Part shown: piece after piece, positions 1 through 64,000 of the stretch
How positions within the stretch are numbered: position 1 is the stretch's first letter
Layout of the letters: the number at the start of each line of letters is the position of its first letter
DNA from: Cytophaga aurantiaca DSM 3654
GTDB taxonomy: Bacteria; Bacteroidota; Bacteroidia; Cytophagales; Cytophagaceae
Reading direction: 5' to 3'
DNA: 64,000 bases
NCBI RefSeq assembly: GCF_000379725.1
Contig: NZ_KB903663.1
Span: 1-64,000 of the forward strand
Program-made: the position numbers and the translations under genes
The notes under the pieces: model-generated
The model's input: the letters and a program-made list of their open reading frames with translations, nothing else
The model's database searches: none
Told to the model about the DNA's origin: nothing

Positions 1-244
1 GTTCTAAAAGTTTTTGTTCATTAGATTTAGGCATAACTGAGTCGCTTTTATTGGACATGTCAAAGTTACCATATTTTTTCAACCATGTTGCAACCGTGTG
101 GCTACCTTGAATTCCATACTTGTCGTGGGCTTCTTTTACACTTATTAAACCCTGCTCAATTTCCTGAATTACAGCTAATTTAAAGCTATAGCTGTAGTCT
201 TTTGAACTTCTTCTAACATACTGTTTCTCTGATTCTTCTTTCAT
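1..244 (-). CDS. IS3-type transposase OrfA-like HTH protein, 3' end outside window
   Basis: Reading the minus strand from the ATG at 244 gives an open frame to the window edge (81 codons), too short and edge-cut to stand out otherwise. The product is a basic, helix-turn-helix-like protein: it has a YSFKLAVIQEIEQG segment followed by SVKEAHDKYGI and HTVATWLKKYG, the layout of OrfA proteins of IS3-family insertion sequences, which bind the element ends and are fused to OrfB by frameshifting. The part that would show the frameshift and OrfB lies outside. The family is assigned from pattern recognition only. A lone HTH protein derived from an IS is the alternative. The transposon end is probably just upstream, near 283. 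Confidence 0.75.
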   Translation of the reverse strand, partial: MKEESEKQYVRRSSKDYSYSFKLAVIQEIEQGLISVKEAHDKYGIQGSHTVATWLKKYGNFDMSNKSDSVMPKSNEQKLLE

Positions 245-265
245 AACGTTACTTTTTATGTATCG

Positions 266-283
266 CTATTTCAGGACGAGACA
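266..283 (-). mobile_element. Possible IS terminal end
   Basis: About 22 bases upstream of the OrfA-like start, the minus strand reads TGTCTCGTCCTGAAATAG, beginning TG as IS3-family ends usually do. The other end is outside the window, so neither the inverted repeat nor a target duplication can be checked. It stops four bases before the palindromic terminator at 288-335, so the element would have inserted beside that hairpin. Inference only. Confidence 0.35.
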
Positions 284-287
284 ATAT

Positions 288-335
288 ATTCATAAAAAAA
301 GGTCACGATAATTATCGAGACCTTTTTTTATGAAT
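288..335. terminator. 48-base palindromic terminator
   Basis: Arms 288-310 and 313-335 are inverted copies with one A/A mismatch (305 against 318) and a two-base centre. The arms comprise ATTCAT, seven A, GGTCACGATA and the mirror, so a T-tract follows the stem in either direction. It terminates the minus-strand run ending with the LysM gene at 362 and could also stop plus-strand transcription. The stem resembles the one at 41492-41540. Confidence 0.85.
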
Positions 336-361
336 GAAAGAATGAAATTTATGCAAAAGAA

Positions 362-1747
362 TTATTTGCCATTTGGAGGCGGCAACTGATTCAATATTTT
401 TTGTGCCATCTTCGGAACGTTGTCGCTCACTATTTGATACACATAACAGTTGTTTGAATTGTAATGCACTTTAAATTTATCTCCGGCGATCTGTTTTCCA
501 TTTGCATCAAAGATTGAATAGTGTACAATAAATGTTCTTTCGTAGTTTAATGCAGCACGATCCAGACAGTTTTGATAATTCGTTTTCACTTCAAACTGAT
601 TAATGAAGATGTAATAATCAATGCTGTATTTCTCATTAAAATATTTGAAGAAATCCGGATTTCTAACTGCCACACCAAAGTACTTGCCGTTATCAGCAGG
701 AGTAGAATATTGAGTCGGCACGTCGTTGTTGCTTCCGGTAATAGTACCTACCGAATTTTTTATCCAGTTTCCACCTTTCTTACTTGGAGCTGTAGCAGTA
801 GCAGCAGAAGCCTGAGCATTTTGTGATTCAATAGAATTCGGATTATTTATAGATGCCTGATAATTATACGATACAGATGAATAAATTTTATTCAGATCTG
901 TTAATGAATCATTATTCTTACCGCCTAATAAATGGATCGTTTCATAACCTGGTGCAATCAGTAATGTATTTAAACGTCTTCTGAATACCTCTCTTACTTT
1001 TGTACGCTGCATATTTGATTTTCCTGCAATTTCATCATCCGCATCAGAGAAATATAAATATGGATCGAAAGGTACTACCAGAATCTGCTTACGGGAAGAA
1101 TCATATGTATATGGTGTTCCCAAATCATTAAATGGCGGAGCATATGTGCTTGTACTTACCAATACAGGCTGATCTGTTTTGATTGCAGGAGTTGTAGCGG
1201 GCTCAGTTGTTTTGGGAGTAGTCGTTGTAACCGTTGTGGTAGTAGTAGGTGTTGTAGGTGTCGTTGTCGTCGGATTCGTAGTTGTTGGTGTTGTAGGAGT
1301 AGTTGCAGTAGTTGTATTATTATATCCAACAACAATTTCCTGACCTGCTTTCAGATCCATATTATTCAGCTTAAGCAATTGCTCAACCGTTGTATTGTAT
1401 TTTTTAGCAATACCATAGTATGTATCACCTGGCTGAACTTTATACACCTGTGCATCTGCTGGGGCTGCCTTTGGGGGTTTCGCCATTGCTGATGGATTGT
1501 ATGGAATATTAATGACCTGCCCTACTTTCAATCCATTTTCCAATTCAGGATTGATCTCAAATAAATCGGATAATGAAATACCATACTTTGTTGATATACC
1601 ATAGATCGTTTCACCGGGAGATATCAGGTATTGAATATGAAGTTTGTTATTCAATTTGGTTACTCCAATTGAATCTTGTACACCTGCGTTGCTTATCAAC
1701 GAAACCAACACAAGTAAAATCGGTAGTGCAACTTTTTTTATCATCAT
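362..1747 (-). CDS. Secreted protein with two LysM domains and Thr-rich linker
   Basis: Exported peptidoglycan-binding protein. A signal peptide (MMIKKVALPILLVLVSL...) is followed by two LysM modules (about residues 37-83 and 100-143), each with the GETIYGIS or GDTYYGIA start typical of LysM. Then comes a linker of almost only Thr and Pro (about residues 145-185) and a C-terminal region of about 270 residues that I do not recognise. The frame is open to a GTG at 1765, but the ATG at 1747 (or 1744) gives a proper signal peptide and leaves room after rseP, so I chose it. It is the last gene of the dxr-rseP run, 24 bases after rseP, and is followed by the palindromic terminator. LysM binding to glycan strands is family knowledge; the role of the C-terminal part is unknown. 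Confidence 0.85.
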   Translation of the reverse strand: MMIKKVALPILLVLVSLISNAGVQDSIGVTKLNNKLHIQYLISPGETIYGISTKYGISLSDLFEINPELENGLKVGQVINIPYNPSAMAKPPKAAPADAQVYKVQPGDTYYGIAKKYNTTVEQLLKLNNMDLKAGQEIVVGYNNTTTATTPTTPTTTNPTTTTPTTPTTTTTVTTTTPKTTEPATTPAIKTDQPVLVSTSTYAPPFNDLGTPYTYDSSRKQILVVPFDPYLYFSDADDEIAGKSNMQRTKVREVFRRRLNTLLIAPGYETIHLLGGKNNDSLTDLNKIYSSVSYNYQASINNPNSIESQNAQASAATATAPSKKGGNWIKNSVGTITGSNNDVPTQYSTPADNGKYFGVAVRNPDFFKYFNEKYSIDYYIFINQFEVKTNYQNCLDRAALNYERTFIVHYSIFDANGKQIAGDKFKVHYNSNNCYVYQIVSDNVPKMAQKILNQLPPPNGK

Positions 1748-1771
1748 AGTAATACGGTATAACACGGTTTA

Positions 1772-3085
1772 TTAAAATAAATGTCGGATTGCATCATTGG
1801 AAATAGCATACAACATTAATGTTAGCAGAATAACCATTCCCACTTTCTGCGCATTTTCAAGAAACTTATCGGAAGGCTTTCTTCCTGAAATTATTTCATA
1901 CAATATGAACATAACATGACCGCCATCCAATGCAGGAATCGGAAGCAAATTCATAAACGCCAATACCATCGATAAAGTTGCCGTTAAACTCCAGAAATGA
2001 GACCACTCCCACTTAGGACCATATGCATCAGCAATTGAAAAGAAGCTACCCACAGAATTGGATGCTTTTAACTCTCCTCTGAATATTTTTGAAAAGGCTT
2101 TAATCTGATCTGTGATTACTTTAACAGAATTTACAATTCCTTTAGGTACCGATTCTAAAAATGTATACTGACGCGTAGTCTCCTGCAATACATGTATAGG
2201 AGCAAGTTCAATACCGATCATGCCTGCGCTATCAACCTGAATAGATAAATGAGATTCTTTTTTATCTCTTATAATTGCAACATCAATTACGTTGTTTTTA
2301 TTTTTTGCGAATTCTCCTTTTAATAAATGAAAGTAAGGAACCGCTGTACCATTGATGGACAATATGGAATCTCCGGCTTTCAAACCACCTTTCGCTGCTC
2401 TTCCATCTTTAATTACTTGTCCGACTTTATATTTATAAACAACACTTATAAATCCTGAAGCATCTTTTTCAGCGAGTTTATCAAGTACATTACTAGGCAC
2501 GGGAATTACTTTCTCTTCACCATTTCGAATAATGGTAATGCTGCTATTCTCATTAATCAAGGTCTCTGCAACTTCTGAAAAAAGCACTGCTTCCTTTCCG
2601 TTTACAGCTTTAATACGGTCGCCTGTTTGCAATCCGATCTCCTTAGCAATAGGCTGCGCAACAATGCCGTATTTATTCAGTTCCTCAATACGAATATCTT
2701 CTTCTCCAACAATCCATAACAAACCGATACTAATAATAAAAGCAACAAGCACATTTACAATTACGCCACCCAACATCACGATCAATCGCTGCCAGGCAGG
2801 TTTGCTTCTGAATTCCCATGGCTGAGGTTCAGCTTTCATGGCTTCGGTATCCAACGATTCATCCACCATTCCGGAGATCTTAACAAAACCTCCTAATGGA
2901 ATTGCGCCAACAGAATATTCCGTTTCTCCTTTTTTAAAGCCAAATAATTTGGGAGGAAAACCGATTGAAAATTTTTCAACCCGCATTCCAAAGAACTTGG
3001 CTGTAAGCATATGCCCTAATTCGTGCACTCCAACCAAAAACGACAAGCCCAATATTAATTGTGCTGCCTTAATTATTAAATCCAT
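1772..3085 (-). CDS. rseP: Site-2 zinc metalloprotease RseP
   Basis: Intramembrane protease of the S2P/RseP class, which cuts membrane-anchored anti-sigma factors and signal peptide remnants inside the inner membrane. The zinc site HELGH is at residues 21-25 in the first membrane helix, and the second site, LDGGH, is near residue 386 before the last helices. Two PDZ-like stretches lie between them (for example GLKAGDSILSIN). The 437-residue length fits the family. It starts 15 bases after dxr, an association common in many bacteria, and is followed by the LysM gene, suggesting an envelope maintenance operon. The substrate cannot be told from the sequence. Confidence 0.95.
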   Translation of the reverse strand: MDLIIKAAQLILGLSFLVGVHELGHMLTAKFFGMRVEKFSIGFPPKLFGFKKGETEYSVGAIPLGGFVKISGMVDESLDTEAMKAEPQPWEFRSKPAWQRLIVMLGGVIVNVLVAFIISIGLLWIVGEEDIRIEELNKYGIVAQPIAKEIGLQTGDRIKAVNGKEAVLFSEVAETLINENSSITIIRNGEEKVIPVPSNVLDKLAEKDASGFISVVYKYKVGQVIKDGRAAKGGLKAGDSILSINGTAVPYFHLLKGEFAKNKNNVIDVAIIRDKKESHLSIQVDSAGMIGIELAPIHVLQETTRQYTFLESVPKGIVNSVKVITDQIKAFSKIFRGELKASNSVGSFFSIADAYGPKWEWSHFWSLTATLSMVLAFMNLLPIPALDGGHVMFILYEIISGRKPSDKFLENAQKVGMVILLTLMLYAISNDAIRHLF

Positions 3086-3100
3086 GTATTTTCCTAAAGC

Positions 3101-4276
3101 TTATTTAATTTTCATCTGCGTAATAGTGCGAGCCATTTCTCTGGTATTACGATCCGTTTGTATGTAATCATCCAAGGTCGGTATAGCAATATACGGTACT
3201 TTTGCCATACATTCAGCAATCAGGTCAGGCATTTCAAGAAATGTTAATTCATCCTGCAAAAATTTCTCAACAGCAATTTCATTTGCCGCATTCAGAATGC
3301 AGGCCATATTTCCACCTTTTCTTAATGCCTCGTACGCTAACGATAAATTTTGAAAGGTATCTGTATCAGGCTTTTCAAAAGTTAATGAAGGATAATTCAG
3401 AAAATCAAAACGCGGGTATTCAGAAGGCAAGCGCTCCGGAAAAGCCAATGCATATTGAATGGGCAGCTTCATATCCGGTAAACCCATCTGTGCTTTTATG
3501 GAACCATCTTCAAATTGCACCATCGAATGTATAATGGATTGCGGATGCACAACCACATCAATCTGATCTGCATTCAATCCAAACAACCACTTCGCCTCGA
3601 TCACCTCTAAACCTTTATTCATAAGAGATGCAGAGTCGATTGTGATCTTTGCTCCCATGCTCCAATTCGGATGTTTCAGCGCTTGTTTTTTTGTAACCTG
3701 TTCTAATTCTGCACGTTTTTTCCCTCTGAACGGGCCACCTGAAGCGGTTAATATAATCTTCTCAATGGGATTCATTCCTTCTCCGGGTAAACATTGAAAA
3801 ATTGCTGAATGCTCAGAATCTACCGGAAGTATAGCTACTTTATGTTTTTGTGCCAGGCTGGTAACAATATCGCCTGCCACTACTAATGTTTCTTTATTTG
3901 CCAATGCAATGTGCTTGCCAGCCTTAATTGCATGTATCGTTGGCATAAGTCCGGCGTAGCCTACCAAAGCTGTAAGTACAATATCAATCGTTTCCATTTC
4001 AACAACAGAAACTAATGATTTCGCTCCGCAATATACTTTAATATGTAATGGATCGAGTGCAGCTTTAACAGCATCGTACAAGGCTTCATTGCCTATAACA
4101 ACCACATTGGGTCTGAATTCTGCAGCTTGCTCAATTAATAACGTAGCATTGTTTTCAGCTGTCAAAACTTCAACTACAAAACGGTCTTTATTATTTCGAA
4201 TAACATCTAAGGCCTGTGTGCCAATCGAACCGGTCGATCCAAGAATTGCTATGTATTTCTTATTGGGGTCTTTCAT
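3101..4276 (-). CDS. dxr: 1-deoxy-D-xylulose 5-phosphate reductoisomerase
   Basis: Second enzyme of the non-mevalonate isoprenoid pathway: rearranges and reduces DXP to 2-C-methyl-D-erythritol 4-phosphate with NADPH and a divalent metal, in the cytoplasm. Visible features are the N-terminal nucleotide-binding loop GSTGSIGTQALDV, the metal/substrate motif LPVDSEHSAIFQ, the ASGGPFR loop and the SMGAKITIDSASLMNKGLE segment. At 391 residues it is full length. It sits 8 bases after the GH3 gene and 15 before rseP, so the three are probably co-transcribed from upstream of 5772. No oddities seen. Confidence 0.97.
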   Translation of the reverse strand: MKDPNKKYIAILGSTGSIGTQALDVIRNNKDRFVVEVLTAENNATLLIEQAAEFRPNVVVIGNEALYDAVKAALDPLHIKVYCGAKSLVSVVEMETIDIVLTALVGYAGLMPTIHAIKAGKHIALANKETLVVAGDIVTSLAQKHKVAILPVDSEHSAIFQCLPGEGMNPIEKIILTASGGPFRGKKRAELEQVTKKQALKHPNWSMGAKITIDSASLMNKGLEVIEAKWLFGLNADQIDVVVHPQSIIHSMVQFEDGSIKAQMGLPDMKLPIQYALAFPERLPSEYPRFDFLNYPSLTFEKPDTDTFQNLSLAYEALRKGGNMACILNAANEIAVEKFLQDELTFLEMPDLIAECMAKVPYIAIPTLDDYIQTDRNTREMARTITQMKIK

Positions 4277-4284
4277 CCTTCGGA

Positions 4285-5772
4285 TTAATTCAAAATTGCA
4301 TTAACAAAATTTCTATCATTAGACAAACGCGGTGATTTATTTTGTCCACCCAACTTACCCATTTTTTTCATTCCATTGATAAATCCACCTTCTGTAACAA
4401 CGGTAATTACAAGCGGTCGCAAGACATTACCAACAATAAGATCTTTATAATAAATATTTCTTTTCACCATTTCCTGATCCAGATCCAATGCAAATTGAGT
4501 CGGGTTTGCAGGTTTTGAAATAAATTCTATAAACCATTCGTGATATGGCAATCCCTCTGCAGGCGTTACTTGTGGAGCAACTGTAAATTCTGTTACAGAT
4601 GTTTCGGGATGCTTCTCTAATGCAGCTTTTAATGCCTGTTCTACTTCTTCTCCAATAACATGTTCACCAAATGCAGAAATATAATGTTTTACCCTTCCGC
4701 TAACAACAATACGATGTGGATTCTTTGAAACAAACTTTACAGTATCGCCAATAGAGTATCCGAATAAACCTGCATTTGTAGACATAATCAATGCATAGTT
4801 CACACCAAGCTCTACCTGTCCGATGGTTAAACGTGTTGGAGACGCTGTACCATATTCTTCCACAGGTACAAATTCATAAAACACACCGCTGTTTAACAAC
4901 AACAGCAAACCTTCCTGACTGGGTTGATCCTGAAATGCGATAAATCCTTCAGAAGCCGGATAGGTCTCAATGGTATCAATATCTTTACCAATACTATCCA
5001 TTAACTTTTTCTTATACGGAGCAAAATTTACCCCACCATATACCAACAATGAAAACGAAGGAAATACATCTTTTATTTTTTTACCTGTACGTTTATGAAT
5101 AGTATCAAAATACATTTGTATCCAAGGCGGAATACCGCTGATCAGCGACATCTCCTGATCGATTGTCTCGTCTACAATGCGATCCAGTTTTTTCTCCCAA
5201 TCATCCATGCAATTGGTTTCAAAACTTGGTAATTGATTCCCACGCAAGTATCCGGGAACATGGTGATTTACGATGCCTGACAAGCGGCCGATATAAATAC
5301 CGTTTTTCTTTTCCATCACCGGACTTCCGGATAAGAAAATTAATTTCTTATCTAAAAAAGTAGACTTGCCTGTGGAATATACATAATTCAACAACGCATT
5401 TTTTGCTCCATTGATGTGATGCGGAATCGACTCTTTTGTGATTGGTATGTATTTAACACCGGATGTAGTGCCGGATGTTTTGGCGAAATACAACGGAATG
5501 CCAGGCCATAAAACATCCTTTGTTCCTTTTTTAACTTCTTCAATATAGTTTACAAATCCTTCGTATTCTCTGATCGGCACCAGACGACAATAGTCCTCAT
5601 GTGTGCGAATAGATTCGAAATTATGATCTATACCAAAAGCAGTTTTTTTTGCAGATGAGAGTAAATACTGAAGCACATCATTCTGTGTTTCAATCGGTCT
5701 TTCGGACCAGTATTTTTGCTTTTTGACAACCTGCCGTGCCAATAGCTTGCTAAGAATTGAACGTATACCCAT
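4285..5772 (-). CDS. GH3-family acyl-acid amido synthetase-like protein
   Basis: Member of the GH3 superfamily (adenylate-forming enzymes known from plants, where they couple acyl acids to amino acids; common but mostly uncharacterised in Bacteroidetes). The phosphate-binding loop FAKTSGTTSG is at about residues 97-106, ASEGF supplies the acyl-adenylate region, and YSIGDTVKF is the third ATP motif. The length, 495 residues, is normal for the bacterial type. It heads the run with dxr and rseP. The substrate is unknown, and a role in hormone conjugation should not be assumed for a bacterium. Start MGIRSILSK chosen as the first ATG. Confidence 0.9.
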   Translation of the reverse strand: MGIRSILSKLLARQVVKKQKYWSERPIETQNDVLQYLLSSAKKTAFGIDHNFESIRTHEDYCRLVPIREYEGFVNYIEEVKKGTKDVLWPGIPLYFAKTSGTTSGVKYIPITKESIPHHINGAKNALLNYVYSTGKSTFLDKKLIFLSGSPVMEKKNGIYIGRLSGIVNHHVPGYLRGNQLPSFETNCMDDWEKKLDRIVDETIDQEMSLISGIPPWIQMYFDTIHKRTGKKIKDVFPSFSLLVYGGVNFAPYKKKLMDSIGKDIDTIETYPASEGFIAFQDQPSQEGLLLLLNSGVFYEFVPVEEYGTASPTRLTIGQVELGVNYALIMSTNAGLFGYSIGDTVKFVSKNPHRIVVSGRVKHYISAFGEHVIGEEVEQALKAALEKHPETSVTEFTVAPQVTPAEGLPYHEWFIEFISKPANPTQFALDLDQEMVKRNIYYKDLIVGNVLRPLVITVVTEGGFINGMKKMGKLGGQNKSPRLSNDRNFVNAILN

Positions 5773-5876
5773 AATTTATAATAGCAAGTTAAAAAATATA
5801 TAGTTAAATACATTCTTCTGCAACCTTAAAGCTAAATATGTTGCTTTATTGTGCCCCTAATCATAAATAATTACTA

Positions 5877-5888
5877 AATTCATGAATT
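5877..5888. promoter_or_regulatory. Short perfect palindrome in divergent gap
   Basis: The 196-base gap between the divergent GH3 and membrane-protein genes is very AT-rich and holds AATTCATGAATT, a perfect 12-base palindrome. It could be an operator for either gene, but such palindromes also arise by chance in AT-rich DNA. No clear TAnnTTTG promoter was found here. Confidence 0.2.
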
Positions 5889-5968
5889 ATTTCTACCTCA
5901 GAATTTCACACATATTCAAAGCAATTTATCCTAATAAAGTACTCTTCGTATTACCGGCATTCTAAACA

Positions 5969-7234
5969 ATGAAATTAATTTATCGTACGCTTATTATTTT
6001 TTTAGTTCTTTGGATAGGTTTGTTATTAATCACATTCAATAAACACCTAAGAAGGGAGCCAAATACGTATCACAGCGAAATATGGGCTGACAAAGCAGGC
6101 TATTATGTGTATCTGCCGGCTACCTTTATTTATCATTGGCAAGGAGATTCTATTCCGGAATCCATTCATAAACAAAAAGGTGACGGATTTAAAATTATTG
6201 GCAATCATGTTGTTACTAAATATCCAATGGGTGTTGCAGTAATGATGTCTCCTGTGTGGCTTGTAAATCATTATTTTATAGCAGATGTTAAAGATGGCTT
6301 TTCATTTTCCTATACGTTAGTTTCATCAGTAGCAGCAACATTTTATGTACTGATCGGCCTCTTTATCAGTTATGCCTGTTACAAAAAATATACAACATCA
6401 ATACGCTCTTTATCGATTTGTATATTGCTATTCATTTCCACAAATTTATTTTACTATACCGTTCTTGAAAATGGTATGTCTCATGCATTTTCGTTTTTTT
6501 GGTTTTCTCTTTTATTATTTGTGATACTGGATATTAAACAAAGAACATCCATCACCTACAAAGACACCTTGTCACTTGGCATCATTACAGGTTTCATCAT
6601 GCTGATACGACCGATTAACTGTGTATTCTGTTTGCCCTACTTTTTGATCTTGGTAATTCAAAATCCAAATATCAAGTCAACGATTAAAGAGCTTTTATTT
6701 ACTACCAAAAGCCTTTTAATATACCTTTTGGCTATACTCATAATTACACCACAAATTATTTATTATAAGTCGATTTCATCCATAAAAGCACCTTACAGTG
6801 GCGAAGGCTTCTCCTATTTAACAAGTCCTAAAATACTAAGCGTATTATTTGCGCCGGAAAATGGCCTTTTCCTATATACTCCTATTGTATTATTTATATT
6901 CGTTTTGTTATTTATATACAGAAAATCCATCCCCTTTATAATACCAATATGTGTATTATTCAGCCTTGTAGTGTATGTATACGCCTCTTGGTCTAGTCCA
7001 GAATTGGGTTGCGCTTTTGGCTATAGAGGCATGGTAGAATTTTATTCGCTTATCTTTTTACCATTCGCATTCATAAATGTATCGAGAAAATTAAAATTTA
7101 CATTTATCTTTATAGCTGTGCTTTGCACACTTTATACATTAAAACTTAGTCTTTCCTATGATGGCTGTTTTGGAGGCAGTAATTATTGGGACTGGAGTAC
7201 GTATTCAAAATTGTTATTTTCAAATATAAAATAA
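5969..7234 (+). CDS. Polytopic membrane protein, GT-C glycosyltransferase-like
   Basis: Integral membrane protein of 421 residues with about ten hydrophobic segments. After the first helix comes a loop with an acidic residue and aromatic residues (WADKAGYYVYLPATF), the place where GT-C enzymes of the ArnT/PMT type carry their catalytic Asp. These enzymes move a sugar from a polyprenyl-phosphate carrier to a lipid or protein on the outer face of the inner membrane. Homology to a named family is not evident by eye, so the call rests on topology and context: it is followed after 3 bases by a polyprenyl-phosphate mannose synthase-like GT2. The substrate is unknown. Confidence 0.6.
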   Translation: MKLIYRTLIIFLVLWIGLLLITFNKHLRREPNTYHSEIWADKAGYYVYLPATFIYHWQGDSIPESIHKQKGDGFKIIGNHVVTKYPMGVAVMMSPVWLVNHYFIADVKDGFSFSYTLVSSVAATFYVLIGLFISYACYKKYTTSIRSLSICILLFISTNLFYYTVLENGMSHAFSFFWFSLLLFVILDIKQRTSITYKDTLSLGIITGFIMLIRPINCVFCLPYFLILVIQNPNIKSTIKELLFTTKSLLIYLLAILIITPQIIYYKSISSIKAPYSGEGFSYLTSPKILSVLFAPENGLFLYTPIVLFIFVLLFIYRKSIPFIIPICVLFSLVVYVYASWSSPELGCAFGYRGMVEFYSLIFLPFAFINVSRKLKFTFIFIAVLCTLYTLKLSLSYDGCFGGSNYWDWSTYSKLLFSNIK

Positions 7235-7237
7235 AAC

Positions 7238-7957
7238 ATGTCTATTCAAACGCTCTCAATCGTAATTCCTGCTTACAACGAAGAACGCACCATTCATTTA
7301 ATTCTGAATAAAGTGCTTGCTGTAAAACTGATGAACAACATTCAGAAAGAGATCATTTTAGTAAATGATTGTTCCAAAGACAATACGAAAGAAACAATTG
7401 AAAAATATATTGCAGATCACACATCTGAAAACATCGTTTTATATAACCACGAAGTGAATAAAGGTAAAGGTGCAGCTTTACATACAGGTATAAAAAAAGC
7501 AAAAGGAGATTATATTATTATTCAGGATGCAGATCTGGAATATGATCCGAATGAATACAATGCGCTTCTACAACCCATACTGGACGGCTTTGCGGATGTT
7601 GTTTACGGTTCCCGTTTTATTGGAGGAAAACCGCACCGCATTTTATTTTTCTGGCATACGATCGGTAACAAAATGCTGACAATGGCAAGTAATGTGTTTA
7701 CCAATCTGAATTTAACAGATATGGAAACATGTTATAAAGTTTTTAAAGCAGAAATCATTCAACCTCTTCCTTTACAAGAAGCACGCTTTGGATTTGAACC
7801 CGAAGTAACTGCACATATTTCTAAGATTCCCAATATCCGCATTTATGAAGTTGGTATTTCCTACTATGGAAGAACTTATGAAGAGGGTAAAAAAATTGGA
7901 ATGAAGGATGCTTTCAGAGCACTTTACTGTATTGTAAAATATAATTTATTCAAATAA
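7238..7957 (+). CDS. Family 2 glycosyltransferase, polyprenyl-phosphate mannose synthase-like
   Basis: Soluble GT-A enzyme of 239 residues. It has the start motif VIPAYNEE (residues 9-16), VNDCSKDNT, a DADLEYDP metal site (D97, D99) and GSRFIGGKP. The layout follows Dpm1-type synthases, which load a sugar from a nucleotide donor onto a lipid phosphate carrier, and it lacks the C-terminal membrane helices of some relatives. It lies 3 bases after the GT-C-like gene and 5 bases before a methyltransferase, which suggests an operon for a glycan made with a lipid-linked sugar. The actual sugar is not readable from the sequence. Confidence 0.88.
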
Positions 7958-7962
7958 GTGAA

Positions 7963-8700
7963 GTGAAGAATACGGAGTTTTTATTCAAAAAAATTGATAA
8001 TGAAGGTATAGAAACATTAACCGTATTGGCCAGTGCGAATAAACTTAACATGTGGTTTTACGATACGATAAAACCTTTTTGTACTGGAAAAATATTAGAG
8101 ATCGGATCCGGGATTGGCAATATTTCTCATTTTTTCATTCAGAATAAAAATGATATCACCTTATCTGATCTAAGAGCAAATTATTTAGAATCATTAACGA
8201 ACCGTTTTCCGGACTTTCAAAAAACAAATTTCCATTCCTTAGATTTAGTCGATGTTGATTTTGACACAAAACACAAAGACAAATTTAATTCGTTTGATAC
8301 CATTTTTGCGCTGAACGTAGTAGAGCATATATTTGATGACCAGCAGGCCATTAAAAACTGTTATAAGCTCTTAAAAAAAGGAGGGCGTTTAATCATACTT
8401 GTTCCCGCATATCAATCGCTTTATAATCGCTTTGATAAAGAACTCCAGCATTACCGTCGATACAATCAAACAACATTAAACACGTTGTTTATAAATGCAG
8501 AATTCAAATTAGAACACAATCAATATTTCAATGCTATGGGAATAATGGGTTGGTTTATATCAGGCAGAATATTAAATAACAAATTACTTCCTGAAGGCCA
8601 GATCAAATTTTACAATACGTTTGTGCCCTTCTTTAAAATTATTGATAAAATTTTGTTCAAAAAAATTGGTTTGTCTGTAATGGCTGTTGGGAAAAAATAA
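7963..8700 (+). CDS. Class I SAM-dependent methyltransferase
   Basis: 245-residue methyltransferase starting at GTG 7963, 5 bases after the GT2 gene. Motif I reads ILEIGSGIGNIS (residues 44-55), and the post-motif region NVVEHIFDDQQAIKNCYKLLKKGGRLIIL is split over motifs II-III with the usual GG turn. This is the UbiG-like fold used for small molecules and sugars. The operon with the GT2 and GT-C-like genes suggests it modifies a glycan or its lipid carrier, but that is inferred. Its stop is 12 bases from the stop of the convergent gene on the other strand, and no terminator hairpin fits in between. Confidence 0.85.
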   Translation: MKNTEFLFKKIDNEGIETLTVLASANKLNMWFYDTIKPFCTGKILEIGSGIGNISHFFIQNKNDITLSDLRANYLESLTNRFPDFQKTNFHSLDLVDVDFDTKHKDKFNSFDTIFALNVVEHIFDDQQAIKNCYKLLKKGGRLIILVPAYQSLYNRFDKELQHYRRYNQTTLNTLFINAEFKLEHNQYFNAMGIMGWFISGRILNNKLLPEGQIKFYNTFVPFFKIIDKILFKKIGLSVMAVGKK

Positions 8701-8712
8701 GTCTACCAACAT

Positions 8713-10125
8713 TTATTTGCTCATATATATCCGCACAACATTATTTTCAGAAACCCTTTTGGAATATTCTTGTCTAAGATTTTTAAAAAGTGGATCATCC
8801 TTTTTGATATTGCAATCGACATTCATGAACCAATCTTCAGTAACCACCGCATAGCGCCCTTCAGGCTCACCTTGGTGTTTTAATGCTCCAATTCTCTTAT
8901 ACTTTGTTTCATCGAATACATCACAGCCCCATAAGGTCATAAGCGGAATGGATGAATAATAAATCACATCTGCTTTCATGGTATCTATTTTAATATCTTC
9001 AGGAATTTTTTTCATTGCAGCAGTTTCAGGATCCTCAACAAATTCCTTAGAAAATTTCCATGCACTTTTATTACTTGTAAAAGGAAACATAACGAGACAA
9101 ACAATACAAAAAACTGTTACAATTTTTGCTTTATCAAATTTTTCCAGCAATTGGTTCAATAAATATAAAACCATCAATAAGCCTATTGGAACAATAGAAA
9201 TTAAAACTCTGCTCATTCCAAACGAGTGAAACAATCCGAATTTCCAGAAAACCACATGTGCCAGAAAAAAAGAAAAGAATGATCCGAGCAACAAAAATTC
9301 AATCGTATTCAATCCTTCTTTAAAATTATCGACCAAACGACTGACCAGAATCTTCATTAAAAGAAGCGTAGCTCCCCAAAATAAAATCGTAAACGGAATA
9401 CCCGTCATATAATAAAATTTACTAAAAAAATCCCCCCAGTTGCCTGAGCCATAATTATCAAAGCCATGATTCGCTGTATATGGATTGGTTGTAAATACCC
9501 AAAATATACTTTCGTATTGAAATATAAAACCTAAGACAGAAATGCATGCCAGTCCGGTCAGCATTAATAGCACATTTTTCCATTTATTCAACGCCAGCAA
9601 AAATACCGCAACAACTGTCATTGAAATAAATCCTTCACTTCTTACAAAAGGAAGAAATGAAATCGCTACAGCTGCCCAATGATAACGCTCAATAACGATT
9701 AAATATACCGTTGCGGTAAGCAGTAATGCATACAAAGGTTCTGTTAATCCGGAGTTTAGTGCTAAGGGGAAATTTGGAATGAAAAATAGCAAAAGCGCGC
9801 AATACGGAGAGATACTCCATTTTAATTGATGAATGATCTGAGCTACTAAACAACACGTTATTACTCCAGTAAGGGTATTAAAAAACGTGATACCCTTCCA
9901 GCCCAGTTGAGCAAAGGGTGAAGAAAGAATCGTAAAAACAGGTTTACCCCAATTATCAAATAACAACTGCGGGTGTTTCCATGAATAATGAGCAATAGCA
10001 TAATGCGTGATACTATCTCCATTATCATATGTATTGTCGATTACCAGCCACAATATAAAGCCAATAATAGATGCCGCACCTACAAATATTTTAGAGTCAA
10101 ATTTCCTATTTCCACTATTGTACAT
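8713..10125 (-). CDS. Polytopic membrane protein, GT39/ArnT-like
   Basis: 470-residue multi-helix membrane protein. After the first helix comes IDNTYDNGDSITHYAIAHY, and then WKHPQLLFDNWGKPVFT, the pattern seen in bacterial PMT/ArnT-like GT39 members with acidic residues in the first periplasmic loop. A soluble C-terminal tail of about 110 residues follows the last helix. It is convergent with the GT2/methyltransferase operon and may use the same lipid-linked sugar. The start MYNSGNRKFDSK gives a short cytoplasmic lead before helix 1. The donor and acceptor are not determined. Confidence 0.65.
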   Translation of the reverse strand: MYNSGNRKFDSKIFVGAASIIGFILWLVIDNTYDNGDSITHYAIAHYSWKHPQLLFDNWGKPVFTILSSPFAQLGWKGITFFNTLTGVITCCLVAQIIHQLKWSISPYCALLLFFIPNFPLALNSGLTEPLYALLLTATVYLIVIERYHWAAVAISFLPFVRSEGFISMTVVAVFLLALNKWKNVLLMLTGLACISVLGFIFQYESIFWVFTTNPYTANHGFDNYGSGNWGDFFSKFYYMTGIPFTILFWGATLLLMKILVSRLVDNFKEGLNTIEFLLLGSFFSFFLAHVVFWKFGLFHSFGMSRVLISIVPIGLLMVLYLLNQLLEKFDKAKIVTVFCIVCLVMFPFTSNKSAWKFSKEFVEDPETAAMKKIPEDIKIDTMKADVIYYSSIPLMTLWGCDVFDETKYKRIGALKHQGEPEGRYAVVTEDWFMNVDCNIKKDDPLFKNLRQEYSKRVSENNVVRIYMSK

Positions 10126-10188
10126 CTTAAAAAAGATTTTTTTAAATTTAAATATTATTTATGCGAATTCATATTTAAGTTTAGTGCA

Positions 10189-11601
10189 ATGAAACATATT
10201 TTAACTCTTGCAATTGCTTTAACAGCAGGATTTATAGGTGCATTCCTATTTCAATCCACGCAGCCATCTGAAAATATAATTTCCGATGCTCCAAGCTATT
10301 CTACTCATCCGGTAGCCTACACTCCATCGCTTGTTAATACAGCTACGATGGATTTTACTGCTGCATCTGCAATCAGTACTCCAAGCGTTGTGTACATTAC
10401 TACTGTATCTGCCAACCAAAACTCCAACAACTGGTTTGATTGGTATTTTAATGGGAATGGAAATAACTTTGTTGCAGGTTCTGGATCCGGTGTTATCTTT
10501 TCACATGACGGCTATATTATCACAAACAATCATGTGATTCAACGCGCAGAGAAAATTGAAGTCGTACATAATAAAACCACTTATCAGGCTAAAATAATCG
10601 GAACTGATCCTTCATCGGATTTAGCGGTATTAAAAATTGAAGCAGAAAATTTACCCGCAATCACATTAGGCAATTCCTCTTTGGTTAAGATCGGTGAATG
10701 GGTATTAGCCGTTGGCAACCCCTTCAACTTAACATCTACCGTTACAGCAGGTATTGTATCTGCAAAGGGCCGCAACATAAATGTAGTAAACAGCCGTTTC
10801 CCGATTGAATCATTTATTCAAACAGATGCAGCGATAAACCCTGGCAATTCAGGCGGTGCGCTGGTTAATACCAAGGGCGAACTTATTGGTATCAATACGG
10901 CAATTTTATCACAGACCGGAAGCTATACAGGATATGGTTTTTCTGTACCTGTTGATATTGTAAAAAAAGTTGTATCCGATTTGATCAAATATGGCGTTGT
11001 TCAAAAAGCATTTATCGGAGTTGAAGTAAATGAAATAAATTCATCTATTGCCAAACAGCTTGATCTATCTAGCCTTGACGGCACCTATGTAACCTATTTG
11101 CAAAAAGACGGAGCAGCAGAAAAAGCTGGTTTATTAAAAAATGATATCCTTCTGAAACTAGATGAAAAAATAATCGAATCAAGAAGCGATTTTGATGAAT
11201 ACATTGCTTATAAATCTCCGGGAGATAAAATAAAGATCGCATATAAACGCAATAACACTTTAAAGGAAACATATGTTACTCTTACAAATGAAGAAGGAAC
11301 AAATGGCATTGTAAAACGTGAGCTATTCTCTTCTACAACCTTAGGTGCCGACTTCAGCACGATTCCTAAAGTTGAAAAAGATAAAATGGGATTGCAAAAT
11401 GGTGTACGTATAGTAAATGTAAGAAACGGTCTTATAAGCAGACTTGGTCTGCAGGAAGGCTTTATCATTACAGCAATTAACAGAGCGCCGGTAAGCGACC
11501 CAAATGAAGTCATTCGCATTCTTGAAAACATTCGTGGGCAGGTTATTATTGAAGGCATTGCCAGCAACGGAGCACGAAGCTTTTATCAATATTATTTTTA
11601 A
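10189..11601 (+). CDS. degP: HtrA/DegP-like serine protease with two PDZ domains
   Basis: Periplasmic quality-control protease and chaperone. An N-terminal signal or anchor (MKHILTLAIALTAGFIGAFL) precedes a trypsin-like domain with the complete triad: H115 (ITNNHVI), D144 (SSDLAVL) and S221 (NPGNSGGA). Two PDZ domains follow (about residues 275-365 and 385-465). The frame is open upstream to a GTG at 9988, but that part is antisense to the neighbouring gene and has no signal-peptide logic, so the ATG at 10189 is the start (470 residues). A small exported protein follows after 29 bases. Stress induction is usual for the family but no specific site was found. Confidence 0.94.
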   Translation: MKHILTLAIALTAGFIGAFLFQSTQPSENIISDAPSYSTHPVAYTPSLVNTATMDFTAASAISTPSVVYITTVSANQNSNNWFDWYFNGNGNNFVAGSGSGVIFSHDGYIITNNHVIQRAEKIEVVHNKTTYQAKIIGTDPSSDLAVLKIEAENLPAITLGNSSLVKIGEWVLAVGNPFNLTSTVTAGIVSAKGRNINVVNSRFPIESFIQTDAAINPGNSGGALVNTKGELIGINTAILSQTGSYTGYGFSVPVDIVKKVVSDLIKYGVVQKAFIGVEVNEINSSIAKQLDLSSLDGTYVTYLQKDGAAEKAGLLKNDILLKLDEKIIESRSDFDEYIAYKSPGDKIKIAYKRNNTLKETYVTLTNEEGTNGIVKRELFSSTTLGADFSTIPKVEKDKMGLQNGVRIVNVRNGLISRLGLQEGFIITAINRAPVSDPNEVIRILENIRGQVIIEGIASNGARSFYQYYF

Positions 11602-11630
11602 ATTAAAAATTAACCTAAACTTTTATTCCA

Positions 11631-12014
11631 ATGAAAAGAAAAATTGTATTGTTCACTTTATTAACGGGCGTTCTAGCATTAATGAGCTTCACGCACACAG
11701 ACTTTCAAAAAACACTTGTTGGAAAATGGGAATTGCAAACAATTGAAAGCAACGGCAAACCTCCTATGAGTACAAAAGAAATATTAGGAGATATGTTCTT
11801 AGAATTTAAAAGTGATTTTACCTACATCGAAAGTACTGGTGGACCTGACACTAAAAAAGGAACGTGGAAGATTACAGATGGTGTGTACCTTCAAATGAAA
11901 CGGGATAATCAGGCAGACTTTCAAGAAAAAGAAAAATTAAAAGAAATTTCACCAGACAAAATCGAATTGACACATTCAAACAAATCGAAATTTGTTTTTG
12001 CTCGTGTAAAATAA
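11631..12014 (+). CDS. Small exported lipocalin-like protein
   Basis: 127 residues with a signal peptide (MKRKIVLFTLLTGVLALMSFTH). The mature part has VGKWELQTIES near its start and alternating beta-rich segments ending KSKFVFARVK. GKW followed by a beta-barrel-like series is typical of the small lipocalin-like proteins frequent in Bacteroidetes, whose functions are largely unknown. It lies 29 bases downstream of the HtrA gene on the same strand and is followed by a strong hairpin, so it may be co-transcribed with the protease. Confidence 0.7.
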   Translation: MKRKIVLFTLLTGVLALMSFTHTDFQKTLVGKWELQTIESNGKPPMSTKEILGDMFLEFKSDFTYIESTGGPDTKKGTWKITDGVYLQMKRDNQADFQEKEKLKEISPDKIELTHSNKSKFVFARVK

Positions 12015-12033
12015 CTTTTACCAAACTTCTGTT

Positions 12034-12080
12034 AAAAAGAAAGAGTGATGTTATTATATTAAGCATCACTCTTTCTTTTT
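12034..12080. terminator. Bidirectional terminator, 17-base arms
   Basis: Arms 12034-12050 and 12064-12080 are perfect inverted copies (AAAAAGAAAGAGTGATG and its complement) around a 13-base loop. Located between the convergent lipocalin-like gene and dnaA, it can serve both strands. Confidence 0.85.
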
Positions 12081-12087
12081 AGGGCAT

Positions 12088-12117
12088 AAAAAAACCGGCA
12101 TGGCGTCCGGTTTTTTT
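12088..12117. terminator. Second terminator before dnaA end
   Basis: Seven A plus CCGG at 12088-12098 pair with CCGG plus seven T at 12107-12117, with a short imperfect inner stem. The left flank is CAT followed by the A-tract, as in several other terminators of this window. It lies 33 bases past the dnaA stop and mainly ends dnaA transcription. Confidence 0.75.
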
Positions 12118-12149
12118 CAATTAGAGGATTTATCTCTGACAATTTAAAA

Positions 12150-13565
12150 TTAAGCCGATTTGATTTTTATTTTTTTAATCAAATCCTGCATCGTTGCTCT
12201 GAATTTTTTATCTGTATCCATCAAATCACTTACAGAAGTCAATGCATGAATAACTGTACTGTGATCGCGGCCACCGAAATGATTTCCGATAGATTTCAGT
12301 GACATGTTTGTATATTCTTTTGCAAAATACATTGCAACCTGACGAGCGATAACGATTTCTCTTTTACGAGTTTTATCTTTCATCTGCTCAATGGTTACTG
12401 CAAAATATTCTGAAACGAATTTCTGGATATAGTCAATGTTTACTTCTGTCTCAACATTCTGAACAATATTCTGAATGATCTGTTTTGCAAGCTCTAAGTC
12501 AATCTGACGGCCGCTTAACGTGTGTTGTGCAATCAATGAGTTCACTACACCTTCAAGGTCACGCATGTTTGTATCAACACTGTATGCCAAGTAATCAATC
12601 ACATCTGGAGCAATTTCAATTCCTTCAAATTGCATCTTTTTACAAATGATCGCATTACGTGTTTCATAATCCGGCACTTGAAGATCCGCACTCAAACCCC
12701 ATTTGAAACGAGACAATAAACGCTCCTGTAAGCCTTTAATATCTTTCGGTGCGCAATCACTTGTAATAATGATTTGCTTACCTGATTGGTGCAAATGGTT
12801 GAAGATATGGAAGAATATTTCCTGTGTCTTTTCTTTACCTGAAAGAAACTGAACGTCGTCTAAGATCAATACATCTAAGCCCAGAAATTGATTTGTAAAC
12901 TCCTGAGACATGTTGTTTTTCATTGATTCAATGAATTGGCTCAAGAAACGCTCAGAAGGCATATATAATACCTTTTTATCTGCATGGTTTTTCTTGATCT
13001 GATTACCAATTGCCTGAACTAAGTGTGTCTTACCTAAACCCACATTTCCGTATACCAAAAGAGGGTTAAAAGACGTAACACCAGGCTTATTTGCAACTGC
13101 CAAACCAGCAGAGCGAGCGAGCTTGTTGCAATCTCCTTCTATAAATGTATCAAAACTATAATTTGCATTTAGTTGAGAGTCTAATGGTTGAGCTACAGAA
13201 AGCGATTCTGCCTTAGAATCTTTAGAAACTCCCGGGTTAACTGTTCTTGAAATAATACTGCCTTTATGTAAGATTGGTCCTGAAGATTTACGATTTAAAT
13301 CACTTTTATCCACCAAAATCTGATATTCAAGTCTTCCTTCAGCACCTAATTGTTCGTCAATAGCTTTTCTTAACACATGTACATAATGCTCTTCCAACCA
13401 TTCGTAAAAAAACTGACTTGGAACCTGTATTGTTAAGACATTATTAACTAACATCAAAGGCTCAACGGGCTCAAACCATGTTTTAAAACTTTGGTCTCCA
13501 ACACATTGTCTGATATACTCCAAACAACTGTTCCAAACTGACTTACAGTCTCTTACATCAATCAT
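12150..13565 (-). CDS. dnaA: Chromosomal replication initiator DnaA
   Basis: AAA+ initiator that binds origin boxes and opens the duplex. Domain I is at residues 1-80 (the FKTWFEP segment is typical), followed by a variable linker, then the ATPase with Walker A GNVGLGKT (173-180) and Walker B VLILDDVQFL. The C-terminal box-binding domain carries GGRDHSTVIHAL. It is full length at 471 residues. No dnaN, recF, gyrB or rpmH lies next to it, unlike the classical arrangement. The 441-base AT-rich gap upstream may hold its promoter and possibly an origin. Confidence 0.98.
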   Translation of the reverse strand: MIDVRDCKSVWNSCLEYIRQCVGDQSFKTWFEPVEPLMLVNNVLTIQVPSQFFYEWLEEHYVHVLRKAIDEQLGAEGRLEYQILVDKSDLNRKSSGPILHKGSIISRTVNPGVSKDSKAESLSVAQPLDSQLNANYSFDTFIEGDCNKLARSAGLAVANKPGVTSFNPLLVYGNVGLGKTHLVQAIGNQIKKNHADKKVLYMPSERFLSQFIESMKNNMSQEFTNQFLGLDVLILDDVQFLSGKEKTQEIFFHIFNHLHQSGKQIIITSDCAPKDIKGLQERLLSRFKWGLSADLQVPDYETRNAIICKKMQFEGIEIAPDVIDYLAYSVDTNMRDLEGVVNSLIAQHTLSGRQIDLELAKQIIQNIVQNVETEVNIDYIQKFVSEYFAVTIEQMKDKTRKREIVIARQVAMYFAKEYTNMSLKSIGNHFGGRDHSTVIHALTSVSDLMDTDKKFRATMQDLIKKIKIKSA

Positions 13566-14006
13566 ATCCTAAGGGTGTTTAAAAATTCTAATCCCACTTT
13601 TTTGAGGGGATGACAAAGATGTGAAAAAATATTTTAGTAAAAAATTACTGTTATCACTTGACTTTTTCACTAGTCAGAGCACCACTAATTTAACAATTTC
13701 GAAACATTAAAATTCTTTAAATAATAATAAATATTCTTTTTATTATCCAGCAATTTAACATATGTTAATAACTATGTTATCAATTATTATTTAAGTGCAC
13801 AACAAAATTCAGGTATGTAATAATAGCTATTGACAATATGAGATTTTTATGAACGACTGTGGAAAAGTACAATTTATAGAATTAAATCTGAGCAAAATTC
13901 AGTTCTTTATATAGAAATCTTTCTTAACTCTATCAAATTAGTATATAATTAATAATTGAGATCCCAAATTCAGTTTAATCACCTTATATTTTTACTATTT
14001 TTTAGT
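13566..14006. other. AT-rich gap upstream of dnaA; candidate origin or autoregulatory region
   Basis: 441 bases without a gene. The stretch is strongly AT-rich (for example 13717-13740). DnaA-box-like nonamers are TTTTCCACA on the minus strand at 13858-13866 (one difference from TTATCCACA) and TTATCCAGC at 13743-13751 (two differences). A CATCTTTG on the minus strand at 13614-13621, one base off TAnnTTTG, could be the dnaA -7 box. Two imperfect boxes are too few to prove an origin, because DnaA also regulates its own gene through such sites. No ORF of note and no tRNA was seen. Confidence 0.35.
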
Positions 14007-15245
14007 CTACTTAACCGTCATTTTTCCAAAGAGCAAAGAACTATCTCCGTAACTCAAAAATCGGTAATTGTTTGCCAAGGCTGAATCATATATTTTTTTC
14101 ATCGGATCGACACCTATAAAAGAAGCGACCAAACAAAGCAAGGTACTTTTAGGTTGATGAAAATTCGTTATCAATGCTTTACATACTTTAAACTCATATC
14201 CGGGTTTAATAAGCAAAGAAGTTCTTGCAGAAAAAACGTTAGCGTTTCTTTTAGATATGAATGCAAGTAAATTTTCCATAGAATCCTTTAACGGCAAAGG
14301 ATTCAAGGAATATGCATCCCATTGCTGAAGTTCAGGAAGTACGTCCGATCCTTCACTCAAATCATTTGTTAGCTTACAACCCAGCCAATACAGGCTCTCT
14401 AAGGTACGCATGGACGTGGTCCCAACAGGCACAATAAATTTATTATTATCATCTGCACACAAACATTCAATAATTTCTTTTGAAACTGTTATGTATTCGC
14501 TATGCATCGAATGATCTTTAAGAGAATCTGTTTTAACAGGCTTAAAAGTCCCCGCTCCTACATGCAGCGTAACTTCTCTGCATTCAATACCTTTTGATTT
14601 TAAGCTTTCAAAAACCTGTTCTGTAAAATGCAGGCCCGCTGTTGGTGCAGCCACCGACCCTTCATGCTTGGCATATATAGTCTGATAGCGTAGTTTATCG
14701 TTCTCTTCTGTTTTCCTCTTCATATAAGGAGGCAAAGGCAAATCTCCTAATAAAGAAAATATTTCTGAAAAGGTTATGTGTGTTAAATTCCAGGAAAATT
14801 CAATGATATAATAATCGTCTTTTTTATCCAGTTGCTTCGCATGAAATATTAATGCATCCCCTGATGGCAACATTACATTGCGCTCCAACACTGGTTGTTT
14901 CCAGCGTTTTGCATTTCCAACAAAACATTTCCATACCACAGGTCCCTTAGCACTCATACTTTCAGCGGGCCCGCCTTCATTTGGCTCAAGACTGAATATT
15001 TCAACTGCTGCACCTGTGGAGGTTTGAAACAAAAAACGAGCTTGCACCACACGGGTATTATTAAATACCAATAAGGAATTTGAAGGCAAGTGATCTGTTA
15101 TAGAAGTAAATAAATCATCAACGATTTTTTCGTTCTTATATACCAATAAGTTCGATTGATCTCTTATTGCTAAGGGATATTCAGCAATACGTTCAAGCGG
15201 TAAGTCGTAATTATATGTTTCTATATTATCTGTATCAATCTTCAT
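14007..15245 (-). CDS. Long QueA-like protein (second S-adenosylmethionine:tRNA ribosyltransferase-isomerase homologue)
   Basis: Homologue of QueA, which transfers and isomerises the ribosyl part of SAM onto preQ1-modified tRNA to form epoxyqueuosine. It shares the family blocks [57 protein letters not shown] and the NFHQPKSTLL end. It is about 412 residues against 348 for the canonical copy at 54574, the extra length being insertions in the first half and around residues 285-330. The frame is open to an ATG at 15260, overlapping the pirin gene, and the ATG at 15245 leaves a 4-base gap, so I prefer it. A separate or relaxed function is possible. Confidence 0.82.
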   Translation of the reverse strand: MKIDTDNIETYNYDLPLERIAEYPLAIRDQSNLLVYKNEKIVDDLFTSITDHLPSNSLLVFNNTRVVQARFLFQTSTGAAVEIFSLEPNEGGPAESMSAKGPVVWKCFVGNAKRWKQPVLERNVMLPSGDALIFHAKQLDKKDDYYIIEFSWNLTHITFSEIFSLLGDLPLPPYMKRKTEENDKLRYQTIYAKHEGSVAAPTAGLHFTEQVFESLKSKGIECREVTLHVGAGTFKPVKTDSLKDHSMHSEYITVSKEIIECLCADDNNKFIVPVGTTSMRTLESLYWLGCKLTNDLSEGSDVLPELQQWDAYSLNPLPLKDSMENLLAFISKRNANVFSARTSLLIKPGYEFKVCKALITNFHQPKSTLLCLVASFIGVDPMKKIYDSALANNYRFLSYGDSSLLFGKMTVK

Positions 15246-15249
15246 ATTC

Positions 15250-16047
15250 TTAATAAACATAAGGCCCTCGTTGCTTGATAGGTTGATTCAGTGGTTTAGC
15301 GCTCAAGTATACAAAGCGGGCATTTGTGCCACCTATAATTGTATATGTTATGCCTGATTCTAAAAAATAAAATTGACCGGCAATCATTCCTGCATTTTTT
15401 ATTTGAATAAATCCTTCGATCACATATACAAATGAAGTATATCCTGCTATTGGAGAAAAAATAATAGAGTCGCTTTTTAACTGTACATCCAGATAAGATA
15501 AATCGCAACCACAGTTCACGGTAAGCGAAGAACCTTTCCCTGCAATCGTGCGCACAATGCGTGTACTATCTTGTGTTGATTGAATTGGAAGAATATCTAT
15601 CAGTTGGTAAGTTGCTTGTGTTTGCTTAACAGCCGTTGGAATATTCAGCCATAACTGCAATCCTTTATTGGCATTTGTTGTACCGGGCATTTCAGAATGA
15701 ACCAATCCCTTTCCTGCAGTAAACCGCTGTGCCTGTCCGGCAATAATTGTATCGTTGTTACCAATATTGTCTTTATGTACAAAGCCACCTGCAATCATAT
15801 AGGTGATTGCTTCAAAACCTTTGTGCTGATGAGCAGGAAAACCTGCAGGAGGTGATACATTAAAATCATCTAATAAAATAAATGGATCTGCGTGTTTGAA
15901 TGACGTACCAGGAAACAACCGCAATACTTCCGCCCCTTCCCCATCCATAGCTTCTGTTGCAGTATATACGCGACCAGTCTGTTGAGCCAACACAGACGTG
16001 CTCAATACAAATGACATTAATAATGTATAAACAATTATAAGCTTCAT
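15250..16047 (-). CDS. Pirin-family cupin protein with signal peptide
   Basis: 265 residues. The pirin N-domain has FKHADPFILLDDF, PAGFPAHQHKGFEAITYMI and GKGLVHSEMP, which together supply the His/Glu metal ligands of the cupin. Members are nuclear or cytoplasmic proteins, some with quercetinase activity. Here a clear export signal, MKLIIVYTLLMSFVLSTSVLAQ, precedes the domain, so this copy should act in the periplasm or outside, which is uncommon. The end runs directly into the QueA-like gene. The upstream gap to fabI contains fabI's own terminator, so it has a separate promoter. The substrate is unknown. Confidence 0.85.
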   Translation of the reverse strand: MKLIIVYTLLMSFVLSTSVLAQQTGRVYTATEAMDGEGAEVLRLFPGTSFKHADPFILLDDFNVSPPAGFPAHQHKGFEAITYMIAGGFVHKDNIGNNDTIIAGQAQRFTAGKGLVHSEMPGTTNANKGLQLWLNIPTAVKQTQATYQLIDILPIQSTQDSTRIVRTIAGKGSSLTVNCGCDLSYLDVQLKSDSIIFSPIAGYTSFVYVIEGFIQIKNAGMIAGQFYFLESGITYTIIGGTNARFVYLSAKPLNQPIKQRGPYVY

Positions 16048-16081
16048 AAATCTATTTTAGCAACAATCCAATTTAAACACA

Positions 16082-16115
16082 AAAGCCACCCATATAATTC
16101 ATGGATGGCTTCTTA
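16082..16115 (-). terminator. Terminator after fabI
   Basis: Inverted repeat AAGCCACCCAT / ATGGATGGCTT with one mismatch around a short AT loop, followed on the minus strand by a T-rich run. It lies 16 bases past the fabI stop. Confidence 0.6.
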
Positions 16116-16130
16116 ATTTATTTTGTATAC

Positions 16131-16955
16131 TTATTCCTTCGTTCGCTCTTCGAATATCTGCATAATTTCCGGAGTCATGCCTGTTGACGAAAAGCCTCCA
16201 TCATGCATCAAATTTTGCATGGTGATCTTGCGGGTAAGATCTGAGAACATCACAATCGTATAATCTGCACATTCATCTGCGCTTGCATTACCTAATGGAG
16301 ACATCAGATCTGCAAAATCATAAAATGCTCCGAATCCGGAAATGCCTTTCCCAGCTGTAGTTTTTGTTGGTGATTGTGAAATCGTATTCACGCGAACTTT
16401 TTTTAATTTCGCAAAACGTGCTCCATAACCTCTTGCAATGGATTCAAGAGTAGACTTCGCATCAGCCATATCTGTATAATCCGGAAATGTACGCTGTGCT
16501 GCAACATAGGTTAATGCAATGATAGAACCATATTCATTCATTGCATCTTTTTTCTCTGCAACATGCATGATCTTATGAAACGACAATGCCGAAACATCCA
16601 ACGTTTTCAAAAACCAATCGTAATTCAGTTCACCATATTCTTTCCCTTTTCGAATATTCGGACTCATACCGATTGAATGCAAAATAAAATCAATTTTGCC
16701 TCCTAATATTTCAATAGACTTATCAAACAAATTATCCAATTCTTCAATGGATGTAGCATCTGCTGGTATAACCGTTGCCCCACATGTTGAAGCCAATTTA
16801 TTGATCTCCCCCATACGCATTGCTATGGGTGCATTTGTCAATGTAAAAATAGCACCTTCTGCATGTGCCCGTTCTGCTACTTTCCAGGCAATTGAGTTTT
16901 CATCCAATGCTCCGAAAATAATTCCTCTTTTACCTTTCAACAAATTATAAGCCAT
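16131..16955 (-). CDS. fabI: Enoyl-[acyl-carrier-protein] reductase (NADH) FabI
   Basis: Last step of each fatty-acid elongation round: reduces trans-2-enoyl-ACP using NADH. It is a short-chain dehydrogenase fold with the FabI-type start GKRGIIFGALDENSIAW instead of GxxxGxG, the ADATS and LHSIGMSP segments, and the catalytic pair in YTDMADAK (Tyr, six residues, Lys). It has 274 residues, the normal length. It lies 46 bases after recN and may be read through from that block, but it ends at its own terminator at 16082-16115. Alternative enoyl reductases (FabK, FabV) are not present in the window. Confidence 0.95.
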   Translation of the reverse strand: MAYNLLKGKRGIIFGALDENSIAWKVAERAHAEGAIFTLTNAPIAMRMGEINKLASTCGATVIPADATSIEELDNLFDKSIEILGGKIDFILHSIGMSPNIRKGKEYGELNYDWFLKTLDVSALSFHKIMHVAEKKDAMNEYGSIIALTYVAAQRTFPDYTDMADAKSTLESIARGYGARFAKLKKVRVNTISQSPTKTTAGKGISGFGAFYDFADLMSPLGNASADECADYTIVMFSDLTRKITMQNLMHDGGFSSTGMTPEIMQIFEERTKE

Positions 16956-17001
16956 TCTTGTATTTTTTTATTGCTAATTCTATTCTGATAAAACAAAAAA
17001 A

Positions 17002-18657
17002 TTAATTACTCATTAACATCTCCTTGGCATTTTTCAGTGCTGTTGCAGTTGGATTTTCTCCTCCGATCATTTTTGCAATTTCACTGATGCGTTCAGATTC
17101 TTTTAATTCTTTCATGCGGCTAATAGAACGCTGTCCACTGGCATCTTTGTAAACAAAATAATGTTTATCACCCATTCCCGCAATTTGTGGTAGATGCGTA
17201 ATAACCATTACCTGATGACGTGCAGACATCTCACGAATCATTTTTCCCATTTTAATAGAAACCTCTCCGGAAATTCCTGTATCAATTTCATCAAAAATAA
17301 TTGTTGGTAAAGCAACTTTATCTGCAAGTACATATTTAATTGCCAACATCAATCTCGAAAACTCACCACCTGAAGCAACTTGTTTCAATTCTCCTGGAGC
17401 AACACCTTTATTCGCGCTAAACAAGATATTTATTTTGTCTAAACCCTGCATCGATGGCTCATCCGGATTCAGTTGTATTTGCATCACTGCATCTGGCATG
17501 GACAATTCCTTCAACAAATTTTTAACTGCAGCTTCTAATTTAGGAGCACTACTTCTTCTATTTGCAGACACAGTACTTCCTTCTTTCAGGACTTCATTGT
17601 GTAATAATGTCAACTCTTTACCAAGCTTCTCAACTTCTTCGCTTAACTGGTCCGTAGAAAGCACTTTACTTTCAAGGGAATTCTGCAATGCAATTAATTC
17701 TGAAACCTCCTGAACCCGATGCTTTTTCAATAAGGTATTTAGCTTATTCAACCGATCTTCCAACGGAGCAATCAAGTGAGGATTATATTCTACCAGGGCA
17801 GATTCTGCGTCTAGCTCAGCTTCGATATCTTTCAATTCAATGTAAACAGATTGCATACGGTCTGCCAATGCTTCATACGCCGGCGACCACTGTTTAATGG
17901 ATTGGATTTGTTTGTTGTAATTCTGTAAGACAGACAATACACTTTGTTCTGAATTATTCAGAGCAGATAAGGTTGCTTCAAGCTTTTGTTTAATATCTTC
18001 CGCATGCTCAATCTTTTTCAACGCTGTTTCCTTCTCTTCTAATTCACCCTCTGTTAAGTTGGCATCATTTAATTCAGAATAAATAAATTGGTTGTAATCA
18101 GATTGCGTTTGAAGTTCTTTTAATGCTTCCTTCTTACTTGCTAATTGTTGTTGCGCATCTTTATATTTTCTGAACGTCTGCTGATATTTTTTTAATGCTT
18201 CCTGATTTGAAGCAAAGGCATCTACGATTGATAATTGGTATGCCATACTGCCCAATAACAACGTATCGTGCTGAGAATGTACATCCATTAAATAGTCGCC
18301 TAATTGTTTCAGAACATCTAAGGTTACAGGCGTATCGTTCACAAACGCACGTGATTTGCCTGTGTTCGAGATCTCACGTCTGATAATGCATTGCGCAGAA
18401 TGATCTAAATCGTGTGACTCAAAAAGAGATTCTAATTTATAGGTACCTATTTGAAAGACGCCTTCTATCACACACTTTCCGGCAGCATTCAATAATACTT
18501 TTGTATCTGCACGGTTTCCCAATAATAAACCTACAGCTCCTAACATGATCGATTTACCGGCACCCGTTTCGCCGGTAATAATATTAAAATTTGAAGAAGG
18601 GCTTAACTCTAAGTCTTCGATCAGCGAATAATTTTTGATACTTAATTGTTGCAGCAT
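17002..18657 (-). CDS. recN: DNA repair protein RecN
   Basis: SMC-like ATPase acting in double-strand-break repair with RecA. The N-terminal Walker A GETGAGKS is at residues 29-36, coiled-coil arms run over about 150-370 with many Glu/Lys/Gln, and the C-terminal head has ASGGEFSRLMLAI (signature) and TIIFDEIDTGISG (Walker B). At 551 residues it is full length. It starts 5 bases after the small Sm-like gene, so the two are certainly co-transcribed and come at the end of the OstA-bamD-rpoZ-coaBC-porD block. Confidence 0.97.
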   Translation of the reverse strand: MLQQLSIKNYSLIEDLELSPSSNFNIITGETGAGKSIMLGAVGLLLGNRADTKVLLNAAGKCVIEGVFQIGTYKLESLFESHDLDHSAQCIIRREISNTGKSRAFVNDTPVTLDVLKQLGDYLMDVHSQHDTLLLGSMAYQLSIVDAFASNQEALKKYQQTFRKYKDAQQQLASKKEALKELQTQSDYNQFIYSELNDANLTEGELEEKETALKKIEHAEDIKQKLEATLSALNNSEQSVLSVLQNYNKQIQSIKQWSPAYEALADRMQSVYIELKDIEAELDAESALVEYNPHLIAPLEDRLNKLNTLLKKHRVQEVSELIALQNSLESKVLSTDQLSEEVEKLGKELTLLHNEVLKEGSTVSANRRSSAPKLEAAVKNLLKELSMPDAVMQIQLNPDEPSMQGLDKINILFSANKGVAPGELKQVASGGEFSRLMLAIKYVLADKVALPTIIFDEIDTGISGEVSIKMGKMIREMSARHQVMVITHLPQIAGMGDKHYFVYKDASGQRSISRMKELKESERISEIAKMIGGENPTATALKNAKEMLMSN

Positions 18658-18662
18658 GTTTC

Positions 18663-18890
18663 TTAATAAGATGAAACGTTATCTGTAATGATTTCAGCAA
18701 TCTGGTCTAAAGCAACAACGTGCTCGTAATTTCTAAAATCTTTAAACAGGCAGGTATTATTTTTTAATTGTCCGATGATTCCGTAAAAAGTTGATCCATT
18801 CAGCAAAACAATAGCAGCCTCAAGTCCTGCTAATTGTGGTAAAGATAAACGTATCTGTGGGCCACTTATTCGTGTTAAACGCTTACCCAT
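18663..18890 (-). CDS. Small conserved-looking protein, possible Sm-like fold
   Basis: 75 residues, MGKRLTRISG start. After a basic head, the segment AAIVLLNGSTFYGIIGQLKN, then CLFKDF and VVALDQIAEIITD, follows the strand pattern of Sm/Hfq-type small barrels (V-L-NG-F-G-I ... V-L-I-EI). That is a visual resemblance, not a proven homology. It ends 5 bases before recN and starts 41 bases after porD, on the same strand, with no overlap, so it is very likely a real gene translated with recN. RNA or DNA binding is possible. No function is known to me. Confidence 0.7.
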   Translation of the reverse strand: MGKRLTRISGPQIRLSLPQLAGLEAAIVLLNGSTFYGIIGQLKNNTCLFKDFRNYEHVVALDQIAEIITDNVSSY

Positions 18891-18931
18891 ATTTCTTTTA
18901 TTATTTGTTTATAGTTAGATACATATTCACA

Positions 18932-19837
18932 CTAACGTGTTATTGCCGAGTAAAACTGTGTATTTAACGGATCTAATTCGCGCAACAAATCAAATGCTTG
19001 CTGCTTCAATGCAGCATCCTGAGAATCTCTGAATATATTAATCAACTCATTTCGTTTTGACAAGAAAAATGTTCGGATTAAAATAGAATATGGCACCAGT
19101 TTATTTACTTCTTTAATTGCTTTAAACATATCTATCACCTTTAAACGAGCGGCTGCAGGATCCTTTAAATACGTGTCCAGCGCAAGACGATGGTAAATAT
19201 AACTTTGATTTCTGTACGGCACCATCAACTGGCTATTCAAATTATACACCAATGCAAATCGGTTATTGGGATCTCCGCTTGTAGCCCACCCACCACCAGC
19301 TTCAACAGAAACATTTGCAATATTATACGCTTTTTCTACAAATGCCTGTCCGCCTAGTTTTCCAAAAGTGTCGTAATCCGTTGCCAGAATTACATTCGCA
19401 TAAAATGCCAGCATGGCCGATAGATTTGAACTATACATATTGTCATTGTAATTGATTGGTTGTCCAACATTCAATTCAAAATTAAAATACTTATCAAAGA
19501 AATTAAGTGTAGTTGTCTCATAAGATGTACCATATACAGGTCTTGATGCTTGTATCTGCAATGTTGCTTCATATGTTGGAGAGCCTGGAGAGCCTTTAGT
19601 AAGCATAATAGAAAAATTGCAACGAATACGTTCTTCTGCTAAATATTCATCTGTAGACCATCTACGATCATTCAGAAATCTTGAAATGACTTGCTTCATA
19701 TCATCAACAGTAGCACTCTGCATATTGGGAAGCTGGGTTGCATCAATCGTAACGTTAGCTAATAGTTCCTGGCCATGTGATTGAAGAGAATAAAAAAACA
19801 ATACGACACATGTAACTTGTAAAAGGTATTTTTTCAT
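18932..19837 (-). CDS. porD: DUF4835 protein, PorD-type
   Basis: 301-residue exported protein with signal peptide MKKYLLQVTCVVLFFYSLQSHG. It has ISRFLNDRRWSTDEYLAEERIRCNF followed by beta-rich segments, YFNFELNVGQPINYNDNMYSSNL and ILATDYDTFGKLGG, the layout of the DUF4835 family. As I recall, this family carries the name PorD in type IX secretion annotation, though its exact job is unclear. It overlaps coaBC by 4 bases, a neighbourhood conserved in Bacteroidetes. Another type IX component (cargo tail) is at 26316. The family call is firm; the gene name is less so. Confidence 0.8.
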   Translation of the reverse strand: MKKYLLQVTCVVLFFYSLQSHGQELLANVTIDATQLPNMQSATVDDMKQVISRFLNDRRWSTDEYLAEERIRCNFSIMLTKGSPGSPTYEATLQIQASRPVYGTSYETTTLNFFDKYFNFELNVGQPINYNDNMYSSNLSAMLAFYANVILATDYDTFGKLGGQAFVEKAYNIANVSVEAGGGWATSGDPNNRFALVYNLNSQLMVPYRNQSYIYHRLALDTYLKDPAAARLKVIDMFKAIKEVNKLVPYSILIRTFFLSKRNELINIFRDSQDAALKQQAFDLLRELDPLNTQFYSAITR

Positions 19838-21039
19838 ATTCCCATTATGTATGTTAAAATTTCCCTGGCAATTATTTCTTTACTCTGTAATGTCGATTCG
19901 TATGCTGGCTGATGATTTGAATAAATCGTTATCTTATTCGTATCGCCGGCAAAACCTGCTCCTTCATCGTTCATTGAATTTAACACAATTGCATCAAAGT
20001 TTTTTGATTTCATTTTATTCAATGCATTCACTTCCTCATTATTTGTTTCAAGAGCAAAGCCTACAAACCGTTGATTCTCCTTTTTATGTTCGCCGCAGAT
20101 CTTCGCTATATCCGGATTCTTTTTAAGCTGAATGGTAAAGGTATCTTCCGTTTTTTTAATCTTTATTTTTGATACAACTTCAGGAGTATAATCCGCTACT
20201 GCTGCTGCAAAAATAACAATATCCTGATGGTCAATAGATGTTTCTACTGCTTCAAACATTTGCTGCCCGGATACTACTTTTTTAACTTGAATATCCGCAG
20301 GCAGTCCAGCAAGCAGAGGGTCACTAACCGGCCCGCAGACAAGTGTAACCGTTGCTCCCATCTTCCATGCTTGCATTGCCAACGCAACGCCCATCTTACC
20401 TGAAGAATGATTACCTATAAAACGAACCGGATCAATTGCTTCGTATGTTGGACCTGCTGTTATTAATATTTTTTTAGATCCCAAAGGTGCTGTATTACCA
20501 ATATACTCTTCAATAAAACGAACAATGTTCTCGGGTTCTGCTAATCTCCCCTGACCAATTAAACCGCTGGCAAGTTCACCACTTTCAGCATCGATTAATA
20601 CAACATTATTGTCTTGTAATTTCTTGAGATTTTCTTGAGTTGAAAAATGTTTGTACATATCCAGATCCATGGCTGGACAAACAAAGACAGGACATTTTGC
20701 AGAAAAATAAATGGCTAAAACCAGATTATCACAAATGCCATGAACCATTTTACCAATGGTATTCTCTGACGCAGGTGCAATCAATATCAGATCAGCCCAA
20801 AGTGCAAGTTCAACATGGTTGTTCCATTCTCCCAACTCTCCTTCTGTAAAGGAATGTAATACCGGATTTTCGGATAATGTTGAAAGAGTTAATGGGGTTA
20901 TAAAACCAAGAGCAGAAGGCGTCATTACAACACGCACTTCTGCTCCTTGTTTTTTAAGAAGTCTGACAATTAAAGCGGACTTGTATGCAGCGATGCTTCC
21001 GCATACTGCCAACAGAATTTTCTGTCCGCGTAAAGTCAT
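19834..21039 (-). CDS. coaBC: Bifunctional phosphopantothenoylcysteine decarboxylase/synthetase CoaBC
   Basis: Two steps of coenzyme A synthesis: joins cysteine to 4-phosphopantothenate (CoaB, C-terminal) and decarboxylates the product (CoaC, N-terminal, FMN-dependent). CoaC motifs are ILLAVCGSIAAYKS, APASENTIGKMVHGICDN and CPAMDLDMYKH. The CoaB part begins ITAGPTYEAIDPVRFIGNHS. The frame runs back to 21087, into rpoZ, but the ATG at 21039 has AAAAGGAAT directly in front and begins MTLRGQKILL, so I use it (401 residues). It is 10 bases after rpoZ and overlaps porD by 4 bases. Confidence 0.95.
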   Translation of the reverse strand: MTLRGQKILLAVCGSIAAYKSALIVRLLKKQGAEVRVVMTPSALGFITPLTLSTLSENPVLHSFTEGELGEWNNHVELALWADLILIAPASENTIGKMVHGICDNLVLAIYFSAKCPVFVCPAMDLDMYKHFSTQENLKKLQDNNVVLIDAESGELASGLIGQGRLAEPENIVRFIEEYIGNTAPLGSKKILITAGPTYEAIDPVRFIGNHSSGKMGVALAMQAWKMGATVTLVCGPVSDPLLAGLPADIQVKKVVSGQQMFEAVETSIDHQDIVIFAAAVADYTPEVVSKIKIKKTEDTFTIQLKKNPDIAKICGEHKKENQRFVGFALETNNEEVNALNKMKSKNFDAIVLNSMNDEGAGFAGDTNKITIYSNHQPAYESTLQSKEIIAREILTYIMGI

Positions 21040-21049
21040 ATTCCTTTTA

Positions 21050-21394
21050 TTATTTTTCGTCTTCTTTTCTTGGTGTTGCAGAAGCAATACCTGTATGACG
21101 GAACATAATTTTATCTTCTAGAAATTCTTCAGTAGCCAATGTTGAAGGTTTTGGCATTCTTTCATAATACTTAGAAATTTCAATTTGCTCACGGTTTTCA
21201 AAGATCTCTTCCAAATTGTCTTCTTTAGAAGCAAACTCTGCTAATTTAGAATTCAATTCTTCTTTTATCTTGATAGAAATTTGTCTAGCACGTCTAGAGA
21301 TTACCACAAGTGATTCATAGATATTGCCAGTTTTGTCAGCGATCTTATCGTTGTCTCTGGTTACTAAGTTTGCGGATACAATTGGTGATTTCAC
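21050..21394 (-). CDS. rpoZ: RNA polymerase omega subunit, Bacteroidetes type
   Basis: 114-residue homologue of the omega/Rpb6 subunit that helps fold and hold beta-prime. The core NIYESLVVISRRARQISIKIKEEL matches the conserved helix region; the acidic middle and the long C-terminal tail (MPKPSTLATEEFLEDKIMFRH) are characteristic of the Bacteroidetes form. It sits 28 bases after bamD and 10 bases before coaBC. The pairing of omega with coaBC is reminiscent of the rpoZ-gmk-coaBC order in other phyla, but gmk is absent here. Confidence 0.88.
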   Translation of the reverse strand: MKSPIVSANLVTRDNDKIADKTGNIYESLVVISRRARQISIKIKEELNSKLAEFASKEDNLEEIFENREQIEISKYYERMPKPSTLATEEFLEDKIMFRHTGIASATPRKEDEK

Positions 21395-21422
21395 TTTATT
21401 TATTTGCGTTATATGAAAGTAC

Positions 21423-22241
21423 TTATTTTGTGGATTTCAATTCTTCTAAAGCCTTACTAATTTTGTCGTAATATTCAGTAGCATCTTTAACATGTTTACC
21501 ATCCGGAAATTTATCTATATACAATTGATAATATTCAACTGCCTGATAATAGCGATCTATCTGAACTTTCCCTTGTACACTGTTTTCAGCTAAATGATAC
21601 TGCGCTTCAAACCGTGTGAAGTAGGACTTATCTAAATAAGGCGAATTCGGATAATCTTTAATAAAATTACTGATGGCAACTACTGCTGATTTATAATTTC
21701 CAACTTTATGATACATCATTGAATGCTCATATGCCTTGTGCATCAATTTTGTATTCAATTCTGTGTAAATCATTTCACATTCTTTCAAATACGTTGTATT
21801 TGGATAACGCGTAGAAAACACAGATAATGCTTTTAAACATTCGTATGTACTTTGCTGATCAAGATTATAATCTGCTGAGCTTAAGTACAGCGAATACACA
21901 TGCATATACATCGTCTCTTCTACAAATTTACTTCGAGGATATGTTAAGTAGAAATCCTTAAAGTAGAATGCACTCATTATGTACTGCTTCTGCTTAAAAT
22001 AATTATTTGCCAAATAATACAATGCCTGCTCTGATTCTGCCTTACCTTTTAATATGGGCGAAACTTCTTCAAGTAATACACCTGCTTTGTATGAGTCATC
22101 GCTATTATAATACTCTATTGCTTTAGCCAGCTTTTCTTCCGGCGTTCCGGTTTTTTGTATACGGCTAAACTCGCTGCATGCAACATTTAGCATGAGTGTT
22201 AGAATACAAATAGAATATGTGAGTAATCTCTTAAAAGGCAT
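21423..22241 (-). CDS. bamD: Outer membrane assembly lipoprotein BamD
   Basis: TPR lipoprotein of the BAM complex that inserts beta-barrel proteins. The lipobox LNVAC at the end of a hydrophobic N-terminus, YNSDDSYKAGVLLEEV, YLANNYFKQKQYIMSAFYF and SKFVEETMYM show the BamD TPR series. The frame is open 81 bases further (to 22322), which would overlap the OstA-like gene; the ATG at 22241 puts the lipobox at about residue 21, so it is the likely start (272 residues). It lies between the LptA-like gene and rpoZ in one run. Together with its neighbour it points to outer-membrane biogenesis. Confidence 0.92.
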   Translation of the reverse strand: MPFKRLLTYSICILTLMLNVACSEFSRIQKTGTPEEKLAKAIEYYNSDDSYKAGVLLEEVSPILKGKAESEQALYYLANNYFKQKQYIMSAFYFKDFYLTYPRSKFVEETMYMHVYSLYLSSADYNLDQQSTYECLKALSVFSTRYPNTTYLKECEMIYTELNTKLMHKAYEHSMMYHKVGNYKSAVVAISNFIKDYPNSPYLDKSYFTRFEAQYHLAENSVQGKVQIDRYYQAVEYYQLYIDKFPDGKHVKDATEYYDKISKALEELKSTK

Positions 22242-22305
22242 AGCTTGCAAATATACAAAATGATTTTTGTTAAACCAATTCAAAATTAAACACTTAACTA
22301 ATTGA

Positions 22306-23826
22306 TTATAAATTCGTTCCAATCACACTGGTGCGCGTTGGACGCTCTTTAAAACGCCATTTAAAGCCTTTCAGCCTGGTATCTTCCTGTTTTATTTGCT
22401 GAGGCGGAATAAATTCGGCGGTTGGCTGTGTCACATATGTTATGGTACTCAACTTATCATCGGCAAATAAAACCACAATGGATCCTCCTTCGGCTTTATT
22501 TAAACCAATCAGTTTCTTTTCTTCTTCTAACGCATAATAAATGCTTTCCGCATTTCCTTCAACCAATATTTTATTGATGTGATTATTAGCAAATGAAGCC
22601 GTGATCTGACGGCCTCTGATTTGATTGAAATTGTCAAGAGTATCTTTTGAAATAACGAATGCATTTACACGCATATACATTTTATGCATCTTTCCATTCT
22701 TTTGTACCATCCAGATAGAATCGGCCACCAACTGATTTTTTCCATTCCACAAGACAGGATTCCGATAGAAATAGATTGTTGAATCATAAAAATTATATAC
22801 CAGTGAATCACATGTTGCCTGCATGTCTTTACGAAACATCTGAACATGATAATAGGCCTTAAGTAATTTAACCTTATTCACTGTATCGTTGATAGATACT
22901 AGTGTATCCGCTTTTAAAAACAAGGTATCTTTTTGTGCAACCTGATACATCAATGGATTTCCTGTAACAATTGAATAGCCTTTGGTACCTGTATACTTTG
23001 CCTTTTGTCCTAAAACAGTTATGCTGTCTTTTTTATTTTCAATCCTTACATTTCCGGTAACAACTCCCAGTTTTGTTTTTTCTTCGTAGTCGATTTTATT
23101 GCCTGAAATTTTATTATCACCGGAGAAAACCTGAGCTCTTCCTCCAAAATACATAACTGCCGTGGACGTATTATATGAACCTTCCTGAGCTACGATTGTC
23201 CCGTCTTTAGTCGTTATTTTAGTCGCTCCCCGAAATGTTGCCAGCCTCGACAGTGTACTGTATTGCAAGGTATCTGCGTCGAGTAAGAAGCCTTGTCCGG
23301 GATTTGTGATATGGACATTACCTTTAAATGTAAATACTTTTGAGCTGGTATTATAGATACCGATTTTGCTGGTTAGATTATTTCCTTTATCGCTGACATT
23401 TGCGCCTGAAAAATAACTTACATTTTTTAAAACACGATCGTAATTAAGTGAAGACGTTTTTAAAATGGTTTGTTTATCTATGAGTATAACATTTCCAATT
23501 GCTTTAGCCTGTTTGGTATTGCCATCGTATTCGAGCTTTGAACAGGTCAGTGTAAGCGTATCCCCCTGCACCAGACGCACGCGTCCAAATGCTTCCACAT
23601 AATTTGTCTTTGCATATTGAAACGCAGAATCACAATACAAAAACATTCCGCCTTGTTTAAAAATAACATTGTCTTTTAATTTCACATAGGGTTCTTTTCC
23701 TTCATGACCTTCTAAAGATCCTGCCTGAACCAATTCAATTTTTTCCTGCTCTGTCTGAGCAAAACATGTAATGCTATTCAAAATGATGAATATCAAGGCC
23801 GAGACAATACTTAATTTTCGAAACAT
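22306..23826 (-). CDS. OstA/LptA-like periplasmic protein
   Basis: 506 residues with signal peptide MFRKLSIVSALIFIILNSITCFAQ. The mature protein is a long run of short beta repeats (VKLKDNVIFKQGG, AKAIGNVILIDKQ, FKGNVHITNPG, VVTGNVRIENK) typical of the OstA/LptA beta-jellyroll that carries lipopolysaccharide across the periplasm. Proteobacterial LptA is about 180 residues; Bacteroidetes members are much longer, as here. It precedes bamD by 64 bases and may share the promoter between it and the divergent tilS. Whether it acts as LptA or as an LptD periplasmic part is not clear. Confidence 0.8.
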   Translation of the reverse strand: MFRKLSIVSALIFIILNSITCFAQTEQEKIELVQAGSLEGHEGKEPYVKLKDNVIFKQGGMFLYCDSAFQYAKTNYVEAFGRVRLVQGDTLTLTCSKLEYDGNTKQAKAIGNVILIDKQTILKTSSLNYDRVLKNVSYFSGANVSDKGNNLTSKIGIYNTSSKVFTFKGNVHITNPGQGFLLDADTLQYSTLSRLATFRGATKITTKDGTIVAQEGSYNTSTAVMYFGGRAQVFSGDNKISGNKIDYEEKTKLGVVTGNVRIENKKDSITVLGQKAKYTGTKGYSIVTGNPLMYQVAQKDTLFLKADTLVSINDTVNKVKLLKAYYHVQMFRKDMQATCDSLVYNFYDSTIYFYRNPVLWNGKNQLVADSIWMVQKNGKMHKMYMRVNAFVISKDTLDNFNQIRGRQITASFANNHINKILVEGNAESIYYALEEEKKLIGLNKAEGGSIVVLFADDKLSTITYVTQPTAEFIPPQQIKQEDTRLKGFKWRFKERPTRTSVIGTNL

Positions 23827-23873
23827 GGACGTAATAATAATTACAAAAATAATTAAATTGTATATTGTAACCT

Positions 23874-25226
23874 ATGTTACACGAATTGCGCCAATTTATT
23901 TCAGAGAAACAACTTTTTTCTCCAGATGAGAAGATTTTACTTACAGTAAGTGGTGGAATCGATTCGATTGTCCTTTTTGATCTATTTTTAAAGGCAGGTT
24001 TTTCTTTTGCTGTTGCACATTGTAATTTTTGTCTGAGAGGAGACGAATCCGACAAAGATGAACAGTTCGTTTCCGACCTGGCGATCCGTAATGGTATTTC
24101 ATTTCATGTAAAACGTTTTGACACTAGTTCTTTTGCATCCGACAATGCATTGTCTATTCAGATGGCAGCAAGGGAGTTGCGCTATGCATGGTTTGAAGAA
24201 CTTGCCCAGACATTTAAATACGATCGCATTGCAACTGCACATCAACTAAATGACATCATTGAAACAACAATGATTAATTTAAGCCGTGGCACCGGTATTG
24301 CAGGCTTACATGGAATTCCTGAAAAAAATGGCAACATCATCCGTCCGCTTTTGTCTTCAAGCAGAACTAGCATCCGGTCTTATGCAGAAGAGAATAATTT
24401 AGAGTGGCGCGAAGACAGTTCAAACATTGAAGAAAAATATGCCCGGAATCTTATCCGGCATCAGGTAGTTCCGGCTTTAAAAAAATTGAATCCAAATCTG
24501 GAAGAAATTTTCAAACAGAATACTGAACGTTTTAAAGGCACCGAGCAACTATTTAAACATCACATTCAACAATATCGAAAGGAATTATTAGTTCCAATTC
24601 TTAACGGACATAGTATCTCTATTGCCAGTATTGATGCAACTCCTGCTCCATTTACAATTTTAACTGAACTTCTTCTTCCATTTGGTTTCAATTTTGTTAC
24701 CATTCAGTCAATCTATAAAAACAGATTCCAAGCATCCGGTGCTGCTTATTATTCACCTGCGTTTCTACTTCAAAAGGACCGGGAGGATTGGTTCCTGACT
24801 ACGATTGAACAAATATCCGAATTTGAATTTACGGTGTATCCTGAATCTACTCTTACCGTCCCAACAGGTACAGTCCATTTTCAAACAATTAGTATTGAAT
24901 CTTTTAAAGGATTCTCCAATGCTCAAAACATAGCCTACATAGATGCCGACAAGATCGACTGGCCGCTAACCATACGAAACTGGCAGGACGGCGATAAGTT
25001 TTATCCCTTTGGTATGCAGGGAATGAAAAAGGTTAGCGATTTTTTAATCGATTTAAAAGTACCCGTTTCCCAAAAGAAAAAAATCTCCATTCTTATTAAT
25101 AAAGGTGAAATTGTATGGATTGTGGGATTTAGAACCGATAAAACGTATAAAATAACAGATTCAACAAAGAAAATTCTCATTGCAACCTTTTCACCGCTCA
25201 TTCAGGACTTAGACAATATAATTTGA
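23874..25226 (+). CDS. tilS: tRNA(Ile)-lysidine synthetase TilS
   Basis: Adds lysine to C34 of the tRNA-Ile with CAU anticodon, changing both its charging and decoding to AUA. The N-type ATP pyrophosphatase loop SGGIDS is at residues 26-31, followed by AHCNFCLRGDESDKDE, ATAHQLNDIIET and NLSRGTGIAGLHGI. The C-terminal substrate-binding domain has RNWQDGDKFYPFGM. It is 450 residues, full length. Divergent from the OstA-like gene with a 47-base gap and 68 bases ahead of mdh. Essential in most bacteria. Confidence 0.96.
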   Translation: MLHELRQFISEKQLFSPDEKILLTVSGGIDSIVLFDLFLKAGFSFAVAHCNFCLRGDESDKDEQFVSDLAIRNGISFHVKRFDTSSFASDNALSIQMAARELRYAWFEELAQTFKYDRIATAHQLNDIIETTMINLSRGTGIAGLHGIPEKNGNIIRPLLSSSRTSIRSYAEENNLEWREDSSNIEEKYARNLIRHQVVPALKKLNPNLEEIFKQNTERFKGTEQLFKHHIQQYRKELLVPILNGHSISIASIDATPAPFTILTELLLPFGFNFVTIQSIYKNRFQASGAAYYSPAFLLQKDREDWFLTTIEQISEFEFTVYPESTLTVPTGTVHFQTISIESFKGFSNAQNIAYIDADKIDWPLTIRNWQDGDKFYPFGMQGMKKVSDFLIDLKVPVSQKKKISILINKGEIVWIVGFRTDKTYKITDSTKKILIATFSPLIQDLDNII

Positions 25227-25294
25227 ACGAACTAATTGAATATTTTTTACTAATTTGGAATCCTAAAATAATTGAATTTAACCAAACATAAATT

Positions 25295-26233
25295 ATGAAA
25301 GTAACAGTAGTTGGTGCTGGTAATGTTGGTGCTACTTGCGCAGACGTATTAGCATACAGAGAAATTGTAAACGAAGTTATTCTACTTGATATTAAAGAAG
25401 GTGTAGCTGAAGGCAAAGCTTTAGATATCTGGCAAAAAGCTCCAATCACACAGTACGACACCAAAACAACAGGTGTAACAAACGATTATTCTAAAACTGC
25501 AAATTCTGATGTAGTAGTTATCACTTCAGGCCTTCCTCGTAAACCCGGTATGACGCGTGATGACTTGATCTCTACAAATGCTGGCATTGTTAAATCTGTT
25601 ACTGAAAACGTTGTTAAATATTCACCAAATGCAATATTAATCATCGTATCTAATCCATTAGATGTAATGACATACTGCGCACACATCACTTCTAAGTTCC
25701 CAAGAAACAAAGTGATCGGTATGGCTGGTGTCCTTGACACTGCTCGTTACCGTGCATTCTTAGCAGACGAAATCGGCTGTTCTCCAAAAGAGATCCAAGG
25801 TATGTTATTAGGTGGCCACGGCGATACAATGGTTCCACTTCCTCGCTACACTACTGTTGGTGGTATTCCGGTAACAGAATTAGTTGCAGCTGATAAATTG
25901 AGCGCAATCATCGAACGTACTAAAAACGGTGGTGGTGAATTAGTAAAATTAATGGGTACTTCTGCTTGGTATGCTCCAGGTGCTGCTGCTGCTCAAATGG
26001 TTGAAGCAATTGTAAAAGATCAGAAAAAAATTATTCCGGTTTGTATCAAATTAGAAGGTGAATACGGTATCAACGATTGTTACCTAGGTGTACCTGCTGT
26101 AATTGGTAAAAACGGTATTGAAAAAGTTATTGAATTGAAATTAAATGCTGAAGAAAAAGCATTGATGGAAACTTCAAGAAAAGCTGTTAAAGAAGTAATG
26201 AGCGTATTAGATACAATTAACCAAGCTGTTTAA
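25295..26233 (+). CDS. mdh: Malate dehydrogenase
   Basis: NAD-dependent oxidation of malate to oxaloacetate in the citric acid cycle. It has the Rossmann loop VVGAGNVGATCADVLA, then VITSGLPRKPGMTRDDL (substrate loop with Arg residues typical of malate rather than lactate dehydrogenase), VSNPLDVMTY and the catalytic region GGHGDTMVPLPRYTTVGGIPV. At 312 residues it is of the LDH-like MDH type common in Bacteroidetes. It ends at a strong bidirectional terminator (26252-26289). It is highly regular in codon use, suggesting high expression. Confidence 0.97.
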   Translation: MKVTVVGAGNVGATCADVLAYREIVNEVILLDIKEGVAEGKALDIWQKAPITQYDTKTTGVTNDYSKTANSDVVVITSGLPRKPGMTRDDLISTNAGIVKSVTENVVKYSPNAILIIVSNPLDVMTYCAHITSKFPRNKVIGMAGVLDTARYRAFLADEIGCSPKEIQGMLLGGHGDTMVPLPRYTTVGGIPVTELVAADKLSAIIERTKNGGGELVKLMGTSAWYAPGAAAAQMVEAIVKDQKKIIPVCIKLEGEYGINDCYLGVPAVIGKNGIEKVIELKLNAEEKALMETSRKAVKEVMSVLDTINQAV

Positions 26234-26251
26234 TACAACTCCTCAATAAAT

Positions 26252-26289
26252 AAAAAAGTCATCCCGATTGTTATCGGGATGACTTTTTT
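26252..26289. terminator. Bidirectional terminator sharing its stem with the one at 55629
   Basis: Arms 26252-26268 and 26273-26289 are perfect 17-base inverted copies (AAAAAAGTCATCCCGAT) with a TGTT loop, between convergent mdh and the type IX cargo gene. The same 17-base arm occurs in the terminator at 55629-55694. Confidence 0.92.
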
Positions 26290-26315
26290 TATGCTTAGAA
26301 AAGTAGAATCTACTT

Positions 26316-27032
26316 TTATTCCTGAATAATAATTTTTTCAGAAACGATGCCCTTGTCTGTATACAAACGAACAAGCAATAATCCTTTAAATGTTGTTTTG
26401 AATTCAGTTGTAGCGAATTCTTCCGTTTGACCAGAAACGTTGCTTACAACTATTCTGTTAACAACTACATTATTTGCCGTTACATGCATTTGCCCATCGT
26501 TAGAAGGGTTAGGGTACAGGCTTAAACCAATATCAGAGGCTTTGGTAATTGCAGTTGTAAGTCCTGAAAGATTATACTTGATATTTCCAGTGTACACACC
26601 ACCTGTTGAATTAGACGATGAATTGCTTGTGATGCTCATCGTAACTGTTCTATTCGTTCCATTAGTAGCAGACGCTGAAAGGTTAACCGTAAATGTTTGT
26701 GTAGCTCCTGCAGCAATTGTTCCGGTTAAAGAAGATTCGTTAATAGTAAAATCCGAAGCACCGCTTCCTGAAAGAACAATATATTTCCCTGATACCTGAG
26801 TCAATATAAGAGCGGCAGTGCCGGTATTTTTAATACTGACAGTAACAGGCAAATAATCTTTTAGATTAATTGGAATAGTCATATAATTTGTAGCATCAAA
26901 TGTTGAACCGTTGGCAATTGTTTGAGTCAAGGTTGAAGCCGAAGCTGATATTTCAATTACCTGAGCATTCGCCACAAAGCCTAGTGTGATCAATGAAACG
27001 AAGAGGCTGATTTTTTGTATAATTATTTTCAT
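26316..27032 (-). CDS. Secreted protein with type IX secretion C-terminal sorting tail
   Basis: 238 residues. A signal peptide (MKIIIQKISLFVSLITLGFVANA) is followed by a Thr/Ser-rich beta domain with VSIKNTGTAALIL and GASDFTINESSLTGTI, as in choice-of-anchor D/Ig-like repeats. The last ~70 residues have the type A sorting domain pattern: LSLYPNPSNDGQMHV, VVSNVSGQ, then a hydrophobic GLLLVRLYTDKG and EKIIIQE at the very end. Such tails direct proteins through the PorV/PorU type IX system to the surface or outside. No enzymatic domain is visible, so it may be a small adhesin or structural surface protein. Confidence 0.88.
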   Translation of the reverse strand: MKIIIQKISLFVSLITLGFVANAQVIEISASASTLTQTIANGSTFDATNYMTIPINLKDYLPVTVSIKNTGTAALILTQVSGKYIVLSGSGASDFTINESSLTGTIAAGATQTFTVNLSASATNGTNRTVTMSITSNSSSNSTGGVYTGNIKYNLSGLTTAITKASDIGLSLYPNPSNDGQMHVTANNVVVNRIVVSNVSGQTEEFATTEFKTTFKGLLLVRLYTDKGIVSEKIIIQE

Positions 27033-27124
27033 AGTATAATTGTTTGAATTATTAATACAAAATACACAGTTTTGGTAACCAATTCTAACGAATCAACCTT
27101 TTTTTCTTTGCCATAAAAAATGGC

Positions 27125-27772
27125 CTATTTCATCAAAATGTACATTGTACGTTTCTTATCGGTAGCCGTCTCATAATTAATTTCATCTACCCTTGAAAAA
27201 CCGGCCTGATCAGCATATTCCTTCATTTCTGAACTCAACGGGATATAACATTCTATTTCGCCAAAATCAGTTGTTAGTTTTATACGCTGCTGATCTATGT
27301 GATCGGCAATTGTTTTAATACCAATCCGCGGTATATCAATAAAAAGCTTTCCTTTTGCACTCAAAACTTGAAAGAGGTGCTTTACAACTGCCGCCTGCTC
27401 CTCTACAGAGAAGTCAATAATTCCCGACCACATCCAAAGCGCCGTGTCGATCTGGTTTTCAAATGAAATATTGTAAATATCACCTTCAATTACCTGCACA
27501 CCATTTAAATATTTTTCGCGCAAATACTTACATAATACCGGGCTTTGCTCAACTGCAACGATTTTCCCTGCATGCTTTTTCTCAAATAAAAAATCCAGAC
27601 ACCGCCCATATCCCGCTCCTATTTCAACAATATTTTCAGAGGGTTGTATATATCTATATGCAATCTCCAGATCAACAAAGGTGTTAAAGCCACCTGTCTG
27701 AGCCAGTGATTGAAACGTATCAATTCCAATCTGGTTATAAAAATTAAAATTCTTCTTATTAATGTTTTCCAT
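27125..27772 (-). CDS. Class I SAM-dependent methyltransferase
   Basis: 216 residues from the ATG at 27772 (frame open to 27790). Motif I is NIVEIGAGYGRCLDFL, motif II VAVEQSPVLCKYLREK, and the central acidic region EGDIYNISFENQIDTALWMWSGI is followed by LSAKGKLFIDIPR. These place it among Rossmann methyltransferases for small molecules. There is no operon partner: 92 bases separate it from the type IX gene and 146 from the TM2 gene upstream. The substrate is unknown. Confidence 0.8.
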   Translation of the reverse strand: MENINKKNFNFYNQIGIDTFQSLAQTGGFNTFVDLEIAYRYIQPSENIVEIGAGYGRCLDFLFEKKHAGKIVAVEQSPVLCKYLREKYLNGVQVIEGDIYNISFENQIDTALWMWSGIIDFSVEEQAAVVKHLFQVLSAKGKLFIDIPRIGIKTIADHIDQQRIKLTTDFGEIECYIPLSSEMKEYADQAGFSRVDEINYETATDKKRTMYILMK

Positions 27773-27918
27773 AAAATTGTTACAATACATTTCTCTATGC
27801 GCAAATTATAAGTACGCCCTTACAACGAGACTTATTAGCAAAACGTATGCCTTATTAAATTAAGAAGGGATTATTTTTCTATTATAGTTAAATACAAACT
27901 CCACTCTAAAAAGTAACT

Positions 27919-28161
27919 CTATGCAAGCGGCTTACCATCAGCCATTGTCATTTCGTTTAACGCAATTTTCACTAAATCATACAAAGACCAGATACCCAAT
28001 CCTCCTAACGTAAGAAATTGAAAAATCCATGACTTATATCCCATCATAAAACGATGTCCTCCGGCAAAGCCTAAAAGCAAACAAACTACATACATCCGAG
28101 TTCGGGGTTGAACAGAAGGTGTTTTTAAGTAATAGGGTAAATTTATTATTTTCTTAAACAT
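27919..28161 (-). CDS. TM2-domain membrane protein
   Basis: 80 residues from MFKKIINLPYY (frame open to 28176, which would overlap the thioesterase). The TM2 pattern is clear: VCLLLGFAGGHRFMMGY, then a second helix FLTLGGLGIWSLYDL with the polar IWSLYDLVKI end. TM2 proteins are small inner-membrane proteins of unknown function; the GGHRFYxG turn between two helices is their mark. It is 4 bases after the thioesterase, in a run PAH - thioesterase - TM2. Confidence 0.82.
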   Translation of the reverse strand: MFKKIINLPYYLKTPSVQPRTRMYVVCLLLGFAGGHRFMMGYKSWIFQFLTLGGLGIWSLYDLVKIALNEMTMADGKPLA

Positions 28162-28165
28162 AAAA

Positions 28166-28729
28166 TTAATGTACAATCTTACAACGCTCGTTTTTTAAAA
28201 GCTCAATATCATGCTCTTCAGAATGAGGTTGCTCGCCTAATTTTTTCAATTCTTTTTTGTAGAAGTCTTTTATTTCTTTACGCTTCATCGCATCCAGGAA
28301 ATTTTTAACTTCTTCTTTTGTTTCAAGAATTAAACCAGGCACTTTTTTTATTAGATCGTTTTCATCTTTTGACACCATCGTAAAGTAAGACGTATTGGTA
28401 TGGCGTACTGTTGAAGTATGAACATTCTCAGCGATTACTTTTATACCAATTACCATAGAACTGTTCCCCACATAATGCACAGAAGCAATTAATGCAACTA
28501 ACTCACCTACTTCAATTGGTTGTAAAAAATCAACCGTGTCAACAGAAACTGTTACGCAGTATCCTTGAGAATGTTTGGATGCGCATGCATAAGCAGCTTT
28601 ATCCATCAGCGACAGCAATATTCCTCCGTGAATCTTTCCTCCAAAATTTGCATAAGAAGGAATCATCAACTCGGTTATGGTTGTTTGTGAAAAACGAGCC
28701 GTTTTATAAAATTTTATATCTTCTGTCAT
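28166..28729 (-). CDS. Acyl-CoA thioesterase, hotdog fold
   Basis: 187 residues. The hotdog core is ANFGGKIHGGILLSLMDKAAYACASKH, followed by VSVDTVDFLQPIEVGELVALIASV and VHTSTVRHTNTSYFTMV, matching the YciA/BFIT type of acyl-CoA hydrolase. The C-terminal 50 residues are charged and helical and probably specific to this group. It begins 1 base after the phenylalanine hydroxylase homologue and ends 4 bases before the TM2 gene, so the three are one transcript. The acyl specificity is unknown; a link to aromatic acyl-CoA breakdown is only a guess from context. Confidence 0.87.
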   Translation of the reverse strand: MTEDIKFYKTARFSQTTITELMIPSYANFGGKIHGGILLSLMDKAAYACASKHSQGYCVTVSVDTVDFLQPIEVGELVALIASVHYVGNSSMVIGIKVIAENVHTSTVRHTNTSYFTMVSKDENDLIKKVPGLILETKEEVKNFLDAMKRKEIKDFYKKELKKLGEQPHSEEHDIELLKNERCKIVH

Positions 28730-28730
28730 G

Positions 28731-29447
28731 TTATTTCAATCGTTTCTCCAACTCAATTTTTATATCTCCTAACGAAGCTAATAACTGGTCATACGATTTA
28801 ATGACAAAATATTTTTCCTGAAAATGATTTTTTACATAAGGTGTATCCATGATGATGGATACATTGTGATCATACTTTGGTACACCAGCATTTAACGCAT
28901 ATGAAGCCTCATTACGAGAAGTAATCATATGTGCACCATAAATACGTAACGATTTATTTACTTCCATCAAGCCATACTGAATCGTATGCCAATACACACG
29001 TTTCAAATATAAAATAGCTTTTGAATCATGGATATACTCCAACGCTAATTCACCTAGTTTTTCAAGGTATAAGCAATAGTCAGGCAAATACAACAACGAA
29101 GTATGTCCGAATACATCATGAAAAATATCGTATTCATCTTCCATTTTATCAACTTGATCGATGCTTCGAACCCATGTTCTGCAAGGATACAATTTTTCAG
29201 CAAGCATACTGATGAATTTGGTATCATCTACCATATCTTCTAATGGTACAATTCTCCAATCCGTATGCTTGGCAAGGTGTTCATTAATTTCATCTACATT
29301 GGGTACACGGTCTCCCGGTAAACCAATTGTCCGGATTCCTATCATTACAGTTTCGTCTGCAACATCTCCTAAAAAATTCAGGATTCTACTATAAGCAGTA
29401 GCCCAAATTTTATTTTCTTGTTCGGTATAATTATGAATCTGTTCCAT
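28731..29447 (-). CDS. phhA: Phenylalanine 4-monooxygenase homologue with Gln at an iron-ligand position
   Basis: Aromatic amino acid hydroxylase family (phenylalanine to tyrosine with tetrahydropterin and O2). The block DIFHDVFGHTSLLYLPDY gives the two iron-binding His, H110 and H115. In known members the third ligand is the Glu of a W-x-T-V/I-E-F-G-L motif. Here the same place reads YWHTIQYGLM, with Gln at residue 157 (codon CAG around 28977). It is 238 residues, a little short. The rest of the fold, WRIVPLEDMVDDTKFISMLA and the pterin-side segments, is kept. It may be inactive, altered, or use another ligand (E162 is close). The gene symbol reflects homology only. Confidence 0.85.
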   Translation of the reverse strand: MEQIHNYTEQENKIWATAYSRILNFLGDVADETVMIGIRTIGLPGDRVPNVDEINEHLAKHTDWRIVPLEDMVDDTKFISMLAEKLYPCRTWVRSIDQVDKMEDEYDIFHDVFGHTSLLYLPDYCLYLEKLGELALEYIHDSKAILYLKRVYWHTIQYGLMEVNKSLRIYGAHMITSRNEASYALNAGVPKYDHNVSIIMDTPYVKNHFQEKYFVIKSYDQLLASLGDIKIELEKRLK

Positions 29448-29613
29448 CTAATGAAATTATTTACTTTCAAATTTAAGGAATTGAAGTGGATTTACCTTTT
29501 AATTCAATGATATGTATATAATATAAATATTACTTTATTCTCAGCTTTTTTGTTTCAAATCACGTTATAATACACCAGATAATTGTATATTTATAGTTCA
29601 ACAGTTTCATTTT

Positions 29614-30870
29614 ATGACTTTTAAGCGACTTTTCAAAGAGAGTTTTTTGGTAATGGCGTGGATATTGAGTTTTATTTGGGGCATCTCAAATATTCCGATC
29701 AATGCCGATGTTTTTAGCCCAATCTCTGATGCATTTAAAGATTTTGAGTTGACAGATATGTATTTCTCGCACTTTAAAGAAAGTGAGGGAGTGGAAGATA
29801 ATATTGTTTTAGTCAATATTGGCAACCTTGATAGAGGGGGCGTAGCTGAATTAATCAATGTTTTGAACCAATACCATCCCAAAGCAATTGGCATAGATGC
29901 TTTTTTCAGAAGTCCTAAGGAACCTCAGTTGGACTCTGCGCTTGCACAAGCATTTTCAAGAACAACAAATCTGGTACTGGTTTCTGAATTGATTGAAAAT
30001 GATTCGACTGGTAAGGTAGAAAGCATTAAATATTCAAATGAAATGTTTATGCGTTATGCGCAACCAGGTTTTGCAGATATGATTGCTCAGGGTAAACATA
30101 GTTTGAATACTGCGAGAGATTGTATTCCTAAAGAAATTGTAAATGGCGACACATTACTATCGTTTCCGTCCAAATTGGTCAGTATTTATGCTCCGGAAAA
30201 ATTAAAAAGATACATTGCCCGAAAAAATGATGTCGAATCGATAAACTATCAGGGCAATATTAACGTACATGTCGAGGGAAGCACCGAAAACTCCAAAAAT
30301 GTGTTTACTGCATTGGATTGGTTCGATGTTTTGGATAAGAAATTCACTCCTGAAACCATACAGGATAAAATTGTTATCATGGGTTTTATGGGTGAGACCA
30401 TTGGTCAAAATAACTGGCAGGATAAATTTTGTACGCCATTAAATAGCCAATATGTGGGTAGAACTGCTCCTGATATGTATGGAGTTGTTGTTCACGCCAA
30501 CATCGTATCCATGATTTTGAAAGAAAAATACATCAATGACATGCCTAACTGGCTGAACTGGTCATTATCATTGATACTTATCTTTATAATGGTATGGTTA
30601 TTCAATTGGTTGTATTTAAATACTGCTGAATGGTGGGATGGAATTTCAATGATTTTATCGCTTATAGGCGTAATTCTGCTTTCTGTAGCGATGGTAATGA
30701 TATTTGATTTCTATAATTATACATTTAACATTGCATTGGCATCTGTGGCATTATTGTTGTCAGGTAACTTAATAGAATTATACTGGGGAATCATTAAACC
30801 CCTTTATATGAGAACAAAAGAAAAAATCGTATCTTTAGAAGACCAAAATAATACAGGAGAATCGTTATGA
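29614..30870 (+). CDS. CHASE2-domain membrane protein
   Basis: 418 residues: a hydrophobic N-terminus (about 12-30), a large exported region with NIVLVNIGNLDRGGVAELINVLNQ and KAIGIDAFF, which are hallmarks of the CHASE2 sensor domain, then three C-terminal membrane segments (about 305-385) and a short cytoplasmic tail. In many bacteria CHASE2 feeds a kinase, cyclase or phosphatase; here no output domain follows, so signalling must go through another protein. It overlaps the next gene, a FecR-like exported protein, by 4 bases (ATGA), which fixes the pair as one transcript. The ligand is unknown. Confidence 0.85.
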   Translation: MTFKRLFKESFLVMAWILSFIWGISNIPINADVFSPISDAFKDFELTDMYFSHFKESEGVEDNIVLVNIGNLDRGGVAELINVLNQYHPKAIGIDAFFRSPKEPQLDSALAQAFSRTTNLVLVSELIENDSTGKVESIKYSNEMFMRYAQPGFADMIAQGKHSLNTARDCIPKEIVNGDTLLSFPSKLVSIYAPEKLKRYIARKNDVESINYQGNINVHVEGSTENSKNVFTALDWFDVLDKKFTPETIQDKIVIMGFMGETIGQNNWQDKFCTPLNSQYVGRTAPDMYGVVVHANIVSMILKEKYINDMPNWLNWSLSLILIFIMVWLFNWLYLNTAEWWDGISMILSLIGVILLSVAMVMIFDFYNYTFNIALASVALLLSGNLIELYWGIIKPLYMRTKEKIVSLEDQNNTGESL

Positions 30871-31799
30871 AAAAATTATCACTTTTAATCGTAATTTTTG
30901 CTACTTCAATTTTATCTTTTGCGCAAGATGAAATTTTCAAAGTATTAATTACTAAAGGTAGCAATAAAGCAATCGTTGCATCTTCAACTACACCTCAAGA
31001 CTTGATCGTTGGCAAAAAACTATATGCTACTGATAAAGTTGTTGTAGCAACAGGTGGTTACTTAGGCTTATCTCACAAGAGCGGTAAAACCATAGAACTA
31101 AAAACAGCTGGTACGTATGAAGTTGCTAAATTAGTAGAACAAGTAAATACACAAAATGCGAGTGTAAGTTCTAAATATGTTACGTATGTAGCAGGCCAAA
31201 TGACAGCAAACAATGAAGATCTTGCTGCTAATCGTTACAAACATATGGCTGTAACAGGTTCGGTTGAAAGAAAAACAGATAAAATCAAGCCAATGGCACC
31301 AAGTCAGGCAACGGTTTTGGATGAATTGGTTATTCTTAAATGGAATTTGATCAAAGTCAACAATGAGCCTGCTAAAACATACGTAGTTACATTTACAAAC
31401 ATGTTTGATGAAGAATTGTTAGTTAAAGAAACTAGTGACACACAACTTGTAGTTGATCTAGCTAAATTAAACTTGAAGTCTGAAAAGAACATCGTTTGGT
31501 ATGTAAAAGTTAAAGAAGCTCAAACCATCCGTTCCGATAAATACAATCTGCAATATGTTAGTGATGAGAAAAAAGCTGTTGAATTACACGATCAGTTTGC
31601 TGCATTAAAATCAGAGCTTTCTGAACAGACTGCATTAAATAAATTATTGCTTGCATCATTCTGTGCGGAGAACAAATTAACATTAAATGCAATGGAATAT
31701 TACGAGGAAGCTATTGCTCTTGAACCTGAAGTTGATGAGTTCAAAGTGATTTATGGCAAATACCTTATAGATTCAGGTTTAGCTAAAGCCAGCAAATAA
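30867..31799 (+). CDS. Exported FecR-like protein with C-terminal TPR-like helices
   Basis: 310 residues with signal peptide MKKLSLLIVIFATSILSFAQ. The first part, LIVGKKLYATDKVVVATGGYLGLSHKSGKTIELKTAGTYEV in segments, resembles the FecR beta domain. The middle (VVTFTNMFDEELLVKE) is Ig-like, and the end, MEYYEEAIALEPEVDEF, is TPR-like. It overlaps the CHASE2 gene by 4 bases. CHASE2 and FecR domains are often found together in other bacteria, sometimes in one protein, so the two probably form a periplasmic sensing unit. It ends at the long palindromic terminator 31813-31876. Confidence 0.72.
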   Translation: MKKLSLLIVIFATSILSFAQDEIFKVLITKGSNKAIVASSTTPQDLIVGKKLYATDKVVVATGGYLGLSHKSGKTIELKTAGTYEVAKLVEQVNTQNASVSSKYVTYVAGQMTANNEDLAANRYKHMAVTGSVERKTDKIKPMAPSQATVLDELVILKWNLIKVNNEPAKTYVVTFTNMFDEELLVKETSDTQLVVDLAKLNLKSEKNIVWYVKVKEAQTIRSDKYNLQYVSDEKKAVELHDQFAALKSELSEQTALNKLLLASFCAENKLTLNAMEYYEEAIALEPEVDEFKVIYGKYLIDSGLAKASK

Positions 31800-31812
31800 A
31801 AGAACACACTTA

Positions 31813-31876
31813 TTATTTATTAGCATAAAAAAAACCTCTCGTAATGCGAGAGGTTTTTTTTTATGCTAATAAATAA
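31813..31876. terminator. 64-base palindromic bidirectional terminator
   Basis: Arms run TTATTTATTAGCAT, eight A, CCTCTCG (31813-31841), then TAATG, then the mirror with nine T (31847-31876). Apart from one extra T and the five-base loop the symmetry is complete, well beyond the stem that termination needs. It lies between the convergent FecR-like and receiver genes. Confidence 0.92.
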
Positions 31877-31881
31877 AATAG

Positions 31882-32295
31882 TTAAACCATCTTTTTCAAT
31901 TCTTTAATAGAATCTTCAGATAAAGGTTTTGTTATAAAATGAATTACATAATCATTGTCTACAATTCTATCAATGTCTTTTTTATTATCTGAACTTGAAA
32001 GGACAATAATTTTACAGCTATTTTTTATTGATTCAGGGAAGCTTTCAAATTCAAACAAAAACACAAAGCCATCCACAATTGGCATATTAATATCTAAGAA
32101 AATAACTTCAGGTATCAGCTCTGGATTATTCTTATTTGCCTCTAGATATTCTAATGCTGTTTTACCTGAGTTTTTTACTATAATTTGTTTAGAGAAATTT
32201 CCCATTTCTAAAACGCGCCTGTGAATGAAATTATCCGTTTCATTATCATCAACAAGCATTACTAATTTTTTATACGTTTTCTCTACTTCCATCAT
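31882..32295 (-). CDS. Single-domain response regulator
   Basis: 137-residue receiver with no output domain. Acidic pocket D16-D17 (VDDNETDNF), phosphoacceptor D68 (IFLDINMP), Ser in VLSSSDN and Lys in HFITKPLS. The long insertion NNPELIPEV before the phosphoacceptor strand is typical of Rcp1-like receivers that work with phytochrome-type or PAS kinases. It overlaps the upstream PAS kinase gene by 26 bases, so translation is coupled. The output is probably protein interaction. Confidence 0.93.
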   Translation of the reverse strand: MMEVEKTYKKLVMLVDDNETDNFIHRRVLEMGNFSKQIIVKNSGKTALEYLEANKNNPELIPEVIFLDINMPIVDGFVFLFEFESFPESIKNSCKIIVLSSSDNKKDIDRIVDNDYVIHFITKPLSEDSIKELKKMV

Positions 32296-33766
32296 ACGAA
32301 CGTGTTAATAAATTGGGTAATTCAACGGTAAAGGTTGTTTCTTTGCCAAAGATAGAATCTAATTTTATTTTTCCTTCGAGCTTATCAACCGCACTTTTAA
32401 CAATATATAAGCCCAGTCCTGAACCTTGTGATTTTTCTGAAGCTCTAAAAAACATCTCAAATATCTTGCTGTGAAATTCTTCAGCGATACCCGAACCATT
32501 ATCATAAATTTTTATAATAGCTCGTAATTCAGAGACTTCAATTTCAATGTTAATATAAGGATTATTACTTTCAAAACTATGGTACTTGTATGCATTTGAC
32601 AATAAATTGCTAATTATTGTCTCTACCCGATTGCTATCTGAATAAAATGCAATTTCTTGATTGATTGATGTTTCAATACGGATAGAAGTCGCATTTTCTT
32701 CATACTTTAAACTGCTATCTATCTTAGAAATCAGTTCATTAAAATCAATGTATTCTTTCACAATCGCCATTCGGCTGTTTCTGGAAAATTGAGTTAAATC
32801 TTTTATAAAAACATCCATATTACGGATGCTTCTAGTCATCATTTCTAAATACAATTTTACCGTTTCATCCGTATTCTCTTTTTGAGATAAATTAATCAAC
32901 CCAAGCATAGATCTCAATGGAGCCTTTAGATCATGTGAAACTTTATAGACAAAACTATCCAATTCATAGTTTGTATTTAGCAGTTCATTTTCTGTCTCTA
33001 TGCGCGCACTGATATCATGACAATTTACAATGATCCCATTTATTAAGGGATCGTTTAAAAAGTTAACGGCATTTACTTCGCAATGAATAATTTGACCAGT
33101 TTTATGGATCAATTTCAAATCATTTATAGCATAGGTAACGCCATGATTTTTCAATACTTTTTTAATTGAGACCCGATCCCGAAGTTCAATAAATGTATTG
33201 GAATTTAAGCCCAAGACTTCTTCAACTTCATACCCAAGCATTTTTTTAATAACCGGACTTACAAAAGTTATCTTAAAATCAGAGCTTAATACAATGATGA
33301 TATCAAAAGCATTTTCTACCAGGATTTTAAATTTCTTTTCTCTATCAATCAGCAATCGCTGTTCAATTACCCCTTTTGTTATATCCCGGATTATTGCCTG
33401 ATGCGCGCCATCATCAAATAAGCGTACACTCATTTCGCCATAAAAAGTCGACGTATCCTTACGAACAAATTCCTGTTGTACAACTACTCCTTTCTCTTCA
33501 ATAATATTTGAAGAAAATGTCTGAAACAAATCTGCTTTTGAAACGATTAATTCATGAATGGGTTTATAAACCAATTCTTCATTTGTATAGCCAAAAAGGA
33601 TGCATGCGCTTGGATTGGCATATGTAATCTCTCCTTTATTATTTACAAGATAGATCGCATCAGATGCTTCATTCAACAGTACTTCATATTTGCTCCGCTC
33701 AATCCTGAGTGAAGATTTTCCAATATGTATAGCTCGTTTTATGAAGGATTTGATACTACTTAGCAT
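32270..33766 (-). CDS. Soluble PAS-PAS histidine kinase
   Basis: 498 residues without membrane segments. PAS 1 is at about 28-135 (DAIYLVNNKGEITYANP), PAS 2 at about 143-258 (ILVENAFDIIIVLSSDFKI), the HisKA dimer helix with H278 in VSHDLKAPLRS, and an HATPase end with NLLSNAYKYH, DNGSGIA and SGLGLYIVK. The Asp-Leu-Lys-Ala-Pro form of the H box is the bacteriophytochrome/HWE-neighbour type found with Rcp-like receivers. It overlaps the receiver gene by 26 bases. A cofactor-binding Cys or His in the PAS domains is not evident, so the signal is unknown. Confidence 0.93.
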   Translation of the reverse strand: MLSSIKSFIKRAIHIGKSSLRIERSKYEVLLNEASDAIYLVNNKGEITYANPSACILFGYTNEELVYKPIHELIVSKADLFQTFSSNIIEEKGVVVQQEFVRKDTSTFYGEMSVRLFDDGAHQAIIRDITKGVIEQRLLIDREKKFKILVENAFDIIIVLSSDFKITFVSPVIKKMLGYEVEEVLGLNSNTFIELRDRVSIKKVLKNHGVTYAINDLKLIHKTGQIIHCEVNAVNFLNDPLINGIIVNCHDISARIETENELLNTNYELDSFVYKVSHDLKAPLRSMLGLINLSQKENTDETVKLYLEMMTRSIRNMDVFIKDLTQFSRNSRMAIVKEYIDFNELISKIDSSLKYEENATSIRIETSINQEIAFYSDSNRVETIISNLLSNAYKYHSFESNNPYINIEIEVSELRAIIKIYDNGSGIAEEFHSKIFEMFFRASEKSQGSGLGLYIVKSAVDKLEGKIKLDSIFGKETTFTVELPNLLTRSYDGSRENV

Positions 33767-33809
33767 TGTTCTCTATTTAAAGTAATATATTAACAAGATA
33801 CCTTATGTA

Positions 33810-35567
33810 TTAAGGCAAGAGTATTTTTAATTGTTGCCCAAGACTTAAACTATAGTCGGGCAAATTATTCCATTTCTTTATTTCATCTACAGTTACATTA
33901 TATTGTTTTGATATTTTATAAACTGTATCGCCAGCTTTAACAATATAAAGTATTTCTTTAGATGCTGCTTCCTTGGATTCCTTATTTTTATATCCGACAA
34001 TTAATTGTTGATTCACCTGTATCGCATATCCTGTTAATTGATTCCATTCTCTGATGCTATCTGAATCAATTTGATACATTCTTGAAATTCCAAATACGGT
34101 TTCGCCAGGTTGCACTACATGATATATTGCATTGGTACTTATATTTTCAGACTTAGGAATTGCTGTAACAACAGTAACCGTAGTCTTTTCAATCAATTCA
34201 ACCTTTACTTCTGTTACCGGTTTAGGTTCTTCCTTTACAATAGGCTTGGCAGCTGCTTTGTATTCAACCGGCGTGTCCTTAGGCCTTGTACTTTTCAACC
34301 ATAGTACTCGATTCTCTTGAACGAATTGTTTTTTATCTAATCGATTATGCTTTCTGATAGATGCTGTAGTGATCGCATACTTCTGTGCAATCGAATGTAT
34401 GGTCTCTCCTTTCGAAACTGTATGGTAAGCAACCAAAGCTTTACTACGTTTCAACTGCATATAATAAAAATCTCCTGCGGTTACCGTTTCATATCCTTTC
34501 AATTCATTGAAAAACATAAACGATGATTTTGACATACCCGCCTTAACAGCCAAACTATTAATATCATCTCCTTTGCCGGCACGAATGGCTTTGACTTTAT
34601 TGATCAAAACAAAAATCGGGATTTTTAATGTATCCTGAAACGTTCGTATATCCGGAAATGATTTTGGTATTACCAAAACAACAACCTCCGGAGATTTAGG
34701 ATTTACCACTACAGGTGAATCATCCGGTTTGTCATCAATAACCGGATTGGTACCATGTGCAGAAGGAACAATTACTATATACTCTTTATCGTTTGGCACA
34801 TGTCCAGTCGTACACCATTTGTTGTATTCTTTTAACAATTCATAATCGACCTTTGATTGATTGGCAATATCCTGAAGAGACTTATTCTTAATACCTTTGT
34901 ATTCGATCAATGAAAAATCCGGATGATTTGCTTTACCGATCAGATCCTGATATGCTATTTTGTATGCTAAAAAACGAATTACATACCAATGCATATCTTC
35001 ATCAATTACCATCGTTCTGGCACCAACATTTTTTGTTTTAACATGAGATTTCACGCCACCCGGACCAACATTATAGGATAGCAAAGCATACACCCAATTA
35101 TCTAATAACAGGTTGTTTTTTTTGAGATAAGTTGCTGCTCCTTTCGAAGCATATGAGATATGTTTACGCTCATCTACATTCGCATTCACTGTCATACCAA
35201 CTTCAATTGCTGTTTCTTTTTTAAATTGCCAAAAGCCAACCGCATTTGAACTCGAAACGGCATCCGATACAAGACTTGACTCCTGAAGGGCCAAATATTT
35301 AAACTCTTCAGGAAATCCTGCTTCATGAAAAACATGTTCAATGATTGGAAAATATAAATTAGCGCGATCAATTTTTTGCTGCAGATATTTACCGCTGCTG
35401 TAGATCATTGTTACATCTGCTTCAATTTTTTTCTTAGCAGAAGCACTCAATTCCAATTTCATACCCGCAAAATCAATTACATCAGGCACAGATGGCTTCG
35501 TAAATGTCTGGGCATTGCTTAACAACGTTGCAATACTGAATATACTAACAATTATAATTCGCAACAT
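33810..35567 (-). CDS. mltD: MltD-like lytic transglycosylase with three LysM domains
   Basis: 585 residues, signal peptide MLRIIIVSIFSIATLLSNAQ. The SLT domain carries the catalytic Glu in KYLALQESSLVSDAVSS and GFWQFKKETA. Three LysM modules follow near the C-terminus, starting YHTVSKGETIHSIA, YHVVQPGETVFGIS and YIVKAGDTVYKIS. A disordered, Pro/Val/Lys-rich linker divides them from the first. The enzyme cleaves glycan strands to 1,6-anhydro products, which the murQ/GlcNAc kinase genes at 60184-61847 could help recycle. It is 7 bases after an O-methyltransferase gene. Confidence 0.92.
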   Translation of the reverse strand: MLRIIIVSIFSIATLLSNAQTFTKPSVPDVIDFAGMKLELSASAKKKIEADVTMIYSSGKYLQQKIDRANLYFPIIEHVFHEAGFPEEFKYLALQESSLVSDAVSSSNAVGFWQFKKETAIEVGMTVNANVDERKHISYASKGAATYLKKNNLLLDNWVYALLSYNVGPGGVKSHVKTKNVGARTMVIDEDMHWYVIRFLAYKIAYQDLIGKANHPDFSLIEYKGIKNKSLQDIANQSKVDYELLKEYNKWCTTGHVPNDKEYIVIVPSAHGTNPVIDDKPDDSPVVVNPKSPEVVVLVIPKSFPDIRTFQDTLKIPIFVLINKVKAIRAGKGDDINSLAVKAGMSKSSFMFFNELKGYETVTAGDFYYMQLKRSKALVAYHTVSKGETIHSIAQKYAITTASIRKHNRLDKKQFVQENRVLWLKSTRPKDTPVEYKAAAKPIVKEEPKPVTEVKVELIEKTTVTVVTAIPKSENISTNAIYHVVQPGETVFGISRMYQIDSDSIREWNQLTGYAIQVNQQLIVGYKNKESKEAASKEILYIVKAGDTVYKISKQYNVTVDEIKKWNNLPDYSLSLGQQLKILLP

Positions 35568-35573
35568 GAACGA

Positions 35574-36221
35574 CTATTTTTTTCTAATTACAGTAATACC
35601 ATCTCGTACAGGTAAAATTACTTTGTCTACCCGAATATCTTTTGCAATGAATTCATTGAACTCATGGAGATTTTTTGTGTCCTTATCTTTATTGACAACT
35701 TCAGGTATTGCAACCTTCCCGTTCCACAATGTATTATCTACAAGTATAAAGCCTCCTTGCGGAACTTTATCAAACACCAAATTATAATAGGTTAAATAAT
35801 TGTGCTTATCTGCATCAATAAATACCAGATCAAATTCCCCTTCTAACGCTGCAACAACTTTTGTTGCATCACCAATTAAATAAGTAATAGCTGAAGATTT
35901 TTCAGATTGTGTAAAATATGCACGAACACGATCTTCCAACTCCTCATTAATATCAACTGTGATCATCTCTGCACCTTCAGGTAACCCTTCTGCCAGACAT
36001 AACGCAGAATAACCTGTGAAAGTACCTATTTCAAGTATCCTCTTCGGACGGATCATATGAGATAGCATAGACAATACCCTTCCCTGATAATGGCCGGATA
36101 ACATGCGTGGCATTAATACCTCTGCATACGTTTCTCTATTGACTTTTTTAAGCAGATCCGATTCTTCTGAACTGTAAGCAGCAATGTATTCTTCTATAAC
36201 AGGATTTGTAATGTCTATCAT
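35574..36221 (-). CDS. Class I O-methyltransferase (COMT-like)
   Basis: 215 residues. Motif I is RILEIGTFTGYSALCLAEGL, motif II VDINEELEDRVRAYF, and the metal/acceptor region is DLVFIDADKHNYLTYYNLVFDKV followed by GGFILVDNTLWNGKV. This is the catechol/caffeoyl-CoA O-methyltransferase group that needs Mg2+. Its start overlaps the stop of the M16 peptidase gene by 4 bases, and the transglycosylase follows after 6, so it is in a mixed operon. The substrate is unknown; catechols or similar phenols are only the family norm. Confidence 0.92.
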   Translation of the reverse strand: MIDITNPVIEEYIAAYSSEESDLLKKVNRETYAEVLMPRMLSGHYQGRVLSMLSHMIRPKRILEIGTFTGYSALCLAEGLPEGAEMITVDINEELEDRVRAYFTQSEKSSAITYLIGDATKVVAALEGEFDLVFIDADKHNYLTYYNLVFDKVPQGGFILVDNTLWNGKVAIPEVVNKDKDTKNLHEFNEFIAKDIRVDKVILPVRDGITVIRKK

Positions 36222-37459
36222 TTCACTTCAGGTTCATATATCAATTTACTCATGCGTGCAGGATTCATCAATTGATTTGCCAAATCAATAATCACATCTG
36301 CTGATATACCATCTATTTTTTTAATGATCTGATCAAAAGAATCTATCTTTCCAAAGTCAAGATAACTCTTACCCATCATCTGCATGAAGTTACTATTGTT
36401 TTCTTCAGCCATGATCAGCTGTCCCTTTATCTGTTCCTTCAACCGATGTAGCTGTGCAGTACTCAATTTTTTTCCTCTTACTTTAGCTACTTCCTTATGA
36501 AATACTTCAAGTGCCTTATCAAACTGCTTTGCTTCTGTAGCAAAATAAAAACTGTATACACCAGTGTCTATGTAAGAAGTAAAGTTGGATTCAATGGTGT
36601 ACACATATCCTTTCTTCTCTCTCATGGCCATGTTCAGCATAGAAGTCATGCCTGGACCAGCCAGTAAATTAGACAACAAGAATAAGCCGAGTCTACGTTC
36701 TTCTTTTATATTTAAACCAAGACCTCCAATAACACAATGTGTTTGCGAGGCATCAATACTTTTAATGATTGTTGTAGGTTTAAAGCCTTTATTTTTATCT
36801 CTGACTTTTACGATGTGATGCGCCTTTACAAAGGGAATATATTTATCCGCAATCGATTTTACTTCTGAAAAAGAATGTGGAGATAAAACCACAAATGCTA
36901 CACGACTTGTATCGACATTCTTTTTCAGAAATTTTATTAAATGATCTTGTGTGAATGCATGGAGTGTTTTTTCAGTTCCTAAAATATTATACCCTAATGA
37001 ATGATCCGGAAAAATAATGGATTCGAACTCATCTTGAATAGCGTCTTCCGGATTATCTGCATACATATGCATTTCTTCCAATACAACTTTTTTCTCCTTT
37101 TCAATTTCCTTTTCAGGAAAAGTAGAGAAAAAAGAAATATCCGTAAGAACATCTGCAGCCCGCTCTAGATGTGTATATGGTAAAGAAGCATGAAACCAGA
37201 TTTTTTCTTTTGTAGTATAGGCATTCAAATCTCCTCCTACCTCTTCAAGACTACTTAATATCTGGAACGTTTTTCTTTTTTCTGTTCCTTTAAAAGCCAT
37301 GTGTTCCCAAAAATGAGCGAGTCCTTGGCTTTTCAAATTTTCATCTCTACTACCTACATCAAATATATACCCGCAATGAGCGATGCGTGTAGATAACACT
37401 TGCTTGTGCAACAACGTTATTCCATTCGGATATTGATGAACATTAAATTCTTTTTGCAT
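36218..37459 (-). CDS. M16-family zinc peptidase
   Basis: 413 residues, one half-length M16 subunit of the PqqL/processing-peptidase class. The inverted zinc motif HFWEH is at residues 49-53, and the distal ligand lies in VVLEEMHMYADNPEDAIQDE. The C-terminal half has the non-catalytic M16 fold with KKGYVYTIESNFTSY. No export signal is visible. A stand-alone active subunit suggests a homodimer. It overlaps the O-methyltransferase by 4 bases and follows the S8 protease by 37 bases on the same strand. Confidence 0.93.
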   Translation of the reverse strand: MQKEFNVHQYPNGITLLHKQVLSTRIAHCGYIFDVGSRDENLKSQGLAHFWEHMAFKGTEKRKTFQILSSLEEVGGDLNAYTTKEKIWFHASLPYTHLERAADVLTDISFFSTFPEKEIEKEKKVVLEEMHMYADNPEDAIQDEFESIIFPDHSLGYNILGTEKTLHAFTQDHLIKFLKKNVDTSRVAFVVLSPHSFSEVKSIADKYIPFVKAHHIVKVRDKNKGFKPTTIIKSIDASQTHCVIGGLGLNIKEERRLGLFLLSNLLAGPGMTSMLNMAMREKKGYVYTIESNFTSYIDTGVYSFYFATEAKQFDKALEVFHKEVAKVRGKKLSTAQLHRLKEQIKGQLIMAEENNSNFMQMMGKSYLDFGKIDSFDQIIKKIDGISADVIIDLANQLMNPARMSKLIYEPEVK

Positions 37460-37496
37460 GCTTAATTCAGTGAGCTATATATGCTCGTAAACAATA

Positions 37497-39140
37497 TTAT
37501 TCCCAAATAATTTCCAGTGTTAGAAATTCGTCTGCAACAACTGTTGTGCGCGCCACACCTTTACCTCTTTTTATTTTAAGTTTACCATTTTTAACAGAGA
37601 TTCCTGGTCGGTTGATTAAATGAATTTTCGGTATCCATCTTTCAATTTTAATGATCGGGTTTTTCCGATCGCCTTTTTCAATAGAAACAACTTGTTGATT
37701 CATTACAATCGTTTCATTTTTCTTATTGAAAACTACTAAATCTACTGATATCGTTTCGTCAAACGTATATTTATATAAATCTTTAGATACAGTAATTGAT
37801 ACAACGTTATCAAACTTCTTTAATGTATCTTTAGAAAGCTCTAATGCCCGATCTGCTTGAGGAATACCATATCCTATATAGTTATTTCCATAAGGATATA
37901 AATGAGCAGACTTCTGAATAATATTTTTCAATTGTACGTTTGATAACGTAGAATCATTTTTCATTAAACACGCAACAAACCCAGCAATTGCAGGACATGA
38001 AAATGAAGTTCCGTTTGGAGAATAACAGGAAACATTTGGTTTTAAGTACGGCAAATTTTCCGGGCCAATACTGCTATACGATATTCTATCCCAATTTAAC
38101 GAATTGGTAGCCCCTACTGATAAGGCACCTTCAGCATCTGCAGGTGCTGAAATAATACGCCAGTTGGTGTCGCCTTCATTACCGGCAGATACAGCTAATA
38201 ATATTCCTTTTTGACTAAATGCAATTTGTGCGGCTTTGGTAATACGTGCAGTTTTACCATCCATTTGTTCCTCTGTATAATTGTCATTGGGGTCATCCAT
38301 TTTGATTGCATAACCAAGTGAGGTACTTATCAATCGAACACCAACACTATCCATCCACTCCATAGCCATGATCCACATATCTTCTTCACCACGATATTCT
38401 CTATCACCATTCTCTGTACGGGCTAAATAAAATGATGCATTCACAGCCATACCGTATTGTGCCTTAAGAGTTGTATCATACCCGGCAATCATTCGTACTA
38501 CCTGACGACCATGATCATCTGAAGACGTAGCTGCTTTTGAAATTAAATCCGTTCTTGAACGATCAATAAAATCTCGTTGTCCCAGTATTTTTTTATCTCT
38601 TACTAAATAACTTGTAGCCGGATCTTCATGCAGCTTATGAAATCCTGCATCTATAACACCAATTGTAATATTTGTGCCATCAATTCCATTTGAAGTAAAT
38701 GTTTTTGCTTTCATCTGTTTCATTGCAGGATGCATTAAATCCGGTGCTACATTAATGTCTGTAGATGATGCAACCAAATAAACCCCTACAGGTTCTACAG
38801 AAGATACAAATGTCAATTGTCTAACCTGATTAACTTGTTCCGGAGCAAGATATGCAGTAACTGCATTCAACCACTTAGAGGTTGCAACAACTGTTACATC
38901 CAGACTGTTTAATGTTGAAATATTGGATGTTGTTACAGGTACATCTGTATACTGAAAAAGTGGTATATGCTGTATTGTTCTATTCGAAATCGTTTGTGCA
39001 CTTAAATTATTTTCGTAATTATATCCACTGAGATCTTTATCTTTAAAAGAAATCCAATATTTTTGAATTTGGGCATTTCCTTGAAAGAAAAATGCGATCA
39101 AAAGAGAACTCACTATAATCGCACGTTGAATCGTTTGCAT
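37497..39140 (-). CDS. Secreted S8 subtilisin-like serine protease
   Basis: Exported protease with the full triad: Asp in IGVIDAGFHKLH, His in SDDHGRQVVRMIAG and Ser in PNGTSFSCPAIAGF. Signal peptide IVSSLLIAFFFQGNA follows the ATG at 39140 (548 codons). The frame runs to 39224, but that would overlap the divergent peptidase gene at 39184 and spoil the signal. A propeptide-like domain (residues ~25-130) precedes the catalytic part, and a C-terminal beta domain of about 100 residues ends with EFLTLEIIWE. No type IX tail motif is visible at its end. Confidence 0.9.
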   Translation of the reverse strand: MQTIQRAIIVSSLLIAFFFQGNAQIQKYWISFKDKDLSGYNYENNLSAQTISNRTIQHIPLFQYTDVPVTTSNISTLNSLDVTVVATSKWLNAVTAYLAPEQVNQVRQLTFVSSVEPVGVYLVASSTDINVAPDLMHPAMKQMKAKTFTSNGIDGTNITIGVIDAGFHKLHEDPATSYLVRDKKILGQRDFIDRSRTDLISKAATSSDDHGRQVVRMIAGYDTTLKAQYGMAVNASFYLARTENGDREYRGEEDMWIMAMEWMDSVGVRLISTSLGYAIKMDDPNDNYTEEQMDGKTARITKAAQIAFSQKGILLAVSAGNEGDTNWRIISAPADAEGALSVGATNSLNWDRISYSSIGPENLPYLKPNVSCYSPNGTSFSCPAIAGFVACLMKNDSTLSNVQLKNIIQKSAHLYPYGNNYIGYGIPQADRALELSKDTLKKFDNVVSITVSKDLYKYTFDETISVDLVVFNKKNETIVMNQQVVSIEKGDRKNPIIKIERWIPKIHLINRPGISVKNGKLKIKRGKGVARTTVVADEFLTLEIIWE

Positions 39141-39183
39141 ATACGTTGATTTATTAATTACTTCAACTATAAATTTAGTTAAA

Positions 39184-40470
39184 ATGAAATACACCCCCAT
39201 CGATAATAGCTTATTTATTCTCAATAGAAAGAAATTAGCAGAGAAGTTGCAGCCTTTATCTATCGCTATTTTTCATTCAAATGACATCTATCCTACCAAT
39301 GCGGATGGCACCATGCCTTTCAGGCAGAACAATGATTTGTTTTATTTTTCAGGAATCGATCAGGAAGATACAATATTGCTGATCTTCCCTGATGCAGAGG
39401 ACGCGCGGTATAGAGAAGTATTATTTATTCTGGAAACCAACGAACATTTGGCTATTTGGGAAGGTCATAAATTTTCTAAAGCTGAAGCGCAGAAGCTATC
39501 TGGTATAGAAACGGTCTTTTGGTTTCATGAATTTGAAAAGATATTCAAACAATTGATTTACGAAGCAACGAATATTTACTGCAGTCAAAATGAACATGGC
39601 AGAGCAGAAAAAATCATTGATACACGCAACGATCGGTTTATACAATTTTGCCAAAAGAATTATCCCTTACATGCATATAAACGCCTCGCCCCTATTACAA
39701 ATGACTTAAGAAGTAAAAAGGAACCCCAGGAAATTGAGACCATTCAAAAAGCATGTAACATTACAAAGCTGGCCTTTGAACGCATCCTTAAAACAATCCG
39801 TCCGGGCATCAAAGAATATGAAATCGAGGCTGACATTATCCATGAATTTATCCGAAACGGATCAAGAGGACATGCTTATCAACCCATTATAGCATCCGGG
39901 GCAAATGCCTGCGTGTTGCATTACATTCAAAATGACAATATATGCAAAGACGGAGAATTGATCTTAATGGATTTTGGTGCTGAATATGGCAATTATGCTT
40001 CTGATCTGACACGTGTAGTTCCGGTAAATGGCAAATTCAATCCCCGACAAACAGAAGTCTATACTTCCGTTTTAACTATTTTCAAAGAAGTTAAAAAGTT
40101 GATCAAACCAGGCGCTACATTACAGGAATTGAATACTGCAACCGGCGAGATAACTACTAAAGAATTGATTCATTTGGGTTTACTTGCAAATGAAGAAGTA
40201 AAAGGCAAAAATGGCAATCTGGCGTACCGAAAATATTTTATGCATGGATTTGGGCATCATTTGGGTTTAGATGTTCACGACGTACATGTAAAAAATGAAC
40301 CGTTGAAAGAAGGCATGATTGTAACATTAGAACCAGGAATCTATATTCCTCAAGAAGGTATCGGCATACGGTTAGAGAATGATATTCTGCTTACTGCTGA
40401 TGGAAACAAAGATTTGATGGAACACATACCCATGGAAATAGCTGACATAGAAGCCCTAATGGCTTCTTAA
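39184..40470 (+). CDS. pepP: Xaa-Pro aminopeptidase (M24 family)
   Basis: Removes N-terminal residues before proline. 428 residues: an N-terminal creatinase-like domain and a pita-bread catalytic domain with metal ligands in LILMDFGAEYGNYASDLTR, HGFGHHLGLDVHD, TLEPGIYIPQ and IRLENDI. It is divergent from the S8 protease gene. A TTG at 39146-39148 and TAAATTTA (one base off TAnnTTTG) at 39170-39177, spaced by 21 bases, could be a promoter only 7 bases from the ATG, implying a leaderless message; this is uncertain. Cytoplasmic, as no signal is seen. Confidence 0.94.
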   Translation: MKYTPIDNSLFILNRKKLAEKLQPLSIAIFHSNDIYPTNADGTMPFRQNNDLFYFSGIDQEDTILLIFPDAEDARYREVLFILETNEHLAIWEGHKFSKAEAQKLSGIETVFWFHEFEKIFKQLIYEATNIYCSQNEHGRAEKIIDTRNDRFIQFCQKNYPLHAYKRLAPITNDLRSKKEPQEIETIQKACNITKLAFERILKTIRPGIKEYEIEADIIHEFIRNGSRGHAYQPIIASGANACVLHYIQNDNICKDGELILMDFGAEYGNYASDLTRVVPVNGKFNPRQTEVYTSVLTIFKEVKKLIKPGATLQELNTATGEITTKELIHLGLLANEEVKGKNGNLAYRKYFMHGFGHHLGLDVHDVHVKNEPLKEGMIVTLEPGIYIPQEGIGIRLENDILLTADGNKDLMEHIPMEIADIEALMAS

Positions 40471-40602
40471 TTTGAATGTTAGAAATTTCCGTTTTTTTCA
40501 CGTTTTTTTTTCAAAAAACTACAACCTAGGGGCCAAAATCTTCGTTTAAAATAGAGTATTAAGGTTAAGGCGCGACTTAAATTCTTACTAACCGAAACAG
40601 CC

Positions 40603-41478
40603 ATGAAAAAATTAATTACATATTGTTCCATCCTTGCAGTATTGATTTTTGGATCATCTTTTAATCAGCCAGATGCTAAAAATTATTATGATACTGGTTT
40701 AGCAAGTTTAAACCAGAAGGACTATATAAAAGCTATTGGTGATTTCACCAACGCTATAAGTATGAATCCTAAATTTGGAGATGCTTATTATTATAGAGCA
40801 TATTCAAAAGAATTATTAGGTAAGAAGATGGGCTTTGTTAGTTCTGAATTGTGTTCAGATCTGATTTATTCTATGGTTTATGGTAAAACTGAAGCTTCAG
40901 ATAAGATTAACGAGTTATGCACGGGGGAATGCTTTAACATGGAATCTGCTTTTGTTGAACCTGAAATTGTTTATTGTGCTGACTTCAGCTCTCAGGTATT
41001 AACAGATCTACCTGCAAACATTGAAAGTCTTCATTATTTGATCAAGCTTAATATGTTCAATAACAAATTAGTGACATTGTCTCAATCTTGGGGACATTTA
41101 GATAAGCTAATTTCATTGGATTTGGGTAGCAACAGATTAACACTTTTACCTCCTGTTATTGGTAAAATGACTGAATTGAAGGAATTGAATCTGAACAAAA
41201 ATTTACTTCCTACGCTACCTGCCGAAATAGGAAACTTGAAACACCTTAAAACATTAACATTGAGACAAAATGGTTTAAAAACGTTACCTCCTAATATTGG
41301 GTCACTTACTGAACTTGAAGATTTAGATTTAGCATTAAATATGTTAACGGTTCTTCCTTCTGAAATCGCTTATCTTAAGAATTTAAAGAAATTGATCTTA
41401 GTTGGTAACGAGATTTCAGCTAAAGAACAACAACGCATTAAAACCTTATTACCAAATACAACTATTGCATTTGAATAA
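40603..41478 (+). CDS. Exported TPR plus leucine-rich-repeat protein
   Basis: 291 residues with signal MKKLITYCSILAVLIFGSSF. A TPR pair (YYDTGLASLNQKDYIKAIGDF and NPKFGDAYYYRAYSKELLG in part) is followed by an acidic Cys-containing middle and about five leucine-rich repeats of 23 residues from residue ~155 (L-x-x-L-x-L-x-x-N-x-L-x-x-L-P). The repeats are of the bacterial L-P-x-x-I type. These proteins usually bind other proteins; whether this one is periplasmic or on the surface is not known. It ends at the terminator 41492-41540. Confidence 0.85.
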   Translation: MKKLITYCSILAVLIFGSSFNQPDAKNYYDTGLASLNQKDYIKAIGDFTNAISMNPKFGDAYYYRAYSKELLGKKMGFVSSELCSDLIYSMVYGKTEASDKINELCTGECFNMESAFVEPEIVYCADFSSQVLTDLPANIESLHYLIKLNMFNNKLVTLSQSWGHLDKLISLDLGSNRLTLLPPVIGKMTELKELNLNKNLLPTLPAEIGNLKHLKTLTLRQNGLKTLPPNIGSLTELEDLDLALNMLTVLPSEIAYLKNLKKLILVGNEISAKEQQRIKTLLPNTTIAFE

Positions 41479-41491
41479 GGATCAAAAAATA

Positions 41492-41540
41492 AGACATAAA
41501 AAAAGGTCCCGATAAATTATCGGGACCTTTTTTTATGTCT
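41492..41540. terminator. Palindromic bidirectional terminator with 23-base perfect arms
   Basis: Arms 41492-41514 and 41518-41540 are perfect: AGACAT, seven A, GGTCCCGATA and the mirror, with a three-base AAT loop. It lies between the convergent LRR gene and tsf. The stem differs at one position from the one at 288-335. Confidence 0.93.
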
Positions 41541-41550
41541 GTAAATAAAA

Positions 41551-42387
41551 TTATGCTAAAGCAATACGAACGAATGCAGAAACAGTCAAACCTTTATGGT
41601 GACCATCTAACATTTGAGCAATTGACTTAGAGTTATCTTTAACAAATTCCTGGTTCAACAATGTATTGTCTTTGTAGAATTTATTCAATTTACCTAAGGC
41701 AATTTTTTCAAGCATCGCTTCAGGCTTACCTTCTGCTCTAGCTTGTTCTTTACCAATTTCAATTTCACGTTCAACAGTTGCAGCATCAACGCCGTCTTTA
41801 TCTAAAGCGATAGGCTTCATAGCTGCAGCTTGCATTGCAACGTCTTTACCAGCTTCAGAGAAATCTTTTCCGCCTGTGTTTTTTAACGCTACCAATACAC
41901 CTAATTTACCGTTTGAGTGAACGTAAGGAACAACTTGCTCACCATCAATAGATACATAAGAAGTAATTGCTACTTTTTCACCGATTTTACCAGTAAGGTC
42001 AATGATGTGATCCTGTACACTACGTCCATCAGCTAAAGCTAAAGAAGAAAGTTCTTCAGTAGTTTTAGGATTTTTAGCAACAGCAACATTTAAGATAGCT
42101 TCTGCTAAATTTTTAAAATCTGCTACTTTAGAAACCGGTTCAGTTTCGCAAGCTAAAGCTACTAATTTACCGTTTTTGCCATCTGCAGAAATAGTGATTC
42201 CTACGATACCTTCAGAAGTAGTATTTTCAGCACGAGCTGCAGATACTTTTTGTCCTTTTTTACGAAGAATGTCAATAGCTGCTTCAAAATCTCCACCTGA
42301 TTCAGTAAGAGCTTTTTTGCAATCCATCATACCTGCTCCGGTCATTGTTCTCAGCTTATTAACTTCAGCTGCCGTTATTGTTGACAT
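41551..42387 (-). CDS. tsf: Elongation factor Ts
   Basis: Nucleotide exchange factor for EF-Tu. It has the N-terminal UBA-like segment LRTMTGAGMMDCKKALTESGG (one residue split aside), VALACETEPVSK (the contact region), the core and the C-terminal GKEQARAEGKPEAMLEKIA. It is 278 residues, the usual Bacteroidetes length. It follows rpsB after 98 bases that contain a hairpin able to act as a partial terminator, so its level may be set apart from the ribosomal proteins. It is convergent with the LRR gene. Confidence 0.97.
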   Translation of the reverse strand: MSTITAAEVNKLRTMTGAGMMDCKKALTESGGDFEAAIDILRKKGQKVSAARAENTTSEGIVGITISADGKNGKLVALACETEPVSKVADFKNLAEAILNVAVAKNPKTTEELSSLALADGRSVQDHIIDLTGKIGEKVAITSYVSIDGEQVVPYVHSNGKLGVLVALKNTGGKDFSEAGKDVAMQAAAMKPIALDKDGVDAATVEREIEIGKEQARAEGKPEAMLEKIALGKLNKFYKDNTLLNQEFVKDNSKSIAQMLDGHHKGLTVSAFVRIALA

Positions 42388-42431
42388 GATATAAATGTGT
42401 TAGTAGTTATGAATTTGATTTGATTTTAAAA

Positions 42432-42464
42432 AAAATTGAACATTGGAGGCCAATGTTCAATTTT
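42432..42464 (-). terminator. Hairpin between rpsB and tsf, probable attenuator
   Basis: TTGAACATTGG and its complement pair around an AGG loop, and on the minus strand a T-rich run follows the stem. It is 21 bases past the rpsB stop and 45 before the tsf start. Since tsf has no clear promoter of its own here, partial read-through is likely. Confidence 0.7.
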
Positions 42465-42485
42465 AAATATGCTTTAGAAAACTAA

Positions 42486-43250
42486 TTATTGAATCTCAGC
42501 CTTATCAGAAGCTTTTTTAGATTCTTCGTCTTCTTTTAATTTTTGATCATCTTTTTCTCTTTTTCTTTCAGACAATGCATCTTCAATTGCTGCACCGATA
42601 GAATGTGTTAAAATAGAGATAGATTTGAATGCATCGTCGTTAGCAGGAATTGGGAAATCAACGATTGTTGGATCAGAGTTTGTATCAACAATAGCAAAAA
42701 CCGGGATACCTAATTTTTTAGCTTCAGCAATAGCAATGTGTTCTTTTTTAACATCAACAACAAACAAAGCTGCAGGAAGGCGTGTCAAATCAGCGATACC
42801 GCCTAAAACTTTTTCAAGTTTTTCTTTTTCACGACTTAATACAAGTCTTTCTTTTTTGTTCAATGAAACGAATGCTTCATCCTTCATCATTTTCTCCATT
42901 GAAGACATTTTCTTCAATGATTTACGAACTGTTGCGAAGTTTGTCAACATACCACCTAACCAACGTTCAGTTGCGTAAGGCATTTTTAATCTTTTAGCTT
43001 CAGCAGTAACAACCTCTTGAGCTTGTTTCTTTGTAGCAACAAATAAAACTTTACGTCCAGAACGAACGATTGTTCTTAATGCTGCATTTGCTTCATCTAA
43101 GCAAGATATAGTTTTATTTAAGTCGATTAAATGGATACCATTCTTCTCCATGAAGATATATGGTGCCATCTTTGGATTCCACTTGCGTGTAAGGTGACCG
43201 AAGTGAACGCCTGCATCCAATAAGTCTTTATATTCGATTTTCTTAGCCAT
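42486..43250 (-). CDS. rpsB: Ribosomal protein uS2
   Basis: Binds late to the 30S head-body region and helps hold bS1. The motifs [31 protein letters not shown] and [17 protein letters not shown] are all standard. 254 residues, with an acidic and Lys-rich tail from ~228 on. It comes 24 bases after rpsI and before the hairpin and tsf, the normal order. Confidence 0.98.
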
Positions 43251-43274
43251 CGTATTATAAAATAGAGAGAAATA

Positions 43275-43661
43275 TTAACGTTTACTGAATTGGAATCTTT
43301 TACGAGCTTTTCTCTTACCGTATTTCTTACGTTCTACCATACGAGAATCTCTGGTCATTAAACCTTCTTTTCTCAAAGGAGATTTAAATTCACCATTTAC
43401 TAATACAAGTGCACGAGCAATTCCTAAACGGATTGCTTCAGCTTGGCCAGTAACGCCGCCGCCTTGTACATTTACTCTGATATCATATTTTCCGGCTTCA
43501 GCTAATAAGTTAAGAGGGCTCTCAACAGATATTTGAAGGGGTTCCGTTTTAAAATATGTTTTGAAATCAAGACCGTTTACTACAATAGAACCTTTACCTG
43601 ATTGTAGGTAAACGCGAGCTACTGACGTCTTTCTTCTTCCAATGGCGTTTAATACTTCCAT
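43275..43661 (-). CDS. rpsI: Ribosomal protein uS9
   Basis: 30S head protein whose C-terminal Lys/Arg tail reaches the P-site tRNA. The start MEVLNAIGRRKTSVARVYLQ, the middle GQAEAIRLGIARALV and the end KYGKRKARKRFQFSKR are diagnostic, including the terminal SKR. 128 residues. 12 bases after rplM, as in nearly all bacteria. Confidence 0.98.
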   Translation of the reverse strand: MEVLNAIGRRKTSVARVYLQSGKGSIVVNGLDFKTYFKTEPLQISVESPLNLLAEAGKYDIRVNVQGGGVTGQAEAIRLGIARALVLVNGEFKSPLRKEGLMTRDSRMVERKKYGKRKARKRFQFSKR

Positions 43662-43673
43662 CTAAACAATAAA

Positions 43674-44117
43674 TTACAGTTGAATAACTTTTGGTTGTTG
43701 TGCTTCGTGTGGGTGTTGAGTTCCTTCAAACACGTGTAAGTGTCTGAATAATTCTCTACCGATACGATTTTTAGGCAACATACCTTTAACAGCTCTTTCA
43801 AGAACTTTTTCAGGATATTTTGCTAATGTTTCTTTTGGTGTCTGAAAACGTTGACCCCCTGGATGACCAGTATGTGATGTATATACTTTGTCATTCATTT
43901 TATTGCCTGTCAAACGAATTTTCTCAGCGTTGATGATGATGACATTGTCACCACAGTCTACGTGTGGAGTATAAGAAGGCTTATTCTTTCCTCTTAAAAT
44001 CATTGCAACCTGGCTGGCAAAACGACCTAGTGTTTTACCTTCTGCATCAACAATAACCCAGTTCTTCTGAACTGTAGCTTTGTTTGCAAATGTTGTTTTG
44101 TAGCTAATGCTATCCAT
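43674..44117 (-). CDS. rplM: Ribosomal protein uL13
   Basis: Early-assembling 50S protein. It has [44 protein letters not shown] and the [22 protein letters not shown] end. At 147 residues it is normal. It is the first gene of rplM-rpsI-rpsB-tsf, and a strong promoter match stands at 44164-44195, leaving a leader of about 40 bases. In E. coli this operon is feedback-controlled by uL13, but no such site is evident. Confidence 0.98.
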
Positions 44118-44163
44118 TTTCTTTAATCAATAAATAATTCGCCCTTCAATTCAAAAAGGGATA

Positions 44164-44194
44164 CAAAGATACCTGTTTATAAAATTAAATGCAA
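44164..44194 (-). promoter_or_regulatory. Promoter of the rplM operon
   Basis: On the minus strand TTTG (44195-44192), a 20-base spacer, then TATCTTTG (44171-44164). This fits exactly the Bacteroidetes housekeeping consensus (-33 TTG, -7 TAnnTTTG) reported for the primary sigma factor. A start near 44157 would give a ~40-base leader to rplM. Confidence 0.8.
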
Positions 44195-44210
44195 ACCTAG
44201 TTCAAAGAAA

Positions 44211-44933
44211 TCACGAAGAATACTCTTCTAATTTTTTTACCAGCACCTGAAAATCCTTCGGATAGGGTGCTTTTATGTCCAAAATTTGCTCATTAATATC
44301 TGTAAATATCAGAGAATTAGCGTGTAATGCAAATCTCTGTATAAGTGGCCGCTCCTCTGAATCTTTTTTCAAATTAAATTTTTTTCTTTTAATTTCTGAA
44401 AGATAAAGCGGTTTCCCTCCGTAGGTTTCGTCTCCCACAATTGGAGCACCCAGGTGAGAAAGGTGAATCCGGATCTGGTGCATTCTGCCCGTAATGGGTA
44501 AACAACGCACCAAAGTGGCCGCCTTAAATGCCTGAATCGTAAAGAAGATCGTTTCTGCTATTTTGCCTTTCCCCTTGTCTATTTTGACAATGCCTTTAGG
44601 TAATGCCAGAATTGGCAGGTAAACATCTACCCCATCCAGATCATGCGTGCCATTAACAACAGCATGGTATTCCTTTGTAACATTTCTCGATTCGAACTGC
44701 ATGGACAAGTGTCGGTATGCAGCAGGATTCTTAGCAACAGCTAATACGCCTGAAGTCTCTTTATCAATACGGTGGCACAACTGTGCATCCGGCCAATATT
44801 CCTTTGCGAGCCTGATAACACTGATCCCCTCTCCGGTACGTTCATCTAAAGAAGAAATAAAAGGCGGTTTATTAATAAAAAAGTAATCATCGTTTTCAAA
44901 AATGATCCATTCTTTAATATCAACCTTTTTCAT
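44211..44933 (-). CDS. RluA-family pseudouridine synthase
   Basis: 240 residues. The catalytic Asp is D57 in LCHRIDKETSGVL; other conserved parts are YHAVVNG, TGRMHQIRIHLSHLGAPIVGDETYGG in two pieces and FALHANSL. The missing N-terminal S4 domain and the length fit the RluA/RluC-like single-domain group that acts on 23S rRNA or tRNA; the exact target site cannot be told. Its start overlaps the PhoR-like kinase stop by 14 bases. Confidence 0.92.
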   Translation of the reverse strand: MKKVDIKEWIIFENDDYFFINKPPFISSLDERTGEGISVIRLAKEYWPDAQLCHRIDKETSGVLAVAKNPAAYRHLSMQFESRNVTKEYHAVVNGTHDLDGVDVYLPILALPKGIVKIDKGKGKIAETIFFTIQAFKAATLVRCLPITGRMHQIRIHLSHLGAPIVGDETYGGKPLYLSEIKRKKFNLKKDSEERPLIQRFALHANSLIFTDINEQILDIKAPYPKDFQVLVKKLEEYSS

Positions 44934-45972
44934 TTATTACTTTTCCTTTCTTTAACCGGAATTGAAATTCCGTCCCTTCATTAATTTTACTTGACACGGT
45001 GATTTTGGAATCATGTGCTTCAAGTATGTGCTTTACAATAGATAAACCAAGACCAGATCCGCCTTGATCTTTGGATCTGCTCTTTTCAACTCTATAAAAG
45101 CGTTCAAAAATACGATTTAAATGCGTCTCTTCTATACCCGGACCATCATCTTTTACAGATATTAAAACAGAATCGCCTTCAATAACATATGAAAAAATAA
45201 CTGTCCCGTTGTCTTTTCCATATTTAACAGCATTGACAATCAGATTGGTAACTACCTGTCCGATGCGCAATTTGTCGGCATATATATAACAGGACTTCGG
45301 AGCGTATTTATTGAATTTTAATCGTGTGCCTCGCTTTTCAGCCGCATCCTCTAATTGTTCAAAAATATCCTCTGTCAATTTCCGGATGTCGAAACTCTGG
45401 AAATGCATCTTGATCTCACCAATCTCCAATTGAGAAATGGTGATCAGATCTTCCACTAGAATATTTAATCCATCAAGGCTATACGCGGCTTTCTGGAGAA
45501 ATCGATCTCGTACCTTAATGTCATCCATGGCGCCTTCCATAAGCGTATGGACAAAGCCTTGTGCAGCAAATAAAGGAGTTTTTAATTCATGAGAAACATC
45601 CGCTAAAAATTCGCGTCGGAATGTTTCCAGTTTTTTTAATTCTTCAATTTCCCGTTGCTTTTGAACGGCAAAATCTGAAAGTTCCTTACGGATCCGGACA
45701 ATCGGATCCGTGGTATTAATATATTCGTTGTGTTCAGGATTGGGTTCCTTCTTTTTATATGGACGAAGTAAATTTGAAATATCATCCAGTTGTTTGTAAA
45801 GAGTCATGCTTAATAATATATAGCACGATCCGGTACTTGCAATAAAAAGAACCAGCAACAATATTTGCCAATGCTTAACAGCAGGTATTACTGAAAAGAA
45901 ATAGAGCAATAAAGATGTTACAAGTGTTACAAAAGCACCAATAAACAGTGCTACATTTCTAGGATGCGTCAT
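44920..45972 (-). CDS. PhoR-like membrane sensor histidine kinase
   Basis: 350 residues. Two membrane helices (about 8-28 and 35-58) with hardly any periplasmic loop, a linker helix, then H128 in FLADVSHELKTPLF. The ATP lid has NLIVNAVKYG, VKDDGPGIEE and GGSGLGLSIVKHILEAH. This is the PhoR/WalK-like topology in which stimuli are sensed through the membrane or partner proteins. It comes 13 bases after the OmpR-type regulator and overlaps the RluA gene. Phosphate sensing is not shown by the sequence; no pst genes are nearby. Confidence 0.9.
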   Translation of the reverse strand: MTHPRNVALFIGAFVTLVTSLLLYFFSVIPAVKHWQILLLVLFIASTGSCYILLSMTLYKQLDDISNLLRPYKKKEPNPEHNEYINTTDPIVRIRKELSDFAVQKQREIEELKKLETFRREFLADVSHELKTPLFAAQGFVHTLMEGAMDDIKVRDRFLQKAAYSLDGLNILVEDLITISQLEIGEIKMHFQSFDIRKLTEDIFEQLEDAAEKRGTRLKFNKYAPKSCYIYADKLRIGQVVTNLIVNAVKYGKDNGTVIFSYVIEGDSVLISVKDDGPGIEETHLNRIFERFYRVEKSRSKDQGGSGLGLSIVKHILEAHDSKITVSSKINEGTEFQFRLKKGKVINEKG

Positions 45973-45985
45973 TTAATTCTTGCAA

Positions 45986-46672
45986 TTATTCATCAATTGC
46001 AAATTTATACCCAATTCCTTTAATAGTTGTTATGTAGTCTTCACCAATTTTCTCTCTAATCTTACGAATATGAACATCTACCGTTCTGGGAACTACATAT
46101 ACATCCGTTCCCCAGATATTTTTCAGAAGTTCGTCTCTATTAAATACGGTGTTTGGACGGTTTGCTAAGAAGTATAATAATTCAAATTCTTTTTTAGGAA
46201 GAATAATTTTATTTGCTCCCTGCATTACGGTGTAGCTTGAACGATCAATAACCAGATCTTTGATAACAACACTTTCTTTTTCAGTGGTAGCTTTTGAGCC
46301 TCTTCTAAAAAATGCAGACACTCTGCTAATAAGTGCTCTTGGCTTTATAGGCTTGGTAATAAAATCATCTGCGCCTGCTTCAAATGCTGCTATCTCTGAA
46401 AATTCTTCTGAACGCGCTGTTAAAAATATCACATACGATTCTTTCAGTTTGGGTATTTCTCTGATTTTACGGCAAGCCTCTACTCCATCCATCTTTGGCA
46501 TCATGATATCCATTAAGATGAGCTGAGGAAGAAACTCTTTCGCTTCCTCAATGGCTTTAATTCCATTATTTGCCGTGCGAACGTCATAGCCTTCCTTAGT
46601 TAGATTATATTCGAGCAACTCGATTATATCCTGTTCATCATCTACAACTAAAATACGACTGTTCGCTTTCAT
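45986..46672 (-). CDS. OmpR/PhoB-family response regulator
   Basis: 228 residues. Receiver with D11-D12, phosphoacceptor D55 (LILMDIMMP) and Lys in FITKPIKP, then a winged-helix DNA-binding domain with KKEFELLYFLANRPNTVF and VVPRTVDVHIRKIREKIGEDYITTI in pieces. The HIRKIREKIG recognition helix is typical of the PhoB/WalR-like branch. It starts the operon with its cognate kinase 13 bases on, and lies 6 bases after a TlpA-like gene. Target genes are unknown. Confidence 0.94.
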   Translation of the reverse strand: MKANSRILVVDDEQDIIELLEYNLTKEGYDVRTANNGIKAIEEAKEFLPQLILMDIMMPKMDGVEACRKIREIPKLKESYVIFLTARSEEFSEIAAFEAGADDFITKPIKPRALISRVSAFFRRGSKATTEKESVVIKDLVIDRSSYTVMQGANKIILPKKEFELLYFLANRPNTVFNRDELLKNIWGTDVYVVPRTVDVHIRKIREKIGEDYITTIKGIGYKFAIDE

Positions 46673-46678
46673 TTTATA

Positions 46679-48022
46679 TTAAGGTTTATTTAATAATTCT
46701 GCCAATTTAGCTTTCAACTCTTCGCCGCGAAGATTTGTTGCTATTAAATTTCCTTCCTGGTCTATCAGGAATGTTGCCGGTATACCTTTTACATTATACA
46801 ACTTAGCTGCATCTGATTGCCAGCCTTTCAAATCAGACACGTGATTGGGCCATACCAAACCATCTTTTGCAATTGCGGCCAACCACTGATCTTTATTGTT
46901 ATCTAAAGAGACACTAAAAACAGTAAAGCCTTTATCCTTATATAAATTATATGCGGCAACTACGTTCGGATTTTCTCCTCTGCATGGTCCGCACCAGGAT
47001 GCCCAGAAATCAATCAGAACAACTTTTCCTTTCAATGAACTTAATGAAACCTTATTGCCATTGGCATCTGCTGATACTATATCCGGCACGGGCTCTCCAA
47101 TACCAGCCGCTCCTTTAGGCAATTTAGATTTAAGTTCTTTTGCTAATTCAGAGGAAGGATACTCGCTGATATATCTGTTGCATAAGCCCTTCGCATACTC
47201 CAGATCATTTTGAGAAAATAGAGGAATGATTGCAGCATAGAACACCTGCTTATTATCTGAGCCCGCCGGGCATGCTGCTAATAATTTTTCAGAAGCTGCT
47301 TTCCATGCATTCAGATCCTGCGGTACAAAATACTGAAAGTAGCTTTGTACTTTAGAATCCAGCATATCGCCTGCTGCATATTGTTTGTCGGTAAACTCTG
47401 CCGGAGTAAAAAGCGTTTCGGCTGTTTTACCTTCATACATGAACATTGAAATTACTTTCGTCATAAACGAGCCGGGGTATGCCGTTGAGATCCGAACCAT
47501 CTCTGCATTATAGGCCTTATTCAAGGAATCACTTTTGGCTCTTAACACAACCACATATTGATTGAACAATTCTTCGGTCATGCCCGGCATTTTTTGCAAA
47601 TCCTGAGCAGTTTTATTTAATGCCTCATTTTGTGCATTCTGAGTCTTATTTACTTTGCGATACAAGATATACGCATCGTTTTCTTTCGATTCAGTAATTG
47701 AAATACTGCGTTCAATATCTGGATTGCCAGTAATAAGAATGTTTTCATAACCTGCGATAATTGTAATAGCACTCACCTTATCGAAGCCTACTTTATAGAA
47801 ACCTGTCGGAATTACATCTTTATATTTAAATTCAAAAACACCTTCTTTATAGTGTGTTGAATCATATACAGATATTGTAGTACCTAAATATTTATACAAA
47901 TAAATTGTAGAGTAACCCGTTTTTATAAGTTTTCCTTTGATGCTGATTGGTTTTGCGTTTGCAACCAAGACCAAAAACAAAAAAGCAACTAACGAAATGG
48001 CAACTCTTTTAATGTATTTCAT
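46679..48022 (-). CDS. TlpA/ResA-like thiol-disulfide oxidoreductase with DUF4369-type N-domain
   Basis: Exported protein of 447 residues from the ATG at 48022 (signal YIKRVAISLVAFLFLVLVANA; the frame is open further to 48115 but lacks signal logic). The N-terminal beta domain (ISIKGKLIKTGYSTIYLYKY) has the form of DUF4369, and the C-terminal ~140 residues are a thioredoxin fold with the active site DFWASWCGPCRGENP. Such fused proteins are common in Bacteroidetes and handle disulfide exchange in the periplasm, often for cytochrome c or other exported proteins. It lies 6 bases before the response regulator. Confidence 0.9.
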   Translation of the reverse strand: MKYIKRVAISLVAFLFLVLVANAKPISIKGKLIKTGYSTIYLYKYLGTTISVYDSTHYKEGVFEFKYKDVIPTGFYKVGFDKVSAITIIAGYENILITGNPDIERSISITESKENDAYILYRKVNKTQNAQNEALNKTAQDLQKMPGMTEELFNQYVVVLRAKSDSLNKAYNAEMVRISTAYPGSFMTKVISMFMYEGKTAETLFTPAEFTDKQYAAGDMLDSKVQSYFQYFVPQDLNAWKAASEKLLAACPAGSDNKQVFYAAIIPLFSQNDLEYAKGLCNRYISEYPSSELAKELKSKLPKGAAGIGEPVPDIVSADANGNKVSLSSLKGKVVLIDFWASWCGPCRGENPNVVAAYNLYKDKGFTVFSVSLDNNKDQWLAAIAKDGLVWPNHVSDLKGWQSDAAKLYNVKGIPATFLIDQEGNLIATNLRGEELKAKLAELLNKP

Positions 48023-48133
48023 GCGTTTCAAATTTATATATAATTCAATAGAGATTACCCGTAAATTAAGAGAATTGGACAATAATAACAATTCCTTAAT
48101 TTGCGGGTAATGCAAATATAATCTAAAGGGTGA

Positions 48134-48943
48134 CTATTTTTTTGTAAAGACAATGGGATGCTTTAAGCCTGAGAAGCTTTTCAATTCAACTTCCACTTTA
48201 CCGACAAACATATCCGCTTCAATCTTAACCGGAATTTTATTTGCGTCATCAGACAACCACATACGAATAGAATTACCGCCATCAAACATTTCATTATCCG
48301 GCATTACTGGTTGAATTTTAATTGCATTAATAACCCCATGACTCGTCTTTACACGGTCCTTGCCAGCATACCGTACGGTAAAATCATATAATTTATCTTC
48401 AAAGAATGCTTTCATTGTGATGTTCGTACCAACAGCCATTTTAGAATAATCCAGTGTACGCAAATAATATGCGCCACTAACTATGTCCTGTAAGTTACTG
48501 GATATAACGTATGCAGCAGTAGACTTCTTCAGCTCCTTACCGCTTTCTCTAATCACATTTGCTTTTTTATTTGTATAATCAAACATAACCATTTCTTTTA
48601 AACGGTATGAATTTTCAACAATGTCGCGCATACTTCTTTGCGGTATATTGGTAGCCGTATCAATATAGCTGATCCATTGGTCGCGCACATGCATGGCAAG
48701 ATCGAAGGTACCTGTAGTTGATCCAATAACAGCAGTCTTATAGCAAACCTTATTGTTAATCAAATATAATGTCGGGTCCACTTCAATGCGTGCCTCACCG
48801 GCATTCACAAATCCATAATGTAATCTATATACCAATGCTTCCTTAGGGCCATAAGGCGACAACGCAGCTTCCGGCGCCTGCGATTGAAATGTAAAAGAGG
48901 CAATTGCAAGTACGATCAACGAAAGTATACCGAAACGTTTCAT
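48134..48943 (-). CDS. DUF3108 exported protein
   Basis: 270 residues from the ATG at 48943 (signal KRFGILSLIVLAIASFTF; the frame is open to 48991 without signal logic). The mature part has LVYRLHYGFVNAGEARIEVDP, VRDQWISYIDTATNIPQR and RMWLSDDANKIPVKIEADM, matching the DUF3108 beta-rich family found in many Gram-negatives. In some species such proteins go with lipid transport or envelope traits, but no role is set. It stands divergent from recA across a 351-base gap. Confidence 0.85.
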   Translation of the reverse strand: MKRFGILSLIVLAIASFTFQSQAPEAALSPYGPKEALVYRLHYGFVNAGEARIEVDPTLYLINNKVCYKTAVIGSTTGTFDLAMHVRDQWISYIDTATNIPQRSMRDIVENSYRLKEMVMFDYTNKKANVIRESGKELKKSTAAYVISSNLQDIVSGAYYLRTLDYSKMAVGTNITMKAFFEDKLYDFTVRYAGKDRVKTSHGVINAIKIQPVMPDNEMFDGGNSIRMWLSDDANKIPVKIEADMFVGKVEVELKSFSGLKHPIVFTKK

Positions 48944-49294
48944 AATGGGTATTAGATTTAAAGAATATAGTTGGCAGTATACAAAACACATACCATTTAT
49001 TATAATTTAATACATTTTTAGAACAATTCGTGTCATTTTAAATAAAAATCAACACAAAAAAGTGTTGATAAATGATTCGTTGAGGTGCCCATAAAAGTTT
49101 GTATCTTAGTAAGATAATAGAAAATTTTAAAATAAATACTAAAATAGTTAGTAAAAAGTTTGCTAATTATTTTAGTATTTATTAGGTTTGTATCGTCGGT
49201 TAAGTAATCGGCTTTATTAAAGGTTAACTGAAAGAGTAGAATATTTCATTTAACAGTTTCTAAAAACATCTTTAAAACTATTAAAATCATTGCC
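48944..49294. promoter_or_regulatory. Divergent DUF3108-recA control region with three inverted repeats
   Basis: 351 bases with no gene. Three symmetric elements: ATCAACAC/GTGTTGAT around six A (49048-49069); TATCTTA-G-TAAGATA, perfect (49102-49116); and a 21-base inverted repeat with one mismatch (49131-49151 with 49163-49183) that holds the -33 box in its loop and fills the spacer with its right arm. TTTGTATC occurs twice (49098-49105 and 49187-49194). This may be an operator of the recA promoter. No LexA-type CTGT/ACAG box is apparent. Confidence 0.55.
49160..49190 (+). promoter_or_regulatory. recA promoter
   Basis: TTG at 49160-49162, 20-base spacer, TAGGTTTG at 49183-49190: an exact match to the Bacteroidetes consensus. 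Predicted start near 49197, giving a leader of about 98 bases before recA. Confidence 0.75.
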
Positions 49295-50365
49295 ATGAGT
49301 AAAAATGCACCTAACCCAGTAAATGAAAAATTGAAAGCATTACAGCTTACAATTGACAAACTAGAAAAAACATACGGTAAAGGTACCGTAATGAAATTGA
49401 GTGATGAAGTAGTGATGGACGTTCCTGTCATTTCAACAGGCTCACTTGGTTTGGATATCGCTTTAGGAATTGGGGGATTACCTAAAGGAAGAATTGTAGA
49501 AATCTACGGGCCAGAATCTTCTGGTAAAACTACGCTATCAATGCATTGCATTGCTGAAGCTCAAAAAGCTGGCGGGATTGCTGCTTTTATCGATGCAGAA
49601 CATGCATTTGATAAAACATACGCAGAAAAATTAGGCATTGATACTACGAATCTATTGATCTCTCAACCAGACAATGGTGAGCAGGCATTAGAGATCGCAG
49701 AGCATTTGATCCGTTCTGGAGCCATTGACATCATTGTGATTGACTCTGTTGCAGCTCTTGTACCAAAGGCAGAAATCGAAGGCGAAATGGGTGATAGCAA
49801 AATGGGTTTACAAGCTCGTTTGATGTCTCAAGCATTGCGTAAATTAACCGGAGCAATTAACAAATCAGGATGTTGCTGCATTTTCATCAACCAGCTAAGA
49901 GAAAAAATTGGTGTAATGTTCGGTAACCCTGAAACAACTACAGGTGGTAACGCTTTGAAATTTTATGCTTCAGTACGTCTGGATATCCGTCGTATTGGGC
50001 AGATCAAAGAAAGTGCTGACAACATTACCGGTAACCGCACAAAGGTTAAAGTAGTTAAAAACAAAATGGCGCCTCCATTTAAAGTAATCGAATTTGATAT
50101 CATGTATGGTGAAGGGATTTCTAAAATTGGTGAAATCATTGACCTTGGTGTTGAACTAGGTATTATCAATAAGGCAGGTTCCTGGTTCTCTTACAACGGA
50201 ACAAAATTAGGGCAAGGCAGAGATGCAGTAAGGACTATATTCCTTGATAATCCGGATATGCAGGATGAGATTGAATTAAAGATCCGTCAGAAAGTACAAG
50301 TAAGCGGAACTCCCGCTGCCATGGAAGCGACGAAAGAAGAAGAGCTCGAAGAGGAAGAAGCATAA
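49295..50365 (+). CDS. recA: Recombinase RecA
   Basis: Strand exchange and SOS-type co-protease activity. 356 residues with Walker [10 protein letters not shown], the [14 protein letters not shown] region, [20 protein letters not shown] and [20 protein letters not shown]. The acidic tail LEEEEA at the end is typical. Start [10 protein letters not shown] at 49295; its long leader and symmetric upstream sequences hint at special regulation. A hairpin at 50405-50442 terminates it. Confidence 0.98.
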
Positions 50366-50404
50366 TCTTCCCCTGCGAATTCTACCGCAGGAATTTCTCA
50401 TGGC

Positions 50405-50442
50405 AAAAGGCATCCAATCAGAAATGAACGGATGCCTTTTTT
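50405..50442 (+). terminator. recA terminator
   Basis: AAAAGGCATCC (50405-50415) pairs with GGATGCCTTTTT (50430-50441) and is followed by T-rich DNA, 40 bases past the recA stop. Confidence 0.88.
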
Positions 50443-50448
50443 GTTTGA

Positions 50449-50559
50449 CTGCATTATACTTTTCAGTTTAAATATATTTCACTAAGCTGGTGGCCAGAAA
50501 AGGCACAACAGCGAGTTGAGTCGTGGTTAGCTAAGAACGGAAAACGCCAACAGAAGTAA
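50449..50559 (+). pseudogene. Possible remnant of a coding region (36 codons, no start)
   Basis: Between the recA terminator and the lipoprotein gene a frame without ATG reads ...SLSWWPEKAQQRVESWLAKN and ends in KRQQK before TAA. The composition (Trp pair, alternating charged residues) looks like the C-terminus of a true protein rather than random AT-rich DNA. No family recognised. It could equally be chance. Confidence 0.2.
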
Positions 50560-50584
50560 AAATTTTTATCAGAATGCTAAAATA

Positions 50585-50602
50585 CACGACTCATTGGTCG
50601 TG
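50585..50602 (-). terminator. Weak hairpin after the lipoprotein gene
   Basis: CACGAC and GTCGTG around a TCATTG loop; on the minus strand the stem is followed by TATTTTAG. It lies 13 bases past the stop of the lipoprotein gene at 50615. Confidence 0.4.
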
Positions 50603-50614
50603 CTGCCAGCCCTA

Positions 50615-51019
50615 CTATTGCATTGCATTTGATTTTGCACAACCTAAGCCTTTCCAAAATTCTTTGGGATACTTCAATGTTATTTTATTCTTTGTTTCAT
50701 TGGAGAACGAAGGGTATTCATACTTAACATTTAATTCATATACCGAATCCATGCTTTTGTATTCAACGAACTGGAATAACGTCGCGTCTAATGAACCCAG
50801 ATACTGCAGCTCAGTCAGAGATGCCGGATATTTTCCATTTCTTAATTTGTGAAGTTCTATAGCACCTAGAGCCTTTTTGAACTCCTGGTCTGCAAACATT
50901 TGCTGCCCGGCTTTCATATTCGCATCCATTTCTTTTTTCATACTATCCGGAACGCAGGATGAAACAGTTACTATTAAACAAACAACGAAGAAAATCAGAA
51001 TGCTGCTACTTTTTTTCAT
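50615..51019 (-). CDS. Small lipoprotein, pseudopilin-like segment
   Basis: 134 residues. The N-terminus LIFFVVCLIVTVSSC is a lipoprotein signal with Cys at residue 22. The mature segment ALGAIELHKLRNGKYPASLTELQ resembles the helix-to-loop part of type II pseudopilins (I-x-x-Y/H ... G-x-Y-P-x-S-L-x-x-L), but no prepilin cleavage site exists, so this is a lipoprotein that only shares the pattern. The function is unknown. It stands alone, with a hairpin after it and a 66-base gap to the methyltransferase gene upstream. Confidence 0.7.
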   Translation of the reverse strand: MKKSSSILIFFVVCLIVTVSSCVPDSMKKEMDANMKAGQQMFADQEFKKALGAIELHKLRNGKYPASLTELQYLGSLDATLFQFVEYKSMDSVYELNVKYEYPSFSNETKNKITLKYPKEFWKGLGCAKSNAMQ

Positions 51020-51085
51020 GCAATTTAATTTACTCTAATGAAATATTATTGTGTTGTCATACCCATCAGACATTATAAGCTAAAG

Positions 51086-51721
51086 TTACTTATATAGCGT
51101 GCATTTCAAAATTCCTTTAAAAAATTCTTTAGTTTCTAAAACATAAAAGCCCTTTCCTCTCACAACCGTATCAATTGCTGGAAGTTTTTGAGTTTGAAGA
51201 TTGGTTGTCCATTTGAAAAATTTATACAACACCTTTACTCCTGCTTTTGTACTCCAGTGCATTAGACCCTTTTCAGGTATTGAAAAATCCGTTATATAAA
51301 GCAATCCATTGTTATTCAAATGTTGTTTAAACCGACCAACCAAGAAGGTTACATACATATCATCAAACAGATCTAAAAAATAATTGCAAACAATTATATC
51401 GTACTTTTCAAATGAAAAACATTCCGCACCTTCGTGAATAAAGATAATGCGATGTAATTCATTTGGAAGATTTGCTGCAATACGTTTTTGAGCAGACTCA
51501 ATCATCTTTACAGAAGCTTCAACATAGGTAACCTGTATCGTTTTATTTTCTTCTAATATTTTTTGAAGAAAATAACCCGTACCTCCTCCTAATATCAAGC
51601 ACGTAGCTTGATTCGAAAGATGCGATAAAAATGCAAGCTGACTTTTATTTATTTGATTGAACGAAAAAATACCTGCTATTGCATCGTAGATAGGCGCAAT
51701 GCGATCGTAACCTTTATTCAT
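51086..51721 (-). CDS. Class I SAM-dependent methyltransferase
   Basis: 211 residues. MNKGYDRIAPIYDAIAGIF is the start used by Ubi/Gcd14-like methyltransferases; motif I is CLILGGGTGYFL, motif II YVEASVKMIESAQKRI, and the centre is YDIIVCNYFLDLFDD. The C-terminal half has hydrophobic segments such as LMHWSTKAGVKVLYKFF. The substrate is unknown. It lies 44 bases after the DUF1801 gene on the same strand and may be linked with it. Confidence 0.82.
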   Translation of the reverse strand: MNKGYDRIAPIYDAIAGIFSFNQINKSQLAFLSHLSNQATCLILGGGTGYFLQKILEENKTIQVTYVEASVKMIESAQKRIAANLPNELHRIIFIHEGAECFSFEKYDIIVCNYFLDLFDDMYVTFLVGRFKQHLNNNGLLYITDFSIPEKGLMHWSTKAGVKVLYKFFKWTTNLQTQKLPAIDTVVRGKGFYVLETKEFFKGILKCTLYK

Positions 51722-51765
51722 TATTTGTTTGTTTCATCTTACCTGAATTAGAGTTCAACAATATA

Positions 51766-52131
51766 TTATTTTATTTTAATCTTACCTGAGATATACAGAT
51801 TAATAGCATCCTGCAAAATCTTTTCAAGCTTTTTAATCGGCAAATTCTTTTCTGCATCAAACAACATTATTTTCATACGCGAACGTTTCTCTTGTATAAG
51901 CTCCTCATACAGTAAATGTTTCCCTTCAACCATTCCAATATAAGGTTGCTTATATTTTTTATGTATCCATAAGTATGCAAACATTTTCCCCTTATAACAA
52001 AAAAATGGCATTCCATATTTTAGTGTAGTAGTTATATTGTTGTTCTGTGCAAGTATCACATTGCGCAATGCCAATAAGCAACTTTGAACAGGCTCTTCCT
52101 GTTGTAAATAAAAATTGTCGAGCTCTTTCAT
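51766..52131 (-). CDS. DUF1801 family protein
   Basis: 121 residues. LRNVILAQNNNITTTLKYGMPFFCYKGKMFAYLWIHKKY (in pieces) is the core of the DUF1801/YdhG fold, an alpha-beta domain of about 110-120 residues of unknown role, often seen beside DNA-binding or stress genes. MKELDNFYLQQEEP is the natural start; no signal is present. It lies 61 bases downstream of eutC on the same strand. Confidence 0.82.
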   Translation of the reverse strand: MKELDNFYLQQEEPVQSCLLALRNVILAQNNNITTTLKYGMPFFCYKGKMFAYLWIHKKYKQPYIGMVEGKHLLYEELIQEKRSRMKIMLFDAEKNLPIKKLEKILQDAINLYISGKIKIK

Positions 52132-52192
52132 AATACACGTCTTAGGTTTAATGTGATAGCCAATGCTGCAAAAAATATATCCTCTTAATACT

Positions 52193-52930
52193 TTATAATC
52201 TGTAATTATTTTTCTGATTGTCTTTGAGCTTCACTCCCGATATTTGCTGCGATCGCATTTCATGCAACAGATATGAAATCTTTGCTACCGCCTGTTCATA
52301 GCTCAAGCCAGCAGGCTGAATATTTGAAACACAATTTCTTTTTTCATCTGTATTCCCGCTTTTCGGCTGATAGGTAATGTATGCACCTAAACTTGTAGGT
52401 GCGCTTAAACCCGGACGTTCACCTAATAAAATCATTGAGATCCGTGCATTCAATACTTCTCCAATCGGATCCGAAATACCTACACGACCTTGCTTCACCA
52501 ATATCACCGGAGCAATATTCCAAAACGAAAGATCTTTTAATAATAACTCAAGAAATGGAATTGCATGTATGTTCACGGCATCGGCAGACAAACCATCAGC
52601 GAAGATAATGCACAAGTCTGTTTGTTCTATCTGCAATGCCTGCAGTTGTTCTTTGCTCTGTGCATGCAATAGTCTACCTTTATGCGGATGACGGATATAA
52701 TCGTTCCGATCCAGTGCCTGACTATTTACCTGTTGCACATTAAAACCTAGCTCGAAAAGTTTTTCATTGAAGTATTCCGTTTGTACTTCTGATTGTACGG
52801 CATCACGCGCCATCGCGTGTGCTATTCGCAATTTCAATACTTCAGAAGTAGTCATAGCATTCCCTGCGCGTCCCGTTGCAATACGTGCATGTGTGTATTT
52901 TCGCAATTCGTGCCAATGATCTTCCTGCAT
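52193..52930 (-). CDS. eutC: Ethanolamine ammonia-lyase small subunit EutC
   Basis: Small subunit of the coenzyme B12-dependent enzyme that splits ethanolamine to acetaldehyde and ammonia. 245 residues with ARIATGRAGNAMTTSEVLKLRIAHAMARDAV in the N-terminal half, CIIFADGLSADAVNIHA, VGISDPIGEVLNARISMILLGERPGLSAPTSLGAY in pieces and NCVSNIQPAGLSYEQA. It starts 2 bases after eutB, so they are translated together. No other eut gene is nearby. Confidence 0.95.
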   Translation of the reverse strand: MQEDHWHELRKYTHARIATGRAGNAMTTSEVLKLRIAHAMARDAVQSEVQTEYFNEKLFELGFNVQQVNSQALDRNDYIRHPHKGRLLHAQSKEQLQALQIEQTDLCIIFADGLSADAVNIHAIPFLELLLKDLSFWNIAPVILVKQGRVGISDPIGEVLNARISMILLGERPGLSAPTSLGAYITYQPKSGNTDEKRNCVSNIQPAGLSYEQAVAKISYLLHEMRSQQISGVKLKDNQKNNYRL

Positions 52931-52932
52931 AG

Positions 52933-54318
52933 CTATAATGTCAATCCATTTAAGTCGTCTAAAAAACGCATGCTGTTTTTTGCACCGGTAATTTCATATC
53001 GATCATTCATCATACCCATTCGTATCAGCCATGCTTCAAACTCCGGCGCAGGTCGTAGTTTCAATAGTTTCCGAATGTATAAGGCATCATGAAAAGATGT
53101 GCTTTGATAATTTAACATGATATCATCCGAACCCGGCACGCCCATAATAAAATTACAGCCTGCTGTACCAAGCAGTGTTAACAAGGCATCCATATCATCC
53201 TGATCTGCATCTGCATGATTGGTGTAACAAATGTCGCAGCCCATTGGCAAGCCCATTAGCTTTCCGCAGAAATGATCTTCCAGACCTGCACGTATAATCT
53301 GTTTTCCATCGAATAAATATTCCGGACCAATAAAACCTACTACAGTATTTACCAAAAATGGATCAAAGGCACGCGCAACTGCATAGGCGCGCGCTTCCAG
53401 CGTCTGCTGATCAACCCCATGATGTGCATTAGCTGAAAGTGAACTTCCTTGTCCCGTCTCAAAATACATTACATTATTTCCGATTGTCCCTCTACCCAGC
53501 GACAGCGCCGCTTCGTAACCTTCCTTCAACAAGGAAAGGTTTATGCCAAAGCTGCTGTTTGTTTGTTCTGTTCCTCCAATAGATTGAAAAACCAGATCCA
53601 CAGGTGCACCTTGCTCAATGGCAAGAATGGTATTTGTGATATGACTCAACACACAGGATTGTGTTGGTATATCGTATTGCTGACGCACTGTGTCAATTAA
53701 TTTTAATAATTGAATTTGTGTAGCTACGTGATCGGTTGCGGGATTGATTCCGATTACTGCATCACCGCTTCCGTAAAACAAGCCATCCAGCATGGAAGCC
53801 AGAATTCCTTTTATATCATCTGTCGGATGATTGGGTTGTAAGCGCGTAGACAAGCGTCCGCGGAGACCAACTGTATTTCTGAAACGTGTAACAACTTCAC
53901 ATTTTGAACTTACTAAGATGAGATCCTGTACGCTCATGATCTTGGATACAGCAGCCGCCATTTCCGGTGTAATGGCTTTTTGTAATGCAGTCAGCTCTTC
54001 TGCTTCCGTATCATTACTTAACAGAAAATTACGAAAATCGCCTACGGTTAAATGCTGTATAGTTTTAAAATTTTCCTGATCATGTGTATCAAAGATAAGA
54101 CGTGTAACTTCGTCTGTCTCGTAAGGGATTATAGGGATTTCTAAAAAAGTGGTCAACGGTAAATTTGCCAAAGCCATTTGTGCCGCAACCCTTTCCTGAT
54201 AGGAAGATGCTGCAACTCCTGCTAACTGGTCTCCGGATCGCAATGGCGATGCCTTCGCCATTAGCTCAGCTAAGGTGCTAAATGTAAATACATGTTGATT
54301 GACCGTATGCTTATACAT
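52933..54318 (-). CDS. eutB: Ethanolamine ammonia-lyase large subunit EutB
   Basis: Catalytic TIM-barrel subunit. 461 residues with VGDFRNFLLSNDTEAEELTALQ, RLSTRLQPNHPTDDIKGILASMLDGLFYGSGDAVIGINPATD in segments and ETGQGSSLSANAHHGVDQQTLEARAYAVAR, plus MGCDICYTNHADADQDDMD, all close to the family consensus. Lone eutBC without shell proteins, EutA reactivase or aldehyde dehydrogenase suggests ethanolamine is used as a nitrogen or carbon source from lipids without a microcompartment. The upstream 255-base gap shows no B12 riboswitch that I can recognise. Confidence 0.96.
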   Translation of the reverse strand: MYKHTVNQHVFTFSTLAELMAKASPLRSGDQLAGVAASSYQERVAAQMALANLPLTTFLEIPIIPYETDEVTRLIFDTHDQENFKTIQHLTVGDFRNFLLSNDTEAEELTALQKAITPEMAAAVSKIMSVQDLILVSSKCEVVTRFRNTVGLRGRLSTRLQPNHPTDDIKGILASMLDGLFYGSGDAVIGINPATDHVATQIQLLKLIDTVRQQYDIPTQSCVLSHITNTILAIEQGAPVDLVFQSIGGTEQTNSSFGINLSLLKEGYEAALSLGRGTIGNNVMYFETGQGSSLSANAHHGVDQQTLEARAYAVARAFDPFLVNTVVGFIGPEYLFDGKQIIRAGLEDHFCGKLMGLPMGCDICYTNHADADQDDMDALLTLLGTAGCNFIMGVPGSDDIMLNYQSTSFHDALYIRKLLKLRPAPEFEAWLIRMGMMNDRYEITGAKNSMRFLDDLNGLTL

Positions 54319-54522
54319 GCACTATGTGGTTTACAGTACCCATGCAGACGTATTAAATATGACGGGATTAAGTGAATTAACCAAGTTTGTACTGTTAAAT
54401 AATCAACTTCAGCTCCCTGAAAAAAGGGGAAATCAAATTCATGAAATGGTGTAATCAGAAGCTAGTGGCTCAATTACTTAATAACACTTCCGGATTTTTT
54501 CCTGAAATCCCACAAAAAACAG

Positions 54523-54530
54523 TATCTTTG
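54523..54530 (+). promoter_or_regulatory. Probable -7 box of queA
   Basis: TATCTTTG matches TAnnTTTG exactly. The -33 side is T-rich (TTTTTT near 54495-54500) but has no perfect TTG. A start near 54537 would give a leader of about 37 bases to queA at 54574. Confidence 0.5.
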
Positions 54531-54573
54531 TGTCTTATATTTTATACTTAAAAATTTAATACCGTAATATTAA

Positions 54574-55620
54574 ATGAAATTATCAGAATTTAAATTCGCC
54601 TTACCGGCGGATCTTGTTGCACAGCACCCCGCTGCAAACAGAGATGAAGCAAGAATGATGGTTATCAACCGCAAAACCGGAACCATCGAACACAAAATTT
54701 TCAAAGACATTATCAATTACTTCGACGAAGGTGATATCATGGTTATGAACAATACCAAGGTTTTCCCTGCTCGTTTGTATGGTAATAAAGAAAAAACGGG
54801 TGCAAAAATTGAAGTTTTCTTATTACGCGAATTAAATGCTGAATTGCACCTTTGGGATGTATTAGTAGATCCAGCTCGTAAAATTCGTGTAGGGAATAAA
54901 TTATACTTTGGCGATAGCGATTTAGTTGCTGAAGTAGTAGATAATACAACATCACGTGGTCGTACCATCCGCTTCTTGTTTGATGGAAATTCAGAAGATT
55001 TCGCAAAGATCATTGAAACGATTGGAGAAACACCATTGCCACGTTACATCAAACGTCCGGTTGAAGAGGCTGACAAAGATCGTTACCAAACCATCTTTGC
55101 TGAAGCTAAAGGAGCTGTAGCTGCGCCAACTGCAGGCTTACACTTTACAAAACAGGTAATGAAGCGCATGGAAATCAAAGGCATTAACTTTTCTCCATTA
55201 ACGTTGCATGTTGGTTTAGGTTCATTCAGAACAGTTGATGTTGAAGATCTGACGAAACACAAAATGGATTCTGAAAATTTCATTGTTGGTGAAGAAACTG
55301 TTAGAGTGGTAAACAAAGCATTGGATTCAAAAAAACGTGTGTGTGCCATTGGCACTACGTGTATGCGCGCATTGGAATCTTCTGTTTCAGCAAACAACCG
55401 TTTGAAGCAAAATGCAGGATGGACTGATCGTTTCATCTTCCCTCCATATGACTTTAAAATTGCGAATGCAATGCTTACAAACTTCCACATGCCGGAATCT
55501 ACATTGTACATGATGGCTTGCGCGTTTGGTGGTTATGATTTGATGACGAAAGCTTATAAAACTGCCATTAAGGAAAAATATAACTTCTTAAGCTACGGTG
55601 ATGTAATGCTGATCATCTGA
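54574..55620 (+). CDS. queA: S-adenosylmethionine:tRNA ribosyltransferase-isomerase QueA
   Basis: Canonical QueA for queuosine biosynthesis: uses SAM as ribosyl donor on preQ1-34 tRNA. 348 residues, with the motifs [22 protein letters not shown] (in part), [51 protein letters not shown] and [20 protein letters not shown]. It is near the normal family length, unlike the longer copy at 14007. Ends at the 66-base palindrome (55629-55694). Confidence 0.96.
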
Positions 55621-55628
55621 TATAAGTG

Positions 55629-55694
55629 AGATCACACATAATAAAAAAGTCATCCCGATAGCTATCGGGATGACTTTTTTATTATGTGTGATCT
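55629..55694. terminator. Perfect 66-base palindrome, bidirectional terminator
   Basis: Bases 55629-55661 and 55662-55694 are exact reverse complements over all 33 positions, with no spacer. The inner part is AAAAAAGTCATCCCGATAG with the mirror, the outer part AGATCACACATAAT. It separates convergent queA and the small hypothetical gene at 55702. A shorter 8-10 base stem plus T-tract would suffice to terminate, so the outer 14 bases of symmetry need another reason. Confidence 0.95.
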
Positions 55695-55701
55695 GTTTTG
55701 C

Positions 55702-56004
55702 TTAACTGAATTCTACTTCTACAATCGCTATGGTAGGAATATGAATACCGCCTTTCAGCGTAATATATTGCTGATCTGCCGACCAGATCGTAGTATGCAC
55801 CTTCATTAATTTCTTATCTTCTGTAAAAAACGTCATTTTCACTTTCCCGTGATATGCATTTCCCAATCGTTCTGCCTTTTCTAAATATATTTGTCTTAAT
55901 CTTCTTTTTACAGGATCTTCTAATACGTCTATTTTTGAAAATAAAATGGATGATAATTCTTCTTTTTCTATTAGCGTTGCTTCCTGCTGCTGTATTTTTT
56001 CCAT
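55702..56004 (-). CDS. Small hypothetical protein
   Basis: 100 residues from the ATG at 56004 (alternatives 56019 and 56034). After a charged helix (KEELSSILFSKIDVLED) comes PVKRRLRQIYLEKAERLGN, then four beta-type segments: YHGKVKMTFFTED, MKVHTTIWSADQQYITL, KGGIHIPTIAIVEVEF. The IWSADQQYITLKGGI pattern looks like a small beta-barrel (PilZ-like or Sm-like), but no family is recognised. It is isolated: convergent with queA, with fbaA terminator DNA upstream. Confidence 0.7.
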   Translation of the reverse strand: MEKIQQQEATLIEKEELSSILFSKIDVLEDPVKRRLRQIYLEKAERLGNAYHGKVKMTFFTEDKKLMKVHTTIWSADQQYITLKGGIHIPTIAIVEVEFS

Positions 56005-56094
56005 ATTGTTCGCCCTCATTTTACAGTAATCCAATAATGTGTATTACGGAATTAAACAATTATTGTTACTCTATAGTTTGAAATGAAATAAATA

Positions 56095-56123
56095 AAAAAG
56101 GGATGTTTTTACACATCCCTTTC
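56095..56123 (-). terminator. fbaA terminator
   Basis: AAAGGGATGT pairs with ACATCCCTTT around a TTTTTAC-type loop; on the minus strand the stem is followed by a T-tract. About 27 bases past the fbaA stop. Confidence 0.8.
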
Positions 56124-56149
56124 AATATAGAAATTAATTCTGAAGGAAA

Positions 56150-57247
56150 TTAGTATCCCATTTTAGAATTTGCATTGAATGAATTCAAATCTTCAAATGC
56201 TTTATTTAAACGAGCTACAAATGTTTCTTCACCTTTACGTAACCAAACACGTGGATCGTAGAATTTCTTATTTGGCTGATCTGCACCTTTAGGGTTACCG
56301 ATCTGACCTTGTAAGAATGCTTCGTTTCCTTTGTAATACTTCAATACACCTTCCCAGAATGCCCATTGCAAATCTGTATCAAGGTTCATTTTAACTACTC
56401 CGTAACCGATTGCTTCACGGATTTCTTCCTGAGAAGAACCAGAACCACCGTGGAATACGAAATCCAATGGATTTTCTTCTGTACGACCGTATTTAGCTTT
56501 GATGAAATCCTGAGATTTTCTCAAAATTTTCGGCTCTAATTTCACGCTACCAGATGTGTAAACACCGTGTACGTTACCGAATGCTGCTGCAATTGTGAAT
56601 TTATCACTTACTTTCATAAGTTCTTCGTATGCATAAGCAACTTCTTCAGGCTTTGTATATAATTCATCCTGGTGAATACCAGAATTGTCAACGCCATCTT
56701 CTTCGCCACCTGTAACACCTAATTCAATCTCAAGTGTCATACCGATTTTGCTCATACGCTCAAGGTATTTTTTGCAGATTTCGATGTTCTCATGTAGAGG
56801 CTCTTCGGAAAGATCCAACATGTGAGAAGAATACAATGGCTTGCCATGTGCTTTGTAAAATGCTTCACCAGCAGTCAACAAACCGTCGATCCATGGAAGT
56901 AATTTTTTTGCTGCGTGATCTGTATGTAAAATAACACCTACACCATACAATTCAGATACCTGATGTACGTGGTGCGCACCAGAGATAGCACCTGCAATAG
57001 AAGCTTCCTGATTTCCGTTTGGTAAAGATTTACCAGCATAGAATTGACCACCACCGTTAGAGAACTGAACAATAACAGGAGAGTTTGCAGCTTTTGCTGA
57101 TTCCAATACTGCGTTCACAGTACCAGTACTTACTACGTTTACTGCAGGGAATGCAAGCTTCGCCTTTTTAGCATCTGCAAATAGATTCTGAACCTGATCG
57201 CCAGTGATAACGCCAGTAAGCGCTTTGCTTTTTACATTTTCAACCAT
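56150..57247 (-). CDS. fbaA: Class II fructose-bisphosphate aldolase
   Basis: Zinc-dependent aldol cleavage of fructose-1,6-bisphosphate in glycolysis. 365 residues of the long class IIA type: FPAVNVVSTGTVNAVLESA, ILHTDHAAKKLLPWIDGL (zinc His), LEIELGVTGGEEDGVDNSG, HGGSGSSQEEIREAIGYGVVKMNLDTDLQWAFW in pieces. The zinc/activation residues are intact. Codon use is regular, suggesting high expression. It is preceded by the seven-codon ORF at 57258-57281 with a perfect Shine-Dalgarno, an unusual start region. Confidence 0.97.
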   Translation of the reverse strand: MVENVKSKALTGVITGDQVQNLFADAKKAKLAFPAVNVVSTGTVNAVLESAKAANSPVIVQFSNGGGQFYAGKSLPNGNQEASIAGAISGAHHVHQVSELYGVGVILHTDHAAKKLLPWIDGLLTAGEAFYKAHGKPLYSSHMLDLSEEPLHENIEICKKYLERMSKIGMTLEIELGVTGGEEDGVDNSGIHQDELYTKPEEVAYAYEELMKVSDKFTIAAAFGNVHGVYTSGSVKLEPKILRKSQDFIKAKYGRTEENPLDFVFHGGSGSSQEEIREAIGYGVVKMNLDTDLQWAFWEGVLKYYKGNEAFLQGQIGNPKGADQPNKKFYDPRVWLRKGEETFVARLNKAFEDLNSFNANSKMGY

Positions 57248-57257
57248 AATATTTTGT

Positions 57258-57281
57258 TTATTTCTTTGTAGTTGGATACAT
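57258..57281 (-). CDS. Seven-codon leader ORF upstream of fbaA
   Basis: The minus strand reads AGGAGGG (57294-57288), six bases, then ATG at 57281 and a reading frame MYPTTKK with TAA ending at 57258, ten bases before the fbaA ATG. Bacteroidetes genes seldom carry a real Shine-Dalgarno, so a full one here in front of a mini-ORF is notable. It may deliver ribosomes to fbaA or regulate it. The frame differs from fbaA's. Confidence 0.4.
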   Translation of the reverse strand: MYPTTKK

Positions 57282-57495
57282 TTCTTTCCCTCCTAAAAGG
57301 AAGTTTTAAATATACAAAAAAAGCATAAAACCGACCACCAAATACCCTTAAAATTGCTTTAAATGTAATAAATCCTTTTTTTTTTGGATTATACCCATAC
57401 TATTTATAAACATGCTTATAGCTTTAATTCCATGTTCTGCACCAAAACAAGCGCTTGTCATTTAGCCAGAATACTTACTACCTTGCAGTAGATCT

Positions 57496-58476
57496 ATGCG
57501 TATCCTCTCAAAACCCGTTTTATGTAATTACTACGTCACATACCGGTGCAATGCCACCTGCAATTTTTGTGACATCTGGGAAAAACCTTCGCCCTATGTA
57601 ACCCTTGAAACTGCGGAACAAAATATCCGCGATCTGAAGCGCCTTGGTGTTAAGGTTATTGATTTTACGGGTGGAGAGCCGTTGCTGCACAGAGACATCG
57701 ATACACTCTTGAGCATTGCTAAAAAGCATGGCATGATCACAACGCTTACAACAAATGCACTGCTGTATCCCAAATGGGCCGAGCGTTTGAAAGGTTTGGT
57801 AGACATGCTGCATTTTTCGCTGGATTCGCCGGATAAAGAAGTCCACGATACATTACGCGGTGTTGCCTGTTTTGATTTTGTAATGGAATCCATACAGATC
57901 AGTAAGCAATTGGGCGAACGTCCGGATATTATTTTCACGGTCTTTGATCACAACATTCATTTGATCAAACGCATGTATGAAGAGATCTGCTTGCCGAATA
58001 ATTTAATACTGATCTTAAATCCATCGTTTGAATACAATCAGGTTGAAGTCGGAACAAGTTTGAAGAAAGAAGATCTTGATACGTTAAGCTATTGGGCAAA
58101 GCAGAAGAATATTTACATCAACGAAGCATTTATTCAATTACGTCTGGATGGTGGGAACCACGTGGAATCACCTGTTTGCAAAGCCGCATCCTCAACGTTA
58201 GTCATTTCTCCTGAAAATAAATTGGTCCTTCCTTGTTATCATTTGGGTACTGACGCCTTTGATATCAACAACAACTTATTTGAACTCTACCATTCAAAAG
58301 AAGTTAAAGCCATCATTGCACAGGAAGGCAAACTTGATGCCTGTGAAGGATGTACGATCAACTGTTACATGCAGCCTTCTTTCGCAGTAGAAGTTAATAA
58401 GTATTGGTTTAAAGCATTGCCCAGTACGCTGAAGTATAGTTGGGAGAAAGGCACGTGGAAGCAGTTGTTTAAGTAG
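57496..58476 (+). CDS. Radical SAM protein with SPASM-like C-terminus
   Basis: 326 residues. The cluster-binding site is CNATCNFC (C18, C22, C25), followed by DFTGGEPLLHRDIDTLL and the Thr/Asn-rich strands TLTTNALLY and MLHFSLDSPDKEVHDTLRG. The C-terminus has PVCKAASSTLVISPENKLVLPCYHLG and CEGCTINCY, likely to bind extra iron-sulfur clusters as in SPASM/twitch proteins, which often act on peptides. No precursor peptide gene was found near. The upstream 248-base gap has no clear promoter motif. Confidence 0.85.
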   Translation: MRILSKPVLCNYYVTYRCNATCNFCDIWEKPSPYVTLETAEQNIRDLKRLGVKVIDFTGGEPLLHRDIDTLLSIAKKHGMITTLTTNALLYPKWAERLKGLVDMLHFSLDSPDKEVHDTLRGVACFDFVMESIQISKQLGERPDIIFTVFDHNIHLIKRMYEEICLPNNLILILNPSFEYNQVEVGTSLKKEDLDTLSYWAKQKNIYINEAFIQLRLDGGNHVESPVCKAASSTLVISPENKLVLPCYHLGTDAFDINNNLFELYHSKEVKAIIAQEGKLDACEGCTINCYMQPSFAVEVNKYWFKALPSTLKYSWEKGTWKQLFK

Positions 58477-58640
58477 ATTGTCTGAACCGCTGATTTATTT
58501 GATTTCAATGATTGATATGATCTTATAGCAATTAGCAGCGGTTGTAACTCGTATTTTTTAAGACTTTAGTTCTCTCCCAATTCCTTCATTATATTCATTC
58601 ACTTCATTATATTTACACATATCAATTTATACGCTAGCAC

Positions 58641-59798
58641 ATGAATCTTCGCATCTTTTTTGATCCTGTTTCTATTGAACTGCAACCTTCCGATTTATTA
58701 GAGCCATATATATTTGCCAATACCATTAGCTATTACAAAGATACATTTCCGGAATTGTCTGGTGTGCATATTGCACTGGTAGGTTTATCCGAAGAGCGCG
58801 GTTCTACAACCAATCAGGGTGCAGAAAAAGGAGCGGCCGAAATTCGAAATAAATTATACAGACTCAGAAGAGGTACCGGCAGCAATAACATTGTTGATCT
58901 TGGCAATTTGCGCGTAGGTATTAATGTGGAAGAAAGTTATCTGCGCATTAAAGAAGTATGTGAATATTTATTAGAACTGAATATTATTCCTGTGCTTTTT
59001 GGCGGCACACATGATCTGGATTTAGGACAATATCAAGCGTACGCAAATACGAATAAATTAATAAGTGTGTTGAATGTGGATGCACACATTGACATGAACA
59101 TTCCAACGGAAGATATCAGTAAAACACACTTACATCGTATTTTACTTCATGAGCCAAACTTCCTTTTCAATTTTTCTCAATTAGCCTATCAAACCTATTT
59201 AACCGATCAGGAAACATTAAATGTTCTTGAAAAACTTTACTTTGAAATGTATCGCATCGGACAGATGCGTGAAGGCTTAGAGGAAGTAGAACCGGTTATT
59301 CGTGATGCCGATATGTTGAGCTTTGACGTTACTGCGATCAGAAGCAGTGATGCGGCAGGCAATGCAAACGCACAGCCATTCGGATTAACGGGTGAAGAAG
59401 CCTGTCAGATTTGTTGGTATGCAGGATTGAATTCAAAACTAACCTCTGTTGGTATTTACGAATACAATCCGTTGTTTGATGAACGCAAGCAAACAGCGTC
59501 TGTTGTAGCAACTATGATCTGGTATTTCATTGAAGGATTTTACAACCGTAAAGACGACACTGATTTTGCAGGTGATAAGTATGTTCGTTACATCGTTCCA
59601 ATGCAAGGCGAACCATCGCTGTTAACATTCTACAAACATTTGCAAACGGAAAAATGGTGGATGGAAGTTCCCTTCCCGAACAACAAACATCAGTACGCAC
59701 GTAACTCTATTATTCCTTGCTCTTATTCGGATTACTTAACTGCTAACCGCGGCGAACTACCATACCGTTGGATCAATACACATGCTAAACTCATCTGA
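58641..59798 (+). CDS. Arginase/formimidoylglutamase-family protein with altered metal motif
   Basis: 385 residues, longer than usual arginases (300-320). Metal motifs: GGTHD (H124), DAHID (D147, H149, D151) and SFDVT (D229, with T231 where most ureohydrolases have the second Asp). The AIRSSDAAGNANAQPFGLTGEE continuation and the C-terminal insertion around RYIVPMQGEPS point to the Bacteroidetes branch often annotated formimidoylglutamase. It is either a metal-site variant or a non-hydrolytic relative. It overlaps a cytochrome b5-like gene by 17 bases. No hut genes are in view. Confidence 0.75.
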   Translation: MNLRIFFDPVSIELQPSDLLEPYIFANTISYYKDTFPELSGVHIALVGLSEERGSTTNQGAEKGAAEIRNKLYRLRRGTGSNNIVDLGNLRVGINVEESYLRIKEVCEYLLELNIIPVLFGGTHDLDLGQYQAYANTNKLISVLNVDAHIDMNIPTEDISKTHLHRILLHEPNFLFNFSQLAYQTYLTDQETLNVLEKLYFEMYRIGQMREGLEEVEPVIRDADMLSFDVTAIRSSDAAGNANAQPFGLTGEEACQICWYAGLNSKLTSVGIYEYNPLFDERKQTASVVATMIWYFIEGFYNRKDDTDFAGDKYVRYIVPMQGEPSLLTFYKHLQTEKWWMEVPFPNNKHQYARNSIIPCSYSDYLTANRGELPYRWINTHAKLI

Positions 59799-60042
59799 TC
59801 CTTCGTCTCTAAAGGAGTACACCAAAAGTCAGTTGGCTTTACGCAACGGACAAGACAAACCGGAGATCTGGTGTGCGTATAAAGGATTGATCTACGATGT
59901 TTCGCTTTCGAGATTATGGCGCAATGGAAAGCATTATGAACACTGGGCCGGACAGGACTTAACAGACGAAATGGAAGACGCACCGCATACACAAAATGTC
60001 TTTGATACATTTACGGTGGTAGGACGGCTAGTTACTAAGTAG
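59782..60042 (+). CDS. Small cytochrome b5-like protein
   Basis: 86 residues. LKEYTKSQLALRNGQDKPEIW followed by CAYKGLIYDVSLSRLWRNGKH and YEHWAGQDLTDEMEDAPHT is the core of the cytochrome b5-like heme/steroid-binding fold, with His at 51, 54 and 69. The usual heme His pair may be H54 and H69; the steroid-binding branch lacks them. It overlaps the preceding arginase-like gene by 17 bases, so translation is coupled. Its last codons (CTAGTTACTAAG) belong to a CTAG repeat block that fills the following gap. Confidence 0.75.
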   Translation: MLNSSDPSSLKEYTKSQLALRNGQDKPEIWCAYKGLIYDVSLSRLWRNGKHYEHWAGQDLTDEMEDAPHTQNVFDTFTVVGRLVTK

Positions 60043-60177
60043 TTTCCAGTTTCTAGGTACTAGACTTTAGTCTCTTGGCGCTAGTTTCAAGTAACTAGAT
60101 AAGAATATAAAATTAACAAATAAGACAAAAATACTAGTTACTAGTCTAGCAACTAGTAACTAGCACCTAGTAACTAA
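60028..60177. repeat. Heptad-periodic CTAG repeat block
   Basis: CTAG or a one-base variant recurs at 7-base steps: 60028, 60035, then 60046, 60053, 60060, 60067, 60074, 60081, 60088, 60095; after an AT-rich gap 60134, 60141, then 60146, 60153, 60160, 60167, 60174. Ten exact CTAG tetramers occur between 60053 and 60170. Units read CTAGTNN. The second part also forms a perfect 12-base inverted repeat (60134-60145 with 60152-60163). It starts inside the end of the cytochrome b5-like gene and ends just before the sugar kinase ATG. Confidence 0.8.
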
Positions 60178-60183
60178 ACACAC

Positions 60184-61038
60184 ATGATTGCAATCGTCGA
60201 TAGTGGTTCTACAAAATCAAACTGGTTGTTCACCGGGAAAAAATCGGGGGAAGATTTTTCCATTCGCACTACCGGTATAAATCCATATTATCAAACAGTA
60301 GAAGAAATTCAGGAAGCATTACAAAAAGAATTGGTCCCGAATCTTCCGCAGATCAGTTTGATCACAGCCGTTTACTTTTACGGAGCCGGTTGTGAATTAC
60401 CTGCACAACAAGCAGTCGTTGCACGTGCTATCTCTCCCCTATTCAACAATTGTACCGTACATGTAGATAGCGATCTGATCGCTGCGGCACGTTCGGTGCT
60501 TGGCGATGAAGCAGGCATCTGCTGCATTAGCGGGACTGGATCAAACACCTGTTATTACGATGGAAAAAAGATCTTAAGAAACATCAATTCACTTGGATTG
60601 TATATGGGCGATGAAGGCAGCGGCGGTTTCTTAGGAAAACTATTGGCACGCGACTACATAAGAGAATCTATGCCGCCTGATATACGTGGCCGCTTTGAAG
60701 TATTCACCGCCGATCGTAAAAGTGATATCATGGATAAAGTATATAAAAAACCTTTTCCAAACCGTTATCTGGCTTCGCTTGCACCGTTTGCGATTCTTCA
60801 TAAATCTGACCAATATATAAACGAATTAATTGAAGAAAATTTCCGTTTGTTATTTGACAACTGTATTTGCAGATATGAAAATTTCTCAACACTACCTGTG
60901 CGCTTTATCGGTTCTATCGGCTTGCATTTAAAAGAAGCATTGGAAAAGGTTGCTGCAGATAAAAAAGTACATATTGATAAAATTGTTGATGACCCGATGA
61001 AAGGGTTAAAAGAATATCATTTGAAACACATACTATGA
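60184..61038 (+). CDS. N-acetylglucosamine kinase (BadF/BcrA-type ATPase)
   Basis: 284 residues. Phosphate loop IVDSGSTKSNWLF at the N-terminus, GAGCELPAQQAVV, the second ATP motif CCISGTGSNTCYYDG and GDEGSGGFLGKLLARDYI show the BadF/BadG/hexokinase-like fold used by GlcNAc and related amino-sugar kinases. Its stop overlaps the murQ start by 4 bases. Together they would act on amino sugars from peptidoglycan turnover (GlcNAc phosphorylation and MurNAc-6-P ether cleavage). Specificity between GlcNAc and MurNAc is not settled by the sequence. Confidence 0.85.
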   Translation: MIAIVDSGSTKSNWLFTGKKSGEDFSIRTTGINPYYQTVEEIQEALQKELVPNLPQISLITAVYFYGAGCELPAQQAVVARAISPLFNNCTVHVDSDLIAAARSVLGDEAGICCISGTGSNTCYYDGKKILRNINSLGLYMGDEGSGGFLGKLLARDYIRESMPPDIRGRFEVFTADRKSDIMDKVYKKPFPNRYLASLAPFAILHKSDQYINELIEENFRLLFDNCICRYENFSTLPVRFIGSIGLHLKEALEKVAADKKVHIDKIVDDPMKGLKEYHLKHIL

Positions 61039-61847
61039 ATATAACGGAATCCTCTTCGAACTATTCAAACCTGGAACAGATGTCTGTTACAGATTTATTA
61101 GCAAACATCAATAAAGAAGATAAAACAGTGCCGCTTGCGATAGAGAAAGCATTGCCGCAATTAGAAGCGCTGATCCATTCTATTGTACTACGTATGAAAA
61201 ACGGCGGACGATTATTTTATATCGGTGCCGGTACCAGCGGCAGACTGGGTGTTGTGGATGCCTCGGAATGCCCTCCTACTTATGGTGTACCGCAAGGCAT
61301 GGTCGTTGGAATCATTGCAGGTGGTGACAGTGCCATACGCAAAGCAGTTGAATTTGCTGAAGACAACGCAACACAAGCTTGGTTGGATTTAAAAGAATAT
61401 GATATTAACACAACGGATACAGTAATAGGTATTGCAGCATCCGGCAGAACTCCTTACGTGATTGGCGGCTTAAAAGCTGCAAAGGAAGCTGGTATCAATA
61501 CAGGTTGTATTGTTTGCAATCCGGGCTCTGCCGTTGCTGCAGCCTGTGACTTCCCTGTAGAAGTAGTAACCGGACCGGAGTTTGTGACTGGCAGTACACG
61601 TATGAAAGCAGGTACAGCACAGAAGCTTGCCTTAAACATGATCTCTACTGCTGTCATGATACAGTTAGGAAAAGTGAAAGGCAATAAAATGGTGGATATG
61701 CAATTGAGCAATCTGAAGCTTGTTGACCGTGGTGTGCGTATGATCGTGGAGGAATTATCCATTGATGCAGATACAGCAAAAAAATTACTGGAAGAAAACG
61801 GAAATAACGTTCGCAACGCAATAAACGCATACAAGGGCCATGCATGA
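61035..61847 (+). CDS. murQ: N-acetylmuramic acid 6-phosphate etherase
   Basis: Removes D-lactate from MurNAc-6-phosphate to give GlcNAc-6-phosphate. 270 residues of the SIS fold: GAGTSGRLGVVDASECPPTYG (as loop and substrate site), IAGGDSAIRKAVEFAEDN, GIAASGRTPYVIGGL and TGSTRMKAGTAQKLALNMIST in pieces. The short C-terminal helical cap (DADTAKKLLEENG) is normal. It overlaps the kinase by 4 bases and the next gene by 8, so three genes form a tight operon. Confidence 0.95.
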   Translation: MNITESSSNYSNLEQMSVTDLLANINKEDKTVPLAIEKALPQLEALIHSIVLRMKNGGRLFYIGAGTSGRLGVVDASECPPTYGVPQGMVVGIIAGGDSAIRKAVEFAEDNATQAWLDLKEYDINTTDTVIGIAASGRTPYVIGGLKAAKEAGINTGCIVCNPGSAVAAACDFPVEVVTGPEFVTGSTRMKAGTAQKLALNMISTAVMIQLGKVKGNKMVDMQLSNLKLVDRGVRMIVEELSIDADTAKKLLEENGNNVRNAINAYKGHA

Positions 61848-62406
61848 GATTGAACCGTTTTATAATTGGGAAGAAAATTATTCTTCAAACGAAGATCCTC
61901 GATCTCCTTTTTATGAAGCGGAATACAATACCGAAGCTTATACCAATGCCATTTATGGATACTACATTCATCCATTATGGGATTTCATTGGTTCGGAAAC
62001 ATTGTATGTAAAAATACTTTTTGCTGACTACGATGAACAGATCGCTGTTATCGAAATGCTCGGCGAATGGAACGACACCTTACACAACGACATCATGCAT
62101 CTGAAGCGCAATGTCATTGATTTATTAGTTGCAGAAGGAATTACAAAATACATTCTCATCGGCGAGAACATTATGAACTTCCACGGAAGTGATGATGAAT
62201 ATTATGCTGAATGGTTTGAAGAAATTGAAGATGGCTGGATCGCTGCTGTTAATTTCAGAGAACACGTATTAGAAGAATGGAAAAAATTCAATCTTGATTA
62301 TTACATTAATTTCGGCGGAACACTTGAAGTGTTGAATTGGAGAACAATGAGTCCGCAGGTATTTTGTAAGGCAGTAGAAACGCTGATTCAGAAGAGACTA
62401 GGATAA
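61840..62406 (+). CDS. Hypothetical protein in the murQ operon
   Basis: 188 residues, acidic and aromatic: MHEIEPFYNWEENYSSNED, then IYGYYIHPLWDFIGSETLYVKILFADYDEQIAVIEML in pieces and KYILIGENIMNFHGSDDEYYAEW. No signal or membrane segment. Overlapping the murQ end by 8 bases, it is surely expressed with it. I do not recognise a family. An alpha/beta fold with a conserved DD-YY-EW patch is possible. It ends at the inverted repeat 62422-62491. Confidence 0.75.
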   Translation: MHEIEPFYNWEENYSSNEDPRSPFYEAEYNTEAYTNAIYGYYIHPLWDFIGSETLYVKILFADYDEQIAVIEMLGEWNDTLHNDIMHLKRNVIDLLVAEGITKYILIGENIMNFHGSDDEYYAEWFEEIEDGWIAAVNFREHVLEEWKKFNLDYYINFGGTLEVLNWRTMSPQVFCKAVETLIQKRLG

Positions 62407-62421
62407 CTTTATTAAAACAAA

Positions 62422-62491
62422 CAAATCACAAAACACAAATTCCAAACGAATAGTGAATGCCGTTCGTTTGGAATTTGTGTTTTGTGATTTG
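62422..62491. terminator. 29-base-arm inverted repeat between convergent genes
   Basis: Arms 62422-62450 and 62463-62491 are perfect inverted copies with a 12-base spacer (TAGTGAATGCCG). There is no classical A- or T-tract, but both flanks are T-rich on the exit strand. TTTGGAATTTGT is present twice directly (62467-62478, 62488-62499). Convergent position (gene ends 62406 and 62502) makes it a likely bidirectional terminator. Confidence 0.75.
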
Positions 62492-62501
62492 GAATTTGTT
62501 T

Positions 62502-63098
62502 CTATTTCTCCATTACAATGAATTTTTCTCTTTTCATTCTTGTAATTACAGCATCCCATATTTCATCAATCGTTCTGTTAATATCTACCGGATTTAATGT
62601 AGATGTTACACCCGACCAAAGTAATTTATCCTGTGAAACTGAAAACACGTTTGTTTCAACGATGTAGTTTTTATCCTGTTGATAATAACCCGGTGAATAG
62701 AAACCTCCGTAGTTCATTCCGTACCAGCCGTAGTAGCCGCCTTGATACGTACCAGGCACATAGGAAGTACTGTTTTGTATGTCTACTAAATGCAAGGTCA
62801 ACACACCATCATATCCTTCTTTTTTTACGAATGCTTTAAATGATGCTTCATCCATATTTTGTTGATCCGGACCAAGGTTCATATATGAAGTTCTAAAAGC
62901 AGGATTTTTTGCAGCTATTTTATCTTCCGCAATTCTTCTTGTTGTTTCATCTTTAAAAAGAGCAACTACCATTACTTTTTTAAATTGTTCTTTTGTGTAT
63001 GTCGCTCCCGGTGCTTTCCAGCTGCTCTGCATAGTTGTAGAAGAACATCCGGCTAAAAACAATACCGTAAGGAGTATAAAAATCTGCTTCATATTCAA
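62502..63098 (-). CDS. Lipoprotein, DUF4136-like
   Basis: 198 residues. The lipobox LAGC ends a short signal (MNMKQIFILLTVLFLAGC); ATGs at 63098 and 63092 are both possible. The mature part has SSWKAPGATYTKEQFKKVMVV, then VKKEGYDGVLTLHLVDIQNS and a Tyr/Gly-rich stretch (PGTYQGGYYGWYGMNYGGFY) before NYIVETNVFSVSQDKLLWSG. This pattern matches the DUF4136/penicillin-binding activator-like lipoproteins of the outer membrane. Function unknown. Convergent with the murQ operon. Confidence 0.75.
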   Translation of the reverse strand: MNMKQIFILLTVLFLAGCSSTTMQSSWKAPGATYTKEQFKKVMVVALFKDETTRRIAEDKIAAKNPAFRTSYMNLGPDQQNMDEASFKAFVKKEGYDGVLTLHLVDIQNSTSYVPGTYQGGYYGWYGMNYGGFYSPGYYQQDKNYIVETNVFSVSQDKLLWSGVTSTLNPVDINRTIDEIWDAVITRMKREKFIVMEK

Positions 63099-63180
63099 TG
63101 TAAGTTAAGTTGTATATATATTATTTATTAAATGTCATTATAACATAAAGGTACATAAGTCATTGCGCTAGTCCAATAGT

Positions 63181-64000
63181 TTACTTTTTTTTCTGGTTGT
63201 CCATTTCCAGAATTTTATCACGCATTTCTTTACTATCCCAGGCATGATCGTTTGCAGACGGCACTATTTGCCTATCGCTTTGCAACAACTCTTCCTGTAA
63301 TGCAATCTGCTCGCGCACATCCGAAATATATACCTTCATATCTTTTCGGTTTTTAGACAATGTGCGTAATGCAGCTTCATCGTATTTGATAAAATTTTGC
63401 CCTGCACGAAAAGCTGAATAGGTTCTATAGCCTAATTTTTTCATTACATCCACGCCCAAACGAATAGACGTATCCAAATGCTCGCGGTAAATATTTTCGA
63501 CTCCTTCATCCAATAATTCATACGTATCCATTCTATTTTTAGAACGTACCATGATCTCTAAATTTGGAAAATGCTGTTTAACAATTTTAACAATCTCTAA
63601 ATTGGTTTCCGGAGAATCAATAGCAATGATAAGTATACTTGCTTCAGCTGCTCCTGCTGCTTCCAGAATATCTACACGCGTTGCATCTCCATAAAAAACA
63701 TTGAACCCCATCTTCCTCAATAAGTCTACTTGATCTGAACTATTGTCCAGCACCGTCGCCACAACTCCATTCGCACGCAAAAAACGCGCAAGTGTAGTTC
63801 CGAAATGTCCAAAGCCTACAAGCAATACATTGTTTCGTTCTTCAATACGATCTGCTCGTTTTGTTGTTTGTTCATTCTTTGCAGCACGCACTTTTGGTAA
63901 GACCCATTTATCTAAGACAATCAACAGCAATGGACTTATCGTCATGCTGAGTGCTGTTACAGCCATCATCATGTCTGTTTGTTCCTGCGTTAAAATATTG
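63181..64000 (-). CDS. Kef/CPA2-type cation:proton antiporter, C-terminal part
   Basis: Truncated by the window edge: the frame continues to base 64000 without a start (residues before the first ATG at 63972 read NILTQEQTD). A last membrane segment (AVTALSMTISPLLLIVLDKW) leads into a TrkA-N domain with the NAD loop NVLLVGFGHFGTTLARFLRANG, VLDNSSDQVDLLRKMGF and GDATRVDILEAAGAAEA. The C-terminal 80 residues are charged and probably regulatory. This is the KefB/KefC layout of glutathione-gated potassium efflux, but the substrate and ligand cannot be fixed from a part. Confidence 0.9.
   Translation of the reverse strand, partial: NILTQEQTDMMMAVTALSMTISPLLLIVLDKWVLPKVRAAKNEQTTKRADRIEERNNVLLVGFGHFGTTLARFLRANGVVATVLDNSSDQVDLLRKMGFNVFYGDATRVDILEAAGAAEASILIIAIDSPETNLEIVKIVKQHFPNLEIMVRSKNRMDTYELLDEGVENIYREHLDTSIRLGVDVMKKLGYRTYSAFRAGQNFIKYDEAALRTLSKNRKDMKVYISDVREQIALQEELLQSDRQIVPSANDHAWDSKEMRDKILEMDNQKKK

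Follow-up and report, generated by a model that had tools for sequence, protein, structure and literature searches.

In the 64-kb stretch of Cytophaga DNA analysed here (the window), the 81-bp gap between the queA gene and a convergent 110-aa ORF is mostly taken up by a 66-bp palindrome, which ends 8 bp from the queA stop codon (55618-55620) and 7 bp from the stop codon of the minus-strand ORF (55702-55704). An earlier note on this DNA had described a perfect palindrome of 66 bases without a spacer after queA. Indeed, the sequence at 55629-55694 is its own reverse complement, with 33 pairs. It adjoins queA as described, but it is better placed with reference to both convergent genes, whose stop codons enclose it. 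The features of the locus are as follows.

54574-55620, plus strand: queA (348 aa), the convergent upstream gene; ORF, PF02547 with E 2.5e-133.
55629-55694, no strand assigned: 66-bp perfect palindrome with zero spacer, putative bidirectional intrinsic terminator; exact reverse complement, RNA fold.
55629-55642, no strand assigned: outer arm AGATCACACATAAT on the left, outside the A tract; symmetric over 14 bases beyond the A/T tract.
55643-55648, plus strand: A6 tract, equal to the T tract for minus-strand transcripts.
55649-55674, no strand assigned: inner stem with 13-bp arms GTCATCCCGATAG / CTATCGGGATGAC.
55653-55670, no strand assigned: apex, formed by the dispersed 18-bp palindromic core TCCCGATAGCTATCGGGA.
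55675-55680, plus strand: T6 tract for queA-strand transcripts.
55681-55694, no strand assigned: right outer arm ATTATGTGTGATCT, past the expected end of the plus-strand transcript; 14 symmetric bases beyond the A/T tract.
55702-56034, minus strand: 110-aa ORF, the convergent partner, alignable in two other Cytophaga genomes (G001 and G002); ORF, no Pfam family.

From the outside inward and out again, the element consists of a 14-bp outer arm, A6, a 13-bp stem, the mirrored stem, T6, and the other 14-bp outer arm, and there is no residual symmetry beyond the 33 bp. It is the longest inverted repeat of the window. When sequence of equal composition is resampled with a first-order Markov model, at most one arm of at least 14 bp arises per 100-250 kb; thus, the 33-bp arms are not due to chance. 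The 81-nt intergenic gap has an RNA folding energy of -49.1 kcal/mol (z = -14.2). An Rfam search gave no match. The orthologous gap (window 55625 to 55702) is insertion-prone, with about 1.4 kb (IS transposase-like) in G002 and about 7.1 kb in G001.

Judging from its sequence, the element is very probably a bidirectional Rho-independent terminator serving both queA and the 110-aa ORF. On either strand a T tract comes immediately after the 13-bp inner stem (A6/T6), and the site is just 3′ of both convergent stop codons. Either strand would yield a GC-containing hairpin and then U6, and one element would stop both transcripts. It resembles ordinary bidirectional intrinsic terminators in having a GC-containing stem, an A tract before and a T tract after it, and a place between convergent stop codons. 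It differs from them in that, on either side, the perfect symmetry extends 14 bp beyond the U tract, and in that its centre is AGCT, with no separate loop sequence. A simple terminator scanner did not list 55629-55694, probably owing to pairing of the T tract within the longer stem. The probable function as a terminator is an ordinary one, while the form resembles a known mutational process on an unusual scale.

Is this palindrome exceptional in Cytophaga? The statistics cover 764 kb of its own genome (G000), 560 kb of G002, and 60 kb of G001, the latter two being the nearest genomes compared (queA identity of 84% for G002 and 87% for G001). There are 17, 12, and 2 perfect inverted repeats, respectively, whose arms reach at least 20 bp and whose spacer is at most 8, which amounts to 31 in 1.384 Mb for the genus, or about 22 per Mb. 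The class is one of unusually long, exactly symmetric putative terminators found across the genus. The window itself holds further long inverted repeats, of which the following four are described here (no strand assigned to any).

26252-26289: same class, with the core at the apex of an A6/T6 terminator; the G002 orthologue is an unrelated 58-bp perfect palindrome.
31813-31876: same class, core absent; symmetric over 14 bases outside A8/T9; other symmetric arms in G001 and G002.
41492-41540: same class, 24-bp arms, spacer of 1, core variant TCCCGATAAATTATCGGGA, between convergent ORFs.
62422-62491: long inverted repeat from a different family, with arms of 29 bp and a spacer of 12; present in G001 and G002 at different lengths.

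The last of these belongs to another dispersed repeat of the genus, which contains AACAAATTCCAAACG; a related stretch, L134:1512-1546, gave 57 matches in G001 when used as the query. Since the queA palindrome is not exceptional in the genus, its survival, on which the earlier note had remarked, needs no special explanation. Read fold-back artefacts can create palindromes, and the assembly is a draft of 46 contigs, but an artefact of this kind is extremely improbable here: the closed, single-contig G002 genome has the same class (e.g., a 62-bp perfect palindrome), as does G001, and the palindromes occupy dozens of loci with independent flanks.

The earlier note had started from the premise that SbcCD-type nucleases should remove such a palindrome. 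This premise fails in the genus, which appears to be without SbcCD, as far as a search with the SbcD model (TIGR00619) can tell. There was no match above the cut-off in G000, G001, or G002, and none whatever in the closed G002 genome; the weak match in the own genome (G000) is an LpxH-type phosphoesterase. The control search was positive in 13 of 14 reference genomes. In G007, a genome of the same family, SbcD was found with an E value of 4.5e-51, with SbcC adjoining. G007 has no arms of at least 20 bp in 400 kb, where about nine are expected at the genus rate. None were found in 250 kb of E. coli, nor in 200 kb of G022 and G027, both of which stand outside the SbcD comparison. Ordinary short hairpins are present in G007 (32 per Mb with arms of at least 14 bp, versus 50 per Mb in the own genome). 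Arms in the SbcCD-positive G007 reach about 17-18 bp at most, while those in the genus without detectable SbcD exceed 30 bp. A survey of the E. coli genome likewise reported few perfect repeats with arms of at least 13 (PMC6060812). The odds seem about even that the absence of SbcCD is what permits the long palindromes, the link being correlational, based on two SbcCD-positive genomes, and confounded by phylogeny. If it does, there would be no ceiling on hairpin length and the palindrome would persist, and Cytophaga would be a natural system for testing which factors limit the length of palindromes in bacterial chromosomes.

What made the arms so exactly symmetric? The earlier note had left a choice between template switching and selection for full symmetry, and the class-level data favour the former over the latter. 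Hairpins flanked by A and T tracts were examined for matches between the bases outside the tracts on the left and on the right, with a null in which left flanks were paired with right flanks of other hairpins. At least seven outer bases match in 11 of 61 hairpins of the own genome (0.11 expected) and in 4 of 44 hairpins of G002 (0.09 expected); with only two A/T hairpins, the sample from E. coli was uninformative on this point. The edges were analysed in 105 palindromes from the own genome, G001, and G002 whose arms have 16 bp or more. Complementarity beyond the first mismatch was no better than chance (0.263 versus 0.304 for the null), and the stem resumed after a mismatch or a small bulge in only two palindromes. 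Stems of at least 20 pairs contain no internal mismatch in 21 of 29 cases in the own genome and 14 of 18 in G002 (35 of 47 together). Exact symmetry with abrupt edges holds at the level of the class.

It seems likely that the sharp-edged perfect palindromes of this class were written by template switching. A stalled polymerase would copy one arm of an imperfect hairpin and then return, which would leave a perfect, sharp-edged inverted repeat, the 14-bp outer arms included; the exact symmetry of 55629-55694 was most likely made or renewed in this way. Stepwise compensatory evolution should leave imperfect, fading stems, while the stems here are exact and end abruptly, and for this reason templated copying is preferred. 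In quasipalindrome correction (the Ripley model; the E. coli thyA hotspot), templated copying of one arm produces exact stems with abrupt edges, i.e., perfect repeats in one step (PMC7202029, PMC8604942). That process is known from mutational events in reporters or coding genes, whereas here it would act genus-wide on terminators. The donor arm was sought in orthologue alignments (12 core loci, 6 others, L134, L159, and L202); turnover was seen, but no donor arm could be identified since the intergenic sequence of even the nearest relatives (see the queA identities above) is too diverged. Taken as a whole, the explanation that 55629-55694 is a two-way terminator whose arms are rewritten by DNA copying and tolerated through the apparent lack of SbcCD has a probability of roughly 0.6. 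If it is right, exact pairing in a terminator can arise from mutational copying and not from selection on RNA structure, which bears on methods that take covariation as evidence of function.

Selection for complete pairing is the main competitor. A longer hairpin might give stronger termination or protect the mRNA 3′ end from exonucleases, and compensatory changes between the arms would then maintain it. The long stems look like terminators and occur more often between convergent genes, the hairpin position is kept while the sequence changes symmetrically, and a compensatory pair (ATACTAAAAT/ATTTTAGTAT versus ATGCTAAAAT/ATTTTAGCAT) exists at one locus. On the other hand, intrinsic termination leaves a transcript that ends in the U tract and lacks the 3′ outer arm. 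Thus, selection for pairing within the terminated RNA cannot readily act on the 3′ outer arm, which lies past the U tract. The abrupt end of pairing with no residual complementarity, the scarcity of one-mismatch stems next to perfect ones, and the lack of G-T enrichment at the first mismatch (13 of 105) also speak against it. Moreover, tandem hairpins have outer symmetry too: at least seven outer bases match at 4 of 23 tandem sites and 7 of 36 convergent ones. Since outer symmetry is somewhat greater at the convergent sites, selection may contribute, but as the explanation of the symmetry it is rather unlikely.

Comparison of the three Cytophaga species revealed turnover. All have a hairpin directly 3′ of queA and the stems are unrelated: 66 bp in the own genome, 20-bp arms (AAAGCAAAGAAGCTCCTGAG) in G001, and an 11-bp arm in G002. 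According to the earlier note, the idea of selected symmetry would fail if relatives kept only the inner stem with unrelated flanks; in G001 and G002, neither the inner nor the outer sequence is kept, only the position of the terminator. Selection for a conserved symmetry at the queA locus was rejected, the post-queA hairpins of the relatives being unrelated. Arm changes that stay symmetric, for which the same note had suggested looking, were indeed found, as orthologous positions carry different yet symmetric arms, an observation that also speaks for templated copying. Besides the unrelated 58-bp perfect palindrome of G002 at site 26252, symmetric arms with differing sequences exist in all three species at site 31827, and at the L134 locus the own genome and G001 have long arms of different sequence while G002 has a short stem only.

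The apex of the queA palindrome is formed by the 18-bp core, and TCCCGAT-N0-8-ATCGGGA occurs at 36 loci in the own genome, 23 of them exactly TCCCGATAGCTATCGGGA. Half of these copies (18 of 36) lie between convergent ORFs. About 20 core loci extend to perfect palindromes of 38-72 bp with locus-specific arms; long palindromes that have no core are common too. The distribution is patchy: 36 copies in the own genome, 2 in G001, 2 in G002, 36 in G007, 23 in G006, and 19 in G004. Phylum-wide, the exact 18-mer was found in 23 of 296 genomes, all of the same taxonomic class, and the copy number in a single genus ranges from 0 to 30. Outside the own genome, it stands as a bare 18-20-mer and not at hairpin tips. 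Hairpin energies at the core are -20.4 kcal/mol in the own genome versus -5.8 for the null, and those in other genomes equal the null. General loop targeting by the core found no support, since outside the own genome it sits in arbitrary flanks. The papers searched contain no report of the core word. In G007, many of the copies examined (L289-L306, L219) share longer flanks (cgacgcaaggagggtgagtttc..agcgtaatggttataaag), the core being inside a larger repeat.

At four own loci, the outer stem is common to G002 and the centre has been exchanged for the core: AAAAAGACCTG..CAGGTCTTTTT, AAATAAAAAGG.., AATGG..CCATT, and GCCTTG..CAAGGC, the last being less exact. Thus, the core came to the tip of pre-existing terminators. 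Could the 66-bp palindrome, or a MITE/REP-like unit that it copies, have been inserted as one piece? The presence of the core at 36 loci, a locus with a similar core and partly similar outer arms (ATTATRTGTGAT at C9:35278), and a loss of homology to G001 and G002 that coincides almost exactly with the palindrome would fit such mobility. However, the outer arms differ at nearly every other copy, the core is a bare 18-20-mer elsewhere, and the outer stem is older than the core at the four loci above, which makes whole-element mobility improbable. A constant body with a target-site duplication, as expected of a MITE, was not found, since the arms differ between copies. Even less probable is a role of the 18-bp palindrome as operator for a dimeric DNA-binding protein, with the symmetry of the flanks being incidental. 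An exact 18-bp dyad at many loci would suit an operator, but the sites are mostly 3′ of genes and not upstream, the copy number varies from 2 to 36 within one genus, and sister species lack the core at the same genes.

Template switching alone leaves the spread of the core to 36 loci unexplained. A more speculative, and on balance unlikely, proposal is that in a natural SbcCD-free genus template switching continually writes and enlarges terminator palindromes and that the core acts as a minimal palindromic unit, of which copies enter hairpin loops, i.e., terminator tips and the D and anticodon loops of a tRNA-Leu. A second, broken copy of tRNA-Leu(CAA) at L198:14040-14180 (C6:84040-84180) contains two full cores and one partial core. 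Relative to the intact neighbour, two cores replace AAC of the D-loop and AAT of the anticodon loop, with no visible target-site duplication at the cores of this copy. Between the tRNA-Leu copies lies a GIY-YIG nuclease ORF (PF01541; L198:14142-14603) that has the core in frame (..SVPIAIGMG..). A role of the nuclease as general companion of the core found no support, as it was found at this one locus only.

Some known families of repeats resemble the core. REP/REPIN palindromes of the GTAG and CGTC families (PMC3733652) are likewise short, dispersed, extragenic, and patchy between species, but the core here is 18 bp without a spacer, has locus-specific arms, and lacks a conserved GTAG/CGTC foot. 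No such foot was seen in 33 own and 28 other flanks read by eye. A search for the presence of Y1 (RAYT-type) transposase genes found them in all five genomes covered, the two-core genomes included. In the uptake-sequence terminators of Neisseria and Haemophilus, an inverted pair of a short repeated word forms the terminator stem. The core likewise pairs a repeated word in inverted orientation, but the half-word TCCCGAT is without strong excess (86 in 764 kb; median 41 and maximum 169 for letter permutations). Rickettsia palindromic elements and similar ones are coding palindromic insertions. The in-frame core of the GIY-YIG ORF recalls them, whereas most copies here are in terminators and only 18 bp long.

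Two further observations concern hairpins of the own genome. The core palindromes at L131:1540 and L131:4031 (C24), 2.5 kb apart, share the stem GACCTG, while G002 has GACCTG at one site only, which suggests copying between neighbouring terminators. The hairpin AAAATTGAACATTGG-AGG-CCAATGTTCAATTTT at window 42432-42464 hardly differs between the three Cytophaga species, in contrast to nearby terminators, which change fast, and is possibly a conserved regulatory RNA element.
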